The notes below the pieces were generated by a model. That model was not told the DNA's origin. It worked only from the letters and a program-made list of their open reading frames with translations, and made no database searches. A program made the translations under genes and the position numbers. 63,656 nt of DNA from an uncultured Clostridia bacterium (lineage in GTDB: Bacteria; Bacillota; Clostridia; Oscillospirales; Acutalibacteraceae), in contig CANQFC010000008.1 of assembly GCA_947598155.1 (NCBI GenBank), positions 1 through 63,656 on the forward strand, written 5' to 3'. Positions 1 through 63,656 of this stretch are shown here, in pieces; the first letter of the stretch is position 1, and every line of letters starts with the position of its first letter.

Positions 1-1
1 T

Positions 2-73
2 AAAACCAACAAAGAAATTCCTATGGTAATGATAGTAAGGCTTAAGAAGGTAAAACGTGATAGCTTAAAATAA
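2..73 (+). CDS. C-terminal fragment of an unidentified + strand protein
   Basis: An open frame enters from the left edge and stops with TAA at 71-73, giving about 23 basic residues (ends RLKKVKRDSLK). An intrinsic terminator for the same strand follows 35 bases later, which is the main support that this is the true end of a gene. It is too short to assign to a family. Its setting in the accessory left arm fits a mobile-element gene, but that is inference only. Confidence 0.25.
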   Translation, partial: KTNKEIPMVMIVRLKKVKRDSLK

Positions 74-107
74 ATTCCAATTTGTCGAACTTACTCTAAA
101 TTAGCAA

Positions 108-139
108 AGACCGCTTACATCGTGTAGGCGGTCTCTTTT
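108..139 (+). terminator. Intrinsic terminator
   Basis: A 12-bp stem (108-119 with 123-134, one G-T wobble, core GACCGC/GCGGTC) has a tight 3-base loop and is followed by TCTTTT on the + strand. It ends transcription coming from the left edge. It also lies downstream of the minus-strand small gene starting at 324, so it may work in both directions. Confidence 0.75.
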
Positions 140-144
140 CGTAT

Positions 145-324
145 TCAGATATATTTGATTTTGAGCTTTCTTTTCTTGGTTGAAAGCACCTTGCAGAGAA
201 CATCGTCAACTCCGTCGGTGTATCTGCCTTGTGAAATCAGACTGTTCTTTAAGCGGATAAGTGTTTGTATTACTCTGCTATATTCGTCATCATTAAGATA
301 GATATGGAACTTTTCTTCTCTCAC
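145..324 (-). CDS. Small conserved-looking hypothetical protein (59 aa)
   Basis: Short, charged protein with an acidic start (REEKFHIYLNDDEYSRVI) and a very basic end (STKKRKLKIKYI). The longer reading frame opens at 339, but the best start is GTG at 324: an AGGA ribosome binding site sits about 8 bases upstream, and the GTG overlaps the TGA of the upstream gene as GTGA, a classic translational-coupling arrangement. From memory, similar small proteins occur near relaxase and mobilization genes in clostridial conjugative elements; this was not checked. No enzymatic motif is visible. Its role is unknown, but co-translation with the zinc-ribbon/nuclease-like protein suggests a shared function. 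Confidence 0.6.
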   Translation of the reverse strand: MREEKFHIYLNDDEYSRVIQTLIRLKNSLISQGRYTDGVDDVLCKVLSTKKRKLKIKYI

Positions 325-1712
325 AGTCGCTTCCTCCATTCATTGAATTTTGCTCTGATTACCGAAACATCTGCTTCGACATCAGAATAAATAAAGATAT
401 GTACGCTTTTGAAAACTGCTTTTACTCTGTCGGCATACTCCGCTTCCGTTTCGGTTGTCTTAAAAGGGAGTTTTACGAGTTTTATATTTCGTTGCTTGCA
501 TAAGTGGCTTTTGAGAACCTCCATATGTTCTGAGCCGTTCGTAAATTCTATCGCCAGCTTTTCTGACGGAATGTATGTTTCAAGAGGTATTCCCAATAGT
601 TTATCTGAACCGAGCTGTACCTTTAGTCCTTTTTGATTGGCGTAATAGGCGACAGCCAAGCCGGGGAACACGGATCGATATTCGCTTTCGCATACGGTGC
701 ATTTTTCTCCGATAATTGTTCTGTCGCTGATTTTTGCTTTCCAAGAGTGTCCAAGTGAACATTTCCACCACACACTTTTCATTGACTTTCTTGACACTTG
801 TGTCGGGAGCAGAGAGTTTTTTTCGTAATCCCATTCAGCAAGCAGTTTCCTGTCCGTTGTGGCTAAATCATTGTATCCTGCAAGAACCGCCCTGTCCGCA
901 CAAACCGGGCATACCGTTCCTTTTACACGGGCATTTATTACGGACTTCCACTCATTGCCGCAGGTCTTACACTTCCACCAAACATTGCGTCTTGATTTTG
1001 CGTTTACCTCATCAGGTAATAGAGGATAATTTCTTTCTGACCACTCGGCGGCAAGGTCAGGGTGCGTAGTCGCCAAGTCATTAAATCCTTTAAGCAATGT
1101 ATATCCACTACAATACGGACATCTGCTCCCACCGGAACGGGTTGAAATAAGAGTGTACCACTCGTTTCCGCAATCTCTGCATTTCCACCAAGCCTTACTG
1201 TTTGCAAAGGCTGTTACCATTGTAGGCTGCAACGGAAGATTTCTGTCAGACCATTCAGCAGCAATATCAGGATACTGTGAAGCAAGGTCATTGAATCCTG
1301 CAAGGACTTTATTATGTGAGCAGTATGGACAGCCTGTGCCGTTTACCGTTCTGCTTTTAACGCTTGCTTCCCATTCGTGTCCGTGTTTGCATTTCCAAAT
1401 AATCTTCTTATGAGAAGCGACAGAAACCTCAGTAGGCTTTAATTCGTTCTTTTCAGACCACTCCTGAGCCAGCAGGGGCTTCAATGTGGCTAAATCATTG
1501 ATACCCTCTATTACTCTCGCTCCTGAGCATATCGGGCATTTCTCGCCCTTTGAGCGAGCTTTGACGCTCGTTTCCCACTCGTGTCCGCAAGCACCTTTCC
1601 ACCACACTCTTTTATTTGAACCGAAGGTTATCTTATCCGGCGTCAGCGGTAAATTCTTCTCTGACCATTCAGGAATAAGCTCCGGATGAACGCTTGCTAA
1701 ACTGCCCGTCAT
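321..1712 (-). CDS. Zinc-ribbon repeat protein with nuclease-like C-terminal domain
   Basis: 463 aa. Five or more tandem units of about 60 residues share the pattern NDLAT..P.LA.EWS.(K/R)N..L.P..V, then W.C..GHEW or W.C..CGNEW, then CP.C. This is the treble-clef/zinc-ribbon family known as DUF4379 (PF14311), with paired CxxC knuckles that should bind zinc. The last 110 residues differ: LGIPLETYIPSEKLAIEF followed by NGSEH and RNIKLVKLPF resembles the core of Vsr/PD-(D/E)XK-type endonucleases, where the E..IP..KLAIEF segment carries acidic metal-binding residues. A nucleic-acid-binding or cleaving role is inferred. The ribosome binding site AAGGAAGGGG precedes the ATG. It overlaps the next gene by 4 bases. 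The accessory location makes a mobile-element or defence role plausible but unproven. Confidence 0.75.
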   Translation of the reverse strand: MTGSLASVHPELIPEWSEKNLPLTPDKITFGSNKRVWWKGACGHEWETSVKARSKGEKCPICSGARVIEGINDLATLKPLLAQEWSEKNELKPTEVSVASHKKIIWKCKHGHEWEASVKSRTVNGTGCPYCSHNKVLAGFNDLASQYPDIAAEWSDRNLPLQPTMVTAFANSKAWWKCRDCGNEWYTLISTRSGGSRCPYCSGYTLLKGFNDLATTHPDLAAEWSERNYPLLPDEVNAKSRRNVWWKCKTCGNEWKSVINARVKGTVCPVCADRAVLAGYNDLATTDRKLLAEWDYEKNSLLPTQVSRKSMKSVWWKCSLGHSWKAKISDRTIIGEKCTVCESEYRSVFPGLAVAYYANQKGLKVQLGSDKLLGIPLETYIPSEKLAIEFTNGSEHMEVLKSHLCKQRNIKLVKLPFKTTETEAEYADRVKAVFKSVHIFIYSDVEADVSVIRAKFNEWRKRL

Positions 1713-1793
1713 AGTACAACCACCCCTTCCTTTGTGATTATCCCAATTATATTGAGAAAATCGGGATTGGTGTAGTTTGCGAATAATAAGAAA

Positions 1794-1822
1794 GACCTTG
1801 GGAGAAAATATCTCTCAAGGTC
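1794..1822 (-). terminator. Intrinsic terminator after the PAP2 gene
   Basis: On the minus strand GACCTTGAGAGA pairs with a partly matching TCTCCCAAGGTC and is followed by TTTCTT. It lies 26 bases past the stop of the PAP2 phosphatase gene. Confidence 0.6.
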
Positions 1823-1847
1823 AATAAGTGATTCCTCAGTTAGAATT

Positions 1848-2513
1848 TTATCTTTCCTGTCGGGCAATAAGAGTGGTTACACTATAATAAATCATCACTA
1901 AACCCGCACTTAAAATTGCCCCGCCAATAATATCAGTAATCCAATGAACACCGGATATCAACCTGCCAATTACCATAAAAGCAGTAAATGCAATTAAAGC
2001 AAAGGCAAATGCTCTTTTCATTTTTGTATTTCTAATTCTACTGTTTAGCTGCATAACAGCTGTCGGCATAACACACATAACAAGCAAGGTTGTCGATGAT
2101 GGATACGAAGCTTCAAGAAAACCGTTAATCAATACCGGGCGGTAATTGACAACATAAAATTCAAAAAACAAATATGCCGCCATTACAACAATATAGAATG
2201 CTCCCAACACCAAAATACTGGAATCGACCTTGAATAAGCTTTTTCTTTTAATAAGCTGTATAAGTCCAAGCAACGCAAATCCCAAAATAAAGCAAAGCGG
2301 TATCAGTCCTAACCAGTCCGTAACGGTATATATTGCCATATGCACACCTGTCAGGCTGTGGATAAAGCCGTTCAAGGTTGCAAATCCAACAGAAGAGTTT
2401 TGTGGCCCGATGGGCTGAACATCAATAAGGCTTATTGCCACTGTCCACAAAATAAATAACACTACCATTGCTATTCCTGAAAGCAATACTTTTTGACTTT
2501 TTTCTTTTTTCAT
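1848..2513 (-). CDS. PAP2-superfamily membrane phosphatase
   Basis: About 221 aa, with five or six hydrophobic segments. PAP2 signatures are visible in order: VNYRP (motif 1, RP), SYPSSTT (motif 2 region) and GRLISGVHWITDIIGG (motif 3, with R, H and D). Motif 2 normally reads PSGH; here it is PSST, so the usual general-acid His is absent at that position. The family dephosphorylates lipid phosphates such as undecaprenyl diphosphate or phosphatidate. The start is taken as ATG at 2513, because AAAGGA lies 9 bases upstream; an in-frame TTG at 2522 is less likely. It sits downstream of a membrane-bound XRE regulator on the same strand, which may control it. Confidence 0.8.
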   Translation of the reverse strand: MKKEKSQKVLLSGIAMVVLFILWTVAISLIDVQPIGPQNSSVGFATLNGFIHSLTGVHMAIYTVTDWLGLIPLCFILGFALLGLIQLIKRKSLFKVDSSILVLGAFYIVVMAAYLFFEFYVVNYRPVLINGFLEASYPSSTTLLVMCVMPTAVMQLNSRIRNTKMKRAFAFALIAFTAFMVIGRLISGVHWITDIIGGAILSAGLVMIYYSVTTLIARQER

Positions 2514-2621
2514 TTTTATCAATCCTTTGCCATAATTATTTGGCTTTCGCCTGTTTACAATATAGGCGGAATGAATAAAAATGAAAAGAATTTCACCGTC
2601 ACATTGGCGACACGCTTCGTA

Positions 2622-3227
2622 TCATCGCCATTTTATCAGCATCAGAGACTTTATCGCCAAGAAAACAAAAGTGAAAAAGGCTGCATAAGGTTGAAGTGTT
2701 ATCATAAATTCTATTGTAGCAACTGTGCTTAACACAATGGATATTTGATGTTTGTGTTTCAACCAAAACACTGCTTCATAATTTTGTAGAGCGAGAAGCA
2801 AAACACCTGTAAGTACAATTCCAAATACAATAATTAAATACGGTATTTTGATATACTGCGGGGTACCTGTCAGCGAAAGTAAAGATACCTCTTTTATAAT
2901 CTCATCACCCTTTTGTCCAAAGAAAGGCAGAAACAGAAACATAATCAAACTGCAATCGAGTAAACCAAACACTAAGTCGCTTGTATGTTTTTCCTTTTGC
3001 TTATTATCCTCGTCAGCAATTTTAAGTATTTCTTCACCGGACAATAACTCATCTATTGACACTGAAAAAAACTTTGAAATTGCTTTTAATGACTCGATAT
3101 TGGGAACTCCTCTGCCGGATTCCCACTTAGAAATTGCAGTGCGAGACACAAATAACGCTTCCGCAAGTTCTTCCTGCGTGAGTCCTTTTTCTTTCCTCAA
3201 CTCTTGTAATTTTTCACTTAATTCCAT
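2622..3227 (-). CDS. XRE-family regulator with C-terminal membrane domain
   Basis: 201 aa. Residues 1-60 form a typical Cro/C1 helix-turn-helix (LSEKLQELRKEKGLTQEELA, then SRTAISKWESGRGVPN). The remainder has three or four transmembrane stretches. The layout matches clostridial XRE regulators fused to membrane domains, which may sense a membrane signal. The start at 3227 is chosen over the longer frame at 3236 because AAAGGA is 9 bases upstream of 3227. It is followed on the same strand by the PAP2 phosphatase gene with about 108 bases between. The target genes are unknown. Confidence 0.8.
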   Translation of the reverse strand: MELSEKLQELRKEKGLTQEELAEALFVSRTAISKWESGRGVPNIESLKAISKFFSVSIDELLSGEEILKIADEDNKQKEKHTSDLVFGLLDCSLIMFLFLPFFGQKGDEIIKEVSLLSLTGTPQYIKIPYLIIVFGIVLTGVLLLALQNYEAVFWLKHKHQISIVLSTVATIEFMITLQPYAAFFTFVFLAIKSLMLIKWR

Positions 3228-3274
3228 AATAAACATTCCTTTTGCACTCAGATACGAATGTATCCTTTATTAGA

Positions 3275-3305
3275 AATGGGCAATCCCACTATGGGACTGC
3301 CCATT
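3275..3305. repeat. Perfect-looking hairpin without T-tract
   Basis: The arm AATGGGCAATCCCA pairs with TGGGACTGCCCATT (one wobble), loop CTA. It lies upstream of the XRE gene and has no poly-T on either side, so it is more likely a regulatory or recombination-site structure than a terminator. Confidence 0.5.
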
Positions 3306-3337
3306 CATTCCGTAAATTATGCGATTTTTTAGTCTCT

Positions 3338-3377
3338 GCACCGTTTTTAGCACCGATTGGTGTAAATTTGGTGTAAA
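3338..3377. repeat. Short repeat array resembling integrase arm-binding sites
   Basis: Two copies of GCACCG (3338-3343, 3350-3355; 12-base period) are followed by two copies of TTGGTGTAAA (3357-3366, 3368-3377; 11-base period). The second pair is roughly inverted relative to the first. Helically phased short repeats beside a candidate core site are characteristic of arm-type sites bound by tyrosine recombinases. No integrase gene is present in the window. Confidence 0.4.
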
Positions 3378-3397
3378 GAGGTAAATTTATTCAGTTT

Positions 3398-3433
3398 GGA
3401 AAGTCCCGAAACCCGCATAAACACTGGCTTTTT
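3398..3433 (-). other. att-like sequence directly past lysS
   Basis: Read on the minus strand, the 36 bases starting one base after the lysS stop match 30 of 36 positions of the sequence at 63599-63634, which lies 14 bases after the guaA stop. The shared core is TTTATGCGGGTTT, preceded by CCAGT. The two copies are in inverted orientation in the window but have the same orientation relative to the gene they follow. An attachment or insertion site is inferred. Confidence 0.4.
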
Positions 3434-3434
3434 C

Positions 3435-4949
3435 TTACTTGTCGTTCGGTAAGGACTTCATTGTCGGGAACAATAAAACATCTCTGATAGCGGGGGAATC
3501 GGTGAGCAGCATTACAAGTCTGTCTATGCCGTAGCCGATACCGCCTGTTGGGGGCATACCGATTTCAAGAGCGTTAAGGAAGTCCTCATCGGTATGGTTG
3601 GCCTCTTCGTCGCCTGCCTCAGCCGCCGCGTCCTGAAGTTTGAATCGTTCGCGCTGGTCAATCGGGTCGTTAAGCTCCGAATAAGCGTTGCACATCTCCC
3701 ACCCGTTTATAAACAGCTCAAAGCGCTCAACATATTCAGGCTTTTCGGGCTTTCTCTTTGTAAGAGGAGATATGTCAACCGGGTGATCCATAATAAACGT
3801 AGGCTGAATAAGCTTGTCCTCGCAGAACTCCTCAAAGAATAAATTGAGAATGTCGCCCTTTTTGTGCCTGTCCTCAAATTCAATATTATGCTCTTTGGCA
3901 ATTTTCTTTGCCTCTTCGTCGCTTTTTATTGCGTCAAAATCCACGCCCGCATATTTCTTTACGGCATCAATCATAGTAAGGCGCTCAAACGGCTTGCCAA
4001 GATCAATTTTATGCTCTCCATACGTAATTTCGGTAGAATCGCAAACCTCTTTTGCAAGATAGCGGAACATATCTTCCGTCAAGTCCATCATACCGTGATA
4101 ATCCGTATAGGCCTGATAAAGCTCCATAAGCGTAAACTCCGGATTATGGCGTGTATCGACTCCCTCGTTGCGGAAAACTCTGCCTATCTCATAGACTTTC
4201 TCAAGCCCGCCGACGATAAGGCGTTTTAAATAAAGCTCAAGAGAAATACGCAGTTTAACGTCCTCATTCAGAGCATTGTAATGCGTTTCAAACGGTCTTG
4301 CCGCCGCTCCGCCCGCGTTTGAAACAAGCATCGGAGTTTCAACCTCCATAAAACCGCGTTCGTCAAGATAGCGGCGAATCGAAGAAATTACCTTACTGCG
4401 CTTAATGAATGTTTCCTTAACCTCAGGATTTACAATTAAGTCAAGGTAGCGTTGGCGGTAACGGGTATCAGTATTTGTAAGGCCGTGGAATTTTTCGGGA
4501 AGCGGAAGAAGTGATTTGGAAAGGAGCCTTATTTCCTGAGCATGGACGGAAATTTCCTCCGTTCTGGTTTTAAAAACAAAACCTTTTATCTCAATAATAT
4601 CGCCGATGTCCCAAGCCTTTTTAAACGCGGTATAGCCTTCCTCGCCTACATCGTTTATTGAAATATATGACTGTATTCTGCCAAGCTTGTCCTGAATTGT
4701 GGCAAAGCTTGCCTTGCCCATAATGCGCCTTGCAATCATTCTGCCGCAAATTGAAACGGTTTTTCCCTCAAGAGCGTCATAATTTTCTTTGATTTCAACG
4801 CTTTCGTGGGTCTGGAGCGCCGTTGTGATTTGAAACGGGTCCTTGCCCTCCTCCTGAAGCGCTTTTAGCTTGTCAACACGAATCTGCCTGAACTCGTTTA
4901 CGTCTATCTCTTCCTCAGAAGCGGACGCGTTCTTGATTTCATCTGCCAT
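3435..4949 (-). CDS. lysS: Lysyl-tRNA synthetase, class II
   Basis: 504 aa, the normal length. It charges tRNA-Lys with lysine in the cytoplasm. An N-terminal OB-fold anticodon-binding domain (about residues 60-165, GKTVSICGRMIARRIMGKASFATIQD) is followed by the class II catalytic core: motif 1 around RRYLDERGFMEVETPML, motif 2 FRNEGVDTRHNPEFT, and motif 3 GGIGYGIDRLVMLLT near the C-terminus. It is preceded by GAGGAGAGG close to the ATG. It lies downstream of greA, as in many Firmicutes, with a hairpin between them that may reduce read-through. Its 3' end abuts the accessory left arm. Confidence 0.98.
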   Translation of the reverse strand: MADEIKNASASEEEIDVNEFRQIRVDKLKALQEEGKDPFQITTALQTHESVEIKENYDALEGKTVSICGRMIARRIMGKASFATIQDKLGRIQSYISINDVGEEGYTAFKKAWDIGDIIEIKGFVFKTRTEEISVHAQEIRLLSKSLLPLPEKFHGLTNTDTRYRQRYLDLIVNPEVKETFIKRSKVISSIRRYLDERGFMEVETPMLVSNAGGAAARPFETHYNALNEDVKLRISLELYLKRLIVGGLEKVYEIGRVFRNEGVDTRHNPEFTLMELYQAYTDYHGMMDLTEDMFRYLAKEVCDSTEITYGEHKIDLGKPFERLTMIDAVKKYAGVDFDAIKSDEEAKKIAKEHNIEFEDRHKKGDILNLFFEEFCEDKLIQPTFIMDHPVDISPLTKRKPEKPEYVERFELFINGWEMCNAYSELNDPIDQRERFKLQDAAAEAGDEEANHTDEDFLNALEIGMPPTGGIGYGIDRLVMLLTDSPAIRDVLLFPTMKSLPNDK

Positions 4950-4973
4950 TTTAACCTCTCCTCTGCCGAATTA

Positions 4974-4997
4974 TGAAAACAGGGCGGTTACCGCCCC
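4974..4997 (-). terminator. Hairpin with short T-run between greA and lysS
   Basis: On the minus strand GGGCGG-TAA-CCGCCC is followed by TGTTTT. It is short enough to allow partial read-through, so lysS could be transcribed from the greA promoter at a reduced level. Confidence 0.5.
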
Positions 4998-5054
4998 GTT
5001 AAGGCTGACGGGAATAACCCGATATGCCAAAATATTATTAAAAAGTACTATCAG

Positions 5055-5522
5055 TTATTTTAAAATAGCGGTAATTTTAAACTGAAGCTGACCTGAGGGA
5101 ACTTCTACAAATATCTTGTCGCCCTTTTTATGGCCGATAAGCGCCTTGCCCACGGGTGATTCATCGGAAATTTTACCGTTTTCGGGATCTGCTTGTGCAA
5201 AGCCGACGATGGTATATGTGAATTCGTTCTTCTTTTTATCCTGAAGCGTAACAGTTGAACCGATATGCACATTTTCCGTTCCAAGGGAGTCAACGTCAAT
5301 AATCTTCGCGTGCTTAACTATGCTTTCAATTTCGCTTATGCGGGCTTCAAGCTTTGCCTGATCGCTCATAGCTTCATCATATTCCGAGTTTTCGGAAAGG
5401 TCCCCGAAGCTTCTTGCCACCTTTATTTTTTCAGCGGCTTCTTTTCTGCCGACGGTTTTTAGCTGTTCAAGCTCCGCCTCAAGTTCTCTTAAAGCCTCTA
5501 TGGTAAGTTGTGTTTCTGCCAC
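5055..5522 (-). CDS. greA: Transcription elongation factor GreA
   Basis: 155 aa. It rescues backtracked RNA polymerase by stimulating transcript cleavage. The N-terminal coiled coil carries the family signature (L..LK.VGRKEAAEKIK.ARSFGDLSENSEYDEA, with the acidic tip residues), and the C-terminal FKBP-like domain holds SPVGKALIGHKKGD. The start is the GTG at 5522 because AAAGGAG (5531-5537) is correctly spaced before it; the frame is open further upstream but has no such site. A clear sigma-A promoter lies at 5597-5625, and a GGGCGCTTTAAGCGCT hairpin sits in the 5' untranslated region. Confidence 0.97.
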   Translation of the reverse strand: MAETQLTIEALRELEAELEQLKTVGRKEAAEKIKVARSFGDLSENSEYDEAMSDQAKLEARISEIESIVKHAKIIDVDSLGTENVHIGSTVTLQDKKKNEFTYTIVGFAQADPENGKISDESPVGKALIGHKKGDKIFVEVPSGQLQFKITAILK

Positions 5523-5596
5523 GATAAAAACTCCTTTCATTTTCCGTGAAAAAACGCACGGTAACAACAGCGCTTAAAGCGCCCATATATTTAGAT

Positions 5597-5625
5597 ATTA
5601 TATTAAAAAAAAGCCGGTATGTCAA
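5597..5625 (-). promoter_or_regulatory. Sigma-A promoter of greA
   Basis: TTGACA (5620-5625), a 17-base spacer, and TATAAT (5597-5602) on the minus strand. The -35 box overlaps the stop region of the preceding gene. Confidence 0.85.
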
Positions 5626-6194
5626 GAAAAATAAAAGTTTCGGATATTCTTTTTTTCTCCGTTAACCATTATACTGTTAAAACGGCACTCGCCTATTGAA
5701 AATACTCCGCACAGCTCATACAGAGCGGCGGCGAATTTATATTTTTCCACTCTGTCTGGCTTAAGGCCGCAATAGATTGCGGGTATGTCAAAATCATTTT
5801 TGTCCGCGCCGATTTTCACAATGGTTTCCCCGCAAAATATTATACCCTTTTCTTCAATAAATTCGGCATTTCCCGCAAGCCTTTCAAGGATAAACGACGC
5901 TGTATTTTTTATAAGAATTTTATGGAGCAAATCGCTGTCAAATTCGCCAATTCCCCTTACATTCGGTAAATTTATATCTCCGTCAAGAATCAGCCTTTGG
6001 GCGCACCTCCCGACTTCAAAAATTACGCGCTCAAAATCAATGCCCTTTTTCCCTGCTGTCACGGTTAAATGATAAAACGGAGCGCCGCCGATAACGGGCA
6101 CTGTTACCAGCGAGTAGTCGTCTTTCATCAGGCCCCCGAACAATCTTTCGGCAACGCTGTTTTTGCGCCGATTTACGCTGAGAATACAAAACAT
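5622..6194 (-). CDS. Hypothetical protein of unknown family
   Basis: 190 aa, mixed alpha/beta composition, no signal peptide or membrane segment and no motif I recognise. The C-terminal part (KYKFAAALYELCGVFSIGECRFNSI) may form a small domain. The start at 6194 is chosen because GGGGGGA lies six bases upstream; the open frame extends to 6233. It sits between the S41/M23/ftsX/ftsE group and greA, on the same strand, with a hairpin-rich 155-base gap upstream. Function cannot be assigned. Confidence 0.7.
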   Translation of the reverse strand: MFCILSVNRRKNSVAERLFGGLMKDDYSLVTVPVIGGAPFYHLTVTAGKKGIDFERVIFEVGRCAQRLILDGDINLPNVRGIGEFDSDLLHKILIKNTASFILERLAGNAEFIEEKGIIFCGETIVKIGADKNDFDIPAIYCGLKPDRVEKYKFAAALYELCGVFSIGECRFNSIMVNGEKKNIRNFYFS

Positions 6195-6239
6195 AAAAAA
6201 TCCCCCCTGCACAATATATGCAGGAGGAATCAAAATAAG

Positions 6240-6326
6240 TTCAATAAGGGGCTTGCCTCGTCAAGCGGCGTGGCAAGAGGAGCGGTATAAACCGCGTTGA
6301 GGAACTGAACCCCGCCTATATAGGCG
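6240..6326 (+). repeat. Dispersed repeat copy followed by three hairpins
   Basis: A copy of TTCAATAAGGGGCTTGCC at 6240-6257 is followed by inverted repeats: CTTGCC/GGCAAG (6252-6257 with 6272-6277), GCGGT/ACCGC (6282-6286 with 6291-6295) and CGCCTATATAGGCG (6313-6326, extended by CCC/GGG). None has a T-tract. The block fills the gap between the S41 gene and the hypothetical gene and could be a small palindromic repeat element or a structured RNA. Confidence 0.5.
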
Positions 6327-6349
6327 TGGGACATATTGCATAAGTTAAT

Positions 6350-7555
6350 TTAAGAATCCGTCATCAGAGCCAGCGCCTTTTGATACTGCGCGTCTTCGTC
6401 AAGCGAGAGCATCTGAAGACGGTCGTTTTGTTCGGCGGTAAGCGTAACCTCATTGTCACACTTGAGGCCGACTCCGTCATAAGACTCGCTTTTATACGGT
6501 AAAATCTTAGCAACGGTAAGCTTTACCGCTCCGCCGTCCGAAAGCTCTATAATTTTCTGCATTGTACCGTTACCCGCGGTAGTTGTACCCACTAAGCTTG
6601 CCGCGCCGAAATCGCGTAAATCGCAGGCGAACAATTCCGCAGAGCCGGACGTACCGGAATTCACAAGCACGCACATTGACATTGTAATCGAATCCGAATC
6701 CGACGTAAACGTTTCAATGACGTTCCCTTTTTTGTCAACCGCCGTGGCAAGAGCGCCCGTACCCTCAGTCGCAACGGGGACAATTAAATCAAGACAAGCG
6801 GTAGCATACGGGACAAAGCCGTCAGCATTGCCGCGCACATCAAAAATTACCGAAGATATTGATTTATCTGCCATATATTTCAGCGCGTTTTTAAGCTCCT
6901 CGGCAGTATTTTTGTAAAAGGCAATTATTTTAATATAACCGACTTTTTCATTTACCAAACTGTAATAAACGGTCTGCATAGTGTAGCCTTTGGCAACCTT
7001 AACCGTTTTTTCCTCATTATTGTGGACAAATTTAACCGTAACCTCGGTAAGCTTACCGCCCTCTAAGCTCTGCATTAGGCTTTGCGCGTTTAGAGCGGTT
7101 ACCTTTGTACCGTCAATTTCGGTTATCACGTCGCCCTTATTCATCCCCTGAAGCTTTGCGGGAGAAGCGTCGGCCACTTCCGAAATATAAATTCCGTTGC
7201 TGACCTCATCATACAGCGCAACAACGCCTATACCGCCCTTTTCGCCCTTTTCCATCTGCTTATACTCTACATATTCGTCAGCGGTCATATAAGCGCTGTA
7301 ACGATCGCCAAGGCCATCGGCGTACCCTTTTGAAATCATTGAATTTAAAAGATTTTCATTTATTTCACCGTAATAGTTTTCACGGATAACGTCGTCAATT
7401 TCAGAAATTCCGGAATACATTCCCGCTCTGCCCGAAACATCCTTAATAAGATTATTATAGGAATACATAAGGATTGTCATTGTAACCGTGACGGCCAGCG
7501 CAACAGCAATAAAAATCAGCGAAATGGTAAGCCCTAAGGATATTTTCTTATTCAA
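6350..7555 (-). CDS. S41 (C-terminal processing) peptidase homologue, catalytic dyad lost
   Basis: 401 aa: an N-terminal membrane anchor (residues about 8-33), a PDZ domain (about 95-185, GIGVVALYDE..ASPAKLQGMNKGDVITEIDG) and an S41 core. Aligned by eye to CtpA/CtpB proteins, the nucleophile segment is GTSGSAE instead of SASASE, placing Gly304 where the catalytic Ser belongs. The Lys segment TAGNGTMQ has Asn329 where TFGKG has Lys. The spacing between them is exactly conserved, so an alignment slip is unlikely. It is probably a non-proteolytic PDZ/scaffold protein, or it uses another residue. The start is TTG at 7555, with AAAGGA about 10 bases upstream. It is the last gene of the ftsE-ftsX-M23 group. 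Confidence 0.9.
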   Translation of the reverse strand: MNKKISLGLTISLIFIAVALAVTVTMTILMYSYNNLIKDVSGRAGMYSGISEIDDVIRENYYGEINENLLNSMISKGYADGLGDRYSAYMTADEYVEYKQMEKGEKGGIGVVALYDEVSNGIYISEVADASPAKLQGMNKGDVITEIDGTKVTALNAQSLMQSLEGGKLTEVTVKFVHNNEEKTVKVAKGYTMQTVYYSLVNEKVGYIKIIAFYKNTAEELKNALKYMADKSISSVIFDVRGNADGFVPYATACLDLIVPVATEGTGALATAVDKKGNVIETFTSDSDSITMSMCVLVNSGTSGSAELFACDLRDFGAASLVGTTTAGNGTMQKIIELSDGGAVKLTVAKILPYKSESYDGVGLKCDNEVTLTAEQNDRLQMLSLDEDAQYQKALALMTDS

Positions 7556-7571
7556 CGCGAATCAGTCCTTT

Positions 7572-8927
7572 TTAAGCGGATATTGGAGAAACAAATTTAC
7601 CGTTTGACTTTTTCAAATAATCTTCCGGAGCAACCTGAGAACCGTTTACACGAAGCTCAAAATGAAGATGCGGCCCCGTTACATAGCCCGTACTGCCGAC
7701 ATAGCCTATAATCTGCCCCTGCGAAACTTTTGTTCCCGCGCTTACAATCATTGAACTGCAATGGCCGTAATATGTAACGACGCCGGAACCGTGGTCAATG
7801 AGAATATGATTTCCGCTGTAACTGTCATAAGCCGCCTTAATGACCTTACCGTCGGCAACTGAATATATCGGTCTGCCGTTGCTTGAACCGTACAGAGAAC
7901 CTATATCCATAGCTCTGTTATGGTTGCCTCGCTTAGCATGATTCCAAGAATATTCGCGTATTCCAACGGCCGCCCCTTGAAGCGGGCAGATAATTCCCTT
8001 TGTGGAAATTTCAAATTTATGTTTTGCCGGAGCGCTGTCTACAATGCCGTCTCCTTTAGAACCTACATTATTGACAAGCTCATCAATTTCGCTTTTGAAT
8101 TTTGCTTTTTCGGCGTTAGCTTTCTCCATAAGCTTTTGGTATTGAGCGCTCTGCTTATTAAGCGAGCCGACATACGCGTTTACCTGGTCGATTTTCGACT
8201 GAATAGTCGCAACCTTTTGGTCCACAACCGCCTTAGACGCTTTTACGGTTTCTCTTGACTCATCAAGCTGTACCCTTTGATTATCAAGCAAAGCTTTGCT
8301 CTCTTCAAGGTCTGTCTTTTTCTCGTCAAGCGAAGCTATCATTTTGTTAAGCTGGTCTATGGACTCTTTAATTTCATCTACAAGCGCGGTATCGTGCTTT
8401 GCGATTTGATAAACAAGCTCCGAACGCTCAATAAAATCCGAAAAATCCTTTGCGGAAAGGAAAATTTCCAGCATAGAGGTTTCTCCCGCCATATACGCGG
8501 CGCGAAGCCTTTCCGAAAGAAGATTGTAAGCCTCGTCGACCTCGGCTTGCTTTTCAGAGATTTGTTTTTCAACTGATGAAATTTCATCTTCCAACTTTTT
8601 AATTTTTGCCTCAAACTCGGCAATTTCGCCGTCAAGAGCGGAAATCTTCGCGTTCAAGTCGTCAATCTGCTTGTTTAGAAGAGCAATTTCATCATCATAA
8701 GAGTCAATTTGCTTTTGAAGCTGGTCAATGTATTCGTCCTGCTTTGCGGCGTTGCCCTTAAGCGAATCTATTTTTTGCTCATACTGCTCAATTTCTTTCT
8801 CTTTTTGGGCTATTTCGTCTTCAAGGTTCGCCTGAATTTCTTCCTTTGAAAGGGCAAAACTTCCGATAGAAGCCGAGAAGGCCAAAACGGCCGCAAGAAA
8901 TAACGAAATAATCTTTTTACTGGTCAT
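7572..8927 (-). CDS. Secreted coiled-coil M23 peptidase (PcsB/CwlO/EnvC-like)
   Basis: 451 aa. A signal peptide (residues 1-25, ending SFA-LS) is followed by about 240 residues of heptad-rich coiled coil, then a linker and a C-terminal LytM/M23 domain (about 325-440). GPHLHFEL supplies the HxH zinc motif, and NHNRAMDIG supplies the H/D motif, in a slightly altered spacing from the usual HxGxD. FtsEX transporters control cell-wall hydrolases of exactly this architecture at the septum or side wall. It overlaps ftsX by 11 bases, supporting co-translation and a functional pair. Confidence 0.92.
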   Translation of the reverse strand: MTSKKIISLFLAAVLAFSASIGSFALSKEEIQANLEDEIAQKEKEIEQYEQKIDSLKGNAAKQDEYIDQLQKQIDSYDDEIALLNKQIDDLNAKISALDGEIAEFEAKIKKLEDEISSVEKQISEKQAEVDEAYNLLSERLRAAYMAGETSMLEIFLSAKDFSDFIERSELVYQIAKHDTALVDEIKESIDQLNKMIASLDEKKTDLEESKALLDNQRVQLDESRETVKASKAVVDQKVATIQSKIDQVNAYVGSLNKQSAQYQKLMEKANAEKAKFKSEIDELVNNVGSKGDGIVDSAPAKHKFEISTKGIICPLQGAAVGIREYSWNHAKRGNHNRAMDIGSLYGSSNGRPIYSVADGKVIKAAYDSYSGNHILIDHGSGVVTYYGHCSSMIVSAGTKVSQGQIIGYVGSTGYVTGPHLHFELRVNGSQVAPEDYLKKSNGKFVSPISA

Positions 8928-9828
8928 CGTTGATAACGCCTCCCTGCTCTTTGAGATATTTACTCATGGAAATAAGGCTACCGACAGAGCCCGTAAATAT
9001 ACCGATAACGGCAAAAATTCCTAAGATATACCAAGCGTAATCCCAGAAATTCACAAGCTTGAAGGAGTCAATAAAGCCTGCGCATATACGGCCGATTCCC
9101 GAATAAAGACCTATCAGCACTACAAAGGATATAAAGCACGAAATAACTCCCAAATTTATACCCTCAATCATAAACGGCCATCTAATAAACCAGTTTGTAG
9201 CGCCGACAGCCTTCATAATACTGATTTCAAGCTTTCTTGAGAACATCGTAATTCTTATTGTATTTGAAATTATAAACAGCGAAACTACGAACAGCAGCGC
9301 AACGATTCCTACGCTGATTATTGTGACGGCTTTTCTTATATTGACGAGCTTATCCGCAACGTCGCTATTTTCACGGACACGCTGAATGCCGTTAATGGAT
9401 TTCAGCTGACCGACGGTATAGTCGAATTTGCTTAGGTCCTTAACGACTACCTTGTACGCGTCCGGAAGAGGATTGTCTTTAAGCCCGTCAAGAATTGCGG
9501 CGTCAGCCCCTAAAGTTTCACGCTGCGCCAAAAGAGCGTCGTCTTTAGGGACAAAAATACAGCTCTCAACATTGTCAAGCGCTTTTATTTGGTTGCCTAT
9601 CACGCTGACCTCTTCATCGGTTGCGTCATTTTTGGCAAATACCATAATAACATTCTGATTTTCAATACTGTCAAGAAGAGAGCTTATATTAAAAAATATC
9701 ATAGCGCCGAGACCGATAATCACAAGGCACGCCATAAGCACCGCTATTGACGCCAAAGACATCAGCTTGTTTACCCAAACACTTCTGAATCCCTCTTTTG
9801 TAAGGTATTTAAGACTTGCGCCTTTCAT
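8917..9828 (-). CDS. ftsX: Cell division protein FtsX
   Basis: 303 aa membrane permease-like partner of FtsE: a cytoplasmic N-terminus, TM1 (about residues 22-48), an extracellular loop of about 125 residues (NVIMVFAKNDATDEEVSVIGNQI...) that contacts the hydrolase, and three C-terminal TMs with the FtsX signature FSRKLEISIMKAVGATNWFIRWPF. It overlaps ftsE by 4 bases (ATGA) and the M23 gene by 11. It transmits ATP-driven conformational change to the extracellular hydrolase. Confidence 0.97.
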   Translation of the reverse strand: MKGASLKYLTKEGFRSVWVNKLMSLASIAVLMACLVIIGLGAMIFFNISSLLDSIENQNVIMVFAKNDATDEEVSVIGNQIKALDNVESCIFVPKDDALLAQRETLGADAAILDGLKDNPLPDAYKVVVKDLSKFDYTVGQLKSINGIQRVRENSDVADKLVNIRKAVTIISVGIVALLFVVSLFIISNTIRITMFSRKLEISIMKAVGATNWFIRWPFMIEGINLGVISCFISFVVLIGLYSGIGRICAGFIDSFKLVNFWDYAWYILGIFAVIGIFTGSVGSLISMSKYLKEQGGVINDDQ

Positions 9829-10805
9829 TCCGCGTCACCTCCGTTTGTTTCATCGAGATATTCGGAGTAGTCAATATCCGAAACGTCGGAAATGTCGTCG
9901 GAATCGATACCGTAATTTTTCATAAAATTCTCAAGGTCTTCATCACTGTTCGGCTGAATATAATAAGCGGTATCGGGTTTGTCGCCTATTTCAGCTGAAT
10001 TTGCCTGTTCTTCACGGATTTTGTCAACGCTCGCCTGAATATCCTGATTAGCCGCCTCTATAAGCTCCTGCTTGGTGGCGGTCTTTTCATCATCGGCAAC
10101 AACCGACTCAAAAACGGATTCAGGTTCTTCGGAATTTTCAGTCTGAAGCGTATCGGAAACAATTTCGCCGTCGGCAATGGTAATAACCCTATGGTTAAAA
10201 CGGCGTACCAGTTCGTGCTCATGGGTAACCATTACGACTGTTGTGCCGTTAGCGTTAATATGATTTAAAAGGTCAACTATTTCGTATGACATCTCAGGGT
10301 CGATATTACCGGTAGGCTCGTCCGCAATAAGAATGCCCGCGTTATTTACAAGCGCGCGCGAAAGGGCGACTCTCTGCTGTTCGCCGCCTGAAAGCTGATT
10401 CGGAAGCTGCCTTGCCTTTGACGTAAGCCCTACAAGACTTAAAACGTAGGGAACGCGTTTGCTTATATCCCTCTCCTTAGCGCCTATGACACGCATCGCA
10501 AACGCAACATTGTCATAAACCGTCATATTGGGAATCAAGCGGAAATCCTGAAAAACAATTCCCATAGTTCTGCGGAATTTCGGAATATCTCTTTTTTTAA
10601 TTTTATTCAAATTATAGTCGTTAATGATAACCGTACCCGAATTCGGCACTTGTTCACGCATAATGATTTTTAAGAAAGTGCTTTTACCCGCGCCGGAAGC
10701 CCCGACCACGAAAACAAATTCTCCGTCATTGATTTTCAGTGATACGTTTTTAAGTGCTTCTGTTCCGTTATCATAGGTTTTGGAAACATTATTGAACTCT
10801 ATCAC
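9825..10805 (-). CDS. ftsE: Cell division ATPase FtsE with long acidic C-terminal extension
   Basis: 326 aa. Residues 1-218 are a standard FtsE ABC ATPase: Walker A GASGAGKS, Q-loop VFQDFRLIP, signature LSGGEQQRVALSRAL, Walker B GILIADEPTGNID and the H-loop VTHEHELV. Residues 219-326 are extra: acidic, Ser/Asp-rich, with a possible amphipathic stretch (TKQELIEAANQDIQASVDKI). Typical FtsE proteins end at about 225-230 residues. First gene of the ftsE-ftsX-M23-S41 group, with a promoter at 10858-10885. Confidence 0.96.
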   Translation of the reverse strand: MIEFNNVSKTYDNGTEALKNVSLKINDGEFVFVVGASGAGKSTFLKIIMREQVPNSGTVIINDYNLNKIKKRDIPKFRRTMGIVFQDFRLIPNMTVYDNVAFAMRVIGAKERDISKRVPYVLSLVGLTSKARQLPNQLSGGEQQRVALSRALVNNAGILIADEPTGNIDPEMSYEIVDLLNHINANGTTVVMVTHEHELVRRFNHRVITIADGEIVSDTLQTENSEEPESVFESVVADDEKTATKQELIEAANQDIQASVDKIREEQANSAEIGDKPDTAYYIQPNSDEDLENFMKNYGIDSDDISDVSDIDYSEYLDETNGGDAE

Positions 10806-10857
10806 AATTTTTACCTCTTTAAAACAAAGTTACACATTATAACTATTATTGAATTGA

Positions 10858-10885
10858 ATTATACCACAAAATATTGTGTTTGTAA
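10858..10885 (-). promoter_or_regulatory. Sigma-A promoter of the ftsE operon
   Basis: TTACAA (10880-10885), a 16-base spacer, and TATAAT (10858-10863) on the minus strand, about 53 bases before the ftsE start. Confidence 0.7.
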
Positions 10886-10957
10886 CGGTTTTTATAAAAT
10901 GTTAATATTTATCGTCGATTTGTACAAAATACAGTCGCGTTTATATGCACATATATA

Positions 10958-10988
10958 CAAAAAAGAGCCGATGTTAAATCGGCTCTTT
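10958..10988 (-). terminator. Intrinsic terminator after the CdaR-like gene
   Basis: The 11-bp perfect stem AAAGAGCCGAT/ATCGGCTCTTT (10962-10972 with 10978-10988) is followed on the minus strand by a T-run. It separates the regulator gene from the ftsE operon. Confidence 0.85.
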
Positions 10989-10995
10989 AATAATA

Positions 10996-12081
10996 TCAAT
11001 ATTTTATCGGACGGGAGTTAAGGTATTTTTTAACCATCAGCGCTACCTTAAACACGATAGCGTCGTCAAATTCGCGAAGGTCAAGCCCAGTCAGCTTTTT
11101 AATCTTTTCAAGTCTGTAAACCAAAGTGTTTCTGTGAACGAAAAGCTTTCTTGAAGTTTCCGAAACATTAAGATTGTTTTCAAAAAATTTCTGTATAGTG
11201 AAAAGAGTTTCATGGTCAAGGCTTTCGATTGAGCCGCGCTTAAAAATCTCTTTAAGGAACATTTCGCAAAGAGTCGTGGGGAGCTGGTAAATAAGCCTTG
11301 CAATGCCAAGATTATCATAGCTTACTATTGTTTTTTCCGTATCAAACACTTTTCCTACCTCAAGCGAAACCTGAGCCTCACGGAAAGAGCGCGCCAAATC
11401 TTTTAAACTGCTGATAGTTGTGCCGATACCTACAAGCGCGCGCGTATAATATTCCGTTCCGAGAGAATCGACTATTGAACGGGCAAGCTTTTCAAGGTCC
11501 TTAGTTTCGATGCCTGCCTTAACCTCTTTAACAATGGCAATATCGGTTTCGTTTATATTGATGACAAAATCTTTTGTTTTGTCGGGGAAAAGGTCCTGAA
11601 TAACGTCAAACACAGAAACATCGCTTCGCTCGGTAATTCTGATAAGCAGAACCACCCTTGCGGCGTCGTTGTTAAAGCGAAGTTCGCGGGCTTTAATGTA
11701 AATATCGCCCGGGAGTATATTTTCAAGAATTACATTCTTAATGAAATTGCCTCTGTCGTATTTTTCATCGTAATATTGCTTTATAGTTGAAAGAGAAACC
11801 GCGAGAACGGCAACATAGCGCGCGGCGATGTCATCGTCCCCCTCGACAAAGACCGCGTATTCGGGGTGCATATGAGCGCCGAATGCTTTGTAGGTATATC
11901 CGTCGGAAACAACAATATCAGACGAGGCAAAAGCGCTTGACAGCGCGTGGGACTGCATCTCTCCTATTCGGCCAAGCTCGCTGCACGAAATTACAGTGCC
12001 TGTTTCATCAATAACGCCGAACGTTCTGTCTATGACCTCGACCATTTGGTGAACAATGCCCTGAAACAATCTGTTTGACAT
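10996..12081 (-). CDS. CdaR/PucR-family transcriptional regulator
   Basis: 361 aa. The N-terminal 100 residues look like a small sensor domain (FGVIDETGTVISCSE). The middle part resembles the GGDEF-like domain of CdaR. The C-terminus (about 300-355) is the PucR-type helix-turn-helix LFTIQKFFENNLNVSETSRKLFVHRNTLVYRLEKIKKLTGLDLREF. CdaR-like proteins in Gram-positives regulate carbon or acid use, but the target here cannot be deduced, because the neighbours are unrelated. It stands alone, with its own promoter (12125-12153) and terminator. Confidence 0.9.
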   Translation of the reverse strand: MSNRLFQGIVHQMVEVIDRTFGVIDETGTVISCSELGRIGEMQSHALSSAFASSDIVVSDGYTYKAFGAHMHPEYAVFVEGDDDIAARYVAVLAVSLSTIKQYYDEKYDRGNFIKNVILENILPGDIYIKARELRFNNDAARVVLLIRITERSDVSVFDVIQDLFPDKTKDFVININETDIAIVKEVKAGIETKDLEKLARSIVDSLGTEYYTRALVGIGTTISSLKDLARSFREAQVSLEVGKVFDTEKTIVSYDNLGIARLIYQLPTTLCEMFLKEIFKRGSIESLDHETLFTIQKFFENNLNVSETSRKLFVHRNTLVYRLEKIKKLTGLDLREFDDAIVFKVALMVKKYLNSRPIKY

Positions 12082-12124
12082 AGGAAAACTCCTTTATGCA
12101 AAAATTACAATAACAACACTATGT

Positions 12125-12153
12125 ATTTTACACAATAAATGCCTCTTTTGCAA
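12125..12153 (-). promoter_or_regulatory. Sigma-A promoter of the CdaR-like gene
   Basis: TTGCAA (12148-12153), a 17-base spacer, and TAAAAT (12125-12130) on the minus strand, about 44 bases before the start codon. Confidence 0.7.
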
Positions 12154-12194
12154 GCAAAATTTTTAAATTTTTCGATTTTTTCAAACATTTTTCA

Positions 12195-12245
12195 CAAAAA
12201 AAGGCCTAAAAATTAGTCAAACAACGCAATTTCAAGCCTTTTTTA
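12195..12245 (-). terminator. Terminator after the pseudouridine synthase gene
   Basis: AAAAAAGGCTTGAAATT pairs with a matching AATTTTTAGGCCTTTTTTT arm across a 12-base loop. T-runs on both sides mean it could act bidirectionally. Confidence 0.7.
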
Positions 12246-12261
12246 TACTATTTTTTTATTG

Positions 12262-12990
12262 TTAAAATTCACTAAAAAATTTACCGTTCTCAATTTTTTC
12301 AAGCTCTTCGGGAGTGATTTCGCGGCATTCGCCCGGAAGAAGAGCTTTGTCTAAGTCCAAATTCCCGATTTTTATACGTTTTAAATATGTGACTTTATTG
12401 CCGGCCGCCGCAAACATTCTTTTTATTTGGTGATATTTGCCCTCACAGATTTGAATTCTGACGAGCGGAGCGTCCCCATCCTCAATTATACTTACTCTTG
12501 ATTCCTTACAGGTTGTCCCGTCTGAGAGCGTTATCCCGCTTTGAAGAATTTCCCTCTGCGATTTTGCAAGAGTTCCCGCAAGCCTTGCCTCATACGTTTT
12601 GACGATATGGTTTTTGGGAGATAAAATCCTGTGAGCAAAATCTCCGTCATCGGTAATCAAAACAAAGCCGAGCGTGTCTTTATCAAGTCTGCCGGCAGGA
12701 AACAGCCCCGAACGCAAAAATTTTTCTGGGACAAGGTCTATAACTGTTTTTTCGCATTTTGAATCGCTTGCCGAAACAATGCCGCTCGGTTTGTTTAGCA
12801 TTATATAGATGTGTTTTTTAAGAGATAACTCTTTTCCGTCTACTGTAACCGTATCCGTTTCGCTGATTTTAAGAGATGAATCCCGTACCGTTACGCCGTT
12901 AACGGCCACTCTTCCGTTTTTTACGGTTTCTTTTGCGTCTTTTCTTGAAAGCGTCCCTTGCAAAGCAAGAATTTTATCGAGCCGTTCCAT
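12262..12990 (-). CDS. RsuA/RluB-family pseudouridine synthase
   Basis: 242 aa. An N-terminal S4 RNA-binding domain (MERLDKILALQGTLSRKDAKE...VAVNG) is followed by the RsuA-type catalytic domain with the signature GRLDKDTLGFVLITDDG, which contains the catalytic Asp, and EGKYHQIKRMFAA. It isomerises a specific uridine in 16S or 23S rRNA; the exact site cannot be read from sequence. The start at 12990 is preferred over GTG at 13002 because GAGAGG is seven bases upstream and the protein then begins MERLDK. Confidence 0.93.
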   Translation of the reverse strand: MERLDKILALQGTLSRKDAKETVKNGRVAVNGVTVRDSSLKISETDTVTVDGKELSLKKHIYIMLNKPSGIVSASDSKCEKTVIDLVPEKFLRSGLFPAGRLDKDTLGFVLITDDGDFAHRILSPKNHIVKTYEARLAGTLAKSQREILQSGITLSDGTTCKESRVSIIEDGDAPLVRIQICEGKYHQIKRMFAAAGNKVTYLKRIKIGNLDLDKALLPGECREITPEELEKIENGKFFSEF

Positions 12991-13007
12991 AATGCCTCTC
13001 ACTATTG

Positions 13008-13481
13008 TTACTGCGGTTTTGAAAATCCGTGCATAAAGCCGTTAAGCTCCACCGAGCAGACGTCGCCTCCTATTACACTGCCGTCATAAACGAGAATATT
13101 TATTCTTATGCAGTCCTTATCCTCATACCCCGCGTAATTTTTCACGGCATAAGTCCACCTTTTGACTCTCATACCCTTATAGGACGACAAATCAAAGCCC
13201 TGCGAAAGCTGAATTTCGTTATATTTTGTGTAAACGTCGTCAAATGTTTCGGGGATTATTACCTCACGAACCTCAGTCGGCTCTTCGGAAACCTCCCAAC
13301 CGAACTGCGAAATAAAGCTCATCCGCTCGCTGTGGTCGGACGCCTTCAGATTCGCGGTACTGTCAGTGGAGACATTCCGGCTGTCCTTTGAGAGAAAAAT
13401 AAGCACTGCAACCGTCAAAACCACAAATAGGATAATAAGTATCGCTCTTATTTGTTTGGATTTAACCGTATAGATAAACAT
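13008..13481 (-). CDS. DUF4830-type membrane-anchored protein
   Basis: 157 aa: one N-terminal TM (residues 10-32) and an extracellular domain with the pattern FGWEVSEEP.EVREV.IPE.FD.VY..YN..Q...GFDLS.YKG..VKR.TY.V.NY and LVYDG.VIGGDVCSVELNGFMHGF. I recognise this as DUF4830, a clostridial family of unknown function. It ends just before the pseudouridine synthase gene on the same strand. Confidence 0.8.
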   Translation of the reverse strand: MFIYTVKSKQIRAILIILFVVLTVAVLIFLSKDSRNVSTDSTANLKASDHSERMSFISQFGWEVSEEPTEVREVIIPETFDDVYTKYNEIQLSQGFDLSSYKGMRVKRWTYAVKNYAGYEDKDCIRINILVYDGSVIGGDVCSVELNGFMHGFSKPQ

Positions 13482-13545
13482 AAAAACACCTCGAACACAT
13501 TTTTATAATAAATATGCGTCAAGGCTGTTTTTAATGAATATAAAT

Positions 13546-14079
13546 TTACTCGTCCATACGTTTTGATTGCGACGCGGCTCTGAGCTGTTGGCGTGTACGG
13601 CGGATTTCATTTACGGAATTTGTAAGGGCTTCATCCGCAACGGCAACTATATTTTCGACATATTCGCTTGCGCTTTTGCGCATTTCCGACGACCAATTCT
13701 TTGCCTGCTCCGTAAGCTCGGTGGCGGAATTTCTTGCCTTTTCAACAATATCGTTCGCCATATTTCTTGCCTGCTGCATAATTTCCGCGGCGGCCGTCTC
13801 TGCCCCGCGTGTTATTTCGTCTTCGGAAATTATTTCCTTTGCGCGCAAATGAGCTTTTTCAATAATATCGTCGGCGTTAGACTGCGCGCTTGCAAGAATT
13901 TCTTTGCGCTCGGAGGCTATTTTTCTTGCCTGCGTAAGTTCATCCGGCATATTGAGCCTAATATCCTCGACAGCTGTCTTAATAGCCTGGGCGTCGACCA
14001 AAATATTTGACGTGAACGGAACGGTCTTGCCCTCGTCGATAATATTGATTATCTCGTCGAGTAAACTTTCTATTGTCAT
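13546..14079 (-). CDS. Coiled-coil protein next to coaD
   Basis: 177 aa, almost entirely alpha-helical. Long Ala/Glu/Arg-rich heptads (ARKIASERKEILASAQSNADDIIEKA, then repeats of ARNMANDIVEKARNSATELTEQA) resemble ATP-synthase b-subunit or DivIVA-like coiled coils. There is no membrane segment, so it is not a true AtpF. A conserved partner of coaD/rsmD in many Clostridia by recollection; function unknown. It lies 2 bases from the end of coaD on the same strand. Confidence 0.8.
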   Translation of the reverse strand: MTIESLLDEIINIIDEGKTVPFTSNILVDAQAIKTAVEDIRLNMPDELTQARKIASERKEILASAQSNADDIIEKAHLRAKEIISEDEITRGAETAAAEIMQQARNMANDIVEKARNSATELTEQAKNWSSEMRKSASEYVENIVAVADEALTNSVNEIRRTRQQLRAASQSKRMDE

Positions 14080-14081
14080 TT

Positions 14082-14573
14082 TTATGCACCTCTCATAATT
14101 CTTTTGACTATATCATCACGAACCGCTTCGGGAACGAAATCGCTTATATCCCCGCCCAATTCGCAAATTTGCTTTACAACGCTTGAGCTTAAATACATAT
14201 TCTCGCTTCTTGTGTTTATAAAAATCGTTTCAAGCGTGCCGTTCAGCTTTTTGTTGAGCTGTGCCTGCTGAAATTCATACTCGAAATCCGACATAGCGCG
14301 AAGTCCCTTAACAACCGCTACGGCGCCGCATTTCTTTGCGTACTCCGCCAAAAGCCCGTCCGCGACCGCGACCTCAACATTTCCCAAATGCGAAGTACAG
14401 CGCCTGATAAGCTCCGCGCGTTCCTCCGGTGTAAAACAGAAATTGTTTTTCTTGGCTGAATTAAACATAACGGCAACTATTACTCTGTCAAAAAGCAATG
14501 AGCTGCGCTCAATAATATCAAGATGTCCGTTTGTAATCGGGTCAAATGACCCGGGACAAATAACAGTTCTCAT
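14082..14573 (-). CDS. coaD: Phosphopantetheine adenylyltransferase
   Basis: 163 aa, standard length. It transfers AMP from ATP to 4'-phosphopantetheine, the fourth step of coenzyme A synthesis. The nucleotidyltransferase signature PGSFDPITNGHLDII (with the HxGH-type TNGH) is at the N-terminus, and SSSVVKQICELGGDISDFVP near the C-terminus is diagnostic. The frame is open upstream to 14693, but that part lies inside rsmD; MRTVICPGSFDP at 14573 is the family start, four bases after the rsmD stop. Confidence 0.97.
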   Translation of the reverse strand: MRTVICPGSFDPITNGHLDIIERSSLLFDRVIVAVMFNSAKKNNFCFTPEERAELIRRCTSHLGNVEVAVADGLLAEYAKKCGAVAVVKGLRAMSDFEYEFQQAQLNKKLNGTLETIFINTRSENMYLSSSVVKQICELGGDISDFVPEAVRDDIVKRIMRGA

Positions 14574-14577
14574 TTTA

Positions 14578-15117
14578 TCACTTATTCTTTCTGTACGCGG
14601 TAATTTTAATTTTACCGTATTTGTATTCGCGCGCAGGCGAAAAATCCCCGGAAACAGCCGGAAGTTCCTCTTCGGCCGAGGTTTCGCACACAATAACTCC
14701 GCCGTCGCTCACTTTTGAGGCAATAGCGGGCAGTACTTTGTCAATAATATGCTTACGGTAAGGAGGGTCAAGAAAAACAATATCAAATGTTTCCCGCGAA
14801 TGCTCTGCGTATGACAAAGCGTCGCCCAAAAATACGCTTGCTCTTTCTTCAAAACCGCAGTTTTTTAAGTTTTCCCTGACAACATCCAGCGAACGTTTCG
14901 ACGCGTCTACAAAACAGCAGTGCTTAGCTCCCCTTGAAATAGCCTCAATTCCTATTTGGCCGGAGCCCGCGAACAAGTCAAGAAAGTTGGCCTCTGGAAT
15001 TTCAAACTGAATCGCGTTAAATATTCCCTCTTTGACTTTGTCGGTCGTAGGGCGAACGTCATCGCCGTCTAAGGTTATAAGGCGTCTGCCTCTCGCTTCA
15101 CCCGTAATAACTCTCAT
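14578..15117 (-). CDS. rsmD: 16S rRNA (guanine966-N2)-methyltransferase RsmD
   Basis: 179 aa. It begins MRVITGEARGRRL, typical of RsmD. The SAM-binding motif FLDLFAGSGQIGIEAISRGA and the catalytic DPPY motif (VFLDPPYRKH) are both present. It methylates G966 of 16S rRNA. The start is set at ATG 15117; TTG at 15129 extends the frame by four residues. It precedes coaD, a very common pairing. Confidence 0.96.
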   Translation of the reverse strand: MRVITGEARGRRLITLDGDDVRPTTDKVKEGIFNAIQFEIPEANFLDLFAGSGQIGIEAISRGAKHCCFVDASKRSLDVVRENLKNCGFEERASVFLGDALSYAEHSRETFDIVFLDPPYRKHIIDKVLPAIASKVSDGGVIVCETSAEEELPAVSGDFSPAREYKYGKIKITAYRKNK

Positions 15118-15149
15118 AAGCCGCACCAAACCGATTCTTTATTTTATTA

Positions 15150-15170
15150 TTCAATAAGGTTTTTGCCTTG
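15150..15170 (+). repeat. Divergent copy of the TTCAATAAGG repeat
   Basis: TTCAATAAGGTTTTTGCCTTG in the gap between rsmD and the HAD gene shares the first ten bases and the TTGCC part with the repeat found at 6240, 29695, 32595 and 51600. It may be a decayed copy or a chance resemblance. Confidence 0.35.
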
Positions 15171-15226
15171 TCTTTATATTATTGCAATTTTTCGTCGATT
15201 TGTCAAGTTTTTTGGAAAACGCGATA

Positions 15227-15877
15227 TTACCCGCCGAGTATTAAACGTTTAAGCTCGCCCGCGTTTTTGGCAAAAACTTTAGCGCCCGCGCTTTCAAGAA
15301 CGCGCTTTTCACGAAATCCCCAAAGGACTCCGATAAAATCTATCCCGGCATTTTCAGCCGTTTTCACGTCAACGTCGGAATCGCCTACAAAATATGCGTT
15401 TTCAGCGTTTACTCCGAGAAATTTCATCGCTTTCAGAGTGCCGTCCGGAAAAGGCTTATGCCTTGTATTTTCCCCCGCGCCGACCGTAACCGTTATTAAA
15501 TCGCCAAATATTTTTTTACACAGCGCCTGCGCCGCGAAATCGGCTTTATTTGTCACGACGGCAGTTTTAAAGCCCGCCTTTTTAAGCTCCGACAGTAAAT
15601 CCTCTATCCCGTCATACGGAGCGGTTTTGTCCTCCAAATGAACGCTGTAATATCCGCAAAAATCTGAAAAGCACTCCTTAAATATCTTTTCACTGCAATT
15701 TTTCGGCACCGACCGCCTTATAAGCATTTTTATCCCGTTACCCACAAACGCTTTTACCGTTTCCGGCGAATGTGACGGAAAATTATGAGCCGTTAAGGCA
15801 AAATTCACCGCGTCGGTTAAGTCGTCAAGAGTATTAAGAATTGTGCCGTCTAAATCAAAAATTACCGTATTCTTCAT
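15227..15877 (-). CDS. HAD-superfamily phosphatase, phosphoglycolate phosphatase-like
   Basis: 216 aa. Motif I FDLDGTILNT (catalytic DxD), motif II VVTNK, Lys in GENTRHKPFPDG and motif III FVGDSDVDVKTAENAG, with a helical cap between motifs I and II (type C1). The family hydrolyses phosphoglycolate or other small phosphate esters; substrate specificity is not readable. Its start overlaps the end of uvrC by 23 bases. Confidence 0.9.
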   Translation of the reverse strand: MKNTVIFDLDGTILNTLDDLTDAVNFALTAHNFPSHSPETVKAFVGNGIKMLIRRSVPKNCSEKIFKECFSDFCGYYSVHLEDKTAPYDGIEDLLSELKKAGFKTAVVTNKADFAAQALCKKIFGDLITVTVGAGENTRHKPFPDGTLKAMKFLGVNAENAYFVGDSDVDVKTAENAGIDFIGVLWGFREKRVLESAGAKVFAKNAGELKRLILGG

Positions 15878-17711
15878 CGTCAGTACCGTTATAATACAAA
15901 TAAATTTTTTCTGCGAGCGCCCTGTTTATCCCTTTTACTTTTTGAAGTTCGTCTATGTTCGCTGATTTTATCGCCTTTACCGTTTTAAATTCTTTTAAAA
16001 GCGCCTTCGCCTTCTGTTCGCCGATTCCGTTTATTCTCGTCAACGAAAGCGTCAATCCGCTTTTTGAATGTTTTTCGCGGTGATAGCTTATTGAAAATCT
16101 GTGAACCTCTTCCTGAATTTCCGAAACAAGAGTAAAAACGGAACGGTTGTCGTTTATCGTGATTTCACCGCCGCCGTACGCTATTGCCCTCGTTCGGTGC
16201 TTATTGTCCTTAACCATACCGAATACAGGAATATCAATATTAAAAGGCGCCAACGCCTCTTTAACCGCGTTTACCTGCCCCTGACCGCCGTCAAGCAAAA
16301 TAAGGTCGGGCTTTTTTCCGAATCCGTCTTCTGCGCCGTCGTCTTTGTGGAGAAGATACTCGTTAAAACGCCTTGTAAGAACCTCTCGCATTGAACCGTA
16401 ATCGTCCTGCCCCGCAAACGATTTAACTGCAAATTTTCGGTAAGCCTTTTTTAACGGCCTGCCGTTTTTAAACACTACCATACCGGCGACATTATCCGCG
16501 CCTGCGGTGTGAGAAATATCGTAAGATTCAATATATTCGGGTGTAACGGAAAGTCCCAAAACCTCCCGAAGTTGCTCAAGAGCGCGCACCTCCGCGCCTT
16601 TTCTCCCCTTCTTTTGCGCAAGCTTTTCATACGCGTTTTCACGGCACATATTTACGAGTTTAACATTCTCGCCGCGTGACGGGACATAAATTGCGCATTT
16701 TTTCCCGCGTAGCCCCGTAAGATATTTTTCAACAAGAGCGCTGTCGTCGCACATTTCGTCCAAAACAACCTTATTCGGAACGGCGTTCCGCAGGTTGTAA
16801 TACTGCATAAGAAAATCGGTGCGCATTTTTCCGTTTAATTCCCCGTCAAGGAAAAAATGTTCGCTGTCGCTGAGCCTTCCCCCGTTAAACCGCAAAACCG
16901 CCATACAAACGTCGTCCCCGTTTGAGGCGGCGGCAAAAACATCTTTGGATTCGTTGGTTTCGGTAACGACCTTTTGCGTTGACTGCATATTTTTTATGGC
17001 GTTAATTTTATCTCTGTACCGCGCGGCGGCCTCAAACTGAAGATTTTCCGACGCTGTCCGCATTTTCTTTTCAAGAGATTTAAGCGTCGAATTTACATCT
17101 CCTTCAAGGAACCTTACAGCCTCATTTACCGCCTCGTTGTACTCTGACAGAGGAATTTTGCCTGTGCAGACTCCCATACACCTATCAATATGAAAGTTAA
17201 GGCACGGTCTGCCCTTTTTAAAATCTCTCGGGAAGACCTTATTACATTGGGGGAGCCTGAAAATTCTGTTAGCCTCGTCAACCGACTGTTTAACGGAATA
17301 AGAGCTTGTAAACGGACCTATAAACCGTGAACCGCTGTCGTCCTTTTGAAGTACCGCCGATATTTTCCTATACGGGTCGTTTGTCACCTTTATATAGCTG
17401 TAACCCTTGCTGTCTTTCAGCAGTATATTATATTTCGGCATATTTTGTTTGATAAGGCTTGCCTCAAGTACAAGCGCCTCAAACTCGGAATCGCAAAGGA
17501 TATAGTCAAAATCGTCAACATTTTCAACCATTTTGCGTACCTTTAAGGGATGTCCGTTCTGAGAGCCGAAATATTGGCTGACGCGGTTTTTGAGCTTTTT
17601 TGCCTTGCCGATATATATAATTTTACCCTTTCGGTTTTTCATAATATAAACTCCCGGTGTTAACGGAAGTTTCATTGCTTTTTCACGCAGAATTTTCATT
17701 TTAGGATTCAA
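15855..17711 (-). CDS. uvrC: Excinuclease ABC subunit C
   Basis: About 618 aa. It makes the dual incisions in nucleotide excision repair. The GIY-YIG nuclease domain (GVYIMKNRKGKIIYIGKAKKLKNRVSQYF) is N-terminal, a UVR motif for UvrB contact lies around 205-240, the RNase H-like second nuclease domain around 380-540 (ESYDISHTAGADNVAGMVVF; LILLDGGQGQVN), and tandem helix-hairpin-helices end the protein. Start: the frame opens with GTG at 17720, but AGAGG abuts it. TTG at 17711 gives LNPK, the usual UvrC beginning, with GAGGGTGG five bases upstream, and is preferred. Confidence 0.96.
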   Translation of the reverse strand: MNPKMKILREKAMKLPLTPGVYIMKNRKGKIIYIGKAKKLKNRVSQYFGSQNGHPLKVRKMVENVDDFDYILCDSEFEALVLEASLIKQNMPKYNILLKDSKGYSYIKVTNDPYRKISAVLQKDDSGSRFIGPFTSSYSVKQSVDEANRIFRLPQCNKVFPRDFKKGRPCLNFHIDRCMGVCTGKIPLSEYNEAVNEAVRFLEGDVNSTLKSLEKKMRTASENLQFEAAARYRDKINAIKNMQSTQKVVTETNESKDVFAAASNGDDVCMAVLRFNGGRLSDSEHFFLDGELNGKMRTDFLMQYYNLRNAVPNKVVLDEMCDDSALVEKYLTGLRGKKCAIYVPSRGENVKLVNMCRENAYEKLAQKKGRKGAEVRALEQLREVLGLSVTPEYIESYDISHTAGADNVAGMVVFKNGRPLKKAYRKFAVKSFAGQDDYGSMREVLTRRFNEYLLHKDDGAEDGFGKKPDLILLDGGQGQVNAVKEALAPFNIDIPVFGMVKDNKHRTRAIAYGGGEITINDNRSVFTLVSEIQEEVHRFSISYHREKHSKSGLTLSLTRINGIGEQKAKALLKEFKTVKAIKSANIDELQKVKGINRALAEKIYLYYNGTDDEEYGNF

Positions 17712-17725
17712 CCGTGCCACCCTCT

Positions 17726-17759
17726 AAAAAAACAAGGCACACCGCAAAAGCGATGTGCC
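17726..17759 (-). terminator. Strong terminator after ptsH
   Basis: On the minus strand GGCACATCGC-TTTT-GCGGTGTGCC is followed by TTGTTTTTTT. It lies 12 bases past the HPr stop and just before uvrC. Confidence 0.9.
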
Positions 17760-17771
17760 AAAAAGTAAAAA

Positions 17772-18035
17772 TCACTCAGCAAAGCCTGAATCAACAAGTT
17801 TCACAAGTTCATCAACAGCCTGCTCCTCGTCAGTACCGCTTGCGTGAATACGAATTGTTGTACCGCCCATAATTCCGAGAGATAAAACGCCGAGAAGGCT
17901 CTTAGCGTTGACTCTTCTGTCCTCTTTTTCAACCCAGATTGACGACTTAAATTCGTTAGCTTTCTGGATAAAGAAAGTTGCCGGACGAGCGTGAAGACCT
18001 ACCTGATTTTTAACTTCAACATCTTTTGTGTACAT
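17772..18035 (-). CDS. ptsH: HPr phosphocarrier protein
   Basis: 87 aa. It carries phosphate from enzyme I to sugar-specific PTS enzymes and, when phosphorylated on Ser46, acts with CcpA in carbon catabolite control. GLHARPAT contains His15 and NAKSLLGVLSLGI contains the regulatory Ser. Since His15 is present it is HPr, not Crh. The start at 18035 follows GGGAGA by seven bases; the longer frame (MGECI) includes the binding site. Monocistronic, with its own promoter and terminator; no enzyme I nearby. Confidence 0.95.
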   Translation of the reverse strand: MYTKDVEVKNQVGLHARPATFFIQKANEFKSSIWVEKEDRRVNAKSLLGVLSLGIMGGTTIRIHASGTDEEQAVDELVKLVDSGFAE

Positions 18036-18100
18036 AATGCATTCTCCCAAACAATGATAAAATAAATATAGCTTAAAGCTGCACTGTCTTTTACTCTCAT

Positions 18101-18128
18101 ATTATAACATAAAACTTTATTCCGTCAA
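18101..18128 (-). promoter_or_regulatory. Sigma-A promoter of ptsH
   Basis: TTGACG (18123-18128), a 16-base spacer, and TATAAT (18101-18106) on the minus strand, about 65 bases before the HPr start. The rest of 18129-18245 is AT-rich with no feature I can name. Confidence 0.85.
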
Positions 18129-18245
18129 CGAATTTTACACATCAAAAAATTATTTCGGTTAGAAAAACAAAAACAGTAAAAAAACTACTTTTATCTTTGT
18201 TTAAAATGACAATGACCACTTACAAATTTTATATAAATTTCACAT

Positions 18246-19097
18246 TTAATTTTTTACTTTATGGCGGACTAAGGGCGAATTCTCTGTTATTACGCCGAAA
18301 TCGGCACCTTCGTTTTGGTAAAATTCAATAATTCCGGAAAGCGCTTCCAGATTTACTCCGCAGGAGTCAATGTCGTGCATTAAAATCACTATACTTTTCG
18401 CTTTTTTTGAATATTTTGTCGCGTTTTTTATTTGATTATCGGCGCTGACATTTTTGCCGCCGGCGTCGCCGTTCTCACAGTTCCAGTCAAAATAAATATA
18501 ACCTGATTTTTCAACGTCCTTTACAAGCTTTGTCATAATTCCTTTACAGTATTTTTTGCTTATCGTATTGCTGCTTCCTCCCGGGAAACGAATAATTCTT
18601 GCGTCAACGCCCGTTTCCTTTTGCACCAGGTCGTGAATTTTCTCCAAATCATCAAGGAACGCTTTTTCGGAAGAATATATTTCCGGGTATTTGTGCGAAT
18701 ACGAATGAAGAGCTATTGCGCTGCTGCTGTCTACAATATCCTTCATATATTCATTATATTTCCCGTTTGTAACGAAAAACGTTGCTCCGATACCGTATTT
18801 TTTAAGCAGCGACAGTATTTGAGGAGTATTTTTCGACGGGCCGTCGTCAAATGTCAGATAAACGGTGACATCGCTTTTGGGGAAATAAGCGTTGCCGTTT
18901 TTATCCTTCATAAAGCACTCGGTTTCCGTATTTTCAGCCTGAATTTTCGCGTCTTCCGACGAGCTTTCTGTTCTTTTCTGCTCAGCATTTTCGGCGGATA
19001 GCTTTACGGAAAATGCCGTAAGAACGCAGACCGCAGTTAGAAAAAGCGCAATAATACAAATTGATTTTTTGTTTATGCGTGCCGTAACAACTTTCAT
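18246..19097 (-). CDS. Polysaccharide deacetylase (NodB domain), membrane-anchored
   Basis: 283 aa. An N-terminal TM anchor (residues 10-32) and a Ser/Glu-rich linker precede a NodB domain with all five motifs: TFDDGPS (catalytic Asp, metal Asp), HSYSH (two metal-binding His), RFPGGS, a DWNCENGD motif and ILMHD. Such enzymes remove acetyl groups from peptidoglycan GlcNAc or MurNAc at the cell surface, raising lysozyme resistance or acting in sporulation. It stands alone; the substrate is inferred. Confidence 0.93.
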   Translation of the reverse strand: MKVVTARINKKSICIIALFLTAVCVLTAFSVKLSAENAEQKRTESSSEDAKIQAENTETECFMKDKNGNAYFPKSDVTVYLTFDDGPSKNTPQILSLLKKYGIGATFFVTNGKYNEYMKDIVDSSSAIALHSYSHKYPEIYSSEKAFLDDLEKIHDLVQKETGVDARIIRFPGGSSNTISKKYCKGIMTKLVKDVEKSGYIYFDWNCENGDAGGKNVSADNQIKNATKYSKKAKSIVILMHDIDSCGVNLEALSGIIEFYQNEGADFGVITENSPLVRHKVKN

Positions 19098-19123
19098 TTC
19101 TCAGCCTCCACAGGCAATATATG

Positions 19124-19153
19124 AAAAAAGCGGCAACAATAATTACCGCTTTA
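19124..19153 (-). terminator. Terminator after trmD
   Basis: AAAGCGG pairs with CCGCTTTTTT across a 12-base loop on the minus strand, three bases past the trmD stop. The end of the ylxM-to-trmD transcript. Confidence 0.7.
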
Positions 19154-19155
19154 AG

Positions 19156-19899
19156 TTATTTAAATGCGTCCTCAAAGCCGTTTTCGGCTAAAAAATTCTT
19201 ATCGCTTTGAGTCAGTTCGGCAGTTTTAAGCATATCGGGTCTCAGACGCGCCGTCATTAAAAGCGACTGCTCCCTGCGCCACTTTTCTATATTTCCGTGA
19301 TGGCCCGAAATGAGCACATCCGGCACTTTTCTTCCGTTCCAGTCATACGGTCTTGTGTATTGAGGATACTCCAAAAGTCCGCTGTAATGACTCTCCATTT
19401 CCTTTGCCTCGTCGTTAGGCAAAACGCCCGGAATCATTCTTGCGACCGCATCCGCCACAATAAGCGCGGGGAGCTCACCGCCTGTAAGCACAAAATCTCC
19501 GACGGAAATTTGCTCGTCGACTATTGAGTCAATAACACGTTGGTCTATGCCCTCGTAATGGCCGCACAAAAGCGTTATTTCGTCATATTCAGCGAGTTCC
19601 TTAACCTTTCGCTGAGTCAGCGTTTTGCCGCAGGGAGAGAGATATATAAGGCGCGATTTTTTACCCGATTTTTCGCAAATCGCATTGTAGCAGTCAAAAA
19701 TGGGCTGAATCTGCATAAGCATTCCCATTCCGCCGCCGTAAGGCGAATCGTCAACACGGTTGTGCTTATCGGAAGTAAAATCTCTGATATTTACACAGTT
19801 TATTTCAATGTATCCGTTTTCCCTCGCCCTGCCGATTATGCTTTCAGATAAAACCGCCTCGCACATCTCGGGGAAAAGCGTCATTATGTTAATCCTCAT
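19156..19899 (-). CDS. trmD: tRNA (guanine37-N1)-methyltransferase
   Basis: 247 aa. It methylates G37 next to the anticodon and prevents +1 frameshifting. SPYGGGMGMLMQ, LLCGHYEGIDQRV and SVGDFVLTGGELPALIVADAVARMIPGVL form the trefoil-knot SAM site typical of TrmD. It overlaps the end of rimM by 11 bases, the standard order rimM-trmD. rplS, often next, is absent: a terminator follows. Confidence 0.97.
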   Translation of the reverse strand: MRINIMTLFPEMCEAVLSESIIGRARENGYIEINCVNIRDFTSDKHNRVDDSPYGGGMGMLMQIQPIFDCYNAICEKSGKKSRLIYLSPCGKTLTQRKVKELAEYDEITLLCGHYEGIDQRVIDSIVDEQISVGDFVLTGGELPALIVADAVARMIPGVLPNDEAKEMESHYSGLLEYPQYTRPYDWNGRKVPDVLISGHHGNIEKWRREQSLLMTARLRPDMLKTAELTQSDKNFLAENGFEDAFK

Positions 19900-20404
19900 C
19901 GCTGAAAATTCCTTTAATCGGCCTTACTTTAACCTCTCCGGCCTCAACATCGGTGCTGACAATAAATTCCTTTACCGCGGGAAATAAAACCTCTCCGGAT
20001 GCCGTTTTTATACAGTAAACGTCGTTGGCTCCCGTACCGATAACATCGGTTATTTCGCCGTAAATTTTTCCGTTATCGGCGTCAATAACGCGGCAGCCTA
20101 TAAGCTCCTGAATAAAATAACTGCCCCGCGGCAGACGCGCGTCGCTCCGTTTCATATACAGCACCGTTCCGCGCAAAGCCTTTGCCTCGTCGACGGTGGT
20201 AACTCCGTCAAGCATAAGTATTGCAATATTGCCGTGCGGCCTTGCGGAATTTACTTTAACGGGTTTTTCGCCGTCAGCGTCAAAATAAAGCGTTTTAAAT
20301 TTTTTTACAAACTCGGGGCTGTCGCACCACGGGTCAAAGCGAACCTCGCCCTTAACGCCGTGCGTTGATACAATTTGACCGAGCTCAAGATAATTTTTAA
20401 TCAT
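19889..20404 (-). CDS. rimM: Ribosome maturation factor RimM
   Basis: 171 aa. It helps 30S head assembly and binds S19. An N-terminal RimM domain (LELGQIVSTHGVKGEVRFDPWCDSPEFV) is followed by a PRC-barrel (LIGCRVIDADNGKIYGEITDVIGTGANDVYCIK..EVLFPAV). It is separated from khpA by 237 bases of structured-looking sequence rather than the usual few bases. Confidence 0.96.
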   Translation of the reverse strand: MIKNYLELGQIVSTHGVKGEVRFDPWCDSPEFVKKFKTLYFDADGEKPVKVNSARPHGNIAILMLDGVTTVDEAKALRGTVLYMKRSDARLPRGSYFIQELIGCRVIDADNGKIYGEITDVIGTGANDVYCIKTASGEVLFPAVKEFIVSTDVEAGEVKVRPIKGIFSDED

Positions 20405-20641
20405 ATTGTTTTATTTAACATTTTTAACTTAGACAAGATGCCCGCCTCTATATGCGGCGGGTTCCGATTCGGAATCAGAAGAGTATAATCCTCTCTTGAT
20501 TTCTCCGTACGGCTGTTGCCGCGCCGTTAACGGGGCCAAGCCCATTGTTTAAATTTACAAATCGACACAGCTTTACGCTGTGCCGATTTATACGTCTTTC
20601 TGATGTACGCTCCTGCGGGGCGGTTAAGCGCGCGGCTTTTC
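20405..20641 (-). ncRNA. Possible structured leader between khpA and rimM
   Basis: 237 bases without an ORF inside an otherwise tight operon. On the minus strand it contains a long stem AAATCGGCACAGC/GCTGTGTCGATTT (20559-20589, one mismatch), a GC-rich centre and a CCCGCCGC/GAGGCGGG hairpin near rimM. Neither stem has a good T-tract. A cis-acting RNA or a processing site is possible; no family is recognised. Confidence 0.3.
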
Positions 20642-20875
20642 TCAGTCGATGTCAACCTGTACCTTTTCACCGCTGCGTACAGCGCCGGCTTTTACTATGG
20701 TTCTGATTGCTTTTGCTATTCTGCCCTGCTTGCCGATAATTCTGCCCATATCTTCCTCGGAAACGTGGAGATGATAAACGGTGACGTTTCTTTCGTCAGG
20801 CTCGTCAACCGTAACGGTAACGGCGTCGGGATTCTCAACAAGTCCGCGTACAATTGTCATAAGAAGCTCTTGCAT
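20642..20875 (-). CDS. khpA: KH-domain RNA-binding protein KhpA
   Basis: 77 aa. A single KH domain with the GRIIGKQGRIAKAIRTIVKA loop (GxxG-type IIGKQG). KhpA, with KhpB/EloR, binds RNA and influences cell elongation in Firmicutes. Start at 20875 with GAGGAG seven bases upstream, rather than the TTG at 20881. It sits directly after rpsP, the conserved position. Confidence 0.95.
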   Translation of the reverse strand: MQELLMTIVRGLVENPDAVTVTVDEPDERNVTVYHLHVSEEDMGRIIGKQGRIAKAIRTIVKAGAVRSGEKVQVDID

Positions 20876-20888
20876 ATCCAAACTCCTC

Positions 20889-21134
20889 TTATTTAATTAC
20901 GCCGCTCTTTTTGAGAATGGCTTTAACCGTATCAGTCGGCTGAGCGCCGTTCTGAATCCATTTTGCGGCTTTTTCGGCGTCAATCTTAATTTCAGCGGGA
21001 TTTTTCATAGGGTCATATGAACCGATTTCCTCAATGAACCTGCCGTCTCTGGGATAACGCGAATCCGCTACTACAACACGGTAATAAGGGGCTTTCTTTG
21101 CGCCCATTCTGCGAAGTCTGATTTTTACTGCCAT
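20889..21134 (-). CDS. rpsP: 30S ribosomal protein S16
   Basis: 81 aa. [42 protein letters not shown] is the full S16 signature. The start at 21134 follows GGAGGAATTTAAA; the frame opens earlier at 21149, but that includes the ribosome binding site. Part of the ylxM-ffh-rpsP-khpA-rimM-trmD operon. Confidence 0.98.
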
Positions 21135-21188
21135 TTTAAATTCCTCCAAAATATATAAAATTTAATTTAAAACACTAAAGTGTTTGAA

Positions 21189-22529
21189 TTACATCGGAAA
21201 ACCGCCGAAACCGCCCATTCGTTTCATCATTCTGCGTGAATTTTTGGAATTGAGCTGTTTCATCATTTTCTGCATCTGACGGTACTGGCTGAGAAGCCTG
21301 TTTACGTCTTCAACCTGCATTCCGCACCCGGCGGCTATTCTGCGTTTCCTTGACGGATTTATTATATCGGGATTTCTGCGTTCCTTTACTGTCATAGACT
21401 GAATGATTGCTTTCATCCTGTCCATTTGGCGGTCGTCAACGTCAACATCCTTCAGCTTTTTGCCGACGCCCGGCAGCATTCCGAGAATGTCTTTCATTGA
21501 GCCCATTTTTTTGACCTGTTCCATTTGGTCAAGCAAATCCTCAAGGTCAAATCTGTTTTTGCGGAGCTTTTCTTCAAGCTGAGCGGCCTTTTTCTCATCA
21601 ATGGCGGTCTCTGCCTTTTCTATAAGCGAAAGCACATCGCCCATACCGAGAATCCTTGACGCCATTCTGTCAGGGTGGAAAACGTCGAGCTCATCGAGCT
21701 TTTCGCCCATACCTACAAACTTTATGGGCTTGCCCGTAACCGCCCTCGCGGAGAGCGCCGCGCCGCCTCGCGTGTCGCCGTCCATTTTTGTAAGGACAAG
21801 GCCGTCTATGCCAAGCTCATCGTTAAATGTGCCGGCAACCGTTACTGCGTCTTGACCGAGCATTGAGTCGACAACAAGCAAAATTTCGTGAGGATGAACC
21901 TCATTTTTAATATTTTTAAGTTCCTCCATAAGTTCGGCGTCAATATGCAAACGGCCGGCCGTATCAATAAACACATAGTCGTAGCCCTTGTCTTTGGCAA
22001 GGCTTATCGCCTGTTTTGCTATTGTTACGGGGTCAGTCTGCCCCATTTCAAAAACGGGAACTCCGACCTGCTCGCCGACTACCTGAAGCTGTTTTATAGC
22101 GGCCGGCCTATAAATGTCGCACGCTACCAAAAGCGGCCTGTGATTTTCATTTTTAAGCTTTAACGCGATTTTAGCGCAGTGAGTCGTTTTACCTGAGCCC
22201 TGAAGGCCGCACATCATTACTACCGTAGGCGGGTGCGCGGCATAAGCGAGCCTTGACTGCGTTCCGCCCATAAGGTCCGTAAGCTCTTCATTTACTATTT
22301 TTATAACCATCTGCGCAGGAGTAAGGCTTTCCATAACCTGCGCTCCGATTGCGCGCTCGGTAACTTTTTGCGTGAAATCCTTAGCTACTTTATAGTTAAC
22401 GTCAGCCTCTAAAAGCGCAAGTCTAACCTCACGCATTGCCTCTTTAACGTCGCCCTCGGTAAGACTTCCCTTACTTCTAAGGCGGCTGAAAGCTGATTCA
22501 AGACGGTCTGATAAACCCTCAAACGCCAT
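21189..22529 (-). CDS. ffh: Signal recognition particle protein Ffh
   Basis: 446 aa. GTPase that, with 4.5S/6S RNA, directs ribosomes making membrane proteins to FtsY. The N domain (residues 1-90), G domain with GLQGSGKTTHCAKIA, DTAGRLHID and TKMDGDTRGGAALS, and a Met-rich M domain ending QMMKQLNSKNSRRMMKRMGGFGGFPM are all present. It overlaps ylxM by 11 bases. Confidence 0.98.
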   Translation of the reverse strand: MAFEGLSDRLESAFSRLRSKGSLTEGDVKEAMREVRLALLEADVNYKVAKDFTQKVTERAIGAQVMESLTPAQMVIKIVNEELTDLMGGTQSRLAYAAHPPTVVMMCGLQGSGKTTHCAKIALKLKNENHRPLLVACDIYRPAAIKQLQVVGEQVGVPVFEMGQTDPVTIAKQAISLAKDKGYDYVFIDTAGRLHIDAELMEELKNIKNEVHPHEILLVVDSMLGQDAVTVAGTFNDELGIDGLVLTKMDGDTRGGAALSARAVTGKPIKFVGMGEKLDELDVFHPDRMASRILGMGDVLSLIEKAETAIDEKKAAQLEEKLRKNRFDLEDLLDQMEQVKKMGSMKDILGMLPGVGKKLKDVDVDDRQMDRMKAIIQSMTVKERRNPDIINPSRKRRIAAGCGMQVEDVNRLLSQYRQMQKMMKQLNSKNSRRMMKRMGGFGGFPM

Positions 22530-22902
22530 AAAGCTCCTCCTGTTCCGTAAGCGACAGCGCCAGCGATTTTATTTGAGCCGTTCTGTCGTTAATCTCTTTG
22601 TAAAAGCCGTGCGAAAGATTGTAACTGCAAATTTCATCCGCGCATTTTATAATCTCATTCGCATTTTTTTCAATTTTAAAAATGCGTTCGGAAAAATGAA
22701 GCTTTTCTTCCATACCGTAAAGAAGATTTTCCGCACGCTTTATGGCGTCGCGCACGCCTTGGCGGGTAATACCCTCGTTTTCGGCGATTTCGGAAAGTGA
22801 AAAATCGTTATTATAATAGCAGTCAAGGTAACTGCGCTGCTTTTCGGTAAGCGTTTCGCCGTAAAGGTCGAGAAGAATTGATATTTCAACACTGTTTGCC
22901 AC
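22519..22902 (-). CDS. ylxM: YlxM-family helix-turn-helix protein (UPF0122)
   Basis: 127 aa. LLDLYGETLTEKQRSYLDCYYNNDFSLSEIAENEGITRQGVRDAIKRAE is the YlxM signature, resembling a sigma region 4 HTH. It is thought to modulate SRP components. GTG start at 22902 with GGAGGTG upstream. First gene of the SRP operon, preceded by a hairpin and promoter. Confidence 0.95.
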   Translation of the reverse strand: MANSVEISILLDLYGETLTEKQRSYLDCYYNNDFSLSEIAENEGITRQGVRDAIKRAENLLYGMEEKLHFSERIFKIEKNANEIIKCADEICSYNLSHGFYKEINDRTAQIKSLALSLTEQEELYGV

Positions 22903-22926
22903 CTTAACACCTCCGTAAAAATAACG

Positions 22927-22954
22927 CCCTGTAAAGTTTAAAGGCTTTACAGGG
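22927..22954 (-). promoter_or_regulatory. Hairpin at the very 5' end of the ylxM-ffh transcript
   Basis: CCCTGTAAAG pairs perfectly with CTTTACAGGG over an 8-base loop and is followed on the minus strand by GCGTTATTTTTA. The predicted transcription start (about 22952) falls within the first arm, so the RNA begins with this stem. It may stabilise the 5' end or act as a leaderless attenuator. Confidence 0.5.
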
Positions 22955-22958
22955 TGCT

Positions 22959-22987
22959 ATTATACTAAAACATATTTAATTTGTCAA
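22959..22987 (-). promoter_or_regulatory. Sigma-A promoter of the ylxM-ffh operon
   Basis: TTGACA (22982-22987), a 17-base spacer, and TATAAT (22959-22964): a consensus promoter on the minus strand. Its -35 box overlaps the last codons of the upstream lipoprotein gene. Confidence 0.9.
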
Positions 22988-23475
22988 GAATTTTTTTTAG
23001 GATTTTTTATTTCATCCCATGAAATTGAATCCTGCGGAACCTTTGAGTCAATAACGATGTCGTTGCCTTTCGAGCTATTCTCGGAAGATGTTTTTTCGGA
23101 TTCCGTCGATGACTCGGCGCTGCCGCTTGTAGGAGTATTGTTTGCTGTGCTGTTTTCTGTTTTTGACGGACTGCCGGTCTTTGATTCCTCGGCCGGCTTT
23201 GAGGTAATTAAATAGCCTATGTCATCGGAATAGCCGGAGTCGTCAGTCGTCAAAGGTATTTTATCGCCGTCAACGTTTGTTATGTACTTATCGCCTGAAG
23301 CGTCCTCAAATATTTCAACCGTTGTAACCGTACCGTTCTCATTCGTCACGGTAACGGTCTGTACAACTTTATCCGTGGTTTCGGCCGACGGATTATATTT
23401 CTTGCTCTTGCAAGCGGTAAGAGCAACTGTTAAAGACAAAATTATAGCAGAAATTAAAATAATTTTTTTACTCAT
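22984..23475 (-). CDS. Hypothetical lipoprotein
   Basis: 163 aa. A signal peptide with a lipobox (LTVALTAC, Cys at about 21) is followed by a short beta-rich part (VVQTVTVTNENGTVTTVEIFEDASGDKYITNVDG) and a long Ser/Thr/Lys/Glu-rich, probably disordered region. No catalytic motif. It has its own promoter upstream (23498-23526) and overlaps the next operon's promoter at its 3' end. Extracytoplasmic, function unknown. Confidence 0.85.
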   Translation of the reverse strand: MSKKIILISAIILSLTVALTACKSKKYNPSAETTDKVVQTVTVTNENGTVTTVEIFEDASGDKYITNVDGDKIPLTTDDSGYSDDIGYLITSKPAEESKTGSPSKTENSTANNTPTSGSAESSTESEKTSSENSSKGNDIVIDSKVPQDSISWDEIKNPKKNS

Positions 23476-23497
23476 TTAAAAGCCTCCTTTTAAAATC

Positions 23498-23526
23498 ATA
23501 TTACCACAATGCCGTACATTTTTCAA
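23498..23526 (-). promoter_or_regulatory. Probable promoter of the lipoprotein gene
   Basis: TTGAAA (23521-23526), a 17-base spacer, and TAATAT (23498-23503) on the minus strand. An AAAAGGAGGC ribosome binding site follows before the ATG at 23475. Confidence 0.65.
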
Positions 23527-23530
23527 GTAG

Positions 23531-25903
23531 TTATTTAATTTCCGCAATGGTAACTCCTTCCTCGCCTTCGCCGAAAGTTCCTAATCGGAACGAGCGTATA
23601 TTCGGGTGCTTGCGAAGATGTATGTGTATTCCCTTTCTAAGCGCTCCCGTTCCCTTGCCGTGAATTATTGTTATTTCGTTAAGCCCGCTGCGAATTACCG
23701 AATCTATAAACATATCGAGATCCAAAATAGCCTCTTCTACCGTTTTGCCTCTTAAATCCACGGTTGAGGACGCGCTCGCGTTTATTTTGGAAGAGCCTGT
23801 ACTTCTTACCCCTATATTTCGGTTTTGCTCACGCTTTTTTTCGCCGAGCAGTCGAATATCGTCTATATCCGCTTTTAATTTCATAAAACCCGACTGAACA
23901 AAAACCGTATTTTTTTTATCGTCAACGGACACAACCTCGCCATCGTTTCCGAGAGATTTGATTTTCACTCTGTCGCCGATTTTAAGCGGCCTTGGCAAAA
24001 CATATTCTCCGTCGTCGTTCAGCGATTCCGAAAAATCGTCTATTTTGTCCATCTGCTCGCGCATTGCTCTTTTTGCTTTTCTTGCGATTTCGTCAAGATT
24101 ATTCTGTTTCGCCCGCTCTTTTTTAAGCTGTTCGATTTCAAGGAGCAGAGAGTTCCCCGCGCGGCGAGCGTTTTCGACTATTCTCTCAGCCTCTGTCTTT
24201 GCGCGCTCAATTTCCTTTTTGCACTTTTCTTCGCTGTCCGAAAGCGTTTTAAGCGCTTTTTGCTTTTCTTTCTTTATTACTTCACGCTCGTTTTCAATAG
24301 CCTGTTTTTCATCTTCAAGCTGTTTTCTCGCCGCCTCAAGCGAGTCGACCGCGTCCTCAAATTTTGTATTCTCTTCCGAAATAAGAGCCTTAGCGAAATC
24401 TATAATTTCAGAATTTACGCCGAGCCTTCCCGCAATGGCAAGCGCGTTTGAACGCCCCGGCATACCTATTAAAAGCCTGTATGTCGGTCTTAATGAATTT
24501 ATATCAAATTCACAACAGCCGTTCTCAACCCTGTCTGTTTTAAGGGCGTATTCTTTAAGCTCCGAATAATGTGTGGTAGCGGCGATTTTCGCGCCTTTTC
24601 TGCGAAGACTTTCAAGTATAGCAACGGCAAGCGCCGCGCCCTCGACAGGGTCTGTTCCCGCGCCGAGCTCGTCAATCAAGACAAGGCTTTCGCTGTCGGC
24701 GGCGTTTAAAATATTGACAATATTCGTCATATGCGATGAAAAAGTGGAAAGCGACTGTTCAATGCTTTGTTCGTCGCCTATATCGGCTAAAATATTTTTA
24801 AATACCGATATTTTGCTGTTATCGGATACCGGGAGCATAAATCCGCACTCAGCCATAGCGGTTAAAAGACCAATCGTCTTGATTGAAACGGTTTTACCGC
24901 CCGTATTGGCGCCGGTTATAACGAGCGAATCAAAATCCTGCCCCAAATTTATATCAACAGGAACTACTTTTCGGCTGTCTATAAGCGGGTGCCTTGCCTT
25001 TTTAAGCTCAATTTCGCCGTCCGCGTTCAAAATCGGTCTGCTCGCCTTCATTTTGTATGCAAGATGAGCCTTCGCAAAGATTAAGTCAAGAGATGTTGCG
25101 GCGTCAAAGCTTATTTTAATCGTGTCCTGAAATTCGCCAGTCATAACGGAAAGCTCTGACAAAATTCTCTCAATTTCGTCCTTTTCCTTGCTTTGAAGAA
25201 CCTTTATTTCATTGTTTGCGTCAACTACCGCCTGCGGCTCGATAAAAACGGTTGCTCCGCTGCCGGAGGTATCGTGAACCATACCCGAAACGTCGCCTCT
25301 GTGTTCGTTCTTTACAGGGATAACAAATCTGCCGTTGCGCTGAGTTACGATACTCTCGCGCAGAAATTTTGAATAGTGGGCAGAATGAATCATTGAGTCA
25401 AGCTGTTCCCGTATTTTATTTTCAAGGCGCCGCATTTTACGGCGTATATCTTTAAGCTCCGGCGAGGCGTTGTCGCTGATTTCCGTTTCGGATAAAACGG
25501 CGTTCGTTATTTTGTCCTCCAAATACTTATTCGGGTAAAGGGAGGCAAATAAATCGTCAAGCGCCGTTTCCATACCCGCGCACTTTTCGTGCCAAACCGT
25601 TATCTCCCTTACGGTTTTAACAGTGGACGCAACCTTTAAAAGCTCCGCTGGGGAGAGCGTTGCGCCCGCCGCGGCCCTTGTTACCGCATTGTTCACGTTC
25701 TGAAGTCCCGAAAATCCCGGAGCGCCGAATTTTGCGATGAATATGTAGGCGGCCTCCGTTTCGTCAAGAAGTTTTTGCGCCTCAAAAAAATCGCTTTGCG
25801 GAATAAGCGACAGAGCCGTTTCCTTTGCGTCGGCACTTCTTGCGGTATCGCTCAGCATTTGCAGAATTTTATCTAATTCCAAAGATAAAAAATGTCTGTT
25901 CAT
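23531..25903 (-). CDS. mutS2: Endonuclease/ribosome-rescue ATPase MutS2
   Basis: 790 aa. The MutS-type core and ABC ATPase have Walker A TGANTGGKTVSIKT and Walker B ESLVLIDELGAGTDP. A coiled coil of about 110 residues (SLEAARKQLEDEKQAIENEREVIKKE...) and a C-terminal Smr domain (VDLRGKTVEEAILDLDMFIDSV, HGKGTGALRKGI) complete it. MutS2 lacks the mismatch-recognition domain. In Bacillus it splits collided ribosomes and has been linked to suppressing recombination. It overlaps the end of recO by 4 bases. Confidence 0.97.
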   Translation of the reverse strand: MNRHFLSLELDKILQMLSDTARSADAKETALSLIPQSDFFEAQKLLDETEAAYIFIAKFGAPGFSGLQNVNNAVTRAAAGATLSPAELLKVASTVKTVREITVWHEKCAGMETALDDLFASLYPNKYLEDKITNAVLSETEISDNASPELKDIRRKMRRLENKIREQLDSMIHSAHYSKFLRESIVTQRNGRFVIPVKNEHRGDVSGMVHDTSGSGATVFIEPQAVVDANNEIKVLQSKEKDEIERILSELSVMTGEFQDTIKISFDAATSLDLIFAKAHLAYKMKASRPILNADGEIELKKARHPLIDSRKVVPVDINLGQDFDSLVITGANTGGKTVSIKTIGLLTAMAECGFMLPVSDNSKISVFKNILADIGDEQSIEQSLSTFSSHMTNIVNILNAADSESLVLIDELGAGTDPVEGAALAVAILESLRRKGAKIAATTHYSELKEYALKTDRVENGCCEFDINSLRPTYRLLIGMPGRSNALAIAGRLGVNSEIIDFAKALISEENTKFEDAVDSLEAARKQLEDEKQAIENEREVIKKEKQKALKTLSDSEEKCKKEIERAKTEAERIVENARRAGNSLLLEIEQLKKERAKQNNLDEIARKAKRAMREQMDKIDDFSESLNDDGEYVLPRPLKIGDRVKIKSLGNDGEVVSVDDKKNTVFVQSGFMKLKADIDDIRLLGEKKREQNRNIGVRSTGSSKINASASSTVDLRGKTVEEAILDLDMFIDSVIRSGLNEITIIHGKGTGALRKGIHIHLRKHPNIRSFRLGTFGEGEEGVTIAEIK

Positions 25904-26640
25904 GATTTTATTTCCTTATAAAAATCCAACGTGTTAAAATTCCTTTGAAGACGTGAGAGTATGTATCTTTCCGTGATAAAGCTCAAGTCCGAAAGAGATT
26001 CCTTAGTCATTGTAAAATTATATATTTTGTCAAAATCGGAAAAGGCAATATGCCGCATTGCCCTGATAAGCCCGATTTCCAGCGGTAGCATAACCGACGC
26101 CGAAACGCAGTTTTCACAGTAAATTACTCCCTGCTCAATATCAAAATACATAGTATTTGTTTCGTATTCGCCGCATTTGTCGCAGGCTATCAAATTCGGC
26201 ATATAACCCGCAACGCACATAAGGCGCAGTTCTGTTACGGCCTTTATCAGCTCCGGCTCTCTGCCGCCTTTGGCAAGAAAATTTAATGAATTGAGCATAA
26301 GGCGCAAATACTCCGCGTTCTGTTCACCCTCCTGAACGAGCGTTAAACAAAGCTCGCAAAAATACTGCGCGAGAGAAAGCTTTTCAATGTCGGCGCCGAG
26401 CTTAAAAAAACTTTCTATTGGCTCGGCCTCGTCGATAATATAGGCGTCGCCCGATTCACGAAATGAAATCTTTGAGTAACAGAACATAGCCGTCGCGTTA
26501 TTCTTTTTGTTTTTAAAGCTCTTCGCGCCGTGTACAAAAGCCCTTAAAAGCCCGCTATTTCTCGTAAGAACATAAACCAGCTTATCCTTTTCACGAATAT
26601 TCTGTTCTTTGAGGATCAGACCCTCTGTATTTATCCTCAT
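25900..26640 (-). CDS. recO: DNA repair protein RecO
   Basis: 246 aa. An N-terminal OB-fold (INTEGLILKEQNIREKDKLVYVLTRNSGLLRAFVHGAKSFKNKK), a helical centre, and a zinc-binding segment CDKCGEY...YCENC. RecO loads RecA on SSB-coated DNA with RecR. Start at ATG 26640, with GGAG nine bases upstream. Its first 50 bases overlap the end of the small yqzL-like gene in another frame. Confidence 0.95.
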   Translation of the reverse strand: MRINTEGLILKEQNIREKDKLVYVLTRNSGLLRAFVHGAKSFKNKKNNATAMFCYSKISFRESGDAYIIDEAEPIESFFKLGADIEKLSLAQYFCELCLTLVQEGEQNAEYLRLMLNSLNFLAKGGREPELIKAVTELRLMCVAGYMPNLIACDKCGEYETNTMYFDIEQGVIYCENCVSASVMLPLEIGLIRAMRHIAFSDFDKIYNFTMTKESLSDLSFITERYILSRLQRNFNTLDFYKEIKS

Positions 26641-26755
26641 CAATTACTTCTCCGAAATTGTTTTTATTTTTATTCTGAAGAGCCCTGCGGTAAACGAGGT
26701 AGTCCTCAACCTTACCGCTTTGGGCGAATTTACTCCAAATCGCCATATTGTCCAT
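26591..26755 (-). CDS. yqzL: YqzL-like small protein
   Basis: 54 aa: starts MDNMAIWSKFAQSGKVEDYL and continues VYRALQNKNKNN. It matches the YqzL pattern (short protein starting with W..F..TG....YL.Y) that lies between era and recO in Bacillus. The ATG at 26755 is preceded by GGGTGA six bases upstream. The last 50 bases overlap recO in a different frame; the extra C-terminal tail (GEVIDEDKYRGSDP) is therefore constrained by overlap. Function of the family is unknown. Confidence 0.7.
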   Translation of the reverse strand: MDNMAIWSKFAQSGKVEDYLVYRRALQNKNKNNFGEVIDEDKYRGSDPQRTEYS

Positions 26756-26815
26756 ATATATCACCCGAAATTATTTTTTACAATCGAGTAAAAAATATAT
26801 ATGGAAAAATCTACA

Positions 26816-27709
26816 TCAGTCTAAACCGAAATTATGAATCAAACCTTCTCGGTTGCGCCAGCCCTCTTTTACTTTTACCCAGCATTTAAGGTTAATTTTA
26901 CAATTAAAAAACTTTTCCATATCCTGCCTTGCATAGGTAGATATTTTTTTTAGCATTGCGCCGTTTTTACCTATAATTATGCCTTTATGGCTCTCTTTTT
27001 CGCAGTAAATAAGAGCATCAATATCAAGCAATCCGTCGCCTCGTTCATACATTTTTTCAATGCTTACGGCTGTTCCGTGAGGTATCTCCTTATCAAGAAG
27101 TCTGAGCATTTTCTCTCGGATTATCTCCCCTGCCAAAACTCTTTCGGGCTGGTCGGTCAAAGTGTCGTCGGGGAAAAAATGCTCGGACTCAAACGAAAGA
27201 GCTTTAAGCTCATTAAGCAAAATATTCATTCCGTTTCCGTCCTTTGCCGACACGGGAACAACAGCGTTAAACTTATTAAGAGCGCTTATTTCGGCAATTC
27301 TGCCCATAAGCTTTTCCTTGTCGCGCAGAGTATCGATTTTATTTATCGCAAGCACGGCGGGGTGATTTCCCTTTTTGATTTTATCTATAAGGGCGAGCTC
27401 CGCTTCCGTAAGCCTGCCCTCGGGCTCAACCACCAAAAGGCAGGCGTCAACGCCGTCAAGGCTGTCGCTTACGGCTTTTACCATTTTTTCGCCGAGCTTT
27501 GTACGCGGCTTGTGATACCCCGGAGTATCGGTAAACACAAGCTGAATATTGTCGTCCGTTGTCAAAACTCCCATTATTCTTGTCCGTGTTGTCTGCGGTT
27601 TTGAGGAAACTATCGCTATCTTTTGCCCCAAAAGGCGGTTAAGTATTGAAGATTTTCCGACATTTGCCTTGCCGATAATCGCTATAAAAGCTGTTTTGGA
27701 CGTATTCAT
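26816..27709 (-). CDS. era: GTPase Era
   Basis: 297 aa. The N-terminal GTPase has G1 GKANVGKSS, the switch QTTRTRIMG, G3 DTPGYHKP and G4 NKID. The C-terminal KH domain contains GKNGAMLKKISTYARQDMEKFF. Era binds the 3' end of 16S rRNA and aids 30S maturation. It overlaps dgkA by 4 bases. Confidence 0.98.
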   Translation of the reverse strand: MNTSKTAFIAIIGKANVGKSSILNRLLGQKIAIVSSKPQTTRTRIMGVLTTDDNIQLVFTDTPGYHKPRTKLGEKMVKAVSDSLDGVDACLLVVEPEGRLTEAELALIDKIKKGNHPAVLAINKIDTLRDKEKLMGRIAEISALNKFNAVVPVSAKDGNGMNILLNELKALSFESEHFFPDDTLTDQPERVLAGEIIREKMLRLLDKEIPHGTAVSIEKMYERGDGLLDIDALIYCEKESHKGIIIGKNGAMLKKISTYARQDMEKFFNCKINLKCWVKVKEGWRNREGLIHNFGLD

Positions 27710-28188
27710 TTTTTCTCCTTTTTTCCAAAGCCGAAAAGAATAAAAAGTACCGACGCGGCTAAGGAAAGTATAAATAAAATCAGCGCGAAAATATGTGATG
27801 AGAAATAATTAAAAAGCATTTTAAACGCCGCCGGCTGGTACATAACCGCTATTCCGCAGGCAACCGCCGCAACCGCAAACGCCAAGACTGCTCCTGCCGC
27901 TGTATCCTTGGCGATTTTGCCCAATGGAGTGTGCGTTTTACCGTGCAGGTCTACCGCGGCCTCAACAGCGGTATTTATAAGCTCGCCGCCGACGACAAGA
28001 CCGTTAGCGATGAAAATCGCCGCAAAGCCCGTGCGTGTTATTTTAAAGAAATCAAATGCAAAAAGGAAAAAGTACATATAAACCATACAGACAAAATGCA
28101 CTCTCATATTGCACTCGGTTTTAAGAGCCGTTATTATTCCCTCAAACGCATAACCAAATCCCTTTACAAACTTTTTAATCTCTTTCAT
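27706..28188 (-). CDS. dgkA: Diacylglycerol/undecaprenol kinase with extra C-terminal membrane segments
   Basis: 160 aa. The first ~120 residues are a DgkA-type membrane kinase (KKFVKGFGYAFEGIITALKTECNMRVH, NGLVVGGELINTAVEAAVDL with the ExxNTAxE catalytic motif). Gram-positive homologues phosphorylate undecaprenol, recycling the lipid carrier. After the usual end, about 40 residues add one further TM pair (HIFALILFILSLAASVLFILFGF), so the protein is longer than the typical 120-135 residues. Confidence 0.92.
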   Translation of the reverse strand: MKEIKKFVKGFGYAFEGIITALKTECNMRVHFVCMVYMYFFLFAFDFFKITRTGFAAIFIANGLVVGGELINTAVEAAVDLHGKTHTPLGKIAKDTAAGAVLAFAVAAVACGIAVMYQPAAFKMLFNYFSSHIFALILFILSLAASVLFILFGFGKKEKK

Positions 28189-28203
28189 ATTTCCTCCGAA
28201 GGC

Positions 28204-28707
28204 TTACTCGTCGATATAATAGCTCTCGTTGCGTTTAAGCCCCATTTGAGTGAGCGACTCCTCTTCCTTTTCACGCATACGGACGGCCTCAAGCCCTCCG
28301 TTTTCGTGGTCATACCCTAACAGGTGAAGAAGTGAATGTACCGTTAAAAAGCCGATTTCACGCTGGAGCGAGTGGCCGTACTTTTCAGCCTGCGCAAAGG
28401 CGTGCTCTATTGAAATTACAATATCGCCGAGAATTTTTGCGCCCGTGCTGTGATTTATGTCATAAACCCCGTTTTCGCCTAAGGGGAAAGAGAGCACGTC
28501 GGTGCTCATATCAATATTTCTGAATTTACGGTTTAATTCTCTGATTTTTTCATCGTCAACAATAGTTACGCTTATTTCCGCGTCGCCAGAAAAGCCCTCG
28601 TTTGTAAGTACCGCGTTGCAGGAGCGGCGGATAAGCATCCGCACTCCGGTTGGAATTTTCATAACATTTTGGTCGTTTGTAATTATAACCTTTATTTTCC
28701 CGTTCAT
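28204..28707 (-). CDS. ybeY: Endoribonuclease YbeY
   Basis: 167 aa. HSLLHLLGYDHE contains the three zinc-binding His (HxxxHxxGYDH). It takes part in 16S rRNA 3' processing and ribosome quality control. DVLSFPL is the second family signature. It overlaps phoH by 4 bases. Confidence 0.96.
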   Translation of the reverse strand: MNGKIKVIITNDQNVMKIPTGVRMLIRRSCNAVLTNEGFSGDAEISVTIVDDEKIRELNRKFRNIDMSTDVLSFPLGENGVYDINHSTGAKILGDIVISIEHAFAQAEKYGHSLQREIGFLTVHSLLHLLGYDHENGGLEAVRMREKEEESLTQMGLKRNESYYIDE

Positions 28708-29666
28708 TTTTTCTTCCTCTCTTCCTGTTTTTCATACGCTTTAATAATATCCTGAACCAATTTATGACGGACAACGTCTTTTTCGGTAAAAATATTTATC
28801 GCTATATCGTCAACGTTTTTCAGTATATGCATAGCGTCCACAAGCCCTGACTTTTTGCCGTCGGGAAGATCTATCTGAGTGACGTCTCCCGTTACGACTA
28901 TTTTTGAGCCGAAACCAAGACGGGTTAAAAACATTTTCATCTGCTCCCTTGTTGTATTCTGAGCTTCGTCAAGAATAATAAAGGAATCGTCCAAAGTCCG
29001 CCCGCGCATATAGGCCAAAGGAGCTACCTCAATACTGCCGCGTTCCTGATATTTCTGAAAGCTTTCCGCGCCGAGCATATCAAAAAGCGCGTCGTAAAGA
29101 GGGCGCAGGTACGGGTCAACCTTCTGCTGGAGGTCGCCCGGCAAAAAGCCTAATTTTTCGCCCGCTTCCACTGCCGGCCTTGTGAGTATTATTCTGTTAA
29201 CCTCTTTTGCACGGAAAGCTTTTACAGCCATAGCCACAGCAAGGTATGTTTTGCCGGTGCCGGCAGGGCCAGCGCCGAGCGTTATTGTGTTGCCGCGAAT
29301 TGAATCAACATATTTCTTCTGACCGAGCGTTTTGGGTTTAACCGGCTTGCCTTTGCTTGTAATGCAGATGCAGTCTCCGGAAAGCGCCGTAAGCTTGTCC
29401 TCGTCTCCGTCGTCCGCAAGGCTTATAACATATCGCACATTCTGCTCGGAAAGCGCCTCGCCGCGGTTAATCAGCAGTAAAAGCCCATTAACCGCTTTAC
29501 ACGCCTTTGAGACATATTCAGCCTCGCCTGTTATTTTGATTTCAGAGCCTCGGCTGACAATTTTTACACCGTAGTGAGACTCTAAAATCTTAACGTTTTC
29601 GTCAAAATTTCCGAAAAGGCTTACAGCCTGCTCCATTCGGTCGACGCTGATTGTTTGTTCGTACAT
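28704..29666 (-). CDS. phoH: PhoH-family ATPase
   Basis: 320 aa. An N-terminal KH-like segment, then a PhoH ATPase with Walker A GPAGTGKTYLAVAMAV, ILTRPAVEAGEKLGFLPGDLQQKVDPYLRPLYDAL, and Walker B FIILDEAQNTTREQMKMFLTR. The family shows RNA-associated ATPase activity. It lies directly before ybeY; the usual yqfF/pgpH between them is missing here. Confidence 0.96.
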   Translation of the reverse strand: MYEQTISVDRMEQAVSLFGNFDENVKILESHYGVKIVSRGSEIKITGEAEYVSKACKAVNGLLLLINRGEALSEQNVRYVISLADDGDEDKLTALSGDCICITSKGKPVKPKTLGQKKYVDSIRGNTITLGAGPAGTGKTYLAVAMAVKAFRAKEVNRIILTRPAVEAGEKLGFLPGDLQQKVDPYLRPLYDALFDMLGAESFQKYQERGSIEVAPLAYMRGRTLDDSFIILDEAQNTTREQMKMFLTRLGFGSKIVVTGDVTQIDLPDGKKSGLVDAMHILKNVDDIAINIFTEKDVVRHKLVQDIIKAYEKQEERKKK

Positions 29667-29694
29667 TCCTTCACCTGATTTTCGGTATTTTTAT

Positions 29695-29737
29695 TTCAAT
29701 AAGGGCTTGCCCAAGTTCAATAAGGGACTTGCCTAAG
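29695..29737 (+). repeat. Two tandem copies of the TTCAATAAGGG repeat
   Basis: TTCAATAAGGGCTTGCCCAAG (29695-29715) is followed immediately by TTCAATAAGGGACTTGCCTAAG (29716-29737), in the gap between yqfD and phoH. The two units differ by one indel and one substitution. Confidence 0.75.
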
Positions 29738-29765
29738 TTGTAATCAATATATTCTATCATATTTT

Positions 29766-30941
29766 TTACTCTTTATCCATAGTTTTTTCAGTATAAATTT
29801 CTTTTAATTCAGCTATATTTTTCTCACAGGTTGAATAAACGGCGCAGGAATAATCGGGATTATTTTCCGAAACCGAAATTTTACTGCTTTTTACCTCGGC
29901 CGTTTCGTTTAAATCTTTTATGTGCTCACTGCATTTAAAAAGGCAAATAAGATTTTGAATTTCTTCCGGAGCAACAGTATTTTCCGAAAATGTTATACCG
30001 GTAGTTTTAATTACGCCCAGCGGCAAAACGGAATCTCCGCTTTGAAGATAAGATGCGTTTTCGCTTATTAAATCGCCGTCCGGCGCTACCCCAATCGGAA
30101 ATTTCAGTCCGAAAAAGAAAATTTCATAACGCTTTTTATAATTTGTCAATGAATATAAGCAGATATTTTTCTTGGAGATTTCAAAAGTATCCTTCGTTTG
30201 CGCCCTTACAATTCCGTCGGCGTGCAAAAGTTCCTCGCTACCGTCGCGGTGGGTTACAATTCCGCTTATCAGTAAATCGCCTTTTCTTACTGCCGAGCCG
30301 ACCTTAATTTCCTCGGTCCCGCACAGCACGTCGGACGACAAAATCACTCCGTCCTCGCTTGCGACAACATTTGTAGGAACGGAATCGTCATAAATATCGG
30401 GAATTTTCCTTTTTTCTCTTATTTCAATGCACAGCATACTTCCCTTTTTATTAACCTTGGCCCAGGAAATATCCGGCATATCGGCAAGCGCTTTTTCGGT
30501 TATTGTTTTGAGGTCCAAATCCGATATTTTAGCTCCGGCTTTAATTCCGTATTCTTCAAAAACCGCAAGTATTTTCTCGTCTTCAATCTCTGTATTTCCA
30601 ACTACTTCAATCCGCCAGGCAAACTGCGAAAGCGTAATCAAAATCAGCATAAAAACTACCGCGCCGACAGCAAGTCCCGAACGCGCCCTGTTCTTTGAGA
30701 GCCAAAATCTGAGTCCGCATTTTTTTACTGTGCGCATTTTCATACCTGTTTTTTTTGAAATACTTCTGAGCCGTTTATAGCCGTTAATTGAAGTGGAGGC
30801 GGTTATCTCCCCGTTTGTATTTTTTATGTTCCAAAGAGATATTTTTTCTTCTTCGCAAAGATTTATGAACCGCTCGCTAAATCCGCCCCACGCTTTAAAT
30901 GTTACAAATCCTATTATGTATTTTAAAAATTTTATTATCAT
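29766..30941 (-). CDS. yqfD: Sporulation protein YqfD
   Basis: 391 aa. The N-terminal YqfD segment (KYIIGFVTFKAWGGFSERFINLCEEEKISLWNI), one TM near residues 88-108 (GLAVGAVVFMLILITLSQF) and a large extracytoplasmic part with a POTRA-like start (WRIEVVGNTEIEDEKILAVFEEYGIKAG). It belongs to the sporulation stage IV family, made in the mother cell under sigma-E in Bacillus. It lies directly after yqfC. Confidence 0.93.
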   Translation of the reverse strand: MIIKFLKYIIGFVTFKAWGGFSERFINLCEEEKISLWNIKNTNGEITASTSINGYKRLRSISKKTGMKMRTVKKCGLRFWLSKNRARSGLAVGAVVFMLILITLSQFAWRIEVVGNTEIEDEKILAVFEEYGIKAGAKISDLDLKTITEKALADMPDISWAKVNKKGSMLCIEIREKRKIPDIYDDSVPTNVVASEDGVILSSDVLCGTEEIKVGSAVRKGDLLISGIVTHRDGSEELLHADGIVRAQTKDTFEISKKNICLYSLTNYKKRYEIFFFGLKFPIGVAPDGDLISENASYLQSGDSVLPLGVIKTTGITFSENTVAPEEIQNLICLFKCSEHIKDLNETAEVKSSKISVSENNPDYSCAVYSTCEKNIAELKEIYTEKTMDKE

Positions 30942-30952
30942 ATTTTACCGCC

Positions 30953-31213
30953 TCAACCAAATGAAATATCCGAAAATTCACCGCATATAACGGCATAATC
31001 GTTACCGTAATTTTTAATTACAAGGTTATTTCCGCAAAAGCATACGGTCATATTTCCTATGCTGAATTTGATTTTGCCGTCATCGTATTCCTTTATTTCA
31101 CGGCACCCCTCAAGAACGGCCTCTCGGTTGCCTGTAACGGTAAGCTGCGGTGAAAAGCCCGTATTGTCAGACGGCGTAATTTTTTTCCTGACGTATTTGC
31201 CGCTCTTTTTCAA
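30953..31213 (-). CDS. yqfC: Sporulation protein YqfC
   Basis: 86 aa. YqfC-family core PQLTVTGNREAVLEGCREIKEYDDGKIKFSIGNMTVCFCGNNLVIKNYGNDYAVICGEFSDISF. The frame starts with TTG at 31213, with AGGTGA upstream. It is the first gene of the yqfC-yqfD pair, divergent from ylbJ across 74 AT-rich bases where no clear sigma-A or sigma-E promoter can be fixed by eye. Confidence 0.93.
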   Translation of the reverse strand: MKKSGKYVRKKITPSDNTGFSPQLTVTGNREAVLEGCREIKEYDDGKIKFSIGNMTVCFCGNNLVIKNYGNDYAVICGEFSDISFG

Positions 31214-31287
31214 AAAATCACCTCATTTTTTTTAAGAAATATTCATTATATTTCCTACTTTAAAATATATTATATCGGGTGTGAAAT

Positions 31288-32337
31288 ATGATAATTATAA
31301 AGCCAAAACTGAATATTATTCCGCTTATTGCCGCAATTTTAATCGGGATTTGCCTGCTCGCCTTTCCGGAATCCGTGCTGAACGGCGCGAAAAAAGGCGT
31401 CGAAACATCTCTCAACTCGCTTATTCCATCGCTTTTTCCGTTTATGACGCTTTCCGTTTTTATTATGAGGACGGACGCTCTGCGTATTCCGAACAGAATG
31501 TTCGGAAAAATCACAAAATTTTTATTTATGCTTCCCGAAGACGCGGGAGAGATTATTTTTATGTCGCTTATCGGCGGATACCCCTTGGGCACAAAGCTTG
31601 CAAGCGACGCGCTTAAAAACGGTAATATAACCGAAAACGACGCAAAACGGCTCTGCGTTTTCTGTATGAACGCGGGGCCGGCGTTTACGATAACTACATT
31701 GGGCGCGGACGTTTACGGAAATGCGTCGGCGGGACTTGTAATTTACGCGTCGCTCTGTCTGTCATCTGTTATATTAGGCATATTTACAAGATTTTTATAT
31801 GACGGAAAACACGCCGTACCGATTGAAAAAGCAGAAAAATCTTTTTCATCCGAAGATATTACTTTTTCGGTATGGGACGCTTTTCAGACCGTGCTTAAAA
31901 TCTGCGCGTGGGTGATAATTTTTTCCTCCTTTACGTTTTGCCTGACGGAAAAATTCGGCAACACAGGCGAAATTTTAAGCGCTTTGGCTGAGGTTACGGC
32001 AGGAAGTGTCACGGTTTCAAAAATTTTCCCGCTGCCCGTTGTGACCGCTCTTTGCGGATTCGGCGGTTTATGCGTTCATTGCCAGGTTATGAAATATTTA
32101 AAGCTCTGTTCTTTGGAATACAAAATATTTTTTGCCGGCAGAATACTTAACGCCGCTCTGTCCGCAGCCATTAGTTATACAATTTTATATTTTTTTCCTT
32201 TGGAGCAAACGACGGCCTACACGTTCTCAACTGCAAGAGTTTCGGCGCTGTCGGTTTCTTTTCCTTCAGTTATAACGTTTATATTTATGTGCGTTTCTAT
32301 GCTTTTGAATATTGAAAGAAAAGGAAAAGTGTGTTAA
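31288..32337 (+). CDS. ylbJ: Sporulation integral membrane protein YlbJ-like
   Basis: 349 aa, eight or more TM helices. YlbJ signatures: SLFPFMTLSVFI, IGGYPLGTKLASDALKNGNITENDAKRLCVFCMNAGPAFTI and CGFGGLCVHCQV. YlbJ belongs to the nucleoside-recognition (Gate) domain family and is needed for spore cortex formation in Bacillus. It is one of the few + strand genes in this half; it is divergent from yqfC, so a shared sporulation control region is likely. Confidence 0.93.
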   Translation: MIIIKPKLNIIPLIAAILIGICLLAFPESVLNGAKKGVETSLNSLIPSLFPFMTLSVFIMRTDALRIPNRMFGKITKFLFMLPEDAGEIIFMSLIGGYPLGTKLASDALKNGNITENDAKRLCVFCMNAGPAFTITTLGADVYGNASAGLVIYASLCLSSVILGIFTRFLYDGKHAVPIEKAEKSFSSEDITFSVWDAFQTVLKICAWVIIFSSFTFCLTEKFGNTGEILSALAEVTAGSVTVSKIFPLPVVTALCGFGGLCVHCQVMKYLKLCSLEYKIFFAGRILNAALSAAISYTILYFFPLEQTTAYTFSTARVSALSVSFPSVITFIFMCVSMLLNIERKGKVC

Positions 32338-32357
32338 AATTACGGCGGTGATAATTT

Positions 32358-32576
32358 ATGAGAAACAAACTTTTTAACAAAGACCAAATATCCCCCTCCT
32401 GCTCCTACTGTGCTCACGGCAGAATTTCACCCGACGGTGAGAGCGTTCTTTGCATAAAAAAAGGGGTAATGGAAAAGGACGGATTTTGCAAAAAATTCAG
32501 CTATGATATATTAAAGCGCCGGCCAAAGCGTCCGAATCCATTAAATGAATTCAGCGAAGACGATTTCAGCCTTTGA
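32358..32576 (+). CDS. Small Cys-containing hypothetical protein
   Basis: 72 aa. SCSYCAHGRISPDGESVLCIKKGVMEKDGFCKKFSYDILKRRPKR has four conserved-looking Cys (CxxC ... C ... C), suggesting a small metal-binding knuckle, followed by a basic and then acidic tail. It follows ylbJ by 20 bases with GGCGGTGA upstream, so the two are probably co-transcribed. No function known to me. Confidence 0.75.
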   Translation: MRNKLFNKDQISPSCSYCAHGRISPDGESVLCIKKGVMEKDGFCKKFSYDILKRRPKRPNPLNEFSEDDFSL

Positions 32577-32577
32577 T

Positions 32578-32640
32578 AAAAACCGAGGCTCGCATTCAAT
32601 AAGGGTCTTGCCCCGTCATTAACGCTAATCTCGGTTTTTA
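32578..32640 (+). terminator. Terminator whose loop contains a dispersed repeat
   Basis: AAAAACCGAG (32578-32587) pairs with CTCGGTTTTT (32630-32639) and is followed by ATGTTTT. The 42-base loop holds a TTCAATAAGGGTCTTGCC copy (32595-32612). A normal terminator loop is 3-8 bases, so the repeat looks like an insertion into an existing hairpin. Confidence 0.65.
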
Positions 32641-32668
32641 TGTTTTATATTGATTAAACGCATAAAGA

Positions 32669-32690
32669 AAAGCCCGCAAAAGCGGGCTTT
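32669..32690 (-). terminator. Terminator of the Ig-like surface-protein gene
   Basis: AAAGCCCGC-TTTT-GCGGGCTTT followed by TCTTTAT on the minus strand, 21 bases past the stop codon. Adjacent T-rich flanks on both sides allow bidirectional action. Confidence 0.85.
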
Positions 32691-32710
32691 AAATTTTTGC
32701 TCAATGTAAA

Positions 32711-33697
32711 TCAATATTGTTCCTTTTTCTTTGAGGGAACAAGAGCCATACCGCATCCCGAAACGAGAGCGATAACTGCCGCAGCGGCAAATGAAACGCC
32801 GCCGTCTGTATTGGGAATTTCGGGATTTTTATTGTCAACGGGTTTGCCGGGCTTTGTAACCGGCTTTTCAGGTGTTACGACCGTATTCTTTTTAACCGTT
32901 ACCGTAAAGTCGGCTTTAACGCCTGCCGCGTCAACATAAAGAGTGTTTTCGCCCTCGGTAATGTCCTTGTACTGCCCTACCATAATGGGGATTTCAGTAC
33001 CGTTATATACTGCGCAGTCCTGCTCGTCAGTAAGAGTCTGCTTTGTGCCGTCTTTAAATGTAACCTCTATTTCCATACCGGCTGTGTCAATCATAAGAAT
33101 AGACTCGTATTCGTCAAATATAATATCTTTTAATAATTCTGACTGTTCCGGATCATCGTAAGCCGCTTTTAATTCCTCATAAGTTATGCCGTTTTCTTCC
33201 ATTATTGCGTCAAATTCTTCGGGAATTACGGAATAGAGTTTGTCAAACGAAAAATTCTCTCTTGTGAGGACATCCTTGTCCATATCGTATTCGGTTTTGT
33301 CAGGCATTTGGGTAATTTTAACGTCAGCAACGGGAGATTCCTCAACAGTAATCGTAACTGTGGTTGTAAGCTCATCATTTTTCTCATCTACATATGTAAT
33401 TGTAGCTGTATTTTCACCCAAAACATAATTTTCAACTTCCATAAAAATCAATTCATATTCGTCAGCTGAAACGTCAAATGTTGTGCCGTCGGTATTTGTA
33501 ACTGTAATAACCATCCCCGAAGGGTCGCAAATTAGCATTCCGTCAAAAGTGTCAACGCCTTCATAGTAAACTGTTCTTGTCGGCGCCGTTTTAACGCTTA
33601 TGGACGCAGGCTCTGCCGCTGTAACCGAAACCGAAATAACAGCCGCAACAATCGCCGTTACAAGTACTGCACTGAGCATCTTTAAAATTTTTCTCAT
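32711..33697 (-). CDS. Secreted Ig-like surface protein with IPNTxG-type C-terminal anchor
   Basis: 328 aa. A signal peptide (residues 1-27, ending VTAAEP) is followed by two bacterial Ig-like beta domains (ITVTNTDGTTFDVSADEYELIFMEVENYVLGENTATITYV; and the similar MEIEVTFKDGTKQTLTDEQDCAVYNG...GENTLYVDAAGVKADFTVTV) separated by a helical insert. The end has a Pro/Lys linker, EIPNTDGG, a hydrophobic span and KKKEQY. This is the layout of a sortase substrate, but the motif is IPNTDG rather than LPxTG. Promoter at 33750-33778. Confidence 0.8.
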   Translation of the reverse strand: MRKILKMLSAVLVTAIVAAVISVSVTAAEPASISVKTAPTRTVYYEGVDTFDGMLICDPSGMVITVTNTDGTTFDVSADEYELIFMEVENYVLGENTATITYVDEKNDELTTTVTITVEESPVADVKITQMPDKTEYDMDKDVLTRENFSFDKLYSVIPEEFDAIMEENGITYEELKAAYDDPEQSELLKDIIFDEYESILMIDTAGMEIEVTFKDGTKQTLTDEQDCAVYNGTEIPIMVGQYKDITEGENTLYVDAAGVKADFTVTVKKNTVVTPEKPVTKPGKPVDNKNPEIPNTDGGVSFAAAAVIALVSGCGMALVPSKKKEQY

Positions 33698-33749
33698 TTC
33701 TTTTCATCCTCCAATAAAAAATATATCAGTTTTAATTCTGATACTTTGT

Positions 33750-33778
33750 ATTATATATCATATAAATAAATATGTCAA
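33750..33778 (-). promoter_or_regulatory. Sigma-A promoter of the Ig-like protein gene
   Basis: TTGACA (33773-33778), a 17-base spacer, and TATAAT (33750-33755) on the minus strand. On the opposite strand a TATAAT at 33824-33829 may serve the divergent XRE gene, but its -35 region is poor. Confidence 0.85.
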
Positions 33779-33859
33779 CTAAAAGTGTTTCTTTTTATGA
33801 AATATTTTTGCTTTTTTTAGGATTATAATGAATATATCGAATTTAGGAGGTGTATTTAG

Positions 33860-34162
33860 GTGTATTATGATGATTTTTCTAAAAGACTGACTCAGCTTAG
33901 ACAGAAAAAAGGCGTTACGGCAAGGGATATGAGCCTTTCACTCGGTCAAAGCGAAAGTTATATAAATAAGATAGAAAATAATTATTCACTGCCCTCAATG
34001 AACGGTTTTTTCTATATTTGCGACTATCTTGGAATAACCCCTAAGGATTTTTTTGATTACGAAGACGAAAATCCGATTTTAACAAATACACTCCTTCAAT
34101 CCTGCGGCAAACTTACGGCTGAACAGACCGAAGCTTTGATTAAATTTATTAAAACCATTTGA
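33860..34162 (+). CDS. XRE-family helix-turn-helix regulator
   Basis: 100 aa. HTH at residues 8-62 (RLTQLRQKKGVTARDMSLSLGQSESYINKIENNYSLPSM), then a short helical tail (CGKLTAEQTEALIKFIKT). GTG start at 33860, with AGGAGG nine bases upstream. It is divergent from the Ig-like surface-protein gene, so it may regulate it or itself; no operator palindrome is obvious in the 160-base gap. Confidence 0.85.
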   Translation: MYYDDFSKRLTQLRQKKGVTARDMSLSLGQSESYINKIENNYSLPSMNGFFYICDYLGITPKDFFDYEDENPILTNTLLQSCGKLTAEQTEALIKFIKTI

Positions 34163-34167
34163 AAAAA

Positions 34168-34194
34168 ATCCCCCTGACTTAAAATCAGGGGGTT
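34168..34194. terminator. Bidirectional terminator between XRE gene and ftsZ
   Basis: ATCCCCCTGA pairs with TCAGGGGGTT around a short A-rich loop. An A-run precedes it and TTAATTTT follows it, so it serves convergent transcripts of the XRE gene (+) and ftsZ (-). Confidence 0.85.
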
Positions 34195-34213
34195 AATTTT
34201 GTGAGGGAACAAA

Positions 34214-35296
34214 TTATCTCTTGCTCTTGAAGAGGTCAAGAATATCGTCCATATCGTCGTCGGCTCCGAAATTAGAACCTGAACTTGAGCTTATATCAAT
34301 ACTTTCGTTATAAGACGGCCTTTTTGCCATACCGTTTGAATCAAGGCCAAAGCCCGTCGCTATAACGGTTACAACCATTTCATCGTCAAGCTTGTCGTCA
34401 AACGCAACTCCGAAAATTATATTTGCGTCTTCATCGGCCTGAGCGCGTACAATGCCCGCCGCCGTGTCAACATCTTCAAGAGTAATATCAGGAGATGCCG
34501 TAATGCTTATTATGACGCCTTTTGCGCCGTTAATGGTTGTCTCAAGAAGCGGACTTGTAATAGCTGCGTTCGCGGCCTGCTCCGCCTTATCTTTACCGCT
34601 TGCCCTGCCAATGCCCATATGAGCATGGCCTGCGTCTTTCATAATTGAAGTAACGTCCGCAAAGTCAAGGTTGATGAAAGCGGGCATTGTGATAAGCTCC
34701 GTAACGCTGTTTACGCCTTGGCGGAGAACATCGTCGGCAATTTCAAATGCGTTTGCCAAAGTAAGTTTCTGCTCAGAAACATATTTGAGCCTTTCGTTGG
34801 GAATTACAATAAGCGAGTCAACATGCTGTGCAAGCTCTGCAATGCCGGCCTCGGCCTGTTTCATTCTGTGAGCGCCCTCAAATGCAAAAGGCTTTGTAAC
34901 TATACCTACCGTAAGGATTCCCTTTTCCTTAGCGATTTCCGCGATAATAGGAGCGGCCCCGGTGCCTGTTCCGCCGCCCATACCCGCTGTAACGAATACC
35001 ATCTGCGTGCCGTTAAGAGCCTCTATAATAGCGTCTCTATTTTCTTCAGCGGATTTTTGACCGATTTCGGGCTTTGCGCCTGCGCCTCTGCCTGACGTAA
35101 CCTTTTCACCGATTTGAATTTTTTCTTCTGCAAGCGAACGCGCAAGAGCCTGCTTGTCAGTATTGATTGCAATAAGATGGACGCCGTTGATTCCCGACTT
35201 ACCCATACGGTTGATTGCGTTTCCGCCGCCCCCGCCGACGCCGATAACTTTAATGTTGGTAATATCCTCGTACTGATTATCAATTTCGAATGCCAT
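34214..35296 (-). CDS. ftsZ: Cell division GTPase FtsZ
   Basis: 360 aa. Tubulin-like protein forming the Z-ring. IKVIGVGGGGGNAINRM, the tubulin signature GGGTGTGAAP and T-loops are intact. The C-terminal end is DDDMDDILDLFKSKR, a shorter and more acidic version of the usual IPxFLRR-type tail that binds FtsA or SepF. ftsA is not adjacent. Its own promoter lies at 35353-35381, and AGGAGG is upstream of the ATG. Confidence 0.98.
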   Translation of the reverse strand: MAFEIDNQYEDITNIKVIGVGGGGGNAINRMGKSGINGVHLIAINTDKQALARSLAEEKIQIGEKVTSGRGAGAKPEIGQKSAEENRDAIIEALNGTQMVFVTAGMGGGTGTGAAPIIAEIAKEKGILTVGIVTKPFAFEGAHRMKQAEAGIAELAQHVDSLIVIPNERLKYVSEQKLTLANAFEIADDVLRQGVNSVTELITMPAFINLDFADVTSIMKDAGHAHMGIGRASGKDKAEQAANAAITSPLLETTINGAKGVIISITASPDITLEDVDTAAGIVRAQADEDANIIFGVAFDDKLDDEMVVTVIATGFGLDSNGMAKRPSYNESIDISSSSGSNFGADDDMDDILDLFKSKR

Positions 35297-35352
35297 TTTA
35301 ACATCCTCCTATGTATATAAATTTTCACACCTATTGATTTTATTCATAGGCT

Positions 35353-35381
35353 ATTTTAACATTATTAAAATATATTTGCAA
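35353..35381 (-). promoter_or_regulatory. Sigma-A promoter of ftsZ
   Basis: TTGCAA (35376-35381), a 17-base spacer, and TAAAAT (35353-35358) on the minus strand. It gives ftsZ independent expression from the upstream dcw genes. Confidence 0.7.
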
Positions 35382-35446
35382 TATAAATTGTATAGATTTT
35401 TTAAAAAAATCCGTACTTTTTTTCAATTTTTTCGATTTTTTCCCGT

Positions 35447-36457
35447 TTACGCCGCAGAAGAGCTTTCTTCATCTTTCTTATCCGAATTTTTGTCCGTATT
35501 TTTTTCCGTATTGCTTTCGGAAATATCGGAACCGTTTTCATCGGTTGAAGATTCTTCGGCCGTTTCTTCGGGGAGCTCGGTCTGCGTTTCCTCTGCCCAG
35601 TATGCTTTTCCTGCGACCGTCAAATTGATAGTACCTCTGTAATCACTGTTTTCTTCATCCTGTGTTTTAATAGCCTCTTTTGCGAGCGACAGCTTATGCG
35701 TCAAATTGTTGCCGTCGGTTTCGCCGAGTATTAAAGTTATTCTTCCCTGATAAACAAGCCTTATATCATAAATATTTGCAATATCGACAGATGTTATTCC
35801 TTTAATTCCGTATTCGTTTATCGCTGTTCTTAAATCCATAAGCTTAGTGAATATCTGCTCGTTTTCAAGCACTATTACCGAGCCCGTTTCTGCCGAAGTT
35901 ACCTTGCCCAAATTCGCAACGGTTATATTTTCCCCTACAAAGCTCAAACCTTTTTCAAGCACTTTTCCGTTGCCGTCAAGAAGAGCGTACGCTCCGTCGG
36001 TCATAACGGCAAATTCCGGGGAAGTTTTCGTAACGGCAATTTCGAGCGTTGCGGGAAGCCGCCTTTTGATTTTTGCCTTTCCGATGTAAGGAAGTTGTTC
36101 GGTCAATGCTTTATTTATTTTTTTTGACGAGATAAAGACTAAATTATCCCCTAAATTAACGCCCGACGCTTTAACTATGTCCGACTCGGTATAAACGGAG
36201 TCGCCCGAAACCGTGACCGTGTTTATATTAAAGAACAGGATAAGCACCAAAGCCGTTGCCGCCAAAAAGAAAAAGCTCCCGAGCGCCGCGCGGAATATAA
36301 TTTTTTTCCGCCGATTTTTTTTGTTCCGCGCAATTTTGCGGCTGACAATGCGCTCATCAACAGACATCTGGCTTTCGTAAACCGGCCTTCCCCTATTTGA
36401 AGGCTGTGCGGAATTACGAGAATGGGATTTATTCGATTTTGGTTTCTTTGAGTTCAT
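35447..36457 (-). CDS. divIB: Cell division protein DivIB/FtsQ
   Basis: 336 aa. Basic cytoplasmic N-terminus (KKPKSNKSHSRNSAQPS...RKIARNKKNRRKK), one TM (about residues 50-72), a POTRA domain (INTVTVSGDSVYTESDIVKASGVNLGDNLVFIS) and the beta/gamma region. The C-terminal 45 residues are Ser/Glu/Asp-rich (TAEESSTDENGSDISESNTEKNTDKNSD) and probably disordered. Membrane divisome component acting with FtsL and DivIC. It overlaps murA by 29 bases. Confidence 0.94.
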   Translation of the reverse strand: MNSKKPKSNKSHSRNSAQPSNRGRPVYESQMSVDERIVSRKIARNKKNRRKKIIFRAALGSFFFLAATALVLILFFNINTVTVSGDSVYTESDIVKASGVNLGDNLVFISSKKINKALTEQLPYIGKAKIKRRLPATLEIAVTKTSPEFAVMTDGAYALLDGNGKVLEKGLSFVGENITVANLGKVTSAETGSVIVLENEQIFTKLMDLRTAINEYGIKGITSVDIANIYDIRLVYQGRITLILGETDGNNLTHKLSLAKEAIKTQDEENSDYRGTINLTVAGKAYWAEETQTELPEETAEESSTDENGSDISESNTEKNTDKNSDKKDEESSSAA

Positions 36458-37724
36458 TATCCGTCACCCTTTTAACATTCCCTCCCAAAAATGAAAGTAC
36501 ATTTTCGGGTTTTTCATATCCTCTGTCTATATGATATACATCTGAAACGGTTGTTTCGCCCTCGGCGCAGAGCCCCTCAAGCACCATCGCTATTCCGCCC
36601 CGAAGGTCGGTAGCCTTTACAAACGCGGGGTGAAGCTCTTTTACGCCTTCAACGACCGCCATTCTGCCCTCGGCGCTGATTTTCGCGCCGAATCTTAAAA
36701 ATTCGCCGATATGCTTAAATCTGCTTTCAAAAATATTTTCCACGATTACGCTCGTTCCCTCGGCTACGGTAGTAAGCGCCATAATCTGAGCCTGCACGTC
36801 GGTGGGAAATCCCGGATACGGCATCGTTCTTATCATTTTAATCCGTTTAAGTCTGCCGGGAGATTCAATACAAACGCATCTGCCGCTCACCGTAATTTCA
36901 CACCCGGCCTCTCTCAGAGGGCTGAAAACAGGGCCTATATGCGACGGTATAACGTCTTTTAAGCATAATCTGCCGCCTGTCATTGCCGCCGCTATCATAT
37001 AAGTTGCCGCAACAATTCTGTCGGGGATTACCGTATGCTCTGTGCCGTAAAGTCTTTTTACGCCCTCAATCGTTACAGTGCCGTCGCCTGCGCCGTGAAT
37101 TTTTGCGCCGCATCGGTTTAGAAAATCGGCTAAATTGCAGATTTCAGGTTCACGGGCGGCATTTGTTATTGTTGTGCTGCCCTCTGCCATCACCGCCGCC
37201 AAAATAATATTTTCCGTCGCTCCTACGCTCGGAAAGGTAAGATTTATATGCGTTCCGTGAAGTTTATTCGGCGCGCTGCAAAGAACGGTTCCTCCGCTTG
37301 AATCTATAATCGCTCCAAACTGTTCCATAGCGGTTAAATGAAGGTCTATGGGTCTAAGCCCGATTTCGCATCCGCCCGGCGCCGACAGTTCCGCTTTGCC
37401 CATTCTTCCGAGTATTCCTCCCAAAAAAACTATTGACGAACGCATTTCACGCATCAAATGTTCAGGTACATCGAAACGATAGACATTGCTTGAATCTATT
37501 ATTACGGTATGCCCTTCTCTTTTTACCGTGCACCCGAGATACTCAAGAATTTTTATTGTTGCGTCTACATCAGAAAGGCAAGGGCAATTATGTATGACAG
37601 ATACCCCGTTAACAAGAAGTGAAGCAACAAGTATCGGCAAAACACTGTTTTTGGCGCCCTGAATCGAAATTTCTCCGCTGAGTTTTCGTTTGCCGTTTAT
37701 TACTATTTTTTCCAATTTATACAC
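36429..37724 (-). CDS. murA: UDP-N-acetylglucosamine 1-carboxyvinyltransferase
   Basis: 431 aa. First committed step of peptidoglycan synthesis: adds enolpyruvate to UDP-GlcNAc. It starts with the IVINGKRKLSGEISIQGAKNSVLPILVASLL signature. The catalytic Cys is in SAPGGCEIGLRP, so the enzyme is of the fosfomycin-sensitive type. It takes the place murB or murC often holds in dcw clusters, between murG and divIB. Confidence 0.97.
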   Translation of the reverse strand: MYKLEKIVINGKRKLSGEISIQGAKNSVLPILVASLLVNGVSVIHNCPCLSDVDATIKILEYLGCTVKREGHTVIIDSSNVYRFDVPEHLMREMRSSIVFLGGILGRMGKAELSAPGGCEIGLRPIDLHLTAMEQFGAIIDSSGGTVLCSAPNKLHGTHINLTFPSVGATENIILAAVMAEGSTTITNAAREPEICNLADFLNRCGAKIHGAGDGTVTIEGVKRLYGTEHTVIPDRIVAATYMIAAAMTGGRLCLKDVIPSHIGPVFSPLREAGCEITVSGRCVCIESPGRLKRIKMIRTMPYPGFPTDVQAQIMALTTVAEGTSVIVENIFESRFKHIGEFLRFGAKISAEGRMAVVEGVKELHPAFVKATDLRGGIAMVLEGLCAEGETTVSDVYHIDRGYEKPENVLSFLGGNVKRVTDNELKETKIE

Positions 37725-37798
37725 GCCCTTTTGCGTTTAGTCTTGCGTGACATTCTATGCAAAATCGGCGTGTTTTGTTAAATTTACCTAAGTTCCTG

Positions 37799-38926
37799 TC
37801 AGTTATTGCTTTTCGCAAGGGAAACTACTATTCTGCAAATTTCCGAAAGAGCGTTTGTTTTTGCCTTTTCCGCGGCTTTTGCGGATATTTCCCGAAGTCT
37901 TTCCGGGTCGTTTATAAGCTGTTTGACAGTGTCTGTCAAAAGCTCGGGGGTTAAATCCTTTTCCTCAATAAGTATTGCTCCGCCGCCCGACGCCAAAGTA
38001 TCGGCATTGTGAAGCTGATGATTTTCCGCCACGTTCGGCGATGGAATAAGAATTGAGGGCTTTGCAAGCGCGCTTATTTCGGAAATTGAGCTTGCCCCAG
38101 CCCGGCTGATTACCAAATCGCACGCGGAAAGGCATATATCCATATCGTCTATGTACTCGCGAAGGTCAATATTTGTGCCGTTTCCAAACGGAATACCCTT
38201 TTTTTGAAGTTCGTTCCAAACAAATCCGCCGTACTGACCCGCCGCGTGAATAAATTTTACATTTTTTTCTCTGTAAAGCTCGGAAAGCATACCTATAACG
38301 GCTTTGTTAATTTCCCTCGCCCCTAACGAGCCGCCCATTGAAAGCACAAGCGTTTCGTTCGGTCCTACTTGCAAAGAAGCTCTTGCAAAGTCTTTATCCG
38401 CCTGCAAAATCTGCCTGCGTACCGGAAGTCCGGTCACAACGGGCGGATTTTTGCATTTCATATATTTTTCCGCCTCCGGAGACGTAAGCATTACCCTGTC
38501 TACCATTTTGGCAAGCGTCTTATTTGCTACGCCCGGAAAGGCGTTTTGTTCGTGAATACAAGTCGGGATTTTCATTTTAGCCGCCGTTCTTAGCACGGGG
38601 CCTGTAACGTATCCTCCAAAGCCGACAACGGCGTCAGGCGAAAAATCTTTTATTATTTTCTTTGCGTCGCCGCTTGTTTTAACTGCAAGGCAGGCGGTTC
38701 TTATGTTATTTTTTATACCTCTCAATGTAAGCTTTCTCGAAAATCCGCTCATTTCAACGGTTTTTATCGGAAACCCCGCCGCTGGAACAATTTTTGTTTC
38801 CATATGGTTTTCCGTACCTACAAAAAGTATTTCACAGTCGGGATAAAGCCGTTTTATTTCCGACGCAACGGCTACCGCAGGGTTAATATGCCCGCCGGTG
38901 CCGCCCGCAACAAATAAAATCCTCAT
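37799..38926 (-). CDS. murG: Lipid II-forming GlcNAc transferase MurG
   Basis: 375 aa. GT28 glycosyltransferase converting lipid I to lipid II on the inner membrane face. GGTGGHINPAVAVA (N-terminal G-loop), VVGFGGYVTGPVL and the C-terminal donor site VISRAGASSISEISALAKPSILIPSPNVAENHQLHNA. It lies 3 bases from ftsW. Confidence 0.98.
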   Translation of the reverse strand: MRILFVAGGTGGHINPAVAVASEIKRLYPDCEILFVGTENHMETKIVPAAGFPIKTVEMSGFSRKLTLRGIKNNIRTACLAVKTSGDAKKIIKDFSPDAVVGFGGYVTGPVLRTAAKMKIPTCIHEQNAFPGVANKTLAKMVDRVMLTSPEAEKYMKCKNPPVVTGLPVRRQILQADKDFARASLQVGPNETLVLSMGGSLGAREINKAVIGMLSELYREKNVKFIHAAGQYGGFVWNELQKKGIPFGNGTNIDLREYIDDMDICLSACDLVISRAGASSISEISALAKPSILIPSPNVAENHQLHNADTLASGGGAILIEEKDLTPELLTDTVKQLINDPERLREISAKAAEKAKTNALSEICRIVVSLAKSNN

Positions 38927-38929
38927 AAG

Positions 38930-40159
38930 CTACTCCTTCTTCGTAATACTTCGGGAAACCGAAAGAATCAGTCCCATTTCCATCAGCAATATGATGGCAG
39001 ACGTGCCGCCGGCCGAGAAAAACGGAAGAGAGATGCCCGTATTTGGCAAAAAATCCGATACAACGGCGATGTTGAGCGCAACCTGTATTCCTATCTGAAA
39101 TGATATACCGATAACGAGAAGCGAGCTGAATTTATCATTAGCGCGAAGACCTATTTTAATTCCTCGGTAAATAAAAAGAGCAAATAAAATGATAATTGCC
39201 GACGCGCCTATAAAACCGAGTTCTTCGCAGACTATTGCGAAAATAAAGTCATTCTGCGGTTCAGCTACATACAAATGTTTTTGCTTTGACTGGCCAAGCC
39301 CCGTTCCGGTAAGTCCGCCGGAACCTATCGCGTATAGTGAATTGTTCGTCTGCCAACGCCCTTTCATAGGCGAATAGTCTTTATCAAGCCAAGCGGTAAT
39401 TCTTTCGCCCGCATACTTTGCGAGAATTTCGGGGTTTATGATTAAAACCGCTATAAGCAAAATCGCCACGGCGCCGATAATGTAAAACCATTTATTTTTT
39501 ACCTCGCCCATAAACAGCATCATTACGCCTATCGCCAAAATAAGAATAGTGCCGGAAACGTGATGTTCAAGGTAAACAAGCCCTGCGAAAAGCATTATTA
39601 TTATTCCGTAAAAAATAACTGTTGTAAACGATTTGTAAACTACTATTCTGCCGTTTGTCTTTTGGCTTATACGGCGAAAAAATTTAATGTCGCTCGGAAT
39701 TTTCCCGGTTATTATTTTGCTGTCTTTTTCAAGCAAATATGCCAAAAGTAGGATAAGCCCGATTTTGGCGATTTCAGACGGCTGAAATGTTGTAAATCCG
39801 AGATTTATCCAGCGTTTAAAACCCGGTTTATACTCCGGAAGAAACAGAACCAATACCAAAAGAGCGATTGAAATTACAGCCGCCAATTTCGCAAAATAGC
39901 GGAAATACTCATACCGTATTCTTGAAACCAGCCACATCAGCACTAAACCTACGCAAGTAAATATAAGCTGTTTTACAAAAATGACGGTGCTGCCGCCTCT
40001 GTGGTAATAGCTGTAAGTGTAGCTTGCGGAAAACACCATAACAAGCCCTATTGTGACTATTGTCATAAGCAAAAGGAAAAAAGGAATATCAATAGAGCCT
40101 TTTGCTATAAACAGATTTGTAATTGAATCCTTCTTTTTTGTTTTTTTCCCGCTTGCCAT
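38930..40159 (-). CDS. ftsW: SEDS-family glycosyltransferase FtsW/SpoVE
   Basis: 409 aa, about ten TM helices. SEDS signatures YKPGFKRWINLGFTTFQPSEIAKIGLILLLA (catalytic Asp region), GLGQSKQKHLYVAEPQNDFIFAIVCEELGFIGA and FLPNTGISLPFFSAGGTSAIILLMEMGLILSVS. It polymerises lipid II with the partner PBP. A C-terminal QxxH-like loop is present. FtsW or the sporulation paralogue SpoVE cannot be told apart from sequence alone. Confidence 0.96.
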   Translation of the reverse strand: MASGKKTKKKDSITNLFIAKGSIDIPFFLLLMTIVTIGLVMVFSASYTYSYYHRGGSTVIFVKQLIFTCVGLVLMWLVSRIRYEYFRYFAKLAAVISIALLVLVLFLPEYKPGFKRWINLGFTTFQPSEIAKIGLILLLAYLLEKDSKIITGKIPSDIKFFRRISQKTNGRIVVYKSFTTVIFYGIIIMLFAGLVYLEHHVSGTILILAIGVMMLFMGEVKNKWFYIIGAVAILLIAVLIINPEILAKYAGERITAWLDKDYSPMKGRWQTNNSLYAIGSGGLTGTGLGQSKQKHLYVAEPQNDFIFAIVCEELGFIGASAIIILFALFIYRGIKIGLRANDKFSSLLVIGISFQIGIQVALNIAVVSDFLPNTGISLPFFSAGGTSAIILLMEMGLILSVSRSITKKE

Positions 40160-40196
40160 TTTCTCACCGCCTGATATTTACAATTAAAAGTTTATC

Positions 40197-41234
40197 CTAT
40201 ATTACCGCGACTACTCCGTAATAATAAATTACAATGCCCAAAGCGCATCCTATAATATTTACCAGTGTAAATACCGCTACTATTTTTTTCTCTTTCCAGC
40301 CCGACATTTCAAAATGATGGTGGATAGGCGCCATTTTGAATATTCTTTTGCCGTGCGTTGCTTTGAAATATCCTATCTGCAAAACGTCCGACATAGCCTC
40401 GATTACATAAATAACAGCGAACAGCAAGAGAATAAGCGGACAGTCGATAGCATAAGCCAAGCCCACAACCAATCCGCCGAGGAAAAGCGAGCCTGTGTCG
40501 CCCATCATTACCTTTGAGGGATAGCGGTTCCATATATAATAACCCAAGCATCCGCCCAAAAGAGCCGACGCCAAAATGCTTATACCGAAAAATTTGCTCA
40601 TCAACGCCGCTATTACAAAAGCGAGCGCAATAACGGACGTTACGCTTGCGCAGAGTCCGTCGACTCCGTCTGTAAAGTTAGCCGCATTGACCGTGCCGTA
40701 AATTACCGCAATTCCGAAAATCCAAAAAAACCATTTAAGCTCAACCGCTCCGACAAACGGAATTTTTATATATGTCAGCCCGTTGATGTAAAGCGTTATA
40801 AGATAGCCGAGCATTATTGCTAACTGTGCAATGCTTTTCTGCATAATTGTAAGGCCCAAATTACGTTTTTTTACAACTTTAATATAGTCGTCAGCAAAGC
40901 CGATTATACCGAATCCGATAGCCAAAATCACAGCGCTTACAAGCTTTACTTTCATTTTATCGGGAACGGCGGTTTCGCCTGCAAAAAGATTTCCGCCGAG
41001 GATTTTATCGGTTATCAAAACCGCTGTAACGGAAAGAACAATGCTCACAACAAACATTATTCCGCCCATAGTCGGCGTCCCCTGCTTTGATTTATGCCAT
41101 ACGGGGCCGTCCTCAAGCAAAATGTTTTGACCGAATTTCAGTTTTTTTAACCACGGAATTACGACAAACCCCGAGCCGAACGAAATTAAAAAGCTGAATA
41201 CCGCCGTAACCGCCAACGCAATATAAACGTTCAT
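40197..41234 (-). CDS. mraY: Phospho-N-acetylmuramoyl-pentapeptide-transferase
   Basis: 345 aa, ten TM helices. It transfers phospho-MurNAc-pentapeptide to undecaprenyl phosphate, giving lipid I. FADDYIKVVKKRNLGL carries the Asp-Asp metal motif, NFTDGVDGLCA the NxTDGxDGL motif, and MAPIHHHFEMSGWKEKKIV the HHH loop. Confidence 0.97.
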   Translation of the reverse strand: MNVYIALAVTAVFSFLISFGSGFVVIPWLKKLKFGQNILLEDGPVWHKSKQGTPTMGGIMFVVSIVLSVTAVLITDKILGGNLFAGETAVPDKMKVKLVSAVILAIGFGIIGFADDYIKVVKKRNLGLTIMQKSIAQLAIMLGYLITLYINGLTYIKIPFVGAVELKWFFWIFGIAVIYGTVNAANFTDGVDGLCASVTSVIALAFVIAALMSKFFGISILASALLGGCLGYYIWNRYPSKVMMGDTGSLFLGGLVVGLAYAIDCPLILLLFAVIYVIEAMSDVLQIGYFKATHGKRIFKMAPIHHHFEMSGWKEKKIVAVFTLVNIIGCALGIVIYYYGVVAVI

Positions 41235-41246
41235 TTTTTACCTCCG

Positions 41247-42605
41247 TTAACTGTACTTTTTTTCGTATATTATTTCAAAAACTTCTTCAAGCTTCATTCC
41301 CCTGCTTGCTTTAAAAATAACGGTGTCGCCGTCTTTTAATTCTGCGATAAGAGCATTGGCAAGGCTTTCTTTTTCCGTAAATTCAAATACATTTTCAAGC
41401 CCCGCCGACTTTGCGCTGTCCGCCGTGTATTTTGAGCTTTCGCCGAAAGTATAAAGCATATCAATTTGTTTTTTCGCGGCGTATTCGCCGACTGCTCTGT
41501 GAGCGGATTCGGTGTAAGAGCCAAGTTCCAGCATATCGCCGAGCACAGCGATTTTTCGCCCCTTTGCAACGGTGCAAAGGGAATTGAGCGCCGCTCTTTG
41601 CGAATCGGGGCTTGCGTTGTAGCAATCCTCAATAAACGTTATGTTTCCGATTTTTTTTATACGCTGGCGCATACCCGACGGAGCATATGATTTTAATCCG
41701 TCCGCGGCTTTCTCAAGTGAAACTCCGAATGAAATACCTATTGAGATTGCGGCAAGGGCATTGTAAACATTGTGTATTCCCACGGTAGGCAATGTCACAT
41801 TTTGCTTTTCGTTACCGCAAACGACGGTAAAATCGGTTTCAAGTCCGTTCTCATTGATATTCACAGCGCGGACATTGCATTTTTTGTTTTTTATTCCGAA
41901 GAAAATCACATTAAAATCAGGATTTTCAACTGTTGAAAGTTTATCGTCATCGCCGTTCAGAACAAGCGGACCGCCTTTTTTAAGGCCCTCCAAAATTTCC
42001 ATTTTCGCCTTAAAAATCCCGTCTCTCGAACCTAAATTTTCAATATGTGAAACGCCGATGTTGGAAATAATGGCGCCGCTCGGCTGTGCGGCGTTCGTCA
42101 GAGCCGATATTTCGCCGAATTCGCTCATTCCCATCTCAATTACAGCGCATTCACAGCTTTCGTCAAGCCTCAAAAGAGTTTTAGGCATACCTATTTCGTT
42201 GTTAAAATTGCCCTCTGTTTTTAATGTCCTGTATTTTTGAGCCATTACACAGGCGGTCATTTCTTTTGTAGTGGTTTTGCCTACGCTTCCGGTAAGGCCG
42301 ATTAGAATTAAATCTTTAAATTTATTTCTGTAATATGACGCCAGTTTTAAAAGCGCCTTTTTTGTATCGTCAACATATATTACAGGGCACGAAACGTCGA
42401 CCTTTCGGTGGCACACAAGCGCCGCCGCTCCGCTGTTTGATACCTGCCGCGCAAAGTCGTGAGCGTCAAATCGCTCGCCCTTTATCGCAAAGAAAAGCGT
42501 GTTTTCGTCAATGTCGCGGCTGTCGGTTGAAATCCGAGTTATAAGCTTATCGCTTTGTAAATCGGTTCCCAACGCGTTTGCAATTTCTCTTAATGTGAGC
42601 TCCAT
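41247..42605 (-). CDS. murF: UDP-MurNAc-tripeptide D-Ala-D-Ala ligase
   Basis: 452 aa Mur ligase. ATP site GLTGSVGKTTTKEMTA, central domain with NFNNEIGMPKTLLRL (typical of MurF) and the C-terminal EDCYNASPDSQRAAL motif. Adds D-Ala-D-Ala to UDP-MurNAc-tripeptide. It overlaps murE by 16 bases. Confidence 0.96.
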   Translation of the reverse strand: MELTLREIANALGTDLQSDKLITRISTDSRDIDENTLFFAIKGERFDAHDFARQVSNSGAAALVCHRKVDVSCPVIYVDDTKKALLKLASYYRNKFKDLILIGLTGSVGKTTTKEMTACVMAQKYRTLKTEGNFNNEIGMPKTLLRLDESCECAVIEMGMSEFGEISALTNAAQPSGAIISNIGVSHIENLGSRDGIFKAKMEILEGLKKGGPLVLNGDDDKLSTVENPDFNVIFFGIKNKKCNVRAVNINENGLETDFTVVCGNEKQNVTLPTVGIHNVYNALAAISIGISFGVSLEKAADGLKSYAPSGMRQRIKKIGNITFIEDCYNASPDSQRAALNSLCTVAKGRKIAVLGDMLELGSYTESAHRAVGEYAAKKQIDMLYTFGESSKYTADSAKSAGLENVFEFTEKESLANALIAELKDGDTVIFKASRGMKLEEVFEIIYEKKYS

Positions 42606-44041
42606 ATTTTTTCGTCCTGCTTTATAAATTCTTGTATTATCTTTTTTTCGTCAAACGGAATTTTACCGTTCGCGGTTATCTGATATTTTTCGTGTCCCTT
42701 GCCGAGAATCAATACAGTATCGCCCTTTTCGGCAATTTTAAGCGCAAGGCCTATCGCGTCTTTTCTGTCGGATACAACGGCATAATGGCATTTTGTGTCG
42801 CTCAGACCCTTTAAAATATCGCAGATTATTCTGACGGGATTTTCGGTTCTTGGGTTGTCGTCTGTAACAATCACCGCGTCGGAAAGCTCGCCTGCGATTT
42901 TGCCCATAACGGCTCTTTTGCTTTTATCTCTGTCGCCGCCGCACCCGAAAACGCTTATAATTCTGTTCTCGGTAAATCCCCGCGTGGAAGATATTATGTT
43001 CTGAAGTCCGTCGGGCGTGTGAGCATAGTCTATAATCACCGTAAAATCCCTGTTTATCGGCACTTTTTCGCATCTGCCCTCAACGCCGTTAAATTTTTTC
43101 AGCGCGTCAACGCATATGCGCGTGTCAATTCCGAGTTCCGAGCAGACGGCAACCGCGCAAAGCGCGTTATAAACATTGTATATTCCGGGCAACGGTATAA
43201 ACGCTTTGTAAAATTTATCTTTGAGCAGTTCAAATTCCACGCCTCCCGACGTTGAAACGATATTTTGAGCATAGTAATCGGCAATTCTGTCTTTAATTGA
43301 TACCGTAACCTGACGGCAGGCAATTTTGTCCTTGTTTTCAAAAATATTTTTATCATCTACATTTAATACAGCAAATTCGCTGTTTTCAAAAAGCCTGAGC
43401 TTTGCGGAAATGTAATTTTCCATATTAAGATGATAATTAAGGTGTTCGGGAGTGATATTAGTTATCGCGGAAGCGCAAAATTGCACGCCCTCTGCCCTGT
43501 TTTGTGAAAGCGCCTGCGATGAAATCTCGGAAACGCAGTATTCACAGCCGTTTTCCGCCATTTCGCAGAATGTCCTTTGCAGTTCTAACGGTTCCGGAGT
43601 GGTAAGAGTTGAGGAGAGCGTTTTTGCTCCCGTGAATTTTTCCACAGTACCCGTAAGACCGCATTTTTTACCGGAATACTCAAGAATATGCCTTATAAGA
43701 AACGAGGTTGTCGTTTTACCGTTTGTACCTGTAATTCCTATGATTTTGAGCCGGCTTGCAGGGTTTCCGTAAAAGTTTGCCGCAATAACAGCGAGTGCCT
43801 TGCGCGCAGACTCAACCTTTATTGAAATTTTTGCTTTTGTCCTCTTTTCGGAAACGACAGCCAACGCCCCTTTCAGTACGGCGTAAGGAATAAAATCGTT
43901 TCCGTCAAAGCTGTCGCCGTCAATGCAAACGAACAGCGTTTTCTTTTTTACTTCTGATAATTTATCCGTAACATTTTCTATTTCTACGTCCTGCGAAGGA
44001 GATATTTCTCCTACCCCTTTAAGGAGCGCGGAAAGAAGCAT
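42590..44041 (-). CDS. murE: UDP-MurNAc-dipeptide:meso-diaminopimelate ligase
   Basis: 483 aa Mur ligase with GITGTNGKTTTSFLI, NITPEHLNYH and the C-terminal substrate motif DDNPRTENP. The DNPR tetrapeptide is typical of meso-diaminopimelate-adding MurE, in contrast to lysine-adding enzymes, which carry other residues there. It therefore indicates a DAP-type peptidoglycan. Confidence 0.96.
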   Translation of the reverse strand: MLLSALLKGVGEISPSQDVEIENVTDKLSEVKKKTLFVCIDGDSFDGNDFIPYAVLKGALAVVSEKRTKAKISIKVESARKALAVIAANFYGNPASRLKIIGITGTNGKTTTSFLIRHILEYSGKKCGLTGTVEKFTGAKTLSSTLTTPEPLELQRTFCEMAENGCEYCVSEISSQALSQNRAEGVQFCASAITNITPEHLNYHLNMENYISAKLRLFENSEFAVLNVDDKNIFENKDKIACRQVTVSIKDRIADYYAQNIVSTSGGVEFELLKDKFYKAFIPLPGIYNVYNALCAVAVCSELGIDTRICVDALKKFNGVEGRCEKVPINRDFTVIIDYAHTPDGLQNIISSTRGFTENRIISVFGCGGDRDKSKRAVMGKIAGELSDAVIVTDDNPRTENPVRIICDILKGLSDTKCHYAVVSDRKDAIGLALKIAEKGDTVLILGKGHEKYQITANGKIPFDEKKIIQEFIKQDEKIWSSH

Positions 44042-44067
44042 AAATATTACCTCATTATCAAAATATT

Positions 44068-46284
44068 TTAATCAGACACATCTTGGTCGGACCTAAAATA
44101 TACCGTAACCGTCGTGCCGATTTCGGCTTTAGTTCCCTCGGGAATGCTTTGCTTATATGACGTTATGGTTCCCGTAGTCTGCGTTGTGCCTGAAACTTTT
44201 ATATTGAACCCTGCGTTAACCGCCTTTCTGTTTGCCTCCGTTACGCTGAGGCCGATAAGGTCAGGGACAGTTTCACTTACTCTTGCCGCATTTTCCTCGG
44301 TATAAACGACTATTATACCGCCCTTTGGTATTGACTGGCCCGAAGACGGAATCTGCGAAACGACCTTATCTCCCGAGCCTACGATTCTTACCACAAAGTT
44401 TGACGTACTGCTTACAGCAGACTTTGTAGTCTGGCCTACTAAATTCGGAGCGGTCATTGAGGCGCTCTCAAGCTCTTTATCGCTGTACTGAGGAGTGATG
44501 TTGAGATAAGCGAGAACATTTTCAAACATCCTGCCCGCAACAGGCGCCGCGGCTCCGCCGCCCGTTGTTATTCCGTGCGGCTCATCTATTGCTATAAGTA
44601 TTGCTATTTTGGGGTCGTTTGCCGGGGCAAATCCTGCGAATGAAGCTATATTTTCACCCGGAGAAGTGAGCTTATCGCTTGTTCCCGTTTTGCCGCAGAT
44701 GTGATAACCCGCGACATATGCGTTTTTAGCGGTACCCGATATAACGACTTCTTCCATAAGCGAAGATATTGTTTTGGCCGTTTGCTTTGACACTACCTGA
44801 CGTTTTACCGTAGGTTTCGTCTCTTTTATAATATTTCCGTCCGCGTCGAGAACCTTTGACACAACATAAGGCGTCATCAGCTTGCCCTCGTTCCCCAACG
44901 CCGACACGGCGGTTATCATTTGTATAGGCGTTATCTGGAAAGTCTGACCGAAGGATTCGGATGAAAGCTCTGCAATTCCCAGCTTATCTACTCCGTAATA
45001 TGTAACTCCCTCTTTGGGGGCCGCCTCGGCAGGAAGGTCAATTCCCGTTTTATTTGTAAACCCAAACGCTTCAAAATACTTAAAGAATTTTTCTTTGCCA
45101 AGTTTTTGACCGAGCGTTATAAAGAACGTATTGCACGAATACGGCAGCGCTTCATGAAGAGTCTGCACTCCGTGCGCCGTTCTGTGGTAACAATGCTGAT
45201 AATAATTCGCAACTTTTATTTGGCCTGTGCAATTATATGTGCTTTCGGTAGTTATAATTCCCTCCTCAAGCCCTGCGGCCGCGACAAATATTTTGAAAAC
45301 CGAACCCGGCTCATAAGAGTCGCTTATAACGCGGTTCCGCCACTGGGCAAAAAGGGCGTCGCTGTTTGCCTTCTTTTTCTCATCTTCATTTTCCAACGCT
45401 TCTATTTCTTCAAGCTTTGAGGCGGACGCTATTGTGTAAGGTTCGTTTAAATTGTAATCGGGAACTGAGGACATCGCCAAAACCGCTCCCGTTTCTACGT
45501 CCATTACAATTCCGTAAGCGTATTTTGCGTCGCATTCGTCGAGAGCCTGCACCAACTGCTGTTCAAGGTAATACTGAATAGGCTCGTCAATAGTTAAAAC
45601 AAGGCTGTAACCGTCCGTTGCGTCATATGTAGTTTCATAATCGTTTGGCATAGCTCCCGCAAGAGCGTTTTTTGCGGTAATTATTCTGCCCGAAGTGCCT
45701 GTAAGCTCTGAATTATAAAACAATTCAAGTCCCGATCTGCCGATGTCTTCAGAGCCAGTAAAGCCTATAATGCTTGACGCAAACGAGCCGAGCGGATAAT
45801 AACGCTTTGTATCCGGGTCTATGCCGATTATTGTGCTGAGCTTTTCAGATGAATGTTCGGAAATAAAGGCAGTTAGTTCATCTTTTTTTGCTTGGTCGAT
45901 TTTACCGAGTATTTTTTCGTAACCGCTGCTGCTTCTCTCTGCTTTTTTCTGTACGGTTTCGCGGTCAATCTCCAAAATTTTTGAAAGCCCGTCAACAACA
46001 AGCGTCTTTTGGCTGTCCGTCTTGATTTTTGACGGATTTATATAAACAAGATAGGCCGAAGCGCTTTGCGCTATTACCTTCATATTGGAATCGTAAATCG
46101 CGCCTCTGTGCGCGCTTATTACCGTGTCGCTCATTTGCTGGCGTTCGGCTTTAAGACGGTAAGATTCGCCGTTAATAATCTGAATCCAAAAAAGATTTCC
46201 TATAAGCGCAAGCATAAAAACAGAAAGTCCCAAAAAAGCCATATGCGACCGCAGCGCCATCTTTTTTGTCGGTTTTCTTTTCAT
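44068..46284 (-). CDS. ftsI: Class B penicillin-binding protein with two PASTA domains (FtsI/SpoVD type)
   Basis: 738 aa. A cytoplasmic start and TM (residues about 15-38), a dimerisation domain, and a transpeptidase domain with SxxK in YEPGSVFKIF, SxN in YSCNTFFI and KTG in CGKTGTSDK. Two C-terminal PASTA domains follow (MTAPNLVGQTTKSAVSS...; TVPDLIGLSVTEANRKAVNAGFN). Start at 46284, with AGGAG nine bases upstream; the frame is open to 46344. It crosslinks septal peptidoglycan. Only one such gene lies here, so the vegetative and sporulation roles cannot be separated. Confidence 0.96.
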   Translation of the reverse strand: MKRKPTKKMALRSHMAFLGLSVFMLALIGNLFWIQIINGESYRLKAERQQMSDTVISAHRGAIYDSNMKVIAQSASAYLVYINPSKIKTDSQKTLVVDGLSKILEIDRETVQKKAERSSSGYEKILGKIDQAKKDELTAFISEHSSEKLSTIIGIDPDTKRYYPLGSFASSIIGFTGSEDIGRSGLELFYNSELTGTSGRIITAKNALAGAMPNDYETTYDATDGYSLVLTIDEPIQYYLEQQLVQALDECDAKYAYGIVMDVETGAVLAMSSVPDYNLNEPYTIASASKLEEIEALENEDEKKKANSDALFAQWRNRVISDSYEPGSVFKIFVAAAGLEEGIITTESTYNCTGQIKVANYYQHCYHRTAHGVQTLHEALPYSCNTFFITLGQKLGKEKFFKYFEAFGFTNKTGIDLPAEAAPKEGVTYYGVDKLGIAELSSESFGQTFQITPIQMITAVSALGNEGKLMTPYVVSKVLDADGNIIKETKPTVKRQVVSKQTAKTISSLMEEVVISGTAKNAYVAGYHICGKTGTSDKLTSPGENIASFAGFAPANDPKIAILIAIDEPHGITTGGGAAAPVAGRMFENVLAYLNITPQYSDKELESASMTAPNLVGQTTKSAVSSTSNFVVRIVGSGDKVVSQIPSSGQSIPKGGIIVVYTEENAARVSETVPDLIGLSVTEANRKAVNAGFNIKVSGTTQTTGTITSYKQSIPEGTKAEIGTTVTVYFRSDQDVSD

Positions 46285-46379
46285 TTTCTGCCGCTCCTCT
46301 CTTAATTGAACAAATTGCCCTATTACGAAAACAAGGAGAGTCAAGCGGACTTAACTCTCTTGCCGTTAATTTATAATTA

Positions 46380-46886
46380 TTACTTGTTTTCGGATTTTAT
46401 TACATTTGCGTCCTCGGTTTCTTTGCCGCCCGCCATAATAACACGGTCTGATGAAGAAAGGTCAATGTAAACCACCTGGTAGTCCTGTACTTTTGACATA
46501 CCGAGTGTATTGGCGGCGTAATCCTCAACCTTATCCATTGAAATTATTGAATCCAGTTCCATATCAAGACGCACTTTTTCGCTCTTCGCTATACTTATTT
46601 TTTGGTCAACAGAGGCAATATCGCGGTTAATTTCGTCAAGCTGAAGAGTGCTGTATATTACAATGGCGAAGAAGAAAAGGCAAATGCCTGCCACGGCGAT
46701 TATTTTCAATGTATTTCTCAATGAACGGGCGTTCTGAGCCTTGATTTGGGCCGCCGTCATACGGGGTTTTTCAAGAACTTTGAGCTCGGGCCTTGAATTT
46801 TTGGGCCTTATTTTCGGCGCGGTGCTTGCCGTTCGGGGAGCGGCAGGCTCAAAAAGCTCAATATTATATCTTGTATTTTGTGCCAT
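46380..46886 (-). CDS. ftsL: FtsL-like septum protein
   Basis: 168 aa. A proline/basic N-terminus of about 55 residues, one TM (KIIAVAGICLFFFAIVIYSTLQL, around 60-83), a coiled coil (DEINRDIASVDQKISIAKSEKVRLDMELDSI) and the motif YAANTLGMSKVQDYQVVYIDL. This is the FtsL/DivIC layout, identified by position between rsmH and the PBP gene; it is longer than most FtsL. Forms a complex with DivIB and DivIC. Confidence 0.85.
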   Translation of the reverse strand: MAQNTRYNIELFEPAAPRTASTAPKIRPKNSRPELKVLEKPRMTAAQIKAQNARSLRNTLKIIAVAGICLFFFAIVIYSTLQLDEINRDIASVDQKISIAKSEKVRLDMELDSIISMDKVEDYAANTLGMSKVQDYQVVYIDLSSSDRVIMAGGKETEDANVIKSENK

Positions 46887-46898
46887 CTTTCTCTTCCT

Positions 46899-47813
46899 TT
46901 AACCTATTTTTTCTACCGTGCGAAGCCTTGCGCTTCTGCTTCTGTTATTGCTGTTTAATTCTTTTTCGCTTGCCGTTATGCCCTTGTTTATGATTTTCCC
47001 CTTTGCGGTTTTGCCGCAGACGCATATCGGAAATTCTTTGGGGCAGGTACAGCCGACGGTAAATTCCCTAAATTTATCTTTAACTATTCTGTCCTCAAGC
47101 GAATGGAACGTAATTATTGAGAGCCTGCCTCCTATTTTTAGGGAGTCAAACATATCCTGAACCGCGCCCGAAAGCGTTGCGAGCTCGTCGTTAACCTCAA
47201 TTCTTATTGCCTGAAAGGTTTTTCTCGCGGGGTGTCCGTCGCGGCGGAATTTTGCAGGATAAGATTTTTTTACTATCTCGGCGAGCTGTAAGGTCGTTTT
47301 TATGGGGAGCGCCGACCTTTCTTTTACTATATTTTCGGCAATTTTTTTTGCAAATCTTTCTTCGCCGTATTTAAATAGAATGTCGGCAAGCTCCTTTTCG
47401 CCGTAACCGTTTACAACATCGTAAGCGCTTTTGCCGGTTTTGCTCATCCTCATATCAAGAAAGGCGTCGTTATGAAAAGAAAAGCCTCTTTCGGCATTGT
47501 CAAGCTGAAACGAACTCACGCCTAAATCGGCGAGGATTCCGTCGGCCTTTCTATCGCCGAGAATGGTTTTTATATTATCAAAAGTATTGTGCACAATCTC
47601 CGCTCTTTTGTCCGAGCCGATTCGCTCGGTAATGACCGAAATCGCGTCAGGGTCGCGGTCAATAGCTATAAGAGCGCCGTTTCGGAGCTTTTCAAGTATT
47701 GCCCTTGAATGACCCGCTCCACCGCAGGTGCAGTCAACGTAAAGACCGTCCGGCTTAATATTCAGCGAGTCAATGGTTTCGTCAAACAAAACGGAAATAT
47801 GTGAAAATTCCAT
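46899..47813 (-). CDS. rsmH: 16S rRNA (cytosine1402-N4)-methyltransferase
   Basis: 304 aa. HISVLFDETIDSLNIKPDGLYVDCTCGGAGHSRAIL, then GILADLGVSSFQLDNAERGFSFHNDAFLDMRM and a C-terminal RSRSARLRTVEKI. The start at 47813 (MEFSHISV) is preferred over GTG at 47822. Second gene of the dcw cluster, next to mraZ. Confidence 0.97.
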   Translation of the reverse strand: MEFSHISVLFDETIDSLNIKPDGLYVDCTCGGAGHSRAILEKLRNGALIAIDRDPDAISVITERIGSDKRAEIVHNTFDNIKTILGDRKADGILADLGVSSFQLDNAERGFSFHNDAFLDMRMSKTGKSAYDVVNGYGEKELADILFKYGEERFAKKIAENIVKERSALPIKTTLQLAEIVKKSYPAKFRRDGHPARKTFQAIRIEVNDELATLSGAVQDMFDSLKIGGRLSIITFHSLEDRIVKDKFREFTVGCTCPKEFPICVCGKTAKGKIINKGITASEKELNSNNRSRSARLRTVEKIG

Positions 47814-47824
47814 ATATGCCACCG

Positions 47825-48238
47825 TCAGAAAATAAACTCGTCAATATCGTCAAGCTGAGACATCGGTATAGTCGCGTTCGCAAATTCTTCCGCCGCCCAA
47901 ATTTCAATTCGCTGACCGGCACCCGTTATTACCGCGTCTTTTACTATACCCGCGTGTTCAAGCTGGTCGGGAAAAAGAGTTACCCTGCCCTGCTTGTCCG
48001 CGCTCACATCAATGACCTGGCTGAAGAACGAGCGCTGAACTTTGCGGTTGGGGTGGTTAATAAACTGGCGGCTTACCTCTTCAAAGGTTTTCTTATCGTA
48101 AATATAAAGGCATTTTTCAGGGGCTTTAAAAATGACAAATTCATCGCCGAGCTGTTCGCGGAACTTTGCCGGAATGATAAGACGGTTTTTTGCGTCCAAA
48201 GTATGATTATAAGTAAAATTGAAATACACCGTCTTCAC
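47825..48238 (-). CDS. mraZ: Transcriptional regulator MraZ
   Basis: 137 aa. Two SpoVT/AbrB-like repeats: N-terminal HTLDAKNRLIIPAKFREQLGDEFVIFKAPEKCLYIYD and C-terminal VDVSADKQGRVTLFPDQLEHAGIVKDAVITGAGQRIEIW. MraZ binds repeats in its own promoter region and tunes the dcw cluster. Promoter at 48344-48372, with an untranslated leader of about 100 bases that includes a TGGAG/CTCCA hairpin. Confidence 0.96.
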   Translation of the reverse strand: MKTVYFNFTYNHTLDAKNRLIIPAKFREQLGDEFVIFKAPEKCLYIYDKKTFEEVSRQFINHPNRKVQRSFFSQVIDVSADKQGRVTLFPDQLEHAGIVKDAVITGAGQRIEIWAAEEFANATIPMSQLDDIDEFIF

Positions 48239-48343
48239 ATCCTTTCTCTCAGCTTAGCAGGCAAAGCAAAAAATCAACTAAAAATTCCCCACTTTGTGTG
48301 GTTTTAAGTGTACTGGAGCCCCACTTCGCTCCACCGTATGTAC

Positions 48344-48372
48344 ATTATACCTTGCATTTTAATAAATTGCAA
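48344..48372 (-). promoter_or_regulatory. Sigma-A promoter of the dcw cluster
   Basis: TTGCAA (48367-48372), a 17-base spacer, and TATAAT (48344-48349) on the minus strand. The leader to mraZ contains TGTGTGG/GTGTACTGG-like short G-rich words that could be MraZ sites, though clear TGGGN repeats are not visible. Confidence 0.8.
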
Positions 48373-48456
48373 GCGTTTTTTTGTTTTTTTTGAAGAAATT
48401 TTGATTGGAAATTTGTGGAAAATGACGGTTAAGGCGTGTGTTTGGCTCCCCTCGCC

Positions 48457-48489
48457 TAAAAAAAAAAAGACGGCAGAATTTCTGCCGTC
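48457..48489 (-). terminator. Strong terminator after ppa
   Basis: GACGGCAG-AAATT-CTGCCGTC followed by about eleven T on the minus strand (48469-48489 stem, 48457-48468 T-run). It insulates the mraZ promoter from upstream transcription. Confidence 0.95.
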
Positions 48490-48515
48490 AATGCAAATGT
48501 TAAATTTTATTCGCT

Positions 48516-49046
48516 TTATTTTCTGAATTTCCTGATGTACCCGTCTATTGCGTTGTTTACAATCTCTATTGCGTAAGGCGCGCCCTTTGCCTCATCGACA
48601 ACGGTTTCCTTGTTTTCAAGCGTTTTGTAGACCCTGAAAAAATGCTTGATTTCCTCAAATATATGCGACGGAAGTTCTTTTATGTCTCTATAACTGTTAT
48701 ATGTAGGGTCGCCGAACGGAATTGAAACAATTTTATGGTCGGGTGCGCCGTTGTCAAGCATTGAGATTACACCTATCGGGTAACAATGCACCAATGTCAT
48801 CGGCTCGATTTGCTCCGCGCAAAGCACCAACGCGTCAAGAGGGTCGTTATCCTCGGCATACGTCAGCGGAATAAAGCCGTAATTCGCGGGGTAATGAGTC
48901 GATGTGTGGAGAACGCGGTCAAGCTTGAGCATACCCGTTTCCTTATCAAGCTCATATTTCATTTTACTGCCCTTGCTTATTTCAATTACAACGTCAAAGG
49001 CGTCGTTTTTAATTCTGTCCCTGTTAATATCGTGCCAAATATTCAT
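48516..49046 (-). CDS. ppa: Inorganic pyrophosphatase, family I
   Basis: 176 aa. Soluble Mg-dependent enzyme hydrolysing pyrophosphate. YELDKETGMLKLDRVLHTSTHYPANYGFIP and the metal motif EDNDPLDALVL are diagnostic of the family I fold, which in Firmicutes is less common than family II. It follows pncB by 3 bases, so pyrophosphate from NAD salvage may be removed by its operon partner. Confidence 0.96.
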   Translation of the reverse strand: MNIWHDINRDRIKNDAFDVVIEISKGSKMKYELDKETGMLKLDRVLHTSTHYPANYGFIPLTYAEDNDPLDALVLCAEQIEPMTLVHCYPIGVISMLDNGAPDHKIVSIPFGDPTYNSYRDIKELPSHIFEEIKHFFRVYKTLENKETVVDEAKGAPYAIEIVNNAIDGYIRKFRK

Positions 49047-49049
49047 ATA

Positions 49050-50507
49050 TTAAACTCCTTTATGCTTTTCAATAAGGTCTTTTCTTATTTTCCATAGGTT
49101 TTCGGAAAGGTCAACGTAATAGGAATGCGGATTTTCAAACCTCTTTACCTCTTCCCAAAGGGTGTCAATCTGTTCTGAGCAATAATCCCGAATTTCATCC
49201 ACAGAAGGTTCTGAATAAACGTATTTGCCGCCGATAAAAATCGGAACGAGCATTTCCCTTGCGACAAAATTTTCAACCTCTTTTCGTTTCCAAGTAAAAT
49301 CAGGGTCAAAAAGAGTGTACGGCTTTGACTCGTCAATCGTTTCATTATAAAGAGTCAGCACGTCTGCTATCGCTTTGCCGGTGTCGCAGTCAAACAGCCT
49401 GTAAAATTTTTTTGAATGGGGCGTGTTTATCTTACTGACATTTTCGGAAAGGTTGATTTTAGGAATTATCTCTCCGTTTTTTTCAACCGCGCACAGCTTG
49501 TAAACTCCGCTGAAAAGCGGCGACGACGATGAATTGATAAGCCTTTCGCCGACAATAAAGCAATCCACCTTTGCCCCCTGTGAAACCATATCAGATATAA
49601 TATATTCGTCAAAAGAATTGGACGCAGTTATCATACAGTCCGGGTAGCCTGCCTCATTAAGCATTTTTCTTACCTTTTTTGAAAGATAAGTTATATCGCC
49701 CGAATCAATTCTTACGCTTACCGGGCGTTTGCCCATAGGCTTTAAAACATCGTCAAACGCGCGAATTGCGTTAGGTACGCCGAAACGGATTGTATCGTAA
49801 GTGTCGACAACCAACGAGCAGTTGTCAGGATAAAGGCGGGCGTATTCGCAAAACGCCTCATACTCGGAATCAAACATTTCTACCCACGAATGTATCATTG
49901 TGTTGATTTGGGGAATGTCAAAGGTTTTGGATTGCCGTAAGCCCGACGTGCCTATACAGCCGCCGATGTATGCCGCTCTTGAGCCGAAATGCGCGCAGTC
50001 AAACGATGACGCGCGGCGTGTGCCGAATTCCGCAACATTTGTGCCCTTTGCCGCGCGCACAAGTCTGTTTGCCTTTGTGGCGATAAGGCTCTGCTGATTC
50101 ATAAAAACAAGCAAAGCCGTTTCAAGAAGTTGTGCCTGCACAATAGGCCCTCTGACTTTGACCAAAGGTTCGTTTGGAAAAACGGGAGTGCCCTCGGGAA
50201 CTGCCCAAATATCACATTTAAATTTAAAATTCCGCAGATATTCAATAAACTCCTCAGAACAGCCTTGAGAAGAAAGGTATTCCAAATCTTCGTCCTTAAA
50301 CTCATAATTTTTAATATAATCTATAATCTGCGAAAGCCCCGCAAATATCGCGAACCCGCCTTTGTCAGGAACCTTTCGGAAATATAAATCGAAATACGCA
50401 GTTTCCTCCCCCTTGCCGCAGCAAAGCCAGCCGTTTGCCTGCGTTAACTCATAAAGCTCTGTCATAAGAGAGAGATTTTTACCGTATGATGAATTGCTCA
50501 CTTGCAT
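49050..50507 (-). CDS. pncB: Nicotinate phosphoribosyltransferase
   Basis: About 485 aa. It makes nicotinate mononucleotide from nicotinate and PRPP with ATP hydrolysis (NAD salvage). LMTELYELTQANGWL, EFGTRRASSFD, IGGCIGTSGLRQSK and VRIDSGDITYLSKKVRKML are family motifs. ATG at 50507, with GGGA upstream. Operon with ppa. Confidence 0.96.
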   Translation of the reverse strand: MQVSNSSYGKNLSLMTELYELTQANGWLCCGKGEETAYFDLYFRKVPDKGGFAIFAGLSQIIDYIKNYEFKDEDLEYLSSQGCSEEFIEYLRNFKFKCDIWAVPEGTPVFPNEPLVKVRGPIVQAQLLETALLVFMNQQSLIATKANRLVRAAKGTNVAEFGTRRASSFDCAHFGSRAAYIGGCIGTSGLRQSKTFDIPQINTMIHSWVEMFDSEYEAFCEYARLYPDNCSLVVDTYDTIRFGVPNAIRAFDDVLKPMGKRPVSVRIDSGDITYLSKKVRKMLNEAGYPDCMITASNSFDEYIISDMVSQGAKVDCFIVGERLINSSSSPLFSGVYKLCAVEKNGEIIPKINLSENVSKINTPHSKKFYRLFDCDTGKAIADVLTLYNETIDESKPYTLFDPDFTWKRKEVENFVAREMLVPIFIGGKYVYSEPSVDEIRDYCSEQIDTLWEEVKRFENPHSYYVDLSENLWKIRKDLIEKHKGV

Positions 50508-50584
50508 CACTTCCCAAATAATATTTTACCAAAACGAAAGCCAAATGTCCATACAAGCCGAAATAAAATTACCACGGCGGACGT

Positions 50585-50998
50585 TTAAATTACAGTCAGC
50601 AACGTCCCTATTCCGATAAGCGCACAGCCTATGGCGGATTTTGCCGTAAATTTTTCATGCAGGAACAAAAATGCCATAACCAATGTCAGCACAACGCTCA
50701 ATTTGTCGATGGGAACTACCTTTGACGCCTCGCCTAACTGAAGCGCTTTATAATAGCAAAGCCACGAAGCGCCCGTCGCAAAACCTGAAAGTATTAAAAA
50801 AATCCAGCTTTTTTTGCTGATACCCGTTATTCCCGTCTGCGCGTCGGTCAAAAAGACCATTCCCCATGCCATAGCCAAGACGACGATTGTACGAATCGCC
50901 GTCGCAAGATTTGAATTGACGCCGTCTATACCGATTTTCGCCAAAATCGACGTAAGCGCGGCGAAAACGGCAGACCCTATTGCAAACCAGAGCCACAT
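50585..50998 (-). CDS. EamA-family small membrane transporter
   Basis: 137 aa, four or five TM helices, corresponding to a single EamA repeat (half the size of the usual 10-TM DMT transporter). FAALTSILAKIGIDGVNSNLATAIRTIVV and SWLCYYKALQLGEASKVVPIDKLSVVLTLVMAFLFLHEKFT are typical of the one-domain group, which probably works as a dimer. Substrate unknown. Bounded by 74 bases from pncB and by the tRNA promoter region. Confidence 0.9.
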   Translation of the reverse strand: MWLWFAIGSAVFAALTSILAKIGIDGVNSNLATAIRTIVVLAMAWGMVFLTDAQTGITGISKKSWIFLILSGFATGASWLCYYKALQLGEASKVVPIDKLSVVLTLVMAFLFLHEKFTAKSAIGCALIGIGTLLTVI

Positions 50999-51147
50999 AA
51001 GCTTTCTCTCCCGCTAATATCAAATTCAATTTTACTATTTTATTATATCACCGCCGCTTACATACGTCAACGACAGAGCGTGCAAAAACCTCATTGCAAA
51101 AACAAAAAACGAATCACATTTTAAAATAAAAAATGTCAAAAAAGGTC

Positions 51148-51176
51148 TTGACTAATGACTTTTGTTGTGATATTAT
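51148..51176 (+). promoter_or_regulatory. Sigma-A promoter of the tRNA pair
   Basis: TTGACT (51148-51153), a 17-base spacer, and TATTAT (51171-51176), ending 16 bases before the first tRNA. Confidence 0.85.
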
Positions 51177-51192
51177 ATTCAAGCGTTGACAC

Positions 51193-51268
51193 GCTGGTGT
51201 AGCTCAGTTGGTAGAGCAGCTGATTTGTAATCAGCAGGTCGGGGGTTCGAGTCCGTCCACCAGCTCCA
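51193..51268 (+). tRNA. tRNA-Thr (anticodon TGT)
   Basis: Acceptor GCTGGTG/CACCAGC, D-arm AGCTCAGTTGGTAGAGC, anticodon stem-loop CTGATTTGTAATCAG with TGT, T-arm GGGGGTTCGAGTCC. The CCA end is encoded (51266-51268). Confidence 0.97.
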
Positions 51269-51328
51269 TCTTTGTTGTGGAATGCTTGGACTTGAATTTT
51301 TAAGCGTGAACAGCGTAAAACAAAATAT

Positions 51329-51413
<85 letters not shown>

Positions 51414-51423
51414 TATGATTAGG

Positions 51424-51459
51424 AAACTCGGACTTTTATAGTCCGAGTTTTATTTTTTT
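51424..51459 (+). terminator. Terminator of the tRNA operon
   Basis: AAACTCGGACT pairs with AGTCCGAGTTT (51424-51434 with 51440-51450), followed by TATTTTTTT. Confidence 0.95.
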
Positions 51460-51553
51460 AAGTTTATGCTATAATTTCCATAAATTTTAATTGATATGCG
51501 TCAATTTAAAAAAACACACTTTCATATTGACAATATCATACTTAGGGTACCGT

Positions 51554-51590
51554 AGCCGCCGCAAGCAATATGCAGTTTGCGGCGGCTTTT
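51554..51590 (+). terminator. Second GC-rich terminator-like hairpin
   Basis: AGCCGCCGCAA pairs with TTGCGGCGGCT across 12 bases and is followed by TTTC on the + strand. No gene lies between it and the tRNA terminator; it may be a back-up terminator for the tRNA transcript. The rest of 51591-51758 holds a repeat copy and no ORF I can support. Confidence 0.55.
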
Positions 51591-51599
51591 CATTCCTGC

Positions 51600-51620
51600 G
51601 GCGCCAAGCCCCTTATTGAA
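51600..51620 (-). repeat. Inverted copy of the TTCAATAAGGG repeat
   Basis: On the minus strand TTCAATAAGGGGCTTGGCG, downstream of the 2-epimerase gene. It matches the copy at 6240 in 16 consecutive bases. Confidence 0.7.
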
Positions 51621-51758
51621 AATACAGCGCAATGCCGCCCGGCACCACACCGTATTTTTGTGTAAATATATTTTGTCACCGCGTCATAAAGTGAATGTTT
51701 GTATCTTTTGCCGCCCTCTCCTTCGGAGCGAAATCCGCCGTTTAATGGCGCTTAATTA

Positions 51759-52937
51759 TCAATATTTTCTCCATACCATTTTGTCAACTACGCCCGTGTA
51801 TGACTGAATGAGCTTGACAACCTTTGTTGAAACATTTTCATCGGTATAATCCGATACCGGGATACCGTAATCGCCGCATTCGTTCATCTTAACGGCTGTA
51901 TCCACCGCCTGCAAAAGCGATTTTTCGTCAATTCCTGCAAGTACAAAGCAGGCTTTGTCAAGCGCCTCGGGGCGCTCCGTTGACGTGCGTATGCAGACTG
52001 CCGGGAACGGGTGGCCGACAGATGTAAAAAAGCTCGATTCCTCGGGAAGCGTACCCGAATCCGACACAACGGCAAACGCGTTCATTTGCAGGCAGTTATA
52101 ATCGTGAAACCCCAAAGGCTCGTGCTGAATAACTCTGCCGTCAAGCTTAAATCCGCTCTGCTCAAGCCGTTTTTTTGAACGCGGGTGGCAGGAATAGAGA
52201 ATGGGCATATCGTATTTTTCCGCCATTTTGTTTATCGCCGTGAAAAGTGACGTGAAATTCTTTTCGGTATCAATATTCTCCTCCCTGTGAGCGGAAAGAA
52301 GAATATATTTGCCCTTGGTAAGAGACAATCTTTCGTGAATATCGGAGCTTTCAATTTCAGCTAAGTTTGCGTGAAGCACCTCCGCCATAGGCGAGCCGGT
52401 CACGTAAGTGCGCTCCTTTGGAAGTCCGCAGTCCGCAAGGTATCTTCTTGCGTGTTCGCTGTACGCCATATTGACATCAGAAATTATGTCTACTATTCTT
52501 CTGTTAGTTTCCTCAGGCAGACACTCGTCTTTACAGCGGTTGCCCGCCTCCATATGGAAAATCGGAATGTGAAGCCTTTTTGCGCCTATAACGGAAAGGC
52601 ACGAGTTTGTGTCTCCCAAAACAAGGACTGCGTCGGGTTTTATTTCCGCCATAAGGTCATATGAAGAGGCGATAATATTGCCCATAGTACTGCCCAGAGT
52701 ATCGCCCACCGCGTTCAAATACACGTCCGGCGCGCCGAGCTTTAAGTCTTTAAAAAACACTTCGTTAAGATTGTAGTCATAATTTTGACCGGTATGCGCG
52801 AGAATACAGTCAAAATACTTTCTGCATTTGTTAATTACCGCCGACAGCCTTATAATTTCAGGGCGCGTACCGACAATTATCAATAGTTTCAGCTTACCGT
52901 TATTTTGAAATTTAACATTTGAGAAATCGTTGTTCAT
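51759..52937 (-). CDS. wecB: Non-hydrolysing UDP-GlcNAc/UDP-FucNAc 2-epimerase (WecB/CapG type)
   Basis: 392 aa. IVGTRPEIIRL at the N-terminus, GDTNSCLSVIGAKRLHIPIFHMEAGNRC and the C-terminal SDSGTLPEESSFF are family signatures. The two genes upstream are CapF- and CapE-like, so the enzyme most likely epimerises C2 of UDP-2-acetamido-2,6-dideoxy-L-talose to UDP-L-FucNAc, as CapG/WbjD does. A WecB role (UDP-ManNAc) cannot be excluded. Confidence 0.92.
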   Translation of the reverse strand: MNNDFSNVKFQNNGKLKLLIIVGTRPEIIRLSAVINKCRKYFDCILAHTGQNYDYNLNEVFFKDLKLGAPDVYLNAVGDTLGSTMGNIIASSYDLMAEIKPDAVLVLGDTNSCLSVIGAKRLHIPIFHMEAGNRCKDECLPEETNRRIVDIISDVNMAYSEHARRYLADCGLPKERTYVTGSPMAEVLHANLAEIESSDIHERLSLTKGKYILLSAHREENIDTEKNFTSLFTAINKMAEKYDMPILYSCHPRSKKRLEQSGFKLDGRVIQHEPLGFHDYNCLQMNAFAVVSDSGTLPEESSFFTSVGHPFPAVCIRTSTERPEALDKACFVLAGIDEKSLLQAVDTAVKMNECGDYGIPVSDYTDENVSTKVVKLIQSYTGVVDKMVWRKY

Positions 52938-53022
52938 TTTAGTTTCCGCACGGCAATTTTGCAGTCAAAAGATATTGACAAATCTTTTTCGCAAAATACC
53001 GCTCCTTTCCTGTATTTTCGCT

Positions 53023-54168
53023 CTAAACCTCTTCAAAAAAAGTATCGGGACGATTAGGGTCAAAGCACTCGTTGCACCACATAAACGTAACCATATCGGT
53101 ATTGCCTAAATTTTCTATATTGTGAGTATATCCCACAGGTATGTCAACAACCTCTAATTTTTCGCCCGAAACAAAGTATTCATACACCTTGTCTTCGCCG
53201 ATTTTGCGGAATCGTATAACGCCGTTTCCGCTGACTACAAGGAATTTTTCATTTTTTGTATGATGCCAATGCTGACCTTTTGTAATTCCGGGCTTTGAAA
53301 TATTTACCGAAAACTGACCGTTATTCGCCGTCCTGAGAATTTCCGTAAACGAACCTCTGTTATCTGTATTCATTTTAAGAGGATATGAAAATTTATCGGC
53401 CGGCAGATATGAAAGATAAGTGCTGTAAAGCTTTTTGGAAAAGCTGCCGTCGGTCATATCGGGCACGGCCTTTGTTTCTCTGCTCTCCTTGAACGAATAC
53501 AGCAAATCGGCAATTTCGCCCAACGTTATGTTATACTCTGTGGGAACAAAGCAAAAATCGCCGTCTTTCGACTCGTTTCCCGAAAGAGCGTTTATAAGCT
53601 CAAAAACTACATCGTCAATATAAACGAGCGTCATTTTATGGTTCCTGTCATTGACGGTTATCGGCAGACCGTTTGCTATATTACTGCAAAAAGTGGCTAC
53701 CGCGCTGTTATAATTCGGCCTGCACCACTTGCCGAATACATTCGGAAAACGGTAAACAAGAACTTTGGCCCCCGTTTCTCTGCCATACTCAAAAAACAGC
53801 TCCTCCCCCGCCTTTTTGCTCTTGCCGTAGGGATTTTGCAAAACAGCCTGAATTGACGAAGAAAGCATTACGGGGCAAGTATTATTGTACTTTTTAAGGG
53901 TATTAAGCAAATCGGAGGCAAATCCGAAATTCCCGCTCATAAAATCGTCTTCGTTTTGCGGTCGGTTCACGCCGGCAAGGTTAAATACAAAATCGCAGTC
54001 TTCGCAAAATTCGTCTAAAAGAGACTTGTCCGTATCAACGTCAAATTCGAGGATTTCAAGCTCGTTTGTTAAATCGGCGCGCTTTGCCTTGCCATCGCGG
54101 ATATTTTTAAGCTCCGCAACAAGGTTTTTACCGATAAAGCCATTTGCGCCCGTAATAAGAACTTTCAT
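53023..54168 (-). CDS. capF: CapF-type bifunctional sugar-nucleotide reductase/epimerase
   Basis: 381 aa. The N-terminal two-thirds is an extended SDR with GANGFIGKNLVAEL (NAD(P) binding). The last ~125 residues form a cupin (GQHWHHTKNEKFLVVSGNGVIRFR, metal-binding His cluster), the fusion seen in CapF/WbjC. In that pathway it epimerises C3 and reduces C4 of the CapE product to the L-talose derivative. It lies 2 bases from capE. Confidence 0.93.
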   Translation of the reverse strand: MKVLITGANGFIGKNLVAELKNIRDGKAKRADLTNELEILEFDVDTDKSLLDEFCEDCDFVFNLAGVNRPQNEDDFMSGNFGFASDLLNTLKKYNNTCPVMLSSSIQAVLQNPYGKSKKAGEELFFEYGRETGAKVLVYRFPNVFGKWCRPNYNSAVATFCSNIANGLPITVNDRNHKMTLVYIDDVVFELINALSGNESKDGDFCFVPTEYNITLGEIADLLYSFKESRETKAVPDMTDGSFSKKLYSTYLSYLPADKFSYPLKMNTDNRGSFTEILRTANNGQFSVNISKPGITKGQHWHHTKNEKFLVVSGNGVIRFRKIGEDKVYEYFVSGEKLEVVDIPVGYTHNIENLGNTDMVTFMWCNECFDPNRPDTFFEEV

Positions 54169-54169
54169 T

Positions 54170-55207
54170 TTATTTCTCCGATTTTTTCAATTCCTCTTGG
54201 ATATATTCAAGCGAAAGAAGTTTTTCTTTCACCTGTTCAACGGTTAAATGCTTTGTGTTATTTGAGTCAAATTCTTTCAGAGTATTACGGTTTTTGTCGC
54301 CGTTTTTAAAATATTTATCGTAGTTAAGCGAGCGTTTATCACTCGGAACACGGTAAAAATTGCCCATATCCAAAGCGTTTGCGCACTCCTCATTTGTAAG
54401 AAGTGTTTCATACATTTTCTCGCCGTGACGTATTCCGATTATTTTAATTTCAGTTTCGGGGCAGAAAAGCTCTTTAACCGCCTGAGCAAGAACGCCTATC
54501 GTACACGCGGGCGCTTTCTGAACAAGAATATCACCGGAAACGCCGTACTCAAAAGCAAACAGTACAAGGTCTACGGCCTCTTCAAGCGACATAATAAATC
54601 TGGTCATTGAGGGTTCGGTTATGGTTATGGGCTTGCCCTCTCTTATCTGCTCAATCCAAAGCGGAATTACCGAGCCTCTTGAGCACATAACATTGCCGTA
54701 ACGCGTGCAGCAAATTTTTGTCTTTTCGGGGCTGACGGTACGTGATTTTGCGACAATCACCTTTTCCATCATAGCCTTTGACGTGCCCATTGCGTTTACG
54801 GGATATGCCGCCTTATCGGTTGAAAGACAAATAACTGTTTTTACGCCCTCGTCAATGGCGGCAGTAAGCAGGTTGTCCGTACCGATAACATTCGTCTTAA
54901 CCGCCTCAAGAGGGAAAAATTCACAGGAGGGAACCTGCTTTAACGCCGCCGCGTGGAAAATGTAATCAACTCCGTGCATAGCGTTCTTAACGGAGGCCAA
55001 ATCTCTGACGTCGCCGATAAAAAACTTAATTTTATCGCTTACTTCGGGCATTTTTGCCTGAAATTCGTGGCGCATATCGTCCTGTTTTTTTTCATCTCTT
55101 GAAAACACACGGATCTCGCCTATATCCGTCTGCACAAATCTGTTAAGCACGGCGTTGCCGAATGAACCCGTGCCTCCTGTAATCATCAGCGTCTTATCTT
55201 TAAACAT
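54170..55207 (-). CDS. capE: CapE-type UDP-GlcNAc 4,6-dehydratase/5-epimerase
   Basis: 345 aa extended SDR. The nucleotide-binding loop is MITGGTGSFGNAVLNRF. The usual YxxxK is replaced by MGTSK (AYPVNAMGTSKAMMEK), the Met-containing variant characteristic of CapE/WbjB that invert C5. First enzyme of UDP-L-FucNAc synthesis. No clear sigma-A promoter is seen upstream; a TATAAT lies near 55230 without a good -35 box. Confidence 0.93.
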   Translation of the reverse strand: MFKDKTLMITGGTGSFGNAVLNRFVQTDIGEIRVFSRDEKKQDDMRHEFQAKMPEVSDKIKFFIGDVRDLASVKNAMHGVDYIFHAAALKQVPSCEFFPLEAVKTNVIGTDNLLTAAIDEGVKTVICLSTDKAAYPVNAMGTSKAMMEKVIVAKSRTVSPEKTKICCTRYGNVMCSRGSVIPLWIEQIREGKPITITEPSMTRFIMSLEEAVDLVLFAFEYGVSGDILVQKAPACTIGVLAQAVKELFCPETEIKIIGIRHGEKMYETLLTNEECANALDMGNFYRVPSDKRSLNYDKYFKNGDKNRNTLKEFDSNNTKHLTVEQVKEKLLSLEYIQEELKKSEK

Positions 55208-55449
55208 AGCTTGCCTCGCTTTATTTTATTATAATTTTTTATGGGTAAAAAATACCCGCCGTTTTTTATAATGTTGATTAAAACCGATTTTGAGCGCCTT
55301 TGCCTATGTAAGCGAAAGGATTTTTCGCTTTACAGCCCCCTGCCGCCGCAAAAAACCGAGCAAACACCTATAATAAACTGTTACTGATAATTATATATTT
55401 CCACTGTATAAAAGTCAATATTTTAAAAGTATATTAGTGTCTGTTTTTA
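55208..55449. other. Intergenic region before the cohesin-like gene
   Basis: 242 bases between divergent capE and the cohesin-like gene. It contains GGGTAAAAAATACCC and a hairpin with arms GTAAGCGAAA/TTTCGCTTTAC (55308-55333), neither followed by a clear T-tract. No ORF with a ribosome binding site is seen. Confidence 0.5.
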
Positions 55450-55478
55450 TTGACAAACAGTTTATTTTTTGATATTAT
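55450..55478 (+). promoter_or_regulatory. Sigma-A promoter of the cohesin-like gene
   Basis: TTGACA (55450-55455), a 17-base spacer, and TATTAT (55473-55478), followed by AAAAAGGGGCG before the ATG at 55513. Confidence 0.85.
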
Positions 55479-55512
55479 CTCTTATATAAATATAAAAAGG
55501 GGCGACTTGTAT

Positions 55513-56211
55513 ATGAAAAAAAGCTTTCTCTTTAAAATTGCGGCGGTTATACTTGCTTTTTCTCTTGTCTTAATTTTATCAGTTACTTCATTTGCGGCCA
55601 AAACGGTTAAAATGAAAATTGAAATTGCCGGCAGCGACGGCCTTGTTTACGTCCGCCTCACCGCCCCTGCGGCCTCAAATATTTCAACAATTTCGGCGGC
55701 TTTGGAATATGATTCCTCAAAGCTCGCTTTTAAAGAAATGAGCTATCTTGACGACCCCTCAATAATAAATTCAACAAATGCCGAAAACGACGGAGTTGTT
55801 GTCGCAAACACGGTAATAGCGGAATCTCTTACAGAGGAATCGAAAGTATTTACATACATTTTTACCGTTGTTGAGGGAAGTGTCGGCGAATGTGAATTTT
55901 CATTTGCCGATGTCAAAGCGACCGATAAGAACAACAATGAAATAAACATAGTCTTTGACGGCTCGCTTAAAGCCGAGATTTCGTCTCTTGAGCCTCTAAC
56001 GCCCGATAAGATTCAATCTTCTTTCGACCCCGCGCCGGAATCGACTTCCGAACCGACTTCAAAGCCCGATAAGGCGGAAAATTCCGATAAGCCCTCTATT
56101 CCGAACACAGCGGGAAAAGTTATTGCGGTTTCGGCGGTATCTGCCGCGGCCGCCGCGTTAATAGGTATAACGACGGCTGTAATAAAAAAGAAACGCTCTG
56201 AAGAAAATTAA
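55513..56211 (+). CDS. Cohesin-like surface protein with IPNTxG-type anchor
   Basis: 232 aa. A signal peptide (residues 1-28, ending SFAAK) precedes a cohesin-like beta-sandwich (VKMKIEIAGSDGLVYVRLTAPAASNISTISAALEYDSSKLAFKEMSYL...GECEFSFADVKATDKNNNEINI). A Pro/Ser/Thr/Glu linker, then SIPNTAGK, a hydrophobic span (VIAVSAVSAAAAALIGITTAVI) and KKKRSEEN end the protein. The start at 55513 is fixed by AAGGGG; the longer frame would begin inside the promoter. Cohesins bind dockerins in cellulosomes, but none is seen here. The anchor motif resembles that of the Ig-like protein at 32711. Confidence 0.85.
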   Translation: MKKSFLFKIAAVILAFSLVLILSVTSFAAKTVKMKIEIAGSDGLVYVRLTAPAASNISTISAALEYDSSKLAFKEMSYLDDPSIINSTNAENDGVVVANTVIAESLTEESKVFTYIFTVVEGSVGECEFSFADVKATDKNNNEINIVFDGSLKAEISSLEPLTPDKIQSSFDPAPESTSEPTSKPDKAENSDKPSIPNTAGKVIAVSAVSAAAAALIGITTAVIKKKRSEEN

Positions 56212-56214
56212 AAG

Positions 56215-56262
56215 AATGAACGCTTAAGCCCTATTTATTGCAATATGGCTTAAGCGTTCATT
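56215..56262. terminator. Long perfect hairpin after the cohesin-like gene
   Basis: A 16-bp perfect inverted repeat (AATGAACGCTTAAGCC/GGCTTAAGCGTTCATT) with a 16-base loop, four bases past the stop codon. No T-tract on the + strand, so termination may be weak or the hairpin may protect the mRNA 3' end. Confidence 0.6.
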
Positions 56263-56263
56263 A

Positions 56264-56285
56264 ATAACTATTTATAAATAGTTAT
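56264..56285. promoter_or_regulatory. 22-bp perfect palindrome, possible operator
   Basis: ATAACTATTTA followed immediately by its reverse complement, centred at 56274/56275 and 16 bases before the ATG of the next gene, overlapping where a promoter -10 or start site would lie. Confidence 0.5.
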
Positions 56286-56301
56286 ATATAAGGGGTTTAT
56301 T

Positions 56302-57027
56302 ATGGAAACTAACAAGAAAAATAAAAAATTAGCTATAGTTTTGTCTGTTGTAGCTGTACTTATAATTTGTTTAATTGTGGCTATTGTAGCCGGGAATAAA
56401 AATAAAACAAATGTAAAAACAGGCGTTTCCACTTCTTCCACAACACAAAAATTGGAATCAAGCACCACTAAAGATTTCATTGTCGAATCTTCGACAGAGT
56501 TAGCTACAGAATTGGAAACTACCCCTACAAGCACCACAAAAAATAACAAAGAAAATAACTCCACAACAAAAAAATCAAATGTAAATTCCAATAAAAATAC
56601 AACCGCAAAAGATAATGGTTCCAAAACAACAACAAAGAAATCGAATGTACCTAATACCACACAAAAACCTGTTACAACAACTCAAAAGTCAAAAAAATAT
56701 ATGTTTAAAAGAGGGCAGGTTCCGCCTAGAATAGTATACACTTACGAAGAAGTTAACGCATATTGTGGATATTCTGAATTAGGGAATATTATGGAAGGAT
56801 GGGAATATGATGGAGATGGAAATTGGGTTACATTAGGAATAAAAGCAAAAAATGATGGTAGTATATCGATTTCTGGAGGTGGTCTTGGAGATCCTAATAA
56901 TTTTTTTGATAAAATATCTAATGATAGTGATTTTATGTTTAATGAATTAATTCCTGCTATGGATAAAGCTGGTATTAATTATCATTCTAATGATTTTGTT
57001 TACGTTTATGTATATTATAATAAATGA
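56302..57027 (+). CDS. AT-rich membrane-tethered protein with Thr/Ser linker
   Basis: 241 aa. A short charged start, one TM (residues about 9-31), a Thr/Ser/Asn/Lys-rich linker of about 100 residues (many TT and TTKKSN units) and a C-terminal domain of about 110 residues (VPPRIVYTYEEVNAYCGYSELGNIMEGWEYDGDGNWVTLGIKAKNDGSI...). Probably anchored outside the membrane. Codon use is far more A/T-rich than neighbours, so recent transfer is likely. I do not recognise the C-terminal domain. RBS: AAGGGG eleven bases before the ATG. Confidence 0.8.
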   Translation: METNKKNKKLAIVLSVVAVLIICLIVAIVAGNKNKTNVKTGVSTSSTTQKLESSTTKDFIVESSTELATELETTPTSTTKNNKENNSTTKKSNVNSNKNTTAKDNGSKTTTKKSNVPNTTQKPVTTTQKSKKYMFKRGQVPPRIVYTYEEVNAYCGYSELGNIMEGWEYDGDGNWVTLGIKAKNDGSISISGGGLGDPNNFFDKISNDSDFMFNELIPAMDKAGINYHSNDFVYVYVYYNK

Positions 57028-57162
57028 TGTTTTTAATTTGTAACATTAGACAAATATTTCTCGCATTATAATTCAGAATAATGTTGACACGGTCTAAGCA
57101 CCTCCACGGTGGTAAATACTATTCATAATTCGTAGCATAATTTATAAAACAAAAACAAATTC

Positions 57163-57191
57163 AAAAAGGCCGGTTAAAATCCGGCTTTTTT
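57163..57191 (+). terminator. Terminator upstream of purA
   Basis: AAAAAGGCCGG/CCGGCTTTTTT around a short loop, followed by TCATT. Between 57028 and this point there is AT-rich sequence without an ORF or other feature I can support. Confidence 0.8.
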
Positions 57192-57225
57192 CATTGAGAT
57201 TTATCACTTTTTTATTCCCTTTCCG

Positions 57226-57255
57226 TTGACAAAGGTTTACTAAAAAGTATATAAT
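57226..57255 (+). promoter_or_regulatory. Sigma-A promoter of purA
   Basis: TTGACA (57226-57231), an 18-base spacer, and TATAAT (57250-57255). A leader of about 50 bases with GGCGGAAACCTGCC follows, then AAGGAGAG before the ATG. Confidence 0.85.
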
Positions 57256-57310
57256 ATTTACGTATTTTTTATCAAGGCGGAAACCTGCCTTTTAAGGAGA
57301 GAAGTAACTT

Positions 57311-58585
57311 ATGGTTAAAGCTATTGTCGGAGCTAACTGGGGCGACGAGGGTAAAGGCAAGATAACCGATATGCTTGCCGGCGAAGCCGATATTGTCGTC
57401 CGTTTCCAGGGCGGCGCTAACGCAGGTCACACTATAATAAACGAACGCGGAAGATTTGTCCTTCACCTTATGCCCAGCGGAGTCTGTTACGAAAATGTAA
57501 AATGCGTTATAGGCAACGGCGTTGCGCTTGACATCAACAAATTTTTTAACGAACTCGACGGCCTAAAAAAAGCCGGACTCAATCCCAACCTCTGTGTTTC
57601 GGACAGGGTTCAGCTTCTTATGCCCTACCATATTCTTCTTGACGAATACGAGGAGGAGCGTCTCGGCAAAAACGCTTTCGGCTCTACAAAAAGCGGTATC
57701 GCTCCGTTTTTCTCGGATAAATATGCAAAAATCGGTATTCAGGTAAACGAGCTTTTTGACGAGGAAACGCTCAGGGCGAAATTAAAGAACATATGCACCC
57801 TTAAAAATCTTACGCTCAAATATGTGTATAACAAGCCCCTGCTCTCCGAAGAGGAGCTTTATGAAACCTGTATGCAGTATAAGGAAAAAATCGCCCCGTA
57901 TGTTTGCGACACCCATAAGCTCTTGTTTGACGCTGTAAAAGAGGGCAAAAACATACTGCTTGAGGGCCAGCTCGGCACACTTAAAGACCCCGATTTCGGA
58001 ATTTACCCCATGGTCACATCATCTCCCACCCTCGCAGGCTACGGCGCTGTCGGCGCAGGTATCCCTCCGCATGAAATAAAGGAGATTGTCGTTGTTACAA
58101 AGGCTTACTCCTCCGGCGTAGGCGCAGGCGAGTTCGTTTCCGAAATACTTGACGAAGAGGAAGCTCAGGAGCTTAGAATACACGGCGGCGACAGGGGCGA
58201 ATTCGGCGCAACAACGGGCAGACCGAGAAGGGTCGGCTGGTTCGACTGCGTTGCGTCACGGTACGGCATAGAATGCCAAGGCGCGACAAAGGTTGTAATG
58301 ACCGCCCTTGACTGCCTTTCTTATCTTGATGAAATTAAAGTTTGCACAGCCTATGAGCTTGACGGAAAAATTGTTAAAGATTTTCCCACCACGCCGGATC
58401 TTAAACGCTGTAAGCCTGTTTTAACAACGCTCCCCGGCTGGAAAAGCGACATAAAGGGAATTAGGGAATACAATGCCCTTCCGGAAAAGGCAAGACAATA
58501 CGTTGAATTTATTGAAAACGAACTGGGGCAAAAAATTGATATGGTTTCAAACGGCCCTGAAAGAGAGGCAATTATTTACAGATAA
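57311..58585 (+). CDS. purA: Adenylosuccinate synthetase
   Basis: 424 aa. It joins IMP and aspartate with GTP to adenylosuccinate, the first AMP-specific step. GANWGDEGKGKITD, GGANAGHTI, LGTLKDPDFGIYPMVTSS and GEFGATTGRPRRVGWFD are family motifs. Monocistronic; guaA, the GMP branch enzyme, lies 3.5 kb away on the same strand. Confidence 0.98.
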   Translation: MVKAIVGANWGDEGKGKITDMLAGEADIVVRFQGGANAGHTIINERGRFVLHLMPSGVCYENVKCVIGNGVALDINKFFNELDGLKKAGLNPNLCVSDRVQLLMPYHILLDEYEEERLGKNAFGSTKSGIAPFFSDKYAKIGIQVNELFDEETLRAKLKNICTLKNLTLKYVYNKPLLSEEELYETCMQYKEKIAPYVCDTHKLLFDAVKEGKNILLEGQLGTLKDPDFGIYPMVTSSPTLAGYGAVGAGIPPHEIKEIVVVTKAYSSGVGAGEFVSEILDEEEAQELRIHGGDRGEFGATTGRPRRVGWFDCVASRYGIECQGATKVVMTALDCLSYLDEIKVCTAYELDGKIVKDFPTTPDLKRCKPVLTTLPGWKSDIKGIREYNALPEKARQYVEFIENELGQKIDMVSNGPEREAIIYR

Positions 58586-58614
58586 TCCCCGAAAAACATA
58601 ATACACATATATAA

Positions 58615-58649
58615 AAATTCGCCCCGCAAATTTGCGGGGCGAATTTTTC
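58615..58649 (+). terminator. Strong terminator after purA
   Basis: AAATTCGCCCCGCAAA followed by its perfect reverse complement, then TTTCA. Since the T-rich flank exists on both sides, it may also end the minus-strand LRR transcript. Confidence 0.95.
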
Positions 58650-58679
58650 ATTGTTTGGCCATCAAATAAAGCGTTTAAA

Positions 58680-58796
58680 TTAACCGAACCATTTATCCGT
58701 TCCGTCGTCCGGGTCAAAATCGCCTATTGAAAGTGTAATAATATCTTCAACTTCATAAACGGTAACGTCGAAGTCGGGCTTTAAATATTTACTCAT
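58680..58796 (-). CDS. 38-aa acidic peptide downstream of the LRR gene
   Basis: M-SKYLKPDFDVTVYEVEDI then ITLSIGDFDPDDGTDKWFG. The ATG at 58796 is preceded by GAGAGGGGATACATT, a good ribosome binding site, and lies 17 bases past the LRR stop codon on the same strand, so the two genes should share an mRNA. No signal peptide or TM. The KP.FDV..YEVEDIIT part resembles, from memory, a common type of small ORF in Clostridia with a conserved N-terminal KP..EV...DDVIT motif. Some such ORFs look like peptide precursors, but no modifying enzyme is seen. Function unknown. Confidence 0.7.
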   Translation of the reverse strand: MSKYLKPDFDVTVYEVEDIITLSIGDFDPDDGTDKWFG

Positions 58797-58812
58797 AATG
58801 TATCCCCTCTCA

Positions 58813-61470
58813 TTAGTCCTTAGGCATATATGCGCTGTAAAGAGTGTTAAATTCCGTCATGGCAACATCGTCAAAATAATAATAAACACCGTTGCAGTAA
58901 ACATATCCAAGAGCATATACGCTTTGCTCTTTATCCGCGTCGGGAATATCGGAAATAAGGCAAGTAAAAATGTAATCCGCGCCGTCGCCCGCGTGCTGAA
59001 TATATTTTACCGGCTTTTTGATATAGTTTTCATCTGTGATACGGCCCTCGGCTACCGCTTTGGCTGTCTCAATGTCAAATTCGTCAACATTAGCCGCCGA
59101 GGCATATACAAAGCCTATATCCCCTATTTTTTGAACCGCCGTTTCCTCTATTCCGAAAGATTTAATAAAATCTTGCTGTGAAATTTTGGCAACTGTCCTT
59201 ACGTCGAACGCTCCTTTGTAATTAGCTTTACTGCCGTCGGCGCCGATGCCGTGGAACCTTATCTGCGATTTGCTGTATTGAACCACCGAGTCCAAAGGAA
59301 TGAATTTGTAGGACTCTTCTTTAGCATAGGTTTCGGCATAAGAACCGCGATAACCGTAAATTATGAAATTTTCTTCCTCAACATTAACAAAAGCCCAATC
59401 TCCAATACTTGTCACGCTGTTAGGTATTGTTATGCTTTCAAGCGATGTGCAGCCATTGAAAGCCAAGGTGCCAATACTCGTTACGCCTTCGCAAATCTCC
59501 ACGTTTGCAAGCGATGTACAATCTTCAAAAGCATTGGATCCAATATCCGTCACACTGCCGGGTATAGTTATGCTTTCAAGTGATGTACAGCCATTGAAAG
59601 CCTCTACTCTAATGCTCTTTACGCCTTCGGGTATAGTTACGCTTTCAAGCGATGTACAGTTATTGAAAGCATCGTCTCCAATGCTCGTTACGCCTTCGGG
59701 AATGTCATAAGAAACGTCCGGCTTTCCGGCGGGATATTGTAATAATTCTTTTTGGGCTTTATCAAACAGAACTCCGTTTTTACTGCTGTAAACCGTATTG
59801 CCCTCTGACACATCAATGTCTGTAAGCGATGTACAACCTGCAAAAGCATCGTATCCAATATCCGTCACGCTGTCGGGTATTGTTACGCTTTCAAGCGATG
59901 TACAGTAATAGAAAGCCAAGGTGCCAATACTCGTTACGCCTTCGGGAATTTCTACGTTTGCAAGCGATGTACAGCCATAGAAGGCCTGTTCTCCAATGCT
60001 CGTCACGCTACCGGGTATAGTTACGCTTTCAAGCAATGTACAACCTGCAAAAGCCCCGTCTCCAATGCTCGTTACGCCTTCGCAAATTTCCACTTTTGCA
60101 AGTGATGTACAACCTCCAAAAGCATAGTATCCAATATCCGTCACGCTGTTAGGAATTGTCACGCTTTCAAGTGATGTACAGCAATAGAAAGCCTGGTCTC
60201 CAATGCTCGTTACGCCTTCGCAAATCTCCACGTTTGCAAGCGATGTACATTGAAGGAAAGCTCTTTCTCCAATACTTGTCACGCTGCCTGGTATAGTTAC
60301 GCTTTCAAGCGATGTACAGCCAAAGAAAGCCTCTTCTCCAATGCTCTTTACGCCTTCGCAAATTTCCACGTTTGCAAGCGATGTACAATCTCCAAAAGCA
60401 TCGTATCCAATATCCGTCACGCTGCCAGGTATTGTTATGCTTTCAAGCGATGTACAGTTATTGAAAGTATCGTCTCCAATGCTCGTTACGCCTTCGGGAA
60501 TTTTTACGTTTACAAGCGATGTACAGCCATAGAAAGCCTGTTCTCCAATGCTCGTCACGCCTTCGGGAATTTTTACGTTTACAAGCGATGTACAGCCATA
60601 GAAAGCCTGTTCTCCAATGCTCGTCACGCCTTCGGGAATGTCATAAGAAACGTCTGACTTTCCGGCGGGATATTGCAGTAATTCTTTTTGGGCCTTATCA
60701 AACATAACTCCGTTTTTACTGCTATAAACCGTATTGCCCTCCGAAACATCAATATTTGTAAGTGATGTACAACCTACAAAAGCCGCGACTCCAATGCTCG
60801 TTACGCCTTCGCAAATCTCCACGTTTGCAAGTGATGTACAGCCTGAGAAAGCTCTGTTTCCAATGCTCGTCACGCTGTTAGGTATTGTTACGCTTTCAAG
60901 CGATGTACAGCCAAAAAAAGCGTATTCTTCAATGCTCGTTACGCCTTCGGGAATATCATAAGAAACGTCCGGCTTTCCGGCGGGATATAGCAATAATTCT
61001 TTTTGGGCTTTATCAAACAGGATCCCGTTTTTACTGCTGTAAACCGTATTTCCCTCCGACACATCAATATTTGTAAGTGATGTACAACCTAAAAAAGCCG
61101 CGTATCCAATGCTCGTTACGCCTTTGGGAATTTCTACATTTGCAAGCAATGTACAATATCCGAAAGCCGTGACTCCAATACTTGTCACGCTGTCGGGTAT
61201 TGTTATGCTTTCAAGTGATGTACAGAAAAGGAAAGCCCGATCTCCAATGCTCGTTACAGTGTACCCTCCAAGCTCTGAGGGAATATCCAGATTGCTCTCA
61301 TTGCCGTAATAATTGGTAATTACGCAAGTTTTCTCATCTTCTGACAGAACTTCATACTCAAAATCTCCGCTGACGTCGGCAAAAACCGTCACCGATTCTA
61401 TCGGTATTAAAGAAATTAACATCAGCACAGACAGAAAAACCGATAAAATTTTCCTTGATTTTTTGTTCAT
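58813..61470 (-). CDS. BspA-like secreted leucine-rich-repeat protein
   Basis: 885 aa. A signal peptide (residues 1-31, VTVFADV) is followed by roughly 27 LRR_5 units of about 23 residues (consensus GVTSIG..AF..CTSLESVTIP) from about residue 45 to 720. Three interruptions share a 50-residue insert (IDVSEGNTVYSSKNGxLFDKAQKELLxYPAGKPDVSYDIPE). The C-terminal 150 residues form a non-repeat domain (SQIRFHGIGADGSKANYKGAFDVRTVA...) without an anchor motif, so the protein is probably secreted. BspA-like proteins bind host or microbial surfaces. Promoter at 61625-61653, with an operator over its start site. Confidence 0.93.
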   Translation of the reverse strand: MNKKSRKILSVFLSVLMLISLIPIESVTVFADVSGDFEYEVLSEDEKTCVITNYYGNESNLDIPSELGGYTVTSIGDRAFLFCTSLESITIPDSVTSIGVTAFGYCTLLANVEIPKGVTSIGYAAFLGCTSLTNIDVSEGNTVYSSKNGILFDKAQKELLLYPAGKPDVSYDIPEGVTSIEEYAFFGCTSLESVTIPNSVTSIGNRAFSGCTSLANVEICEGVTSIGVAAFVGCTSLTNIDVSEGNTVYSSKNGVMFDKAQKELLQYPAGKSDVSYDIPEGVTSIGEQAFYGCTSLVNVKIPEGVTSIGEQAFYGCTSLVNVKIPEGVTSIGDDTFNNCTSLESITIPGSVTDIGYDAFGDCTSLANVEICEGVKSIGEEAFFGCTSLESVTIPGSVTSIGERAFLQCTSLANVEICEGVTSIGDQAFYCCTSLESVTIPNSVTDIGYYAFGGCTSLAKVEICEGVTSIGDGAFAGCTLLESVTIPGSVTSIGEQAFYGCTSLANVEIPEGVTSIGTLAFYYCTSLESVTIPDSVTDIGYDAFAGCTSLTDIDVSEGNTVYSSKNGVLFDKAQKELLQYPAGKPDVSYDIPEGVTSIGDDAFNNCTSLESVTIPEGVKSIRVEAFNGCTSLESITIPGSVTDIGSNAFEDCTSLANVEICEGVTSIGTLAFNGCTSLESITIPNSVTSIGDWAFVNVEEENFIIYGYRGSYAETYAKEESYKFIPLDSVVQYSKSQIRFHGIGADGSKANYKGAFDVRTVAKISQQDFIKSFGIEETAVQKIGDIGFVYASAANVDEFDIETAKAVAEGRITDENYIKKPVKYIQHAGDGADYIFTCLISDIPDADKEQSVYALGYVYCNGVYYYFDDVAMTEFNTLYSAYMPKD

Positions 61471-61601
61471 ATGGTCATCTTCTCCTCCGTAAAATATTAT
61501 TCATATATTTACCGACGCTTTATTTTACCACGCAAAAACGCCGATTTCTATACTCTGTCAGCATACACTTGGAAAGTTTTTTAAAATATTCTTCTTCGAT
61601 T

Positions 61602-61619
61602 TGCACCTATATAGGTGCA
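61602..61619. promoter_or_regulatory. Operator O1: 18-bp perfect palindrome at the LRR gene start site
   Basis: TGCACCTATATAGGTGCA. It begins six bases past the -10 box of the minus-strand promoter, so it covers the predicted +1 of the LRR transcript. A related site lies at 61672-61689, centre-to-centre distance 70 bases. Confidence 0.8.
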
Positions 61620-61624
61620 TAAAT

Positions 61625-61653
61625 ATATTATCATACGATTAAAATATTGTCAA
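61625..61653 (-). promoter_or_regulatory. Sigma-A promoter of the LRR gene
   Basis: TTGACA (61648-61653), a 17-base spacer, and TAATAT (61625-61630) on the minus strand. Flanked on both sides by operator-like palindromes. Confidence 0.9.
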
Positions 61654-61671
61654 GAAATTTTTGTGCCTATT

Positions 61672-61689
61672 TAGGTGCATTATTAGTCG
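61672..61689. promoter_or_regulatory. Operator O2: second copy before the XRE gene
   Basis: TGTGCCTATTTAGGTGCA matches O1 in 15 of 18 positions. It lies nine bases before the XRE start codon and upstream of the LRR promoter -35 box. Confidence 0.75.
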
Positions 61690-61697
61690 GTGATAAT

Positions 61698-61928
61698 ATG
61701 AATGCAAATTATGAAAAACAATTTGGAAAAAATATCCGTGAAATTCGTGAAAGCAAAAATATGACTCAGGAGCAATTAGCCGCTAAATTGCAAGTTAACG
61801 GCTGTGACATTACAAGAAGTGCAATCGCAAAAATTGAAGTCGGTCAACGCCACGTTTACCCCGATGAAATTAAACTTATAAAAGAGGTTTTGGAAACTAC
61901 TTTTAATAAAATGTTTTACAGTATATGA
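61698..61928 (+). CDS. XRE-family regulator divergent from the LRR gene
   Basis: 76 aa: little more than a helix-turn-helix (FGKNIREIRESKNMTQEQLAAKLQVNGCDITRSAIAKIEVGQRHVYPDEI). The frame extends to 61647, but that part covers O2; ATG 61698 with GGTGAT upstream is the likely start. Position between two matching palindromes makes it the probable repressor of the LRR gene and of itself. Small size and operator pattern resemble phage-type or toxin-antitoxin-type repressors. Confidence 0.85.
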   Translation: MNANYEKQFGKNIREIRESKNMTQEQLAAKLQVNGCDITRSAIAKIEVGQRHVYPDEIKLIKEVLETTFNKMFYSI

Positions 61929-61977
61929 ATCTTTATTTATCAGCTTTTTCTTTTTAGCTTATATCTTTTTTTATGTC

Positions 61978-62006
61978 TTGAAATGACGCTTTAAATTGTA
62001 TATAAT
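61978..62006 (+). promoter_or_regulatory. Sigma-A promoter of guaA
   Basis: TTGAAA (61978-61983), a 17-base spacer, and TATAAT (62001-62006). The 49-base leader shows no riboswitch fold. Confidence 0.8.
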
Positions 62007-62055
62007 ATTTTAACAGTCGACAAATTTATCTATAAATTTAAGGAAGGCATACTGA

Positions 62056-63585
62056 ATGGAAAAAATTCTTGTTTTGGATTTCGGCGGTCAATACAATCAG
62101 CTTATTGCCCGAAGAGTGCGCGATAACAACGTTTACGCCGAAATATTACCCTATACGACGCCTATTGAAAAAATCAAGGAAAATAATTACAAGGGTATAA
62201 TTTTTACGGGCGGACCGAACAGCGTTTACGATGATAATTCGCCGCATTACAGCAGTGAAATCTTAAATCTCGGCATTCCGGTGCTCGGAATTTGCTATGG
62301 TTGTCAGCTTATCGCATTTATGCGTGAGGGCAAGGTCTCATCCTCCCCCGTTTCGGAGTACGGAAAAATCGAGGTTACGCTCAATACCGACAGCTTGCTT
62401 TTTAAGGATATACCCGAAAAAAGCGCAGTTTGGATGAGCCATACCGATTATATTTCTCAGCCGCCGCAGGGCTTTAAAATCATCGGCACAACGGATAACT
62501 GCCCCTGCGCCGCTATGGAAAATCCCGAAGAAAAAATATATGCGGTACAGTTCCACCCCGAGGTTACACATTCCCGTTTCGGCAAAGAGATACTGCGCAA
62601 TTTCCTGTATCTTGTCTGCCGTTGCTCCGGCGACTGGATAATGGACGACTTTATCGAAAGAACCGTAGCCGAGCTCCGTGAAAAAATCGGCGATAAAAAG
62701 GTAATTCTCGGCCTTTCGGGCGGAGTTGACTCGTCCGTTGCCGCCGCTCTCATTTCCCGTGCTGTCGGCAAACAGCTCACCTGCGTTTTTGTAGACCAAG
62801 GGCTTATGCGTAAGGACGAGGGCGATTTTGTGGAAAAGACCTTCACTTCGCTTTTTGATATGAATTTTGTGAGGGTGAATTGTCAGGAGCATTTCCTTTC
62901 AAAGCTCAAGGGCGTTACCGACCCCGAGGAAAAGAGAAAAATAATCGGCACCGAATTTTTCAATGTTTTTTGGAACGAAATTCGCAGGGAAAACGACAAG
63001 GGATTTTTTGCCCAGGGCACAATTTACCCCGATTGCATCGAATCCGGCAAGGGCGACGCCGATGTTATAAAGACCCATCACAACAAGGTTAAAATGCCCG
63101 ATGATGTGGAGTTTGAGGGCCTTATAGAGCCGTTGTGCGACCTGTTTAAGGACGAGGTGCGCGCCGTCGGCGAAAAGCTGGGAATACCGAGGGAGCTTGT
63201 CTGGCGCCAGCCGTTCCCCGGCCCGGGACTCGGTGTGCGTATTATAGGCGAAATTACCGCGGAAAAGGTTAAAATTTTGCAGGAGGCGGACGCAGTTTTC
63301 CGTGACGAAATGGCAAAATCGGGCTACGAAAGCGAATTGAGCCAGTTTTTTGCGGTTCTCCCGAATGTAAAAACCGTCGGCGTTATGGGCGACCACAGAA
63401 CATACGAGCACCTTATTGCCCTGCGCGCCGTCACAACCGATAATTTTATGACTGCCGACTGGGCGCAAATCCCCTACGACCTCCTCGCCCGTGTTTCCAA
63501 CCGCATAACAAACGAGGTGGAGCACGTCAGCAGAGTAGTCTACGACATAACCTCCAAACCCCCAGGAACAGTGGAGTGGGAATAA
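62056..63585 (+). CDS. guaA: GMP synthase (glutamine-hydrolysing)
   Basis: 509 aa. Class I glutamine amidotransferase (GICYGCQL nucleophile Cys, [10 protein letters not shown] His/Glu), ATP-pyrophosphatase with [13 protein letters not shown], and a C-terminal dimerisation domain ending [31 protein letters not shown]. It converts XMP to GMP. RBS AAGGAAGG. The 3' end of guaA is a well-known integration site for genomic islands, and an att-like sequence follows. Confidence 0.98.
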
Positions 63586-63598
63586 GTTGAGAAGTCGT

Positions 63599-63634
63599 AA
63601 AAACCCAGTATTTATGCGGGTTTGCAGACTTTCG
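63599..63634 (+). other. att-like sequence directly past guaA
   Basis: AAACCC-(11 bases)-GGGTTT forms a short inverted repeat; the 36 bases match 30 positions of the sequence past lysS (3398-3433, minus strand). 22 further bases to the window end hold no feature I can name. Confidence 0.4.
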
Positions 63635-63656
63635 AGAGGTCTTTTGATAACAATTT

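Follow-up and report, generated by a model that had tools for sequence, protein, structure and literature searches.

A putative LPP-like precursor peptide paired with the C-terminal domain of secreted proteins, and a separate XRE/double-operator unit, in a gut Clostridia genome

The window (the whole stretch of 63,656 nucleotides analyzed, from the 2.1-Mb genome of a gut Clostridia bacterium) holds, between the purine genes purA and guaA, a block of three adjacent genes filling 3.3 kb. On the minus strand, positions 58813–61470 encode a secreted 885-aa BspA-type leucine-rich-repeat (LRR) protein (PF13306, LRR_5, E 2.2e-174), whose N terminus by eye resembles a signal peptide and which ends in a C-terminal domain (CTD; residues 728–885, positions 58816–59289, minus strand), the portion common to other peptide-associated proteins. 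The next gene on this strand encodes a 38-aa peptide (58680–58796, stop codon included); its ORF starts 16 nt past the LRR stop codon and has GAGGGG as the Shine–Dalgarno sequence. Because of this short gap, the two genes are probably carried on a shared transcript. On the plus strand, positions 61698–61928 encode a 76-aa XRE/Cro-type regulator (HTH_3, E 6.4e-11). All three genes are real, as the preliminary description had it, while its grouping of them is revised here.

A promoter-like site for the LRR and peptide genes (61653–61625, minus strand; TTGACA-17-TAATAT with TG before the -10 box; a consensus match only) is bracketed, as noticed earlier, by two matching palindromes predicted to be operators: O1 (61602–61619), a perfect 18-bp palindrome TGCACCTATATAGGTGCA, and O2 (61662–61679), TGTGCCTATTTAGGTGCA, which differs from O1 at three positions. 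The expected start point lies within O1. Of the terminators that had been thought to delimit the unit, the one on the purA side is clear: a terminator-like stem (58613–58648) lies between purA and the peptide gene and is listed by the scan on the plus strand but, being A/T-symmetrical, should be usable in both directions; none is listed 3' of the XRE gene. In relatives, the purA–guaA gap is free of the block, with a spacing of just about 14–118 nt in 12/29 purA loci examined.

Three adjacent genes in a site that is empty in relatives suggest one movable, self-contained surface-protein cassette, as initially proposed. A wider sample, put to the refuting condition that came with this proposal, makes it very improbable: an XRE gene of this family is present in 0/65 fetched peptide and/or CTD regions outside the window (3–19 kb each, some ended by contig ends; best stray HTH match E 1e-5), and a peptide or CTD in 0/13 regions of the other strong XRE homologues. 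The 96%-identical XRE of genome G018 stands opposite a different secreted protein, and none of the ORFs listed near the locus is recognized by eye as a mobility gene.

The double operator, in turn, is conserved. Two operator-like sites (at most 6/18 mismatches) are found at 10 of these 13 XRE loci, one site at 1, and none at 2; shuffles of single sites reach the same result in 3–12 of 200 cases. Within the 2.1-Mb genome itself, no third site with at most two mismatches to TGCACCTATNTAGGTGCA occurs (the reversed-pattern control also gives 0), and a search in viral contigs gives 0 matches. At 11/13 loci a divergent ORF lies within about 80–140 nt, and these ORFs are of roughly ten kinds by eye. 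As judged from sequence, the XRE gene and its operator pair appear to form a separate portable switch that accompanies genes of many kinds.

Two paralogues at C3 and C5 of this genome (E 2.9e-16 and 1.1e-6), together with a dN/dS of 0.13/1.05 (about 0.13; purifying selection) for the closer of the two, mark the 38-aa ORF as a true gene. Short ORFs do arise frequently by chance (81 of at least 25 aa within 7 kb), yet with 75 family matches in 35/39 genomes of the genus the chance that this one is not a gene is negligible. Its predicted leader (residues 1–21; 58734–58796, minus strand), delimited by conservation and by likeness to the leader of linear polyphosphorylated peptides (LPP; PMC13381572), carries a YxxPxF motif for binding of an RRE (YLKPDF in the window) and, at the predicted cleavage site, T21. 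The predicted core (residues 22–38; 58683–58733, minus strand), outlined by conservation and with a presumed function, is acidic, with W near the C terminus and S23 as the predicted phosphorylation site.

Among the 69 distinct members of the family (exact duplicates and one truncated peptide excluded), YxxP is present in 69/69, T at Y+17 in 60, S at Y+19 in 56, and W within the last eight residues in 62; because the trimming of members relied on a P-x-hydrophobic pattern, it is the Y of this motif that counts as independent. No signal peptide is apparent on the 38-aa peptide. With Pfam and NCBIfam, a scan of 45 members gives one member each (E 0.094 and 0.069), which we regard as noise. The first peptide model matched six genomes of other genera, and in a 398-genome phylum sample the peptide occurs in its own genome, G525, and G077 only. 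What looks like a divergent member in G002 (L263), found by motif only, is excluded from all counts.

The preliminary description connected the 38-aa peptide with the LRR protein, as partner, signal, or precursor. The link is supported: 52/75 peptides are encoded directly behind a gene for a secreted CTD protein. It runs via the CTD, which is the peptide's more constant partner, rather than via the LRR. A tie to the LRR repeats themselves was considered and rejected: LRR_5 is present in 5/33 peptide-associated CTD proteins scanned (hand-picked from fetched regions), and other LRR_5 proteins lack a peptide. In the own genome, eight ORFs pass the LRR_5 cut-off and just two (C8 and C5) are followed by a peptide. 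At the C5 locus, the C terminus of the upstream subtilase is only weakly CTD-like (hhalign probability 9).

The CTD belongs to no Pfam family. The window copy is 64% identical to that of the C3 protein, and the CTD of the distant genome G525 is homologous (hhalign probability 94.6). An AlphaFold2 model of residues 720–885 has a mean pLDDT of 94.6, and its comparison with the PDB gives nothing with an E value of 0.001 or lower. Closest in structure are beta-sandwiches, CBM21 and C2 among them (TM about 0.3–0.4), and because even these reach only E 0.01–0.1, no function is assigned from the fold.

A CTD profile gives 46 matches in the genus, and 40/46 have a peptide downstream, a count inflated because the profile was seeded by 34 proteins picked for preceding a peptide, all of which are among the matches. 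The 12 non-seed matches have a peptide in 6 cases, and the 8 found neither via a peptide nor as a tandem copy in only 2 (G038 and G026). As to the seeds, the first CTD alignment excluded ten loci with a non-CTD upstream ORF; before the A2 alignment, twelve more with a distant or absent CTD were dropped, including L099 and L105, which do match, as was one of two identical copies. Six CTD genes have no peptide, and some peptides have no upstream CTD.

Genes for a modification machinery adjoin the peptide at six loci, in four genomes of the genus and in both further genomes of the phylum sample. G027, G023, G034, G035, and G525 share the order CTD – peptide(s) – HprK – PqqD – SpI – ABC; in G525 and G077 the peptide lies 30 and 716 nt, respectively, upstream of HprK–PqqD–SpI. 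The G525 operon continues with NTP_transf_5 (PF14907, E 2.4e-59), which gives this genome the full LPP gene set A-K-B-S-D-N of PMC13381572. A genome search with the HprK alignment finds 11 loci in 8/398 genomes; of the six opened, G326 has small YxxP ORFs beside two kinase genes, and G176 has none.

Elsewhere the machinery would act in trans: most peptide copies do not adjoin kinase or RRE genes within the fetched stretches. In the own genome, another contig (C6) carries in a row genes for an HprK-like kinase, a PqqD/RRE protein (L247:8885-9154), an ABC exporter (ABC_membrane and ABC_tran, L247:9157-10797; MsbA-related NCBIfam models below cut-off), and, in place of LppN, a Wzz/BY-kinase. The HprK-like protein of this genome matches no family in Pfam, and NCBIfam models only far below cut-off; the HprK alignment gives 0 matches to PDB sequences. 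A discrete RRE lies beside an HprK-like kinase in 32/40 PqqD regions fetched, own C6 included, as well as at the six cis loci. An SpI-like peptidase is likewise present at the cis loci; it occurs at E below 1e-50 in 15/39 other PqqD regions and more weakly in 2 more, and is not found in the own cluster.

The only match of the own RRE among solved structures is PqqD 3g2b (E 7.2e-4). A genus RRE matches LppB chain 9x8z (E 1.2e-4) and, better, the lasso RRE TbiB1 (1.8e-5). All 46 of 46 aligned RREs have Asp where LppB has D70; the own C6 RRE keeps the Asp that in LppB contacts the leader Tyr. The TbiB1 match, together with the adjacent Wzz/BY-kinase gene and the occurrence of RRE and HprK-like kinase in lasso clusters as well (PMC7533575; PMC13381572), would fit an RRE-dependent precursor of another class, be it a lasso peptide or one attached to capsular polysaccharide. 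We regard this as rather improbable, given that no lasso cyclase or B2 peptidase is recognized by eye among the ORFs of the own 19-kb stretch and that the leader reads YxxP here versus WxxP in paeninodin (PMC13381572).

Among the three roles proposed initially, the evidence favors that of a precursor. We consider it probable that the LRR–peptide pair is a two-gene operon for a secreted CTD protein and an LPP-like precursor matured in trans, under a portable XRE/double-operator switch. The XRE protein would bind O1 and O2, repressing both divergent promoters. The YxxPxF leader would bind the discrete PqqD-type RRE encoded on C6; by analogy with LPP biochemistry, the HprK-like kinase would then phosphorylate the conserved core residue S23, the leader would be removed near T21, and the MsbA-like exporter would export the core. 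Outside the cell, the modified peptide might act together with the CTD of the surface protein expressed alongside it, speculatively as a ligand or as an anchor to the envelope or capsule. Both the chemistry and what the pairing serves are what we infer rather than observe.

Alternatively, the peptide may remain unmodified in the cytoplasm, e.g., regulating the CTD protein or serving as its secretion chaperone, with the HprK/PqqD neighbors incidental. Its tight adjacency to the CTD gene, the lack of an apparent signal peptide, and the distance of most copies from kinase/RRE genes are consistent with this, the latter including seven regions fetched from five other-genus genomes with a peptide-model match, none with HprK or PqqD. 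We nevertheless find such a role unlikely, as the six cis loci have HprK/PqqD/SpI in the LPP order, YxxP is invariant, and peptide copies without a CTD gene exist.

We also put forward, tentatively and as rather unlikely, a generalization of the in-trans precursor explanation: LPP-type peptides may be cofactors of surface proteins, each with its own co-expressed CTD protein and served by a central kinase, RRE, and exporter in trans, the phosphopeptide joining or anchoring the CTD. Confidence in both is lowered because of the seed-inflated CTD count and the seven other-genus regions without machinery. If true, the cofactor proposal would describe a system that tags surface proteins with peptides, as well as the first LPP function, suggesting a purpose for a peptide family of hitherto unknown role. 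The repeated tie of the precursor to one unnamed, well-folded CTD of secreted proteins, seen again in a distant genome, makes a surface role of LPP-like peptides directly testable. It also suggests that there are scattered precursors, matured in trans, that cluster-centered searches overlook; the switch joined to many different genes is recognized here as a separate unit.

The closest known system is that of the LPP, from lpp gene clusters in Bacillota (PMC13381572, Nat Commun 2026); the paper gives their biological role as unknown. In the open-access literature searched, just this paper describes the gene set; no link to surface proteins was found there, and "surface" occurs 0 times in its main text. 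Both systems have a short precursor with YxxP in an N-terminal leader and, close to the junction, conserved T and S; an HprK-like kinase, a discrete RRE, and an MsbA-like exporter; a capsule-type gene next door; an SpI-like peptidase (here at the six cis loci and in 15 other genus regions); and an NTP transferase (here in G525). In contrast to the LPP, most precursors here lie outside the fetched stretch around the machinery, and the majority of all precursors sit behind the gene of a secreted CTD protein; A/B precursors occur in tandem; and the own cluster has no detected SpI and a Wzz/BY-kinase gene after the exporter. The published leader consensus, YxxPxVLxHQxIxFETxxS, is only partly shared: Y, P, the hydrophobic position, T, and S are kept, HQ and FE/FET are absent, and T/S stand at Y+17/+19 instead of +15/+18.

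Paeninodin-type lasso peptides share the HprK-like kinase, the discrete RRE, and an exporter, and were rejected as a match on account of their WxxP leader and of a macrolactam synthetase and B2 peptidase not seen here by eye. BspA-type LRR surface proteins (PF13306) share the secreted LRR_5 repeats; the difference here is that such repeats are present in only 5/33 of the peptide-associated CTD proteins scanned and that the CTD falls in no Pfam family. Small XRE/Cro repressors whose target gene is divergent are a general kind of regulator, and the HTH_3 protein of about 76 aa with paired palindromes over divergent promoters resembles them; unlike in that general kind, the same regulator/operator unit here faces many different genes.

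In the window, a gene for an 885-aa leucine-rich-repeat (LRR) protein (58813–61470, minus strand), secreted judging by the look of its N-terminus, lies 16 nt upstream of a 38-aa ORF (58680–58796, minus strand) and is faced by a divergent gene for a 76-aa XRE regulator (61698–61928, plus strand). Two 18-bp palindromes (61602–61619 and 61662–61679) lie either side of a good minus-strand promoter-like site; a genome search found no further copies with at most two mismatches in the same genome. All these elements of the preliminary description are confirmed in the sequence. The block is missing from relatives: at 12 of their 29 purA loci examined, guaA starts ~14–118 nt past purA, and the coding ends on both flanks align in the seven relatives compared in detail; in G002, the nearest relative by purA (94% identity), 495 nt separate the two genes. 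We infer that the block was gained here by insertion rather than lost in relatives. In G010, G009, and G011 (regions L212, L213, and L215), the ORF immediately after purA is 222 aa long, with guaA next in G009, so insertions into the purA–guaA gap may recur.

The three genes had been described as one self-contained movable cassette, and this reading is not supported. The 38-aa peptide and the C-terminal domain of the LRR protein (CTD, residues 728–885) are both absent from all 13 other regions with a strong XRE homologue (E < 1e-20; interrupted in one case by an in-frame stop), and a window-type XRE gene is absent from all 65 other peptide/CTD regions. The regulator is separate from the peptide/CTD pair. 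Conservation of the operators is largely borne out: paired palindromes of the window type with similar spacing are seen at 10 of the 13 loci, a single one at one, and none at two. Divergent ORFs start ~80–140 nt from XRE at 11 of the 13 loci and by eye fall into roughly ten kinds, with two of the ORFs looking related; they presumably include lipoprotein-like, membrane, DUF1540-like, and methylase-like kinds. In G018, where the XRE is 96% identical to that of the window, the divergent gene encodes a 392-aa protein that looks secreted and matches only CBM_X2, below threshold. Together, the XRE gene and its pair of TGCACCTATATAGGTGCA-type palindromes (window 61602–61928; regions L163–L175) form a regulatory unit that is portable in relatives.

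The 38-aa ORF is a member of a gene family. Two paralogues are present in the same genome. The copy on contig C3 (79% identity) lies behind a 387-aa protein that has no LRRs and shares 64% identity over its final 155 residues with the end of the window LRR protein; dN/dS of this copy against the window copy is 0.13/1.05. The copy on C5 (51%) lies behind a subtilase-LRR protein. Within the genus, 35 of 39 genomes carry the peptide, with 75 matches in total. Since matches at E 0.001 in the phylum sample occur in just three of 398 genomes (this one and two others), this form of the family is mostly restricted to the genus; a previous peptide model of narrower scope matched six genomes from other genera less strongly. 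The peptide matched no family in Pfam or NCBIfam. All 69 distinct peptides carry YxxP, most with Thr at Y+17 (60), Ser at Y+19 (56), and Trp within the final eight residues (62). A tandem second peptide is seen at 8 of 31 loci (a subset from named records); in L086 and L088 (G012:C1 and G019:C12), the entire CTD–peptide A–peptide B unit is doubled in near-identical tandem copies spaced ~3.4–3.8 kb.

The CTD is a more constant partner of the peptide than the LRRs: 52 of the 75 peptides are preceded by a CTD match, the remaining 23 including copies behind the subtilase type, contig-end copies, and orphans, and LRR_5 is found in just 5 of 33 CTD proteins scanned. The CTD has 46 matches in 32 of 39 genus genomes, 40 with a peptide 15–399 nt downstream (match coordinates), a count biased because 34 of the 46 seeded the profile, having been picked for preceding a peptide. 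Peptides accompany 6 of the 12 non-seed matches and 2 of the 8 that are neither peptide-found nor tandem copies; six CTD genes were read without a peptide, one ending 283 nt from a contig edge. The CTD matched no Pfam family, and its confident predicted model (mean pLDDT 94.6) has no significant match in PDB.

The start of the window peptide, with its Y-x-x-P-x-F motif, resembles leaders bound by PqqD-type RREs, and PqqD (PF05402) is present in 36 of 39 genus genomes, with an HprK-like gene adjoining the RRE in 32 of the 40 PqqD regions fetched. Four relatives (G027, G023, G034, and G035) share one gene order: CTD protein, peptide(s), HprK-like kinase, PqqD, SpI-like peptidase, and ABC exporter. 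Both further peptide-bearing genomes of the phylum sample have the peptide upstream of HprK–PqqD–SpI, by 30 nt in G525 and by 716 nt in G077; in G525 the protein encoded before the peptide has a homologous CTD at its end by hhalign (probability 94.6, E 7e-8), and a PF14907 nucleotidyltransferase gene (E 2.4e-59) follows the exporter. Against the pairing counts the absence of HprK and PqqD from seven regions of five of the six other-genus genomes with the weaker peptide matches. In the genome of the window, HprK-like, PqqD, ABC, and Wzz/BY-kinase genes stand consecutively on contig C6; no peptide or SpI gene was found beside them.

Other small ORFs were seen near such genes. A Cys-rich YxxP ORF with a GSGCGCDVPDC core in L280 (G036:C12, 7614–7784, minus strand), ~1.5 kb from a PqqD gene, is perhaps another RiPP type. 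In G525, a few kb ahead of the LPP-like operon, a very Cys-rich 104-aa ORF precedes a radical SAM gene (L176:11347–12789, minus strand; PF04055, E 7.8e-23). In L291 and L295 of the distant genome G326, further YxxP ORFs immediately precede HprK-like genes, in one of these regions as a tandem pair.

Gene families, adjacency, gene order, operator conservation, coding selection, and RRE residue conservation are observed here. By the proposed mechanism, XRE would repress, the C6 RRE would recognise the peptide in trans, S23 would be phosphorylated, the peptide would be cut near T21, and the product would be exported; that it acts together with the CTD at the cell surface is speculative.

The gene set matches that of linear polyphosphorylated peptides (LPP) in their published account (PMC13381572), where LppB binds a YxxP leader, LppK adds phosphates to core Ser3, the SipW-like LppS cleaves after T-1, and the role of LPP is stated as unknown. 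A genus RRE matches the solved LppB chain 9x8z (E 1.2e-4), while the lasso RRE TbiB1 scores better (1.8e-5); the sole solved-structure match of the own-genome RRE is PqqD 3g2b. The Asp contacting the leader Tyr (LppB D70) is seen in 46 of 46 aligned RREs, some not of LPP type, and N33 in 38 of 46. Because the peptides match the published leader consensus only partly and the own-genome cluster was found without SpI, we do not call the system a strict LPP member; it is a variant that would work like an LPP.
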